From: a virus
Reading direction: 5' to 3' (one strand)
Virus record (IMG/VR): IMGVR_UViG_3300009420_000073
Location: 1-26,616 of that record
DNA length: 26,616 nt
Shown here: positions 1 to 26,616 of the stretch, piece by piece
Position numbering within the stretch: position 1 is the stretch's first letter
How the letters are laid out: every line of letters begins with the position of its first letter
Notes under the pieces: model-generated
What the model was told of the DNA's origin: nothing
The model's input: the letters and a program-made list of their open reading frames with translations, nothing else
Database searches by the model: none
Translations under genes and position numbers: made by a program

Positions 1-2454
1 ACCATAGTTTACAGCATAAGCAGGGCCGGGAGTTGATCTAGCATATTGTCCATAGTAGACTCTACCATAGTTAACAGTGTAGGTACCATAGTAGACTCTA
101 CCATAGTTTACTGCGTAATTGCCGGCATAGACTCTGCCATAGTTAACAGTGTAATTGCCGGCATAGACTCTGCCGAATGATCTACTGTAAGATACTGCAT
201 AATTAGGGCCGCCAACTGATCTACTATAGGTAACTGCGTAAGCAGGACCAGGTCTTGATCTATTATAGCTTACACCATAAGCAGGACCAGGTCTTGATCT
301 AGCAAAGCTTGTAGCATAGGTGAGTCCAGCATAAGTAGGACCAGGACTTGATCTGGCATAAAGGGTGAATCTGAGAAAGCCAGGATCATAAGGAGAGCCG
401 CCATACCAGCCCTGTGAAACACCATATTGTCCAGAGTAGACTCTGCCATACGTTCTTACGAAATAGCCTAGGTAACCACCGACATAGACTCTGCCATAGT
501 TAACTGCATAGGGGCCTGAATAGACTCTGCCATAGTTTGAGTTGTATCCCCCAGAATAGGTTCTGCCATAGTTAATAGCGTAGCTGCTAGCATAGTTGGG
601 TCCAGGTCTTGATCTAGCATAGATTATTCCATAAGCAGGACCAGGTCTTGATCTGGCATAGCTAACTGCGTAAGCAGGACCAGGTCTTGATCTAGCATAG
701 TTAACAGCATAAGCAGGACCAGGTCTTGATCTAGCATATTGTCCATAGTAGACTCTACCATAGTTAACAGTGTAGGTACCATAGTAGACTCTGCCATAGT
801 TAACAGTGTAGGTACCATAGTAGACTCTGCCATAGTTAACAGCATAAGCAGGACCAGGTCTTGATCTAGTATATTGTCCGTCACTGTAACCAGGACCAGG
901 TGTTGATCTAGCATAGTTTACTGTGTAAGCAGGCCCTGGTCTTGATCTAGTATATTGTCCGTCACTGTAGTTAGGGCCAGGTGTTGATCTAGCATAGTTT
1001 ACTGTGTAAGCAGGACCAGGTCTTGATCTGGCATAGTTCCCGTCTGTATAATTAGGACCAGGTGTTGATCTGGCGTAGTTTACTGTGTAAGCAGGCCCTG
1101 GTCTTGCTCTTGCATATTGGCCGTCACTGTAAGTTGGTCCAGGATTGTTCCTAGCGTAGTTAACTGTATAGTTAGGACCTGGTCTAGCTCTAGCGTAGTC
1201 GCCAGCTGTGTATGCAGGGCCCGGATTGTTTCTAACATAGTTAACAGTGTACTGTGGACCTGGTCTAGCTCTTGCGTAGTTGCCATCACTGTAGTTAGGA
1301 CCAGGTGTTGATCTAGCATAGTTTACCGTATACTGAGGACCAGGTGTTGCTCTAGCGTAGTTACCATCACTGTAGTTAGGACCAGGTGTTGATCTAGCAT
1401 ATTGGCCAGCGTACTGTCTTGTAAATTGTCTTAAGTAGTTATCAGAATAAACCCTTTGGAATGTTCTAGCATATGATCCTGCATAGACTCTGCCGAACGC
1501 TCTTCCATAGCCAGCTGAATAGACTCTTTGAAACTGTCTTGCATATGCTGCAGAGTAGACTCTAGCAAAAGATCTACTATAGTTAGCTGAGAATGTTCTA
1601 GCAAATTGTCTTGTATATTGTGCTGAATAAGTTCTACCAAATGCTCTGCCAAATGTACCAGTAAATTGTGATGTATAGTTTTGAGATGTACTCTCTGCCA
1701 TCTGATCTGTAATTTCTGCTGATACAGTTATCCATGTACCTGTTCCAGGTGCAGAGGCTTGAAATGCATATGTTCCAACACCGGTTGCAACAACCCTATT
1801 TCTTAATCTTGGAACTAGAGTTAGCAGATTAGCATCTGTCATCTCTTTAATTGAAGCTCCATCTGCTCTAATTGGTCTTACTACTGCAGGAGAAGTTCCG
1901 TCATCAGTCTTTCTATATAAACTATATGTAACTTGAGCACCTGCTGCTGCGATATATGAATCAGTAAATGTTCCTTTACTAGTCCATGTTCCGCCTGCAG
2001 GAGCTGATGTACCAATATAATATTGTCCTGTTGCGTAGCTTTCTGAATCAGCTATTTTACTTAAAGCTGTTGCTATAATTGTCGCATTAAGTTCTGTATC
2101 TGTTTGCTCCTGCATGGGATAAGTATTACTTACATATGATACTGGACGTATCATTCCAGTCTCAGAAGCTGATGATGTATTTTGATAGAATGTGGTTGTT
2201 GTAGTGTTTGTGGCACCTGACGCAGGGTGAGTTCCTAACGTCTCTGTTCTTCGAGTATCAACAAACGCACCAGCAGTATTACTACCACCAGTAATGTTTA
2301 AATCACCTACGCTTGTATTTGAAGAGGCAAAGTTCTCTAGAAGTACATTGACTGTGTAATCCAACTCGGCAGTAGTCATAGCCTGTAGACCACCAAAGTT
2401 TGTTGTATTAGGCTGCGAGCCTCCTACAACTTTAATTTTTAACGGATTCGCCAA
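1..2454 (-). CDS. Tyr/Arg-repeat virion protein B (partial, TTG start)
   Basis: An open frame of 818 codons without stop runs to the left edge. The start must be the TTG at 2454, because a TGA lies two codons upstream and no ATG precedes the conserved domain. AGGGG lies nine bases before it. The first residues (LANPLKIKV with TTG read as Met) align with the start of paralogue A (MTNPLIM). Residues 1 to about 255 match A's N-terminal domain (TAELDYTV, GDLNI, FVDTRRTETLGTHPASG, QYYIGTSAPAGGTW, EMTDANLLTLVPRLRNRVVA, YAFQASAPGTGTW). From about 256 on it is Tyr/Arg repeats, mainly 13-residue units of the type YARSRPGPAYAVN and YARSTPGPNYSDG, plus 12-residue YGRVYYGTYTVN units. Inferred role: long adhesive or host-recognition surface protein. 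Total length unknown. Confidence 0.75.
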   Translation of the reverse strand, partial: MANPLKIKVVGGSQPNTTNFGGLQAMTTAELDYTVNVLLENFASSNTSVGDLNITGGSNTAGAFVDTRRTETLGTHPASGATNTTTTTFYQNTSSASETGMIRPVSYVSNTYPMQEQTDTELNATIIATALSKIADSESYATGQYYIGTSAPAGGTWTSKGTFTDSYIAAAGAQVTYSLYRKTDDGTSPAVVRPIRADGASIKEMTDANLLTLVPRLRNRVVATGVGTYAFQASAPGTGTWITVSAEITDQMAESTSQNYTSQFTGTFGRAFGRTYSAQYTRQFARTFSANYSRSFARVYSAAYARQFQRVYSAGYGRAFGRVYAGSYARTFQRVYSDNYLRQFTRQYAGQYARSTPGPNYSDGNYARATPGPQYTVNYARSTPGPNYSDGNYARARPGPQYTVNYVRNNPGPAYTAGDYARARPGPNYTVNYARNNPGPTYSDGQYARARPGPAYTVNYARSTPGPNYTDGNYARSRPGPAYTVNYARSTPGPNYSDGQYTRSRPGPAYTVNYARSTPGPGYSDGQYTRSRPGPAYAVNYGRVYYGTYTVNYGRVYYGTYTVNYGRVYYGQYARSRPGPAYAVNYARSRPGPAYAVSYARSRPGPAYGIIYARSRPGPNYASSYAINYGRTYSGGYNSNYGRVYSGPYAVNYGRVYVGGYLGYFVRTYGRVYSGQYGVSQGWYGGSPYDPGFLRFTLYARSSPGPTYAGLTYATSFARSRPGPAYGVSYNRSRPGPAYAVTYSRSVGGPNYAVSYSRSFGRVYAGNYTVNYGRVYAGNYAVNYGRVYYGTYTVNYGRVYYGQYARSTPGPAYAVNYG
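33..99. repeat. 67-bp perfect direct repeat, copy 1
   Basis: Identical to positions 726-792 in the same orientation. It begins TTGATCTAGCATATTGTCCA and ends at GTAGACTCT, and encodes the boundary between PGP-type units and the YGRVYYGT units. Confidence 0.85.
726..792. repeat. 67-bp perfect direct repeat, copy 2
   Basis: Identical to 33-99, offset 693 bp. The offset is divisible by three, so recombination between the copies would remove or add 231 codons in frame. Confidence 0.85.
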
Positions 2455-2463
2455 GGTTCACTT

Positions 2464-2468
2464 CCCCT
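2464..2468 (-). promoter_or_regulatory. Shine-Dalgarno supporting the TTG start
   Basis: AGGGG on the minus strand, nine bases upstream of the TTG at 2454. It supports initiation at this rare start codon. Confidence 0.55.
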
Positions 2469-2490
2469 TTATTATTAAATGTTTATCTTT

Positions 2491-2498
2491 TATTTATG
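2491..2498 (-). promoter_or_regulatory. Candidate T4-type late promoter
   Basis: The minus strand reads CATAAATA, matching the NATAAATA late motif reported for cyanophages and seven of eight bases of the T4 late motif TATAAATA. It overlaps the stop of gene A and lies about 40 bases before the TTG of gene B, in the longest non-coding gap of the window (2455-2493). In AT-rich DNA such 8-mers arise by chance several times per window, so this is tentative. Confidence 0.3.
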
Positions 2499-5118
2499 CT
2501 ACTCGCAACCACAAGGTTTTAGTTACTGATGTATAATTAGTAGTTACTGTATCCCCGGCAAATAGTTTTGTTCTTGATCCAGCAAACTGCGATGTATATG
2601 ACGAAGTAAATTGACTTCCAGAAAATGAACCTGTGAATTGCCCAGCATAAGCTGCTCTTGCATATTCAGAAGTATAAGCTGGCCCGGCTCTTGCTCTTGT
2701 ATACTGAGTTGTATATCCTACATCTCTTACATATGTTACTGTATATTGTCCTACGTAGCTTCTAGAGAACTGTCTTGCGTATTGTGCTGAATAAGTTCTA
2801 TTAAACTGTCTTGTATATTGACCGGCATAGACTCTCGTGTACTGCCCTCTTATGTAGTTACCTGAGTATGTTCTAGAGAATTGTCTAGTAAATTGTCGCT
2901 CATATTGTCCTCTTATAAACACTCTCTGATAAGATGGACTCAAATAGGTACCAGCATACTGTCTAGTATATTGTGTGCCTGCATATTGTGGGCCGCCTGT
3001 TGCTCTTACGTAGTATACTGTGTACTGAGCATTGTACTGAGGACCAGGTGTTGTTCTAGCATATGACGCTCTTGTAAATTGTGTGCCATCATATTGAGCA
3101 GTAAATTGTCTTGTAAATTGTGATGTGTACTGAGGCCCAGGATTGTCTCTAGTATATTGTCCGTCACTGTAGTTAGGGCCCGGAGTTGTTCTTGCGTATT
3201 GAGGTCCTGGAGTTGCTCTAGCGTATTGAGGGCCTGGAGTTGCTCTAGCGTATTGAGGGCCTGCTGTTTGTCTTGTATAGAGTGTACCCCTTAGGTATGC
3301 TCTTGAAAAACCAGGTCCGAAGCCTGCATATTGTGATGAGTACTGAGCTGAATCAGTGAAGGTACGATGATAAATTGGGTAAACAGGAGTACTCGTTGTA
3401 GGCCCAGAAGCGGTGTAGCCTCTGAAGTACGGAAGCTCACCCCAAGGTGCAGGAGCAGGACCGTTGTATAATCCTCTCCAGTACTGCATGCCTCGTGCGT
3501 AGTGCGGCCCTCTAGAGAACTGCGCTGGGGATTGATATATTCCTCTTACATAGACATCGGGTTCACCATAAGGACCAGGGGATGACGTGTAAATACTAAC
3601 CCGTAGATACTCAGAGCTGTATTGGGTGCCGTCTACTATCCTTGCATATTGAGCTGTATACGATCTTGCATATTGAGCTGAGTATGTTCTTGCATATTGA
3701 GCTGTATACGATCTAGCAAAATCTCTCCCGTATTGTGCTGAATAAACTCTTTGGTAGTTAACTGATGTGTAGCTCGGGCCTGTTGTTGATCTAGCATACT
3801 GAGCATGGTACTGTCGTCCGTAGTTAGCTGTGTATACTCTAGCGTATGATACTCTAGTAAATTGTCTTGCATATTGGCCTGCATAAGTTCTTCCGTAGTT
3901 TGTCGCGTACTGAGGCCCGGTTGTAACTCTGTAGAAGTTCTGTGCGTAGCTAGGGCCGTTATAATTACCGGTATATTGACTGCCGGATGCATATGCTGAT
4001 CCATCATATAAACTTCCGCCTGTTGCTCTTGCGTATGAGCCTGCATATTGTGGTCCAGGTCTTGCTCTAGTAAATTGGCCAGCGCTGTAACCAGGCCCAG
4101 GATTGGTCCTAGCGTAGTTACCATCTGTATAGTTCCCGCCGACAACACCTCTTGCATATTGACTAGAGTATGCTCTAAAGAATGTTCTTCCATATTGACC
4201 AGCATAATTTCTTTGGAAAGTTCCTGTGTAGCCTCTTGAATATTGCGCACGTGTAAACTGAGCACTAAATCCTCTAGTAAATTGTCTTGCAAATGATCCT
4301 GTATATTGTGCTGAATAATTACCACCATACTGTGTACTAGTAATATCTGGTAATCTATTTAATGCTGTACCTCTATTAATCCAAGTACCTGCTCCAGGTG
4401 CTGATGCTTGAAAAACATATTTTCCAATACCAGTTGATACAATTCTATTTCTTAATCTGAGAGTAAGCTTCACCATATCAGCATCAGACATCTCTCTTAG
4501 ATTAGCATCTATTTGTTTAAGAGGTCTTACTTCTGTTGGTGAGCCGTAGTCTGTTCTTCTCCAGAGTTTATATATGTCTCTTACATCATCATCATTAGCG
4601 TGAGTGGTAACAGAGTCTATCATCTGATCTTGGCCAATCCATGTACCTGTTCCAGGTGCTGATGTTCCAAGATAGTATGTACCTGTTCCTGCTGTTGATA
4701 AAGTTGTATTCGAAATCTTAGCGAAGGCTAAACTGAATATAGAGTTGTCCATTTCAGTATTTGATTGTGGAGATAGATCACCAGGACTAGAAGCGCCGCC
4801 ATGAGTTAATGGAGCAATTATTGATGATTCTGAAACTGTTGCAACGTTCTGTTTAAATGTATAAACAGTATTTGATGTTGTGCCTGAGTATGGGTGAGAT
4901 AAAAGCTCGGCACTTCTGCGTGTGTCCTCAAATGAACCTACACTAGTCCCGATTGAATCAATATTAAGGTCTCCAGTTTTATCACCAGAGTTAGATTCAG
5001 TTGCGAACTGTACTAAGATTTGTTTAACGGACCAATCCAACTCTGCGTCAGATGTGACTTGGACTCCGTTATTATAGATCCCATTTGCGTGTTTTCGCAT
5101 TATTAAGGGATTGGTCAT
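2494..5118 (-). CDS. Tyr/Arg-repeat virion protein A
   Basis: An 874-residue protein with two parts. Residues 1 to about 262 form an ordinary mixed domain (AELDWSVKQILVQFA, GDLNIDS, FEDTRRSAELLSHPYSG, TYYLGTSAPGTGTW, EMSDADMVKLTLRLRNRIVS, YVFQASAPGAGTW). From about 263 to 845 the protein is a run of Tyr/Phe-x-Arg repeats: 8-residue units such as YARSYTAQ and 13-residue units such as YARATPGPQ followed by YARA-type repeats. A short unique tail (LFAGDTVTTNYTSVTKTLWL) ends it. The N-terminal domain is shared with the next gene, so they are tandem paralogues. Repeat proteins of this style occur at the fibre end of marine T4-like phage genomes, and a host-adhesion role is inferred. AGGGG lies six bases before the ATG. 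Confidence 0.75.
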   Translation of the reverse strand: MTNPLIMRKHANGIYNNGVQVTSDAELDWSVKQILVQFATESNSGDKTGDLNIDSIGTSVGSFEDTRRSAELLSHPYSGTTSNTVYTFKQNVATVSESSIIAPLTHGGASSPGDLSPQSNTEMDNSIFSLAFAKISNTTLSTAGTGTYYLGTSAPGTGTWIGQDQMIDSVTTHANDDDVRDIYKLWRRTDYGSPTEVRPLKQIDANLREMSDADMVKLTLRLRNRIVSTGIGKYVFQASAPGAGTWINRGTALNRLPDITSTQYGGNYSAQYTGSFARQFTRGFSAQFTRAQYSRGYTGTFQRNYAGQYGRTFFRAYSSQYARGVVGGNYTDGNYARTNPGPGYSAGQFTRARPGPQYAGSYARATGGSLYDGSAYASGSQYTGNYNGPSYAQNFYRVTTGPQYATNYGRTYAGQYARQFTRVSYARVYTANYGRQYHAQYARSTTGPSYTSVNYQRVYSAQYGRDFARSYTAQYARTYSAQYARSYTAQYARIVDGTQYSSEYLRVSIYTSSPGPYGEPDVYVRGIYQSPAQFSRGPHYARGMQYWRGLYNGPAPAPWGELPYFRGYTASGPTTSTPVYPIYHRTFTDSAQYSSQYAGFGPGFSRAYLRGTLYTRQTAGPQYARATPGPQYARATPGPQYARTTPGPNYSDGQYTRDNPGPQYTSQFTRQFTAQYDGTQFTRASYARTTPGPQYNAQYTVYYVRATGGPQYAGTQYTRQYAGTYLSPSYQRVFIRGQYERQFTRQFSRTYSGNYIRGQYTRVYAGQYTRQFNRTYSAQYARQFSRSYVGQYTVTYVRDVGYTTQYTRARAGPAYTSEYARAAYAGQFTGSFSGSQFTSSYTSQFAGSRTKLFAGDTVTTNYTSVTKTLWLRVA
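2570..4338 (-). repeat. Tyr/Arg repeat region of protein A
   Basis: Degenerate tandem coding repeats. The commonest unit is 24 bp (8 residues, YARxYxxQ or FTRQFxAQ). Interspersed 39-bp units (YARxxPGPxYxxx) add a five-residue PGP segment. Unique interruptions such as SPGPYGEPDVYVRGIYQ occur in the middle. Repeats are more diverged than in the neighbouring paralogue. Confidence 0.7.
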
Positions 5119-5124
5119 AATCTA

Positions 5125-5129
5125 CCCCT
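5125..5129 (-). promoter_or_regulatory. Shine-Dalgarno of Tyr-repeat gene A
   Basis: AGGGG on the minus strand, six bases before the ATG at 5118, inside the 14-base gap after the fibre gene. Confidence 0.65.
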
Positions 5130-5132
5130 ATC

Positions 5133-8126
5133 CTATGCTGGCCAAGCAACGACACCGTTCGCGTAATAAACCCTAAATGTATTACCGCCATCGTCTTTAA
5201 TATCTGAGCTTATTGTTAAATCACCTACCACCGATACGGTATTGCTAAATGTTGCAGTATTAGTTACACCCATTGTGCTATGAGCATTTAATGCTCCATC
5301 AACACCCATTGTGCTTAGTACATTAGCTGCGCCAGTTAATGTTGATGTGTTGCCGACTACTAATGTTGACTGTAAATCTGCAGCACCTACTGATTTTAAT
5401 GTTGCTGTATTAGCTTCTCCACTTATATCAATATCTGTTGCTACAGTTACATCAGCAGAGAAGTTACCACCTAAAAAGTATCCTGTAAACCTTTGATCAG
5501 CGTCACCGAGGGCCTGACCTACTGTATTACTTACCGGCTTAATTCCGTTTCTTGAAGTTATCAATCCAGAGAAGTCTCCAGTATTAGCTGAAACAATCCA
5601 CCGGTTAGTTGCGCTACCTAAAGGAGTTGCATTTGAAGAATCAGGAATAAATCCTACTGTAGAGTTACCAACAATTGAGTAAACATATAAGTTTTCAACA
5701 CCGGCTCCATCTCCAATTGTTGTTTGACCATCAAGAGTTGTATTAGCTGATACAGCTAATGTAGACATCGTCGCGACATTTAATGCTAGTGCAGCGTTAC
5801 CAGATACCCCAGTTGTTCCTATAACTTCTAAGTCACCAGTTATCGTTACATTTTCTTGTAATGCTGTATTGGCTGCAACTGTCACTCCAGTGTCAGTAAT
5901 ATATAATTTACCGCTTACTAAGTTAGCAGTTGCTCCTGTGTGATCTAAAGCGCTTGTTAAGTTACCACCAATCGCCGCATCACCTGAGACGTTAATCCAA
6001 CCTGTTGTGGTTGTATTACCAGCGTTGAGTGCTCCTACTGATAAGAAGCCTCCACCTAATGTTATACCATTAGATGTAAAAGAAGAATTCTGACTTGAAT
6101 TGCCAACTGTTATAGAATTAAATCCATTACCAGCAGCAGTTCCTACATAAAGATTGCCACTTAAATTCATTTCTGTAGCATTAGTTTGTCCGGTTATGTC
6201 AACTGTATTACTAAATATCGCTGCGCCTGTAACGTTCATTGTGCTACTTAATGTTGCTGCACCTGTAACACCTATTGTATTACTAAATGTTCCGGCGCCT
6301 GTTACTTCAAGTGTATTACTAGTATTAAGAGCTCCAGTGACGCCTAAGGTGCCGCCCATTGTGCTTGTTCCAATGACTACTTGCAAGCCATTTCTTAGAG
6401 TTGTGCCTCCAAGTACGTCTAATGATCCGTCTGTTATTATCTGCTGATCTGATATAACTGTATTAACAGTTGAATTACCAATTGATAATGCTGCTGTTGT
6501 TACATTAACATTAGCACCAACATTTATTGCTACTGAGGCATTAGCAGTTGTTGTATTAACTCCGCCGCTAGCGGTTACAAGCCCTGTCGCGTCAACTGTA
6601 TTACTAAATGTTGCAGTATTAGTTACACCTATTGTATCACTAAATGTTGCTGCACCTGTAACGCCTATTGTATTACTGAAGGTACCTGCTTTAAGTACAG
6701 CTAGTGTTCCATCTGTATTAATACCACCTTTTGATATGTGAGTATTAACTGTATTATTACCTATATGTAAGGATGATGAGTTAGCAATTACATTACCAAC
6801 TGCAGCTGTTCCTTTGATGAATACTGATGTTGTATCAATTGTTACGTTAGCGCCAGCGTTAAATTTAACCGATGCATTGGCTGTAGTTGTATTTAAATCA
6901 GCTGCAGCTGTTACAAGGCCGGCCGCGTCAACTGTATTACTAAAGGTTCCTGCGCCTACAACATTTACTGTATTGCTAAAGGTTCCTGCGCCTACAACAT
7001 CAAGTGTATTACTAAAGTCTCCTGTACCTGTGACTACTAACGTCTTACTTGCGTTTATATCTTCTGCATTAAGGTCCCATCTTGCGTCAGCAAGGCCAAG
7101 GGTTTGAGCATTGGCTTCTGGATTAATATTTGTATCAACTTCTCCGTTGATTGAAATTGTATCTGTGTTAGCATCACCAAGTGCTACATCGCTATGGAAA
7201 GTTGCATTGCCTGTGACTGTCAGTGTATTCGATACATTGACGGTATTACTATTAAGGTTCCAACGAGCATCTGTTAGACCTAAGGACAGCGCGTTTGACA
7301 CTGGGCTAACACCTGTATCTACTTCAGATACGACACTAACTGTGTCAGCGTTTGATGAGCCAAATGTTACATTAGCGTTGAATTGTGATTCGTCTGAATC
7401 TATAGTAACTAAGTTACCAGCAATAGTTAATGAGGATGAAGTTCCATCTCCATTAAGATCTATAACTGATATAGATGAGTTTGATTTAACTGTAAAGTCA
7501 TTAGCTGTAATGGTTGTGTCATCAGAGTTAACAATAACATTACCAGTTAATGTCATTAAATTATAATCTGCTGTTAGCGTAGAGCCGTCAAAGTCTGCTG
7601 TTGTAGAGTTAACATCTATTAATGCTCCAGTTACATGAAGTGATGTAGAGTTAATTGATGTGTTAACTGATGTAGAATTAATATGTACATTTGAGCTTAC
7701 TTGTAAAAGAGTACCATTGACATAAGCACTAGTTGATTCTATATCAGCCCATGTGCCTTTAACAGTAACTGAGTTAACAGTAGAATTAGAAGCAACGTTA
7801 ACACTGCCATTCGACATATTAGTATTTGCTATAATATATAATGTATTAGCAACACTAGTATTACCGCCTCTTAAATAATTAAAAGCAGCTAGTGTATTGG
7901 CTTGAAATATTCCACCAGTTGAGTTAACATAAGCATTGGTGTCATAGTTATACACATTAGATGTTATTACTACATTACCTGATGTTGCTCCGCCTTGGGT
8001 ATTTTGTTGAGCTGTAACAACGATCTCAGACATGTCAAAGACAATCTGGTTGGTTCTCTCAACCCATGCGCCGAAGGTATCAGTTGTGTAGGCTATATTT
8101 GCCGATCTAAATTTTGGTTCAGCCAT
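5133..8126 (-). CDS. Tail fibre-like structural protein
   Basis: A 997-residue protein, strongly Asn/Thr/Ser/Val/Gly-rich. The N-terminus (YTTDTFGAWVERTNQIVFDM, then SEIVVTAQ) is the attachment segment typical of T4-like fibre proteins (DTFxxWxxxTN). The shaft is made of short beta repeats, chiefly GxGTFSNTVxV and GAATFSxTIGV, about 10 residues per step, plus longer duplicated blocks. Four LGxxxxRW-type elements (SLGLTDARWNL, TLGLADARWDL, PLGSATNRWIV, ALGDADQRF) recur, a common feature of phage fibre stems. The C-terminus is a short strand pair (GGNTFRVYYANGVVAWPA). No peptidase or intramolecular chaperone tail is visible. It probably forms a trimeric host-contact fibre. Start ATG with GAGAAG upstream; the end is 14 bases before the first Tyr-repeat gene. 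Confidence 0.8.
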   Translation of the reverse strand: MAEPKFRSANIAYTTDTFGAWVERTNQIVFDMSEIVVTAQQNTQGGATSGNVVITSNVYNYDTNAYVNSTGGIFQANTLAAFNYLRGGNTSVANTLYIIANTNMSNGSVNVASNSTVNSVTVKGTWADIESTSAYVNGTLLQVSSNVHINSTSVNTSINSTSLHVTGALIDVNSTTADFDGSTLTADYNLMTLTGNVIVNSDDTTITANDFTVKSNSSISVIDLNGDGTSSSLTIAGNLVTIDSDESQFNANVTFGSSNADTVSVVSEVDTGVSPVSNALSLGLTDARWNLNSNTVNVSNTLTVTGNATFHSDVALGDANTDTISINGEVDTNINPEANAQTLGLADARWDLNAEDINASKTLVVTGTGDFSNTLDVVGAGTFSNTVNVVGAGTFSNTVDAAGLVTAAADLNTTTANASVKFNAGANVTIDTTSVFIKGTAAVGNVIANSSSLHIGNNTVNTHISKGGINTDGTLAVLKAGTFSNTIGVTGAATFSDTIGVTNTATFSNTVDATGLVTASGGVNTTTANASVAINVGANVNVTTAALSIGNSTVNTVISDQQIITDGSLDVLGGTTLRNGLQVVIGTSTMGGTLGVTGALNTSNTLEVTGAGTFSNTIGVTGAATLSSTMNVTGAAIFSNTVDITGQTNATEMNLSGNLYVGTAAGNGFNSITVGNSSQNSSFTSNGITLGGGFLSVGALNAGNTTTTGWINVSGDAAIGGNLTSALDHTGATANLVSGKLYITDTGVTVAANTALQENVTITGDLEVIGTTGVSGNAALALNVATMSTLAVSANTTLDGQTTIGDGAGVENLYVYSIVGNSTVGFIPDSSNATPLGSATNRWIVSANTGDFSGLITSRNGIKPVSNTVGQALGDADQRFTGYFLGGNFSADVTVATDIDISGEANTATLKSVGAADLQSTLVVGNTSTLTGAANVLSTMGVDGALNAHSTMGVTNTATFSNTVSVVGDLTISSDIKDDGGNTFRVYYANGVVAWPA

Positions 8127-8379
8127 TTTGCTTCTCTATTATAGTTGTTAGCATGAGTTTCATTTCATTCATGCTGTTTGCATGTTCCTGTTTAAATGCG
8201 TGTATGTCGGTTGTAAGCTCTATTACTTGTTTCTCAACTTTGTCAATGCGGTTCTCTTTGGCCGCTCTGACATCACGCCTTTCCTTGTATGCTTTTAATG
8301 CAGCATTATTAGTATTTAGCAGCGCGCCACTCACCTCGTCTTTAACTATGAATGGAATATTTGTTTTAACTATTGTCAT
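8119..8379 (-). CDS. Small coiled-coil protein upstream of the fibre gene
   Basis: An 86-residue protein. Residues 8-35 (IPFIVKDEVSGALLNTNNAA, then LKAYKERRD) resemble short conserved openings of small proteins next to fibre genes in marine T4-like phages. Residues about 42-84 (NRIDKVEKQVIELTTDIHAF, MNEMKLMLTTIIEKQ) show heptad spacing of hydrophobic residues, indicating a coiled coil. The ATG is one base after the stop of the preceding segment. The end overlaps the fibre gene by 8 bases (ATGGCTGA), so the two are probably translated together. It could be a fibre-assembly or attachment factor, but no function is demonstrated by sequence. No membrane segment. Confidence 0.68.
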   Translation of the reverse strand: MTIVKTNIPFIVKDEVSGALLNTNNAALKAYKERRDVRAAKENRIDKVEKQVIELTTDIHAFKQEHANSMNEMKLMLTTIIEKQNG

Positions 8380-8380
8380 C

Positions 8381-8713
8381 TTATGCGCTCAATGCTATTG
8401 CTCTAATGTCAGCTATCCTCGGAACTCTGTATGTCTGTTCTGCTAGGAACAAGATCTTAATTTGGAAGAATTTAAACGTTTCATGTTCTTGTCCTCCAGA
8501 TGAGTAATAACGTAATCTGTATGTGCCGTCTGCTTGTGGATACTTAAATGCTGATTGCTTTTCAGCTGTAGCTACTTTATAATGTAGTCCGGCTGATATT
8601 GATTTATCAGCGGCCTGATCTAAGATTGCAACAGTTGTGTTTGCAGATGCTACTCGTCCGAGTACATAGTCATCTGATAGACCACCTTCAGTAACAACAA
8701 GAAGATCACCAGC
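8381..8713 (-). pseudogene. Start-less 110-codon continuation of the 573-residue gene
   Basis: After the TAA at 8714-8716 the frame stays open for 110 codons to a TAA at 8381. It has no ATG or GTG, and its only TTGs are far downstream. The residues are plainly coding: AGDLLVVTEGG, DYVLGRVASANTTVA, YPQADGTYRLRYYSSGGQEH, FKFFQIKILFLAEQTYRVPR, and the ending IADIRAIALSA. That ending resembles the usual C-terminus of this protein group (PRVxDFRAIA). It can only be made by readthrough or after loss of the stop. Possible readings are a programmed readthrough extension, a nonsense mutation (CAA to TAA would give YQAGDLL), or a sequence error. It fills what would otherwise be a gap of 334 bases before the next gene. 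Confidence 0.6.
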
Positions 8714-10435
8714 TTAATAAATTGTATTAGCAGTAGCTACTGTTACACTTGTACTTCCGTTTGTAACAGCGGCTGTACCTGTTTGTCTGGTTGTTGAGTT
8801 TAATGTAGGTGAGCTTGGAACTGTATACTTAAATTCTTTAAAATCATTAGCTGCGGTAGAAGATGAAAACATCTCTGCCTGTTCAGGCGCTTCATTTAAT
8901 CTTGTCCATTGCTTAGATACTAGTTTATCTTCATCATCAGATGATGTAAACATTCCATAAGCAACTATAGAGGTATTAGCTGGTCTGTAGCCTGTAACAT
9001 ATACGTTCAAGTCTTCTGCTTCTAACCCTGGGGCTAGTTGAACAGTCTTACTTAAATACTTAGATGCAGCAAGGCCTTGCCCGAATTCTTGTTCACCTGT
9101 TTGAAGATTATTAACTGTGTTCTCATAAGTCTCTAACGCTGATATGTCTGTGTCATAAATTGGTGAGACAGATCTGTTAGTCGTTTGAAGTTTAGAGGTT
9201 ATAACAAGAGACTTAGCTCCAGCTCCATTAACAATCTCATTTGATTTACTATGTACAGCAGCTTCTAGTCTAGCATTTTTATTAGTAATACCAAACATAA
9301 TTTGCTTTGTTTCTTTTGTAGCAAAAGCTGTCTTACTAGTTTGTGTAATAGTAGATGTTAGTGTTGTGCCTGACGGCTCAGTTTTGTATATCATAGGTTT
9401 AAAATAACTTGTTGTCTTATTTTGAACCTCTGTTATTGTTGAGTTAGCATTTGAAGTACATCCTTTAATAACATCAGTGTTAGCAAAGTAGTTACCAGAG
9501 CCAGAGGCTGCTGTTGAGTCTTTCAATGTCATTTCTACTGAACCAGTTTTACTTACGTACTTGGATACTCTTCCTGTAGGTGTCTTAGCAACTTTACCGT
9601 CTGACATACCGACTATCGGTGCACCCAATATTGTTAACTGAGTATCTGAATCTACTGATTTAATTTTAACTACATCAGCTGTATCTGTTGCAGCGGTTGA
9701 TCTAACTACAATTGAATCTCCTGATGCGAGGGTAGATGAGAAGCTTGTGCCTGATCCGACTATTACATTGTTACCAACTACTAATGTAGCTGTTCCAGCA
9801 ATAAATGCAGATGGAACTTTATATACTTCTTCGTTTTCAACGTATGCGCCAGAAACAGAAGTCAGTGAGAAGAACTCTAAGTCCCTGTTTGTTGTTGTTA
9901 CTAGGCCTGTTGTATTAGTATTATAAACAGCTTTATATAATCTCATTTTTAAATCAGCATCGAGTCTTGGTTCCCATACATCTGATGCTGAGACAAATAA
10001 TACTCCGTCTCCCCAATTACTGCCGATCGGCTTACCAGATACAATTTCATTCTCGCCTTGTTGTGTATACCAAATTCTATAATCTGGTGAACCAAAGTCA
10101 GGTTTGATTGCAAGTGCGTATTGAGTTCCTGTTTTAAGATATACAGGGCCATTAAAGACACATCTTGTGCTTACTTGCCCTGTTGTTGAGGTAGCCACTT
10201 CTGCTGATTCAAGTGCAATAGTACTCAATGGTAATACTGTTCTTGTTGGATATCCGTTTGAAACTTCTCTTATGTCTATGTTAACGCCACCGACACTATC
10301 TTTTGAATAGAAGAAGAGATCAACTGACGTGATATATAAGCCATCAGCATCAGGACACATCTCAGGAGTTACCCTGAACGTTTGTGCGATAGGATCATCG
10401 TTTAATAGGGCCTTGTTGTACCATTTATTTTGCAT
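8714..10435 (-). CDS. DUF4815 module, third segment (virion structural protein)
   Basis: A 573-residue protein, in the same frame as the 1141- and 232-residue segments. The N-terminal part (DDPIAQTFRV, GLYITSVDLFFYSKDSVGGV, NIDIREVSNGYPTRTVLP) is the 'DPLAQ-SF / VDLFF' domain seen in large marine T4-like structural proteins, a beta-rich jelly-roll-like segment that often follows the DUF4815 part in one polypeptide. Here it has its own start: ATG with AAGGA seven bases upstream. The remainder is beta-rich and Thr/Ser/Asn-rich. It ends ATANTIY before TAA at 8714, but the same frame continues for 110 codons without a start, again in family style. Role: probably peripheral baseplate or fibre-base protein. 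The true product may be 573 or, with readthrough, 684 residues. Confidence 0.8.
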   Translation of the reverse strand: MQNKWYNKALLNDDPIAQTFRVTPEMCPDADGLYITSVDLFFYSKDSVGGVNIDIREVSNGYPTRTVLPLSTIALESAEVATSTTGQVSTRCVFNGPVYLKTGTQYALAIKPDFGSPDYRIWYTQQGENEIVSGKPIGSNWGDGVLFVSASDVWEPRLDADLKMRLYKAVYNTNTTGLVTTTNRDLEFFSLTSVSGAYVENEEVYKVPSAFIAGTATLVVGNNVIVGSGTSFSSTLASGDSIVVRSTAATDTADVVKIKSVDSDTQLTILGAPIVGMSDGKVAKTPTGRVSKYVSKTGSVEMTLKDSTAASGSGNYFANTDVIKGCTSNANSTITEVQNKTTSYFKPMIYKTEPSGTTLTSTITQTSKTAFATKETKQIMFGITNKNARLEAAVHSKSNEIVNGAGAKSLVITSKLQTTNRSVSPIYDTDISALETYENTVNNLQTGEQEFGQGLAASKYLSKTVQLAPGLEAEDLNVYVTGYRPANTSIVAYGMFTSSDDEDKLVSKQWTRLNEAPEQAEMFSSSTAANDFKEFKYTVPSSPTLNSTTRQTGTAAVTNGSTSVTVATANTIY

Positions 10436-10438
10436 CTC

Positions 10439-10471
10439 TTATTCCTTCTTAAATCTTTTATAATTATTCAT
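10439..10471 (-). other. 10-codon mini-frame between two TAA codons
   Basis: Directly after the TAA at 10472 an ATG opens a 10-residue frame (MNNYKRFKKE) ending in TAA at 10439. It is in the same frame as the pieces on both sides. It is basic, and its end carries the AAGGA that serves the next gene. It is most likely a spacer, possibly coupling translation of the 573-residue gene. I cannot show that it is made. Confidence 0.3.
10443..10447 (-). promoter_or_regulatory. Shine-Dalgarno of the 573-residue structural gene
   Basis: AAGGA on the minus strand seven bases upstream of the ATG at 10435. It argues that this segment is independently translated, unlike the segments starting at 11170 and after 8714. 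Confidence 0.65.
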
Positions 10472-11170
10472 TTAGTACAAGTCCATATAATAGGTGTGAT
10501 AGTCCATATAGTCTACACCAGTATACCCGCCGCCTGAGCCTGTAATCGCTGTTTGAGCTGATGAGCCTGTGCCAGTTGTTGTTGTGTTTGCTGGCGCGTC
10601 TGTTACAACTGTTACTCCGGTATTAGTACTACTATTAGCATATGGATAACCATTAGCACCCCAGAAGTAATCTCCGTACCAGTCATTGTATGCCATAGTA
10701 GTATTTGAAGATGTGCCTGTATCTATATCTACTGAAGAGTTACTAAACTCATCTGTTGATGTATTCAAATCAAATGTTGGTGTTCTTGTTGATAGAGTTA
10801 CTGATTCTTTTTCTACACTATAATTATATGCATTATATGTTTCTGATGCAGTAGAGGTTGCTGTATCTAAGTTATCTATTGAGCTTACATCTGCAATCAT
10901 TAGCTGTCTATCACCTACCATGAATGTTCCTTTTGGTAGACTAAACACTGCTTGAATCTGACCTTTAAAGTCAGTAGTCGTCGTTCCACCTGGCACACCA
11001 CATATAAAGACGTTCTTAGCATTCTTAGCCATGTAAGTAGTTGGTGTTGCTATTGAATCAACAGTTCCTTTCTTTGTATATGCATTAATGTCTTTATTAT
11101 CAAAGAAGAAGTAATGCCTTGTATTTGGTCTCAGGCCTCTAGCAGCGATTCTAATATCTCTAGCTCTCAT
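10472..11170 (-). CDS. DUF4815 module, second segment (in frame after TAA)
   Basis: A 232-residue open frame from an ATG at 11170. It lies in exactly the same frame as the 1141-residue gene, which is separated from it by one TAA (11225-11227) and 18 sense codons (ESTTPVGDFVTDISISSF). Its opening MRARDIRIAARGLRPNTRHY, then FFFDNKDINAY, and the later DFKGQIQAVFSLPKGTFMVG read as an internal domain of large DUF4815-type proteins, not as a protein start. No purine-rich ribosome site precedes the ATG. The end is again Tyr/Gly-rich (GGGYTGVDYMDYHTYYMDLY). It may be made by readthrough of the TAA, by reinitiation, or be a broken downstream part. Structural role presumed; the coding nature is clear from residue pattern and frame length. 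Confidence 0.68.
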   Translation of the reverse strand: MRARDIRIAARGLRPNTRHYFFFDNKDINAYTKKGTVDSIATPTTYMAKNAKNVFICGVPGGTTTTDFKGQIQAVFSLPKGTFMVGDRQLMIADVSSIDNLDTATSTASETYNAYNYSVEKESVTLSTRTPTFDLNTSTDEFSNSSVDIDTGTSSNTTMAYNDWYGDYFWGANGYPYANSSTNTGVTVVTDAPANTTTTGTGSSAQTAITGSGGGYTGVDYMDYHTYYMDLY

Positions 11171-11224
11171 AAATGATGATATAGATATGTCTGTTACAAA
11201 ATCGCCAACTGGTGTTGTTGATTC

Positions 11225-14200
11225 TTAGTAACCCATTGATAGTTGCTGAGTTGTTTTTAAATATGTATCAGTAGTTGTTGTAGTAGTTTCGGTTACTGTT
11301 GTTTCTGTAGTTGCAGAAGTGCTTCCACCCCAGCCCCAATTGCCACCCCAATAGTCGCCTCCGTAGCCGCCGCCATACCCATTATAACTTCCGTAATTGT
11401 ATCCTTCATACCCGCCCCAACCATAGTATCCATAGTCTGTTGTCTGCGTGTCTGATGTAACCGTATTCTGAGTTTGAACATCTGAACTAGTACCAATCTG
11501 ATCAATATTTGTTTTTGTTAATGGATAGATTTCATTGAGATTGTCTACCATGTCCTGCATGCCAGAAGCTGTATCAATAAATATATCTTTTGTTCCTACT
11601 ACTGTTTCATCATATCCAGTATCATACATTGGGTCCAGACTAATAGATCCAATATATTTAAAATAAGTTTCAGTACAAGGTCTATGGCTTGTTGCTATGT
11701 CTTGTACAATAAATGGCTCTTCTTGTGCTGGAAGAGTCCATGTTCCGTTTAACTCAATTACATTGCTTGTGTTAGCAACTATTAAGTCAAGAGTATCTTT
11801 TACGAATGATGGATGAAATTCTGTTGCTGTTTCATCTATACCACATCTAAATTCCCTGTTGTTTAAATCAGCTGAATTAAAGTCAGTAGCTGGGTCAACT
11901 AAGATACCATTTTTAAATCTATCGTTGCCATTGGAGTCTGTAATAGCCATGTCTTTGGTTTTTGTTTCTAATTGAGTTAGCGTTGTGTAATACTCAATAT
12001 TTTTAAGACGCTTATCAATCTTACCGATCTCTTGCATTGTATAACGCCTAACGTTTTTAGGAGATATTATAACAGTCTGATTTTTACGTGTAAGTGTTCT
12101 TGCTTCTGCTGACGTCAGAGAAGGGTAAGGTGGTATTGCTATAGTACCAATCTGTAATGCGTCCGGTACCTTTGTTGGAGGTAATGGTCTAGAAGCTGCT
12201 GCTCCTCTCTTAGTAGTAACGTAACCTTCTTTTGTTATGTTAATACTATCTATTCTTCCTAGGTAAAATTCTATGTTACATTGGAGTTGCTTATTAGGAG
12301 CTGCTAAGAATAGGTCACCAGCAGGAAATGATTCTGTTGCTGATGGGTTAATTGTTGCTGCCCCTATAGTCGTTGCTACTACTCCTGTATTAGCAACTTG
12401 AGGTCTTACATCATGTACATCTCTTAGATCAGCTGAGAAGCCATTATCGCTCTCATAAACAGGTACTTCCTGAGGCGTTAATGGTGTTGTACCATCTGAA
12501 GCCAGGTAACTAGATACTGTAAAGAATCCAGATCCTGACGCAGGTGCGCCTGCATCAAAAACCTTTGCTTCAACTAATATTTTATCTGAAGCTCCAAGGC
12601 TCTGTGTTGGTAATTTAGATAGTTGACTGAGCCCGTAGAATGTATCCGTCTGGCCTTTTTCTAACTTAAATCCTGTTTTACTTTGTGTATTCGTATTTGC
12701 ATAAGTAGATCCAACATAGACATTTTCAATTGAGTCAACGTCTGGATGTCCTAAGGACCATGGACCAACGTTTGTTGTAGTATTATTAGCAGCATCTAAT
12801 TTAATAAAGATTGTTTTAAGTGTCTTTGTTAGTGGTGCTGCATTAACCTTCTTCTCAGGGAACGTTACATTCCATGCTGCTGAAGTAGATATAGTGCTGG
12901 CTAGAGCTCCTGTTAATACTATTGTTGCTGTACCAGATGAAACAGATATTGAGATTAAGTCAGTATCTACTGCTGCGTTATTAGCTATTCCGCCTGCTGT
13001 TACTAGTGGTCTAATTATAAACTCTTTCTTCTGACTTGATGTTAGTACTCCACTATATGGGAATACACCAGATACAGATGTAAGTGTTAAAGTATTAGAT
13101 GACGAAGTAACCTGCTTTTGTGTTCTATAAGTATAGTCAACACTATTTGTTGTTTTAATAGCATTTTTTGGAAATTGATATATGCCTGGTACACTTCTTG
13201 GCTCTTTAATTACAGCCTGTGAGTTTTCTAATACTGCATCAGCAATACCGGAGCCAGATATGGATGCCGCTTTAACATTTCTAAATGCTTTACCAGCGGA
13301 CATTTTAATATCAATTAAGAATAATTTGTATTGTGCTTTGACTGTGCCTTGTACACCTGCATGCCATTGGAACCCTCTAACCTTAGCTGTTCCTATTTCC
13401 GCTCCAGGAACTGCGTTAAGAGCTGCTCCGTTCGTTAAAGCGTCTTTAGCAGTATCTCTTAATGAGACTGTGGCCATTGTATTAGAATTAAATCCACCAA
13501 CGAGCTCATCAACAATAATATAGTTACCCATATTTTGAGTAGTGACAACTCCGTCTGTATTTGCAAATGCAACAGATTTCTGTACTGGCAATCTAGTTGT
13601 ATTATACTGCTGAGATCTATTACCTTTAACGTAATGATGTCCTGGTCCAACTAATAAATTAAAGTGACTTGTATTAGCCGCTTCAGCTGCCATGTTGTTT
13701 GATCTTATGCTGTAATCACCGCTCTCGTCATATGTTCTTTTTGACATTTCGTCATTAATAACATTGTACTGAGTAGTTAGTTTCTTAGCAATTGGAAGCC
13801 CGTTCTGGAAATCCATAACTGAAAGGAAGTTACTATTTGATCTAGAGTCTGCTGTTGGTATAGCAACTAAAAAAGGATCTAGTTTTAATCTATCTGCTCC
13901 AGGAGCATTTTCGTTATTGTATCCAGAAGCATTATCAAGCAATGTTGAGTCAGCATCTGAAGAAACTATTGATTCAGTTACATCAAAGCCGATTGATACA
14001 TTGTTTGGTTTATTAGTATACTTAGATGCAATAACTGTATTAGAGCTTACCTTAAGGAAATGTCCTTTTGAGTATATAAAGCCTTCTGATGTAGTAACAG
14101 CAAATCCATCGCCGACTGCTGTAGCTGCATTAGTTATTTGTGCACCAGCAACTGTAACTGTCTTAATTAATGTATTAGCATTATAAGCTGTGTTTGAGTG

Positions 14201-14650
14201 AATCTCAATATTTTCTGTTGTTGTGAATGTTTTAGCTTCTGATATACCTGTTGTAAGATAATCAATATACAAAGTTGTAAGGTTAGGATCTTGAGATGTT
14301 AGGCCGTCAGCATATGCTGCTACTTTAGCAGTTGTATTTGATGTTGCGCCTTTAGCGTAGTATCCTTTATATGTAGATGGTGCTACTGGAGAACCACCTG
14401 TATCTAGATCAGTGATCTTAACAAAGCTATAAGATCCGTCCAAAGACATACTACACCCTTCGATGATTGTGCCTTCTTTATAGATATTGTTACCAAATCT
14501 CTCAACTTGTTTTTGTAGTATCGTTTGAAGCTGGGTAAGCTCTCTTGCTTGCAAAGCAACAGCTGGTTTAAATAAGACGCGCTGGAATTTTTTATCCTCG
14601 CTGTAATCGTCGTAGTATGGGCTTACATTGAAATTTGTGTCTAAACTCAT
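11225..14650 (-). CDS. DUF4815-type virion structural protein, first segment
   Basis: A 1141-residue protein. Its N-terminus (NVSPYYDDYSEDKKFQRVLF, then PAVALQARELTQLQTILQKQ, VERFGNNIYKEG) is the signature of DUF4815 proteins, large structural proteins of marine T4-like phages usually found next to baseplate and fibre genes. A second recognisable block lies at about 900-1000 (VRRYTMQEIGKIDKRLKNIE, YYTTLTQLETK, NREFRCGIDETATEFHPSFV). The last 75 residues hold a Gly/Tyr/Trp tract, then a Thr run, ending QLSMGY before TAA. After that TAA the same frame stays open and continues in the same family style, so this may be only the first part of a longer protein. AGGA seven bases upstream supports the start. 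Probable role: peripheral baseplate or fibre-attachment protein; exact function unknown. Confidence 0.82.
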   Translation of the reverse strand: MSLDTNFNVSPYYDDYSEDKKFQRVLFKPAVALQARELTQLQTILQKQVERFGNNIYKEGTIIEGCSMSLDGSYSFVKITDLDTGGSPVAPSTYKGYYAKGATSNTTAKVAAYADGLTSQDPNLTTLYIDYLTTGISEAKTFTTTENIEIHSNTAYNANTLIKTVTVAGAQITNAATAVGDGFAVTTSEGFIYSKGHFLKVSSNTVIASKYTNKPNNVSIGFDVTESIVSSDADSTLLDNASGYNNENAPGADRLKLDPFLVAIPTADSRSNSNFLSVMDFQNGLPIAKKLTTQYNVINDEMSKRTYDESGDYSIRSNNMAAEAANTSHFNLLVGPGHHYVKGNRSQQYNTTRLPVQKSVAFANTDGVVTTQNMGNYIIVDELVGGFNSNTMATVSLRDTAKDALTNGAALNAVPGAEIGTAKVRGFQWHAGVQGTVKAQYKLFLIDIKMSAGKAFRNVKAASISGSGIADAVLENSQAVIKEPRSVPGIYQFPKNAIKTTNSVDYTYRTQKQVTSSSNTLTLTSVSGVFPYSGVLTSSQKKEFIIRPLVTAGGIANNAAVDTDLISISVSSGTATIVLTGALASTISTSAAWNVTFPEKKVNAAPLTKTLKTIFIKLDAANNTTTNVGPWSLGHPDVDSIENVYVGSTYANTNTQSKTGFKLEKGQTDTFYGLSQLSKLPTQSLGASDKILVEAKVFDAGAPASGSGFFTVSSYLASDGTTPLTPQEVPVYESDNGFSADLRDVHDVRPQVANTGVVATTIGAATINPSATESFPAGDLFLAAPNKQLQCNIEFYLGRIDSINITKEGYVTTKRGAAASRPLPPTKVPDALQIGTIAIPPYPSLTSAEARTLTRKNQTVIISPKNVRRYTMQEIGKIDKRLKNIEYYTTLTQLETKTKDMAITDSNGNDRFKNGILVDPATDFNSADLNNREFRCGIDETATEFHPSFVKDTLDLIVANTSNVIELNGTWTLPAQEEPFIVQDIATSHRPCTETYFKYIGSISLDPMYDTGYDETVVGTKDIFIDTASGMQDMVDNLNEIYPLTKTNIDQIGTSSDVQTQNTVTSDTQTTDYGYYGWGGYEGYNYGSYNGYGGGYGGDYWGGNWGWGGSTSATTETTVTETTTTTTDTYLKTTQQLSMGY

Positions 14651-14657
14651 TTAATTA

Positions 14658-14661
14658 TCCT
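14658..14661 (-). promoter_or_regulatory. Shine-Dalgarno of the DUF4815 gene
   Basis: AGGA on the minus strand seven bases before the ATG at 14650, overlapping the TAG stop of gp8 at 14660-14662. Confidence 0.6.
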
Positions 14662-16915
14662 AGAATTCTAATATTAGTTTGAAAGTTTCGCTTTGTGCGT
14701 TTCCTCTCGAAACTGGTGAAATGTTCTCTTTGTAAATAACTTCTCCAGAACCTTTCTTTACTTCAGGTAGCGTAACGCCTGTTATTTTCATTTGCGCAGC
14801 ACTAGTGGCTCCTGTAATATATTTATCACCCCCAGCAACATCAGATATTAAGAATGTATTCTTAGTATCAACTAACTCTACTGTGCCGTGAGATGATCCT
14901 GGTGTTATAAGAACATGGGCGTTTGCTAAGGACTCGCCTTGGTCTACTCTCTCGTCTTCTATTAAACCATTACCTTGTGTGCCAGCGTATGTGACATTCG
15001 CTGTATATTTAAAAGTCTGATTAAAAACTGTTGTTGGTTGAGTCACTGAGCTCACTACTGAATTCCCAGATGCATTGCCGTCAATAGTTTCTGTTGTAAA
15101 GAACCCTCTTATATCTTTCATTGCAATACCGGATGCATTTGCTGATACAACCGTCGCAGTTGCGTTAGATGTTGCACCTGTTATTGACTCTCCGGCTACA
15201 AATGTGCCAGCTGAGGATGAAAGTACTAATGTTCCATTTGCAAATAATGGATCTTTAATAATACCTATCTCTCTGAAATCGTTGTTGGCAGCTAATTTAG
15301 CTGACTCTGTATTAGCTATTGTTACACTAATACCTATTTTGTTTGCATGTAATTCTTTTTCAATATCTGAGCCATGGCCACCCTTTGGTGATATTATAGC
15401 TCTACAAGATGCTGAATTAGCAATGTAGCTATTTGATATTGCGTTTGTTACAAATCCTGTATTACCTTGAACACTGACAGTAGCATAAGAATAATTATTT
15501 CCTATTGCAATCATCTGAACGTTGGCGACTGTATTAGCATTTAGGACACCGTTAATAACAGCTCTTGCCTTTGCTCCAGTTCCATCACCGATTATAAGCA
15601 CCTGAGGACCAATTGTAAATTTAGAATCAGCTGCTAATGCTGTTGAGAGATTACTAGCTAATAATACTCTTTTTGAGCTTGCTGTAACAACATACTCATC
15701 AATAATACCTAGTTGACCTGATCCTGTTCCTTTCTCAACATAAAAAGATGACCCTTTATAGAAGTCTGTATTAGATGATAGTGAATCTCCTGCTTGTGTT
15801 ACTGAAGATATATTAGCGTATGTATTAGAGCTAACACCTCTAATCTGATCTACTGTATCAATTGTGCCTATAATAGACGATACAGTTAAGTGGGTAGCAT
15901 TCGAATCAACAATGACACCATTAGCTTGTCCAAGCCTTGATATAATATTGGCTGAAGATCCAGTTGATGTTGTAATAGTTACTGTAGGAGTTCCTACATA
16001 AGATTTTCCTCTATTAGAAATACTAACACCTGTTATACCGCCAGTTGCATTAACTGATGCGATTGTAGCTGTAGCATTAAGAGTCGAACCACCACCATTA
16101 TTAATAGTAAGAGTATCACTAGCTGAATATCCTGTACCACCCGATACTATTAATAATGACTCAACGTATTTTGTTATTACTTCTTCTTTTACAAACCCTG
16201 ATGTACTTCCAACATTAAATAATGAGGACGTTGATCCTGATATAGCTATGAGCTTTGTATCTCCAGCAACACCATATTCAGTAACGAAGCCGTTTGCATA
16301 TCCAGCATAGCCTGTACCGCCGTCTGTTACTTTAATAGCTTGTAGTGTGCCTTCTAGAGCAGCTGCAGTTACAGCAGTATTCGATACTACAGGCATAAAA
16401 GATGCTGTACTAAACTTATCATAGGTTGCTGTTGGAATTGTATATAGATACTTCCATTGATAGCCGTCTGACTCGGTTATGTATACTTCATCGTTAGCAG
16501 AGGTTTCTATTAACGAAGGTTGTTGCACTGAATTAGCACCGTAGTTGTTATCAAGGCATTTAAATACATTATAGTTAGATGTTTCTGATACAACAACATA
16601 GAAGTCTTTCTCTTCTAATTTTTCTGTTGTGTCGTCATACATGTCGTACGAAGTGTTATTAGCCCAAGTCTTTTTATTGACCATAGGTAACACGTCAGTA
16701 TCTGTAATTTGTTTTCCACCTATCATCTGATTGTATGTCTCATAGTGAGAGTTAGAAACACTTGTTAGAGTAGCGGGTGGATTATTTTCATCAGCCCATG
16801 GCTGTGGATTACCATAAAAGAGATACATTATAGTATTCGCAGGCTCAGTTAAAGACTCTTTAAACTGCTGTGCAGCAAATACTTTAAAATTTTGTGTTAT
16901 TAGTTCGTTTGCCAT
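14660..16915 (-). CDS. gp8: Baseplate wedge protein gp8, enlarged
   Basis: A 751-residue protein whose ends match gp8, a wedge subunit that binds gp7 and gp6 in T4 (334 residues). N-terminal signatures are EPANTIMYLFYGNPQPW (25-40), MIGGKQITDTDVLPMV (64-79), SYDMYDD, NVFKCLDN (116-123) and DGYQWKYLYTIP (150-161). The C-terminus (VIYKENISPVSRGNAQSETF, then KLILEF) is also the family ending. Between about 195 and 690 there are repeated beta modules not present in T4 gp8: SGGTGYSASDTLTI, ITTSTGSSA, SNATHLTVSSIIG. The same modules occur in the gp7-position protein, suggesting expansion or exchange between neighbours. The start lacks a good Shine-Dalgarno and lies seven bases after the upstream stop. 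Confidence 0.85.
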   Translation of the reverse strand: MANELITQNFKVFAAQQFKESLTEPANTIMYLFYGNPQPWADENNPPATLTSVSNSHYETYNQMIGGKQITDTDVLPMVNKKTWANNTSYDMYDDTTEKLEEKDFYVVVSETSNYNVFKCLDNNYGANSVQQPSLIETSANDEVYITESDGYQWKYLYTIPTATYDKFSTASFMPVVSNTAVTAAALEGTLQAIKVTDGGTGYAGYANGFVTEYGVAGDTKLIAISGSTSSLFNVGSTSGFVKEEVITKYVESLLIVSGGTGYSASDTLTINNGGGSTLNATATIASVNATGGITGVSISNRGKSYVGTPTVTITTSTGSSANIISRLGQANGVIVDSNATHLTVSSIIGTIDTVDQIRGVSSNTYANISSVTQAGDSLSSNTDFYKGSSFYVEKGTGSGQLGIIDEYVVTASSKRVLLASNLSTALAADSKFTIGPQVLIIGDGTGAKARAVINGVLNANTVANVQMIAIGNNYSYATVSVQGNTGFVTNAISNSYIANSASCRAIISPKGGHGSDIEKELHANKIGISVTIANTESAKLAANNDFREIGIIKDPLFANGTLVLSSSAGTFVAGESITGATSNATATVVSANASGIAMKDIRGFFTTETIDGNASGNSVVSSVTQPTTVFNQTFKYTANVTYAGTQGNGLIEDERVDQGESLANAHVLITPGSSHGTVELVDTKNTFLISDVAGGDKYITGATSAAQMKITGVTLPEVKKGSGEVIYKENISPVSRGNAQSETFKLILEF

Positions 16916-16922
16916 ATAATGT

Positions 16923-19823
16923 TTAACTCGTTGTAACGGCTACTCCGTCAGATTTTATTTTTGTAGTTGAGAAGACTTGTGTCTTAACAACCTCTCCGAA
17001 TAGCCTCGTCCCAGCAACATGAAGGATATCTTTAAGCTGCTCTTCATATTTAGCTAATGCAATCCCCGTTCTAGTAACATAACTATACTCTTGGTAATAG
17101 TCGCTATCCTGTACTTTATTTATATCACTTGCAAATGATGTTCTATCAGTCCAAGTACCTTCTCCAACGCCTTGTCTTGTTACTCCAGCTCTTCCGGATA
17201 CAATAAAGACTGTATTAGCTGCTGTTAAGCTTAATGGAGTATTTGCTTCATATCCATAGCCTGCATTTAACACTTCTAATCCATCTGCAACTCCGTTTGC
17301 TGTTATAACATTAGCTGTTATAGATGCATTTAATCCGATAGGTAAAGTAGTCTCGTCTTGATATACATGTTGTACGTTAGCTGTTGCGCCTGAGGTTGCA
17401 CCTGTTAAAGTTGCTCCTGGAACAAATGCTTGGCCGAAACTTAGTCTTCTTACTTTAACTTGATTAATTCCATTCTCTGTTGTACGTGTCTTAAATGTGC
17501 CTGTTGCAACTGCTGCTGTAGATACTTGAGATGTTGCCGCACCTGATAATGGTGCTACATTAGCTCCAGATGCTTGTGTCTGTATTTTAGTTGTGCCAGT
17601 AAATGCGCCTACTGGATTGATTATTTTAATATGAGTAGCATTAGCTGCTGCTATTTCACCAGATGCACCTGTAGTTATTTGTATAACACCTTCTCCAACT
17701 GTAAGTGCTGCGCTGTTAGCTGCTAGAGTAATACCATTTACTGATGAGTTACTATGCACTACTAGGTATCCAGGCAGTGATAATGTCTGTGCTAGGTTTT
17801 CATTCTCTATAAATGATCCGCTCTCATTACTAACAATGCATATAAGATCCCTTCTATTAAATCCTGATACGTATGGGTTGTGAGCAATTGCTACTGGGTC
17901 ATAATTATATCCTGATCCAGGATTAATAAAGTTAAGTGATCCAATTGAACCAATTGTAAAGTTAGCAAATGTAAGAGCATTATATAGAATCGTGGTTGTG
18001 TCGGCATGTCCTGATTTAGGAAGGCCGTATCCATAATCCATATTAACAGAAAGAGATGCGCCTGATCCTGTTGAAGTAGATATAGAAATTGTTCCGTTAG
18101 CTAGGTATTCAGATCCTGGCTCTACAACTGTTATTGAATTTGCTGAGCCAGCGTTCGCAGCATTAGCTGAGAATGTTCCGGTAGCTGTAACATTAGGACT
18201 ACCGCCTGAGATAGTGACTGTGTCTGCAGTTACATATCCTGAACCAGATAAAAAGCTAGTATTAACAATATTAGCAAAAGCGTTAGTGCCAAGGTTAGTA
18301 ATAGTTCTGCCGTTAGTAAATGCTCCGTTTGAGAGGTTACGTAGTACAAAGTGAGTAGCATTTGTTGTTGATTTAATAACACCAACTGCGCCAATACTAT
18401 TTGCAGCGGCGTGCATGTTTGATATTAAAGTTGCGCCTGATCCTGTAGATGTTGTTATACTTATAGCTGGAATACTTTGATAGTCTATTCCGTTATTAGA
18501 CATTACAACTCCAATAACTTGACCGTCGCCATCAGTCTGAATAGTAGCTGCAGCGTTTGTGGCTGCTCCTGCTGAAGTAAATACTACTGTATCAGAGTTT
18601 GAATATAGCGCGCCGTTTTGTGTGACGTATACCGAATTTACTACAAGATTAGCTTCAAATATATATTGCCCGTTTGAGAATCCGCCATTAGCGGCAAATG
18701 GAGCTCCTGAGTTAGCTCTTGAGTTAGTATACATTCCTGTATCAACTGTTACTGAATCTACAAATCCTATACCTGAATTAGATGCACCAGTATACAAATC
18801 AGTATATGGCCTTGGATCTTCAGCTGTATTATTAGCTCCTATGATATCTGTAAATAATGATAATTGTTCTTGTTCAGCGAGCACGCCGACTTCAAAGTCG
18901 CCGCCTACGCCTGCACCGACATTAGCTATTGAGGCTGTTGTATTACTTAATAGTCCAACTATTTTACCTGATGAATGATTAACAAATGGTTTGTTGTTAG
19001 CATTTAAACCATAGACAAAAGTATTGCTATTCTCACCAGTAATATATCTACCAATTACTTCCCCTACTGCAGTTGAATTAACTACTGCGCTAACTGCTGC
19101 GTTTGTGGTTGCATTAGAAACGTTCTTAAGAAATCCTATACCAGTAAAAGTACCATTTGCTATTTGGATCGATGCTGTGTTACCAGTTATTGTTAGTACA
19201 TGACCATTAGCCATTACTGCTGTTGTGTTAGTTCCTTGTACATGATCACCTGGTGCAAAGTCTTGAGTTCCTGCATTCCATGTTACTGTGGCCATTTTCT
19301 GTTCGGCCTTCTCGAATGTAAAGAAGTCAGTTATCTCTGTATTTGAATTGGCTATGTTGATTACTTCTAGTGTAGCATTACTAGATAATGTTCTTGTGTA
19401 CGTATTAGATATCGCATATCCATATCCTCCGTTAGCGAGATCAAAAGCTACTCTACCAGAGGCATCAACCGTGCTTGTTATTTTAGCAACTGCGTCTTGT
19501 CCTGTATTAGATACAACACTAAATCTATCGCCAACTGTAAAGTTTCTTCCACCATTAGTGATTACAATATCACTTAATGATCCTATAACTTGAGGCGCGT
19601 CATCGATGATACCATCATCGGTAATAAATTCTCCAGTCTTAAATGTACCAACAACGCTAGAAAGATATGCTAATGCTACTCTTTTGCCGTGAATTGTCTT
19701 TGTAACAACACTCTCAATAAATCCTGTTGAGCCTGTTGAGCTTCCAGTAATACCTTTACCGATTAAATTCTTGTTTCTTGACGATGGTGAAAGCTCAAGA
19801 TATACTGGCTTATAGTAGTTCTC
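16923..19823 (-). CDS. gp7-position wedge protein, C-terminal part (frame-interrupted)
   Basis: The frame is open from 19823 to the TAA at 16923, 966 codons. The first in-frame ATG is at 19295 (MATVTWNAGTQDF), but the 176 codons before it are clearly coding and of the same style (GKGITGSSTGSTGF, VVGTFKTGEFITDDG, GGYGYAIS), so 19295 is not a true start. No start codon with a ribosome site exists near 19823. The part must be joined to the 150-residue frame upstream. It contains repeated beta modules (GSGYxxxDTVTIS, ITTSTGSGA, NATHFVLRNLSNGAF). It ends in a compact domain (TDRTSFASDINKVQDSDYYQ, then EEQLKDILHVAGTRLFGE) typical of T4-like marine wedge proteins. Expected role: outer wedge scaffold. 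Confidence 0.75.
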   Translation of the reverse strand, partial: ENYYKPVYLELSPSSRNKNLIGKGITGSSTGSTGFIESVVTKTIHGKRVALAYLSSVVGTFKTGEFITDDGIIDDAPQVIGSLSDIVITNGGRNFTVGDRFSVVSNTGQDAVAKITSTVDASGRVAFDLANGGYGYAISNTYTRTLSSNATLEVINIANSNTEITDFFTFEKAEQKMATVTWNAGTQDFAPGDHVQGTNTTAVMANGHVLTITGNTASIQIANGTFTGIGFLKNVSNATTNAAVSAVVNSTAVGEVIGRYITGENSNTFVYGLNANNKPFVNHSSGKIVGLLSNTTASIANVGAGVGGDFEVGVLAEQEQLSLFTDIIGANNTAEDPRPYTDLYTGASNSGIGFVDSVTVDTGMYTNSRANSGAPFAANGGFSNGQYIFEANLVVNSVYVTQNGALYSNSDTVVFTSAGAATNAAATIQTDGDGQVIGVVMSNNGIDYQSIPAISITTSTGSGATLISNMHAAANSIGAVGVIKSTTNATHFVLRNLSNGAFTNGRTITNLGTNAFANIVNTSFLSGSGYVTADTVTISGGSPNVTATGTFSANAANAGSANSITVVEPGSEYLANGTISISTSTGSGASLSVNMDYGYGLPKSGHADTTTILYNALTFANFTIGSIGSLNFINPGSGYNYDPVAIAHNPYVSGFNRRDLICIVSNESGSFIENENLAQTLSLPGYLVVHSNSSVNGITLAANSAALTVGEGVIQITTGASGEIAAANATHIKIINPVGAFTGTTKIQTQASGANVAPLSGAATSQVSTAAVATGTFKTRTTENGINQVKVRRLSFGQAFVPGATLTGATSGATANVQHVYQDETTLPIGLNASITANVITANGVADGLEVLNAGYGYEANTPLSLTAANTVFIVSGRAGVTRQGVGEGTWTDRTSFASDINKVQDSDYYQEYSYVTRTGIALAKYEEQLKDILHVAGTRLFGEVVKTQVFSTTKIKSDGVAVTTS

Positions 19824-20215
19824 TCAGAAGGTTTAATTATTCTTGTTGAGGGAAGGAATACTTCTACTTCTTGACCATATAATATTTGCAGTAATAACTC
19901 TACTGATCTTGCTGAACCTTTTGCTTGATAAAGATCACTAATATGTTTAAGTAAGAATCTATCATCAACTGTTGTTTGCAGTTGAGTTCCTTCCAAGTAG
20001 GTTTTCTTAAAGTGAATAATAAAGTCAGTTACTGTGTCATCAATATCTCTATTAGCTCTTAGCTGTCTTAACACCTTAGTAGACTTACCAGTAGTCTCAA
20101 GCCATTCATAATAGGCTAAGATAAATGCTACTAGTTCAGGCTGCGTGTCCTGGAATCTTTCTGGGAATTGGTTTACAATAAAATTGGAAACATATTCCGG
20201 TGTCAAGTTTGACAT
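19763..20215 (-). CDS. gp7-position wedge protein, N-terminal part (frame-interrupted)
   Basis: This 150-residue frame starts one base into the gp6 stop. Residues 1-130 look like a complete, well-conserved N-terminal domain: FIVNQFPERF, PELVAFILAYYEWLE, NRDIDDTVTDFIIHFKKTYL and LLKHISDLYQAKGSARSVEL, then RIIKPSE. The last 18 residues (from RTTISQYILSF) look unnatural. Moving to the other frame at about 19820 gives NYYKPVYLELSPSSRNK, a natural continuation, which stays open into the next large frame. The complete protein would be about 1097 residues, lying between gp6 and gp8 where T4 has gp7 (1032 residues). I therefore read this as the front of a gp7-position wedge protein; orthology to gp7 is inferred from order and size, not from visible identity. 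Confidence 0.8.
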   Translation of the reverse strand: MSNLTPEYVSNFIVNQFPERFQDTQPELVAFILAYYEWLETTGKSTKVLRQLRANRDIDDTVTDFIIHFKKTYLEGTQLQTTVDDRFLLKHISDLYQAKGSARSVELLLQILYGQEVEVFLPSTRIIKPSERTTISQYILSFHHRQETRI

Positions 20216-22035
20216 TATAATCTCTCTTGTACTGCTGTTATGCTTATATCACTTGCATCAAGTTGTAGTATAGATGCTTTCTTAGTTGTTATATCTCTGT
20301 TTACACATCTAGCGTAGACTTTATATGTTGATCCTATATATGAGCTTATTAATAATGAATTAATATTAACTAGTCCAGATGTATAGTCTACTGTGCCTGC
20401 GTCAGCTAATAGCACAACAAAGTTATCAGCGCTATCTGTCTTAACAATCTTTAATTTTCCTCTTCCGTCATCAACAATAAACGCTGCAGTGTCTGTTAAG
20501 TATGTAAACTGAGTAGATGTAATTGCTGGTTTGTAAAGAGAGTATTTTGTTGTTGCTGCGACAAACTCTTCATCGTTTTGTAGCTCATTATTATATCCTA
20601 TAACATAAGACGCTGGCAGCGTTGCTGAGGGAGTAAATTTCTTATATAATCTTGTTACTAACTGACTTGAGACAACACTAGTGTCGCATGCGTCGATAGC
20701 TGCAACTGCTTTTGAGTTTCTATATGTTACATCAAATGCATTAATATTAGTATTTGCAAATGCACTCAGTGCATTAGTTGCTTTAGCTTTAATTCCTGAG
20801 ACTGTTTGGGTCGTTACACTTATATTATAGTTTACTTTGCCTTCGACTTCAAGGTTTAATATTTCTGGTGTTACTACTTTTACGTCTATACTAATAGGAG
20901 TTCTAGAACTTAAGTAGCTCTGTATAGCTCGTTTTGTTGATTGAGGAACACCATCAGCGTCAGCAAGATCAACAGCAATAATTACCTTACCAAATTCAGG
21001 TGGTGATAACTGCTCACCGCCAAATGCTAATACATTAACAACTGAAGGAAATTCCTTCTGTACAAGAATTTTATAATCATTAGCTGTTACTGCTCGCTCT
21101 TGAACTTGGAATGCTTTAGGAGCATTGAATTTAATCTGAGCGATTGTCTCTGCTTCTGTTCCGCCGATTGAATTAGTTACTGTTGTTGCAACCGAATCAT
21201 GGCCGCCTATTTTCTTTCCAGCTGTGAATATCTTACCATTGTTGCCAGTTAGGCCAGAGCTCTGTCTATATTTAAGTTGTATGATATTACCTACAGATGG
21301 CTTCTTACCTAATACACCGTCTCCAAATGTTATATTAAACTTCTCGTTTTGAGCTGGCTCAATAAAGTATACATTACTTGTTGATGTTAATCCAAAGACT
21401 GTATCAGCTTTTGACCATACCGCATTAACAGAAGACGTGTTGCTCTCTCTAACTGTTACGGTTATATGTCGTGTATCTACTTCCTTATTACTAATGGAGA
21501 CAACGTGGGTATTAACGGCTGAGCTAGTGATCTGAGTGTTCTCATCAATAATCTTACCTTCATAAAGAGGTATATTATCTGTTTCATACACAGTTGAGCC
21601 AGTAGAGTTAGTAGATGGCTTTACGATAACATCATCCTGTGTAGAGAATGTTTTAGTAGCTCCATTAATTGATGAGGTAAACGATGTCCATTTTGGTACT
21701 GATATACTTGTTACGTCTATTGTAGGGGTTAGTTTTAGATCTATTACTGCTTTAGCAGAATGATAGGACTGCGGTACATAGTTTAATTCTTTAGCGTGAG
21801 ATACAACACTGTCTCTCAATTCAGCTGTGTCTAAAAACATCTCATTAGCGAGCATATTAGTATAGAAGTTATTCTTATACGTGTTATATGATAGAACGTC
21901 TATCAGTGTGTTAATATTAGATCCTTCAAAGTCGTAGTCTCTTATATTAGACTGTCCCTTTAAGAATGCTTTGAGATCAGTCTTAATTGTATTAAAGTCT
22001 AAATCTACTACTGATGTTGCTGAGTTGGCGGCCAT
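20215..22035 (-). CDS. gp6: Baseplate wedge protein gp6
   Basis: A 606-residue protein of the gp6 / Baseplate_J family (T4 gp6 is 660 residues), the clamp that joins neighbouring wedges into the inner baseplate ring and drives its opening on infection. The N-terminus is diagnostic: DFNTIKTDLKAFLKG, then DYDFEGSNINTLIDVLSYNT, NMLANEMFLDTAELRDSVVS and HAKELNYVPQS, all within the first 110 residues. A central block near 255-330 (FGDGVLGKKPSVGNIIQLKY, then ERAVTANDYKILVQKEFPSV) is the typical Baseplate_J core. The start overlaps the gp25 stop by one base. The stop also shares one base with the ATG of the next gene. Confidence 0.93.
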   Translation of the reverse strand: MAANSATSVVDLDFNTIKTDLKAFLKGQSNIRDYDFEGSNINTLIDVLSYNTYKNNFYTNMLANEMFLDTAELRDSVVSHAKELNYVPQSYHSAKAVIDLKLTPTIDVTSISVPKWTSFTSSINGATKTFSTQDDVIVKPSTNSTGSTVYETDNIPLYEGKIIDENTQITSSAVNTHVVSISNKEVDTRHITVTVRESNTSSVNAVWSKADTVFGLTSTSNVYFIEPAQNEKFNITFGDGVLGKKPSVGNIIQLKYRQSSGLTGNNGKIFTAGKKIGGHDSVATTVTNSIGGTEAETIAQIKFNAPKAFQVQERAVTANDYKILVQKEFPSVVNVLAFGGEQLSPPEFGKVIIAVDLADADGVPQSTKRAIQSYLSSRTPISIDVKVVTPEILNLEVEGKVNYNISVTTQTVSGIKAKATNALSAFANTNINAFDVTYRNSKAVAAIDACDTSVVSSQLVTRLYKKFTPSATLPASYVIGYNNELQNDEEFVAATTKYSLYKPAITSTQFTYLTDTAAFIVDDGRGKLKIVKTDSADNFVVLLADAGTVDYTSGLVNINSLLISSYIGSTYKVYARCVNRDITTKKASILQLDASDISITAVQERL

Positions 22036-22439
22036 TATCTTACCCTTTTAAGTATTGTGTTGAATATCTGTGGAGCTTCTGCATTAGTAATATAATAAGA
22101 TATCTCAACATTGTATTGATTGCGATCTGAATCTGATTCAATAATGACGTCAATAAGCTGACACCTCGGTTCATATGCTTGAATAGTATTCGTTATGGCT
22201 TCCCTTAGGTTGTAGACCGTCTGTGGTGTGTCTAGCTCAAATAAAAGCCCCATTACGTTTGAGCCTATATCTGCTTGAAACGGCCGTTCGTAAAAATTAG
22301 TTGTTAATAGGTTGACTATAGAATTTTGTATTGCATTCTCATTCTTATTAAGCAGCAAATCATCATTAGCAGGATTCACAGACATATCGCCTCTAATATC
22401 GGTGTATACTGTTCCTAATTTAATATTTGTCGTAGCCAT
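22035..22439 (-). CDS. gp25: Baseplate wedge protein gp25
   Basis: A 134-residue protein of the gp25 / GPW_gp25 family, which seeds sheath polymerisation at the inner baseplate and is among the most conserved parts of contractile tails. T4 gp25 is 132 residues, so the length fits. Visible signatures are TNFYERPFQADIGS at about 47-60 and the family's EPR motif at residues 90-92 (QAYEPRCQL). The stop TAA shares one base with the ATG of gp6 (TAATG), so gp25 and gp6 are translationally linked, as expected for partners in the wedge core. No clear Shine-Dalgarno precedes the start. Confidence 0.93.
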   Translation of the reverse strand: MATTNIKLGTVYTDIRGDMSVNPANDDLLLNKNENAIQNSIVNLLTTNFYERPFQADIGSNVMGLLFELDTPQTVYNLREAITNTIQAYEPRCQLIDVIIESDSDRNQYNVEISYYITNAEAPQIFNTILKRVR

Positions 22440-22443
22440 ATGT

Positions 22444-23151
22444 TTATTTATCTACCGGGGTGAAGGGCAGTCCTGCCTTGATAGCAGAAAGTTCTGCTTC
22501 AAGTTCTTCTATAGCTGGTGTTAATGCTTCTTTCATTATCTTTTCAAAATTAACCGTGTTTAAAGCCTCTGTCATTTCCTTAGCTGCTTCCGTTAAAGCT
22601 GATGGATCAGGTATCTCTATTTCTATCTTTAATTCAATAGCAGCTATCTCTGGCGCTGTGGATGGTGTTCCTTTTTCTGTCTGTTTACCGTCTGCATCTT
22701 TTTCTATATTAGGAACCATCTTACAGAGATTAGCTAGATCAATTTTACCTGATGTTATATCAGCAATCATACCATCAACATTAGGAATGTCTGGAAACTT
22801 CTCTTTTAAGCCTTCAAGGTCTGCTAGTGCTTGTATCTTATCTAATGGGTTAGCAGAGTTAAGCTTCCCCATTATCCCTTTAATGTCACCTTGAAGACTG
22901 GGCAGTTCTGGAAGCTCAGGCAGAAGCCCTTCTAGTGAAGGCATCTCTGGAAGCTCAGGCAGCTCTATTGCAGGTAGCATTGACTTTAAGTCACCAGCCA
23001 GTTCTCCAATTTTAGCATCTAGTTCACCGGCGAGAGAGTCCAAAGATCCCATTATGCCGTCTGCACCAGCTATTAAGCCGTCCAAAGCTCCAGTGAGCTT
23101 GTCCTTTGCTCCATTTAGCTTCTCTAATCCTTTTCCTGGTCCACAACTCAT
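22444..23151 (-). CDS. Unrecognised 235-residue protein between spike and gp25
   Basis: A 235-residue protein beginning MSCGPGKGLEKLNGAKDKL. Residues about 10-65 are a Leu/Gly/Ala/Asp stretch with helical periodicity. Residues about 66-95 are a Pro/Glu/Leu segment with repeated LPELPxxPSL steps. A helix-rich Glu/Ala tail (about 175-225) follows. There is no signal peptide or membrane segment. The Cys-Gly-Pro-Gly start directly after a spike gene could suggest a tip or hub accessory, but I see no PAAR motif. It has the best ribosome site in the window (AGGAG, spacing six), overlapping the stop of the spike gene. It ends four bases before gp25. Similar short proteins with this opening may occur in marine T4-like phages, but I cannot assign a function. 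Confidence 0.75.
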   Translation of the reverse strand: MSCGPGKGLEKLNGAKDKLTGALDGLIAGADGIMGSLDSLAGELDAKIGELAGDLKSMLPAIELPELPEMPSLEGLLPELPELPSLQGDIKGIMGKLNSANPLDKIQALADLEGLKEKFPDIPNVDGMIADITSGKIDLANLCKMVPNIEKDADGKQTEKGTPSTAPEIAAIELKIEIEIPDPSALTEAAKEMTEALNTVNFEKIMKEALTPAIEELEAELSAIKAGLPFTPVDK

Positions 23152-23157
23152 CTATAT

Positions 23158-23162
23158 CTCCT
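23158..23162 (-). promoter_or_regulatory. Strong Shine-Dalgarno of the 235-residue protein
   Basis: AGGAG on the minus strand, six bases before the ATG at 23151; it overlaps the TAG stop of the spike gene at 23161-23163. Confidence 0.75.
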
Positions 23163-24657
23163 ATTCAGCGGGTGCGACTGGTGCGCCTGTGGATGCTATA
23201 GCACCAGTTGGTGCTGTTGCTGATCCACCATGTGTATGGCTGTTTAGTACAATACCGGTATCAGTAATGTTTCCAGCTGCAACATCAATAGAGCCGGTTG
23301 TTGTATAATCAATTGTACCGGTAGCAGCTTCAATAGCTTGTGTAGTAGATGTTAATGTTTGTGTGCTACCTGCATTTATTAATTGAGTAGTGCCAGCAAT
23401 AAGCTTTGTTGCATTTGTTGATTTAATGTTCAGATTCTTAGCTGTACCTATATTTAAATTATTAGCAAAGCCCATATCGCCTGTCTTAGCAACTGCAAGA
23501 GTTTCTGTTCCACCTACGATTGTTTTTCTATTAGATAGAATGGTGTGTGTAGCATCACCTGTTATTGTTTCTGTATGAGTTCCGCCAACTGTTATTGTCT
23601 CGGAGGCAAGAATCGTTCTTATCTCGTGGCCACTAGCTGTATTGTTCTCATCACCAACTCTAAATGCTGTATTACCATTTACTTGAGTTACCTTATCAGT
23701 TAATACTTCTTTTAATTCATTGCCTTGTATTTTGGTAATCATATCCTTTCTTACTGTTAGAAAGTAATTACCGTCTATCTCTTCGTATTTGTCTCCACGA
23801 ATCAATAGTTTGGCATCTCCAAGAACAGTAATATTAAGATTACCGCCTATTTGTACGTTTCTATCTTTAACAGTAATATCATAATCTGATCCTACTATCT
23901 TATGCACCTTTGAACCGTCTGGTTGTATCTCAGTAAACGTTCCTGATTTATGGTAATCATGTAGTCGCTCATTGCCGATGTTATCATCAACCTCTTTTAC
24001 ATGGCCAGTCTCACTCTCGTAGACATGGTTATAAGGATATTGATTAGGGTAGAGAAATCCCTCTAGGGTGCCGTCATGCCCTCTTGGATGTGGCTCATCC
24101 CATGTTATATTCTCATAGGATGCAGACGCTTTGTTGTCTTGAATTGTAACTTCAGGAGCTTTAGCAGTTGGAATTTTCTCTATTCTACTTGCTCTTTTTT
24201 TCTTTAATGATAGATGCTCTTCTGCAAATGCGCTTCTTGATAGTCTAGATAAGTCTGATTCTTTTAATTCATTAAGCCCAGTGTTAGCTGTCAGTCTTGG
24301 ATATAGTTGTTTAGGGTCAGAAAAGCCTTTACTAAAGTCTGGCTCTTCAAAAGGTATGCCAGGAATAGTTCCTAGTATAAATGGTTTTTGATATTTTGTT
24401 TGGTCAGCAAAGAACCCTATAACCCAAGCACCTTCAACTATACCAGTTGTGGGGCCGCCGACACCGGAGGTTGATGCGTTATTAGGACTGTTAATAAGAG
24501 TAGCCCAAGGCAGATCAGCTGTTGCAACGTCACTTAAATCTTCTGAGTGCACGCCGTAAAATCTAACTTGTATTCTACCAAGCTTAAAAGGGTCGTGTCT
24601 ATTCTCTACAACACCGAAGTGCCATTGAAACTTGTTATAATCTATTTCTGATTTCAT
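23161..24657 (-). CDS. gp5: Baseplate central spike, gp5-like, without lysozyme domain
   Basis: This 498-residue protein is a membrane-piercing spike of the gp5/VgrG type. Residues about 8-104 form an OB-fold (GVVENRHDPFKLGRIQVRFYG, read as the usual start, then ADLPWATLI and GAWVIGFF). Residues 214-235 carry a VgrG-like ESETGH...ERLHDYH motif. From about 255 to 470 short repeats of the Gp5_C kind (DGNYFLTVRKD, VNGNTAFRVG, VGGTHTETITGD) indicate a triple-stranded beta-helix. T4 gp5 (575 residues) has a lysozyme domain between OB-fold and helix; here the linker of about 105-210 shows no such domain, so cell-wall digestion must come from elsewhere. Residues 474-476 are H-T-H near the C-terminus, like the iron-binding HxH of P2 gpV tips. 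A GAGG lies five bases before the ATG. Confidence 0.87.
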   Translation of the reverse strand: MKSEIDYNKFQWHFGVVENRHDPFKLGRIQVRFYGVHSEDLSDVATADLPWATLINSPNNASTSGVGGPTTGIVEGAWVIGFFADQTKYQKPFILGTIPGIPFEEPDFSKGFSDPKQLYPRLTANTGLNELKESDLSRLSRSAFAEEHLSLKKKRASRIEKIPTAKAPEVTIQDNKASASYENITWDEPHPRGHDGTLEGFLYPNQYPYNHVYESETGHVKEVDDNIGNERLHDYHKSGTFTEIQPDGSKVHKIVGSDYDITVKDRNVQIGGNLNITVLGDAKLLIRGDKYEEIDGNYFLTVRKDMITKIQGNELKEVLTDKVTQVNGNTAFRVGDENNTASGHEIRTILASETITVGGTHTETITGDATHTILSNRKTIVGGTETLAVAKTGDMGFANNLNIGTAKNLNIKSTNATKLIAGTTQLINAGSTQTLTSTTQAIEAATGTIDYTTTGSIDVAAGNITDTGIVLNSHTHGGSATAPTGAIASTGAPVAPAE

Positions 24658-25950
24658 TTATGCCTCATTCTTTAACTCTGTGTCACCAACTCTTACTGCT
24701 ACTATAGACTGATAAAAGGTTCTAAATGAGAAGCTGTGAGTAATGTCTTTAATAATAAAATGGCCTGACATTGACTTATCGTTTACTCTATTTTCCTTTT
24801 TCGTGCTTGTTTCTGGGACTAAAACTTTTATAAGCTGGCCGGCTGTTAGATCACTGTTACCTGGAATTCTTAACTGCACTGTATTATTTTGAAATAAGTG
24901 TCTAAAGAATAGCTTATTATGCATTGCCTCTACTAGGTTTGGTCTATGTAACTTAAGTCCGTCTGTATAGATCCAGTTTGTTGTATTTGGCTCTTCAGTA
25001 AACTTCTCAGCCCATTCATCTGAAACAGCAACTGTGTCTCTTAAATTCTTGTATGCATCATGATCATACTTCTTGGTTGTTTTTACAACTCTCTTTGTTG
25101 TGAAGTCAAGTAGCGCAACTTGATTATTAAATGCTCCATCATCAGCCGCCTTAAAGAAGCTGCTTCTCTGCTTTTGAGAAAACTGCATAATAGTATATGC
25201 CTTATCTGCTGCTATGCCTGCTACTGCTTGTGCAGGGTCAAGTTTATAATGTCTTGTCTTTATGAACTTCTTTGTAGTCCTTGTCTCCATTTCATCTTCG
25301 ATTATTTGTTCTAGATTTCTAAAATTATAACCGTCTTTATTCTGAAAGAGTCTAAAATTGCTTGATGGGTAATTGCTGCTATAAGCCCATCCTAGTAAAT
25401 GATTATAAGCGTCAAATGGTGTGTCACCTGTTATAATATCATGTACAACGCCCTCTGTTTCATCAATATTAATTTTATATTTAAGTATCGTTTTAAATTT
25501 AACGTTCTTAACAGTCTCATCAAAAATTATTTGAGCTTGGTCAGAAATGGAGTCTGTATATGTACTCTTTACGCTTTGAAAATATTGCTCATACGCTAAT
25601 TCATCCATTAAACCAAATTGAGCTGTCTGTCCATTACCGTCTGCACCTACGTTAACAGATGTAATCGATGTTATTCTAAAGCTGTGCTCTCTTTCTTCTG
25701 GCTCGAATCCAGAATAGTCTGGTGTTTGAAAGCTGATTACAACTCGCTCATCACCTAATATAGGAACTTGGCCAAGGTTATCAGCCGCGTCGACAATATT
25801 AATCACGCCAGTGCAGAATACGGAATCAATCGATTCTGTAAAACTAAAACTTTCTAGTATAGGTGTTAAGTCCTTTGCAGATCCATCGTTAAGAACTAAG
25901 GCTGCTTCTGAAAGACCGTATTCACCTGGCTGTATAACTTTTTTAGCCAT
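24658..25950 (-). CDS. Baseplate hub protein, gp27-like candidate
   Basis: A 430-residue protein. Residues about 25-80 (ESFSFTESIDSVFCTGVINI, then PILGDERVVISFQTP) have the look of the first hub barrel of T4-like and related contractile tails. In these proteins the text 'describe a perturbation, then a conserved interface, then return to a value that must be consistent' does not apply; the recognisable element is the alternating beta pattern with FxTGxxxIxD and a following GxExVxxSF strand. A second beta-rich half follows, ending in VRVGDTELKNEA. In T4, gp27 (391 residues) is a trimer that holds the gp5 spike and fits onto the tail tube. The gene lies directly before the gp5-like gene, its TAA touching the next ATG (TAAATG), which supports a hub partner. 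Sequence identity to gp27 is too low to see by eye, so the name rests on context, size and fold pattern. Confidence 0.62.
   Translation of the reverse strand: MAKKVIQPGEYGLSEAALVLNDGSAKDLTPILESFSFTESIDSVFCTGVINIVDAADNLGQVPILGDERVVISFQTPDYSGFEPEEREHSFRITSITSVNVGADGNGQTAQFGLMDELAYEQYFQSVKSTYTDSISDQAQIIFDETVKNVKFKTILKYKINIDETEGVVHDIITGDTPFDAYNHLLGWAYSSNYPSSNFRLFQNKDGYNFRNLEQIIEDEMETRTTKKFIKTRHYKLDPAQAVAGIAADKAYTIMQFSQKQRSSFFKAADDGAFNNQVALLDFTTKRVVKTTKKYDHDAYKNLRDTVAVSDEWAEKFTEEPNTTNWIYTDGLKLHRPNLVEAMHNKLFFRHLFQNNTVQLRIPGNSDLTAGQLIKVLVPETSTKKENRVNDKSMSGHFIIKDITHSFSFRTFYQSIVAVRVGDTELKNEA
24663..24666 (-). promoter_or_regulatory. Shine-Dalgarno of the gp5-like gene
   Basis: GAGG on the minus strand, five bases upstream of the ATG at 24657 and inside the last codons of the hub gene, suggesting coupled translation of hub and spike. 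Confidence 0.6.
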
Positions 25951-26485
25951 TTAATAACTCTTTTAAGTTCTTCTCTGCTTGCCCGGCATATATTCTATTA
26001 AGTAACTTAATACTTCTCTTTGCTTCATTTGCTTCATCTTCTATCGCATATGAATACTTTGGAGTCCAGGCTGTTTTATTTACTCTACCATCACCAGCAA
26101 TGGGTGTTTCATTATATGTATAGCTGTCTTTTGAGTACTGAGTACCATCTGCATCAACATAATATTCTAAATTAGCTTGTGCAGCTTCTACTGAACCGTA
26201 TTTCTTTGCAATGTACGATGCAAAGTCGTTTTGATTAATGTACCAGTCGTAATAAGGGTCAATAATGTTATTACATAACAACACTATCCAAACCCTTTCT
26301 GGATCGTTATAGTAGTCATTAGCAACAGTCCAAGGCTTATCATTCTCACCTAATGTATAGGGCATAAACTCAAGACCTTTTGAGCCTTCTTGTGCAATTA
26401 GATCATCAATAGATACTTTCTTAATAATGTCTCTTATATTGTAGTCGTTATAAATAACTTCTGGGAACTGGTTAAAATACTTCAT
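25943..26485 (-). CDS. gp53: Baseplate wedge protein gp53
   Basis: This 180-residue protein is the T4 gp53 type of baseplate wedge subunit, which in T4 (196 residues) helps close wedges into the hexagonal baseplate around the hub. The N-terminus (MKYFNQFPEVIYND) and the central block around residues 51-82 (PWTVANDYYNDPERVWIVLL, then NNIIDPYYDW) are the family signature. I chose the ATG at 26485 over an upstream in-frame TTG at 26503. The ATG has a GGAG five bases upstream and overlaps the previous stop as ATGA, whereas the TTG would add six residues without a ribosome site. The 3' end overlaps the start of the hub gene by 8 bases. Family assignment is firm; the role is taken from T4. Confidence 0.9.
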   Translation of the reverse strand: MKYFNQFPEVIYNDYNIRDIIKKVSIDDLIAQEGSKGLEFMPYTLGENDKPWTVANDYYNDPERVWIVLLCNNIIDPYYDWYINQNDFASYIAKKYGSVEAAQANLEYYVDADGTQYSKDSYTYNETPIAGDGRVNKTAWTPKYSYAIEDEANEAKRSIKLLNRIYAGQAEKNLKELLNG

Positions 26486-26616
26486 TTCGTCTCCATGTAA
26501 CAATTTTTATCTGGAGAGGTTTGCATCTGGCGCGCCCAGTCTAGTTCTTGAATAAGCCTGTTATACCAATTTTTATCATGCTCACTGTTCGGCTTAGCTA
26601 ACTCTTCTTTAAGTTG
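26482..26616 (-). CDS. C-terminal end of an unrecognised protein (partial)
   Basis: An open frame enters from the right edge and gives 44 codons ending in TGA. The visible residues include KNWYNRLIQELDWARQM and end in CYMETK. The segment is charged and Trp/Tyr-containing, with no membrane segment. Its stop codon overlaps the start of the next gene in the arrangement ATGA, and the gene's last codons contain the Shine-Dalgarno of gp53, which implies translational coupling. I do not recognise the family. Position just upstream of gp53 suggests a small phage protein of the tail or baseplate operon, but nothing visible fixes a function. Only the C-terminus is in the window, so length and start are unknown. 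Confidence 0.65.
   Translation of the reverse strand, partial: QLKEELAKPNSEHDKNWYNRLIQELDWARQMQTSPDKNCYMETK
26491..26494 (-). promoter_or_regulatory. Shine-Dalgarno of gp53
   Basis: GGAG on the minus strand lies five bases upstream of the ATG at 26485. It decides the start against the in-frame TTG at 26503, which lies upstream of this site. Confidence 0.7.

Follow-up and report, generated by a model that had tools for sequence, protein, structure and literature searches.

Baseplate proteins of the VrlC/DUF4815 family are known from T4-like pelagimyophages and cyanomyophages, in which the gene lies downstream of the gp8 wedge gene; a member of the same family occupies the same place in the DNA analysed here. 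In Pelagibacter phage Mosig, VrlC is encoded by one gene of 6138 bases, whereas the clade of the present sequence has two genes, here called A and B. Caulobacter phage Cr30 likewise carries two adjacent genes (108537-112142 and 106157-108520) behind a baseplate wedge gene, and the second of them matches B with 98% coverage and 34% identity. Neither Cr30 gene is interrupted in the annotation of that record, whereas A and B each are. The baseplate DUF4815 protein of Staphylococcus phage phi812 (ORF65, PDB 9euf) is a single chain of 1152 aa, distant in sequence from A and B; A matches its residues 73-257 and B its residues 792-948, on the same chain.

Reading frame and gene content

The window, i.e., the whole stretch of viral DNA that was analysed (26,616 nucleotides), carries on its minus strand a single constant frame of 2090 codons, which in translation runs from an ATG at 14650 to a terminal TAA at 8381 and contains four further TAA codons (Table 1), three of them directly after a Tyr codon. 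A sequence-only reading had described this frame correctly and had offered programmed readthrough yielding a nested set of proteins, stepwise splitting of one ancestral gene, or sequence errors as its cause. The lengths given there for the successive pieces (1141, 232, 10, 573 and 110 residues) hold for all but the second: the piece between TAA 11225 and TAA 10472 (piece 2) has 250 codons from stop to stop, and the figure of 232 is a count from an internal ATG at 11170, which lies inside a conserved motif. Pieces 3 and 4 below are those of 573 and 110 residues.

Table 1. Features of the reading frame and of the broken wedge gene in the window.
Feature	Positions	Strand	Basis
Wedge gene, baseplate, broken near 19,820 into 19763-20215 and 16923-19295	16923..20215	-	Single ORF in L010, L012 and L013
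Gene A, encoding the N-terminal part of a DUF4815/VrlC-type baseplate protein	10472..14650	-	Pfam DUF4815, phrog_358, close relatives
TAA inside gene A	11225..11227	-	Sense codon in relatives
TAA ending gene A, normal stop	10472..10474	-	Position matches the A stop of split relatives
A/B gap of 36 bases: open for 10 codons up to TAA 10439-10441	10436..10471	-	Direct reading
Gene B, separate gene for the C-terminal part of a VrlC-type baseplate protein	8381..10435	-	phrog_358, close relatives
TAA inside gene B	8714..8716	-	Sense codon in relatives

The proposal that these pieces belong to a DUF4815-type protein of T4-like phages was confirmed by profile matches. Piece 1 matches Pfam DUF4815 (6e-58) and gene A matches phrog_358 (4e-201); the 2056 positions of phrog_358 are matched in order by A (1-473), piece 2 (1189-1252) and gene B (1420-1587 and, in piece 4, 2021-2055). 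The gene just upstream (14660-16915) matches Phage-Gp8 (1.3e-10) and phrog_438, a baseplate wedge family, so that the DUF4815/VrlC gene adjoins a gp8 baseplate wedge gene in the window, the same order as in Mosig and phiM12. According to these similarities, gene A is predicted to encode the N-terminal part, and gene B the C-terminal part, of a VrlC/DUF4815 baseplate protein of a marine T4-like myophage.

Ahead of their stops, genes A and B have 1392 and 684 codons, respectively, with one internal TAA each. In six close relatives (L004-L009, with approximately 60% aa identity), gene A is a TAG-ended ORF of 1397-1406 aa, uninterrupted except in L007, and gene B is a stand-alone ORF of 682 aa with its own ATG, running off the contig in L008. 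Adjoining genes share a frame in 5 of the 12 neighbouring pairs of the window, including the pair with the gp8-like gene just upstream, and the constant frame is therefore no evidence for one gene; the sharing of a frame by A and B is chance, a one-in-three coincidence. Judged by its relatives, the region 14650-8381 comprises two adjacent genes, not a single one, for predicted baseplate proteins.

The A/B boundary and the split of the gene

Within the A/B gap, a Shine-Dalgarno-like AAGGA precedes the ATG at 10435, and this position, together with the relatives, marks it as the probable start of gene B. TAA 10439 is between-gene sequence only. In L004-L009 the ATG of B lies 8 bases past the end of A, in a frame that differs from that of A. 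The pair is also split in L171, L095 and L101/L179, with other stops and other frames. Split relatives have short boundaries comparable to that of the window, with the second-gene ATG just after (none was assigned in L087). As a finding that would refute it, the sequence-only reading had named relatives in which the pieces are separate genes, each with a start codon and ribosome site of its own, and this is what was found at the A/B boundary.

Among the fetched contigs, 82 have A+B in one ORF and 21 have them in two, several of the latter belonging to lineages other than that of the window. Because most distant relatives have A+B fused, the split is the derived state. The distribution shows that a single ancestral gene has been split in the clade of the window. 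The earlier idea of stepwise splitting thus stands for TAA 10472 and TAA 10439, as one split and not as four steps. A modest by-product of our analysis concerns the large VrlC baseplate gene: most of the relatives found have it as a single fused gene, and several lineages have it in two.

Because A and B are also in one frame in L094 and L108/L109, readthrough in frame across the A/B boundary was weighed as well; it was rejected, since in these contigs the stop is followed by an ATG that has a GGA-type ribosome site ahead of it.

As a side observation, the VrlC/DUF4815 gene is split in several lineages (L027/L029/L030/L032, L087, L094, L108/L109, L171 and L174/L176/L177). The place of the split varies along the protein; in L174, L176 and L177 it seems to lie upstream of the motif that comes after site 11225.

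Internal TAA codons and the frameshift near 19,820

The sequence-only reading had proposed an alignment with related phages to see whether the internal stops are conserved; they are not. At the column of site 11225 a stop occurs in 0 of 74 distinct contigs (10 more are gapped there), and the aligned codon is Glu in the close relatives, Lys in L171 and Gln in L095. At site 8714 the count is 0 of 13 (3 more contigs gapped), and the aligned residue is Ser, Asn or Ala. The sequence behind the stops is preserved: identity to the close relatives is 51-53% after TAA 11225, with no further stops before the end of A, and 61-66% after TAA 8714, again stop-free. With bases shuffled, approximately 17 and 7 stops would be expected in pieces 2 and 4, respectively, whereas none was observed. 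At 51-66% identity to their relatives, the pieces downstream of the internal TAAs are genuine coding sequence, and because they are conserved and stop-free, their translation ceased only very recently, if it has ceased at all. By alignment, both TAA 11225 and TAA 8714 are interruptions, of gene A and gene B, respectively, that none of the relatives found shares with the window contig.

No twin covering site 11225 or site 8714 was found in IMG/VR with DNA patterns that left the stop codon open, nor in species genomes by protein searches; piece 3 of B as a single query had no match among viral contigs. The fold model of the C-terminal half of A (mean pLDDT 30) was too poor for use. The model of intact B from L009 is weak overall (mean pLDDT 51), and only its C-terminal part was used; site 8714 corresponds to residue 573, within the best-modelled residues 456-682. 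All hits of a Foldseek search with the B model at E <= 0.001 were entries of the phi812 baseplate.

A third gene of the same contig is also damaged. The baseplate wedge gene broken near 19,820 is intact in relatives (1090-1096 aa), and a twin contig, L096, with 99.83% identity to the window at 18764-22846 (4084 bases), is without the frameshift. Only 4 internal substitutions, all transitions, separate the two in these 4 kb. Within this comparison the frameshift is private to the window contig, and the absence of the shift from the twin led us to reject programmed frameshifting at this place.

Similar isolated lesions were seen elsewhere in IMG/VR. Lone 1-base indels occur in the contig pairs holding L011, L031, L076 and L106/L107. 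The contig that holds both L007 and L011 has a private TGA in gene A at a codon that is sense in its near-twin L006/L010; L011 also differs from L010 by a one-base indel.

Origin of the internal stop codons

We consider it very probable that the region contains two late genes that arose by a split, that the TAA codons at 11225 and 8714 are errors, and that translation in the living virus is ordinary. TAA 10472 ends gene A, gene B would start at its own ATG behind the ribosome site, and full-length A and full-length B would most likely be made. TAA 11225 and TAA 8714 would most likely be consensus errors of the metagenomic assembly and, less likely, genuine mutations of a defective molecule. 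The presence of three unshared lesions (11225, 8714 and near 19,820) suggests that the window contig contains sequence errors or represents a defective molecule, and because the frameshift is private, the two TAAs are likely to have arisen in the same way. Sequence error, one of the accounts offered from the sequence alone, is the best reading of both sites, as the same contig has a frameshift that its close twin lacks. A mild tension with this reading comes from the substitutions: approximately 4.5% of random substitutions yield stops, so two nonsense errors would imply approximately 44 substitutions in 21 kb, and a uniform error rate fitted to them predicts approximately 8-9 in the L096 comparison vs. 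the 4 seen. Uneven coverage could explain the difference.

The same scarcity of differences from L096 indicates a sequence quality that is not very poor overall, and together with the damage to three structural genes in one contig, a lesion in each, it speaks for real mutations at both internal TAAs, whether a defective variant was assembled or the genes are decaying. We regard this as unlikely. All the sequence past the lesions is conserved and stop-free, so decay would have to be very recent; long loss of such baseplate genes is not expected in a phage, and the twin is intact at the lesion of the third broken gene.

Programmed readthrough of TAA 11225 and TAA 8714, by which A and B would each be made in a short and an extended form, would agree with the maintained frame and the conserved downstream sequence, and at site 11225, which follows a Thr/Tyr/Gly-rich stretch that is linker-like in composition, an earlier end of the product would be tolerable. 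However, a programmed signal would be expected in at least some relatives, and the stop is kept at neither site; a stop at site 8714 would cut into the C-terminal part of B, which is modelled with confidence, and this argues against a useful shorter product; the frameshift in the third gene is contig-specific; and no tRNA gene, hence no suppressor, was found in the window or in ten relative loci, all fragments of larger genomes. We therefore hold readthrough to be very improbable. The nested set of proteins suggested earlier finds no support, as no relative has the internal stops and B begins in the close relatives at an ATG of its own, out of frame with A. A readthrough gained recently in this lineage only, with two baseplate proteins each made in two lengths, is likewise most improbable.

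Reassignment of TAA as a sense codon in this virus would account for two in-frame TAAs within conserved coding sequence, but it is hardly credible: a reassigned TAA would be unused as a terminator and present inside many genes, whereas here TAA ends 8 other scored genes (its use as a normal stop had been recognised before) and lies inside none of them, and the residues of the relatives differ between the sites (Glu vs. Ser or Asn). Validated recoding in crAss-like phages concerns TAG (PMC9523058).

The four-TAA frame serves as a caution that adjacent genes in the same frame, combined with contig-specific lesions, can mimic a readthrough cassette.

Elsewhere in the window, the tandem genes at 2494-5118 and 1-2454 both match one gene of L013 and look like duplicated tail fibres; the second ends in a YGxVYYG repeat.
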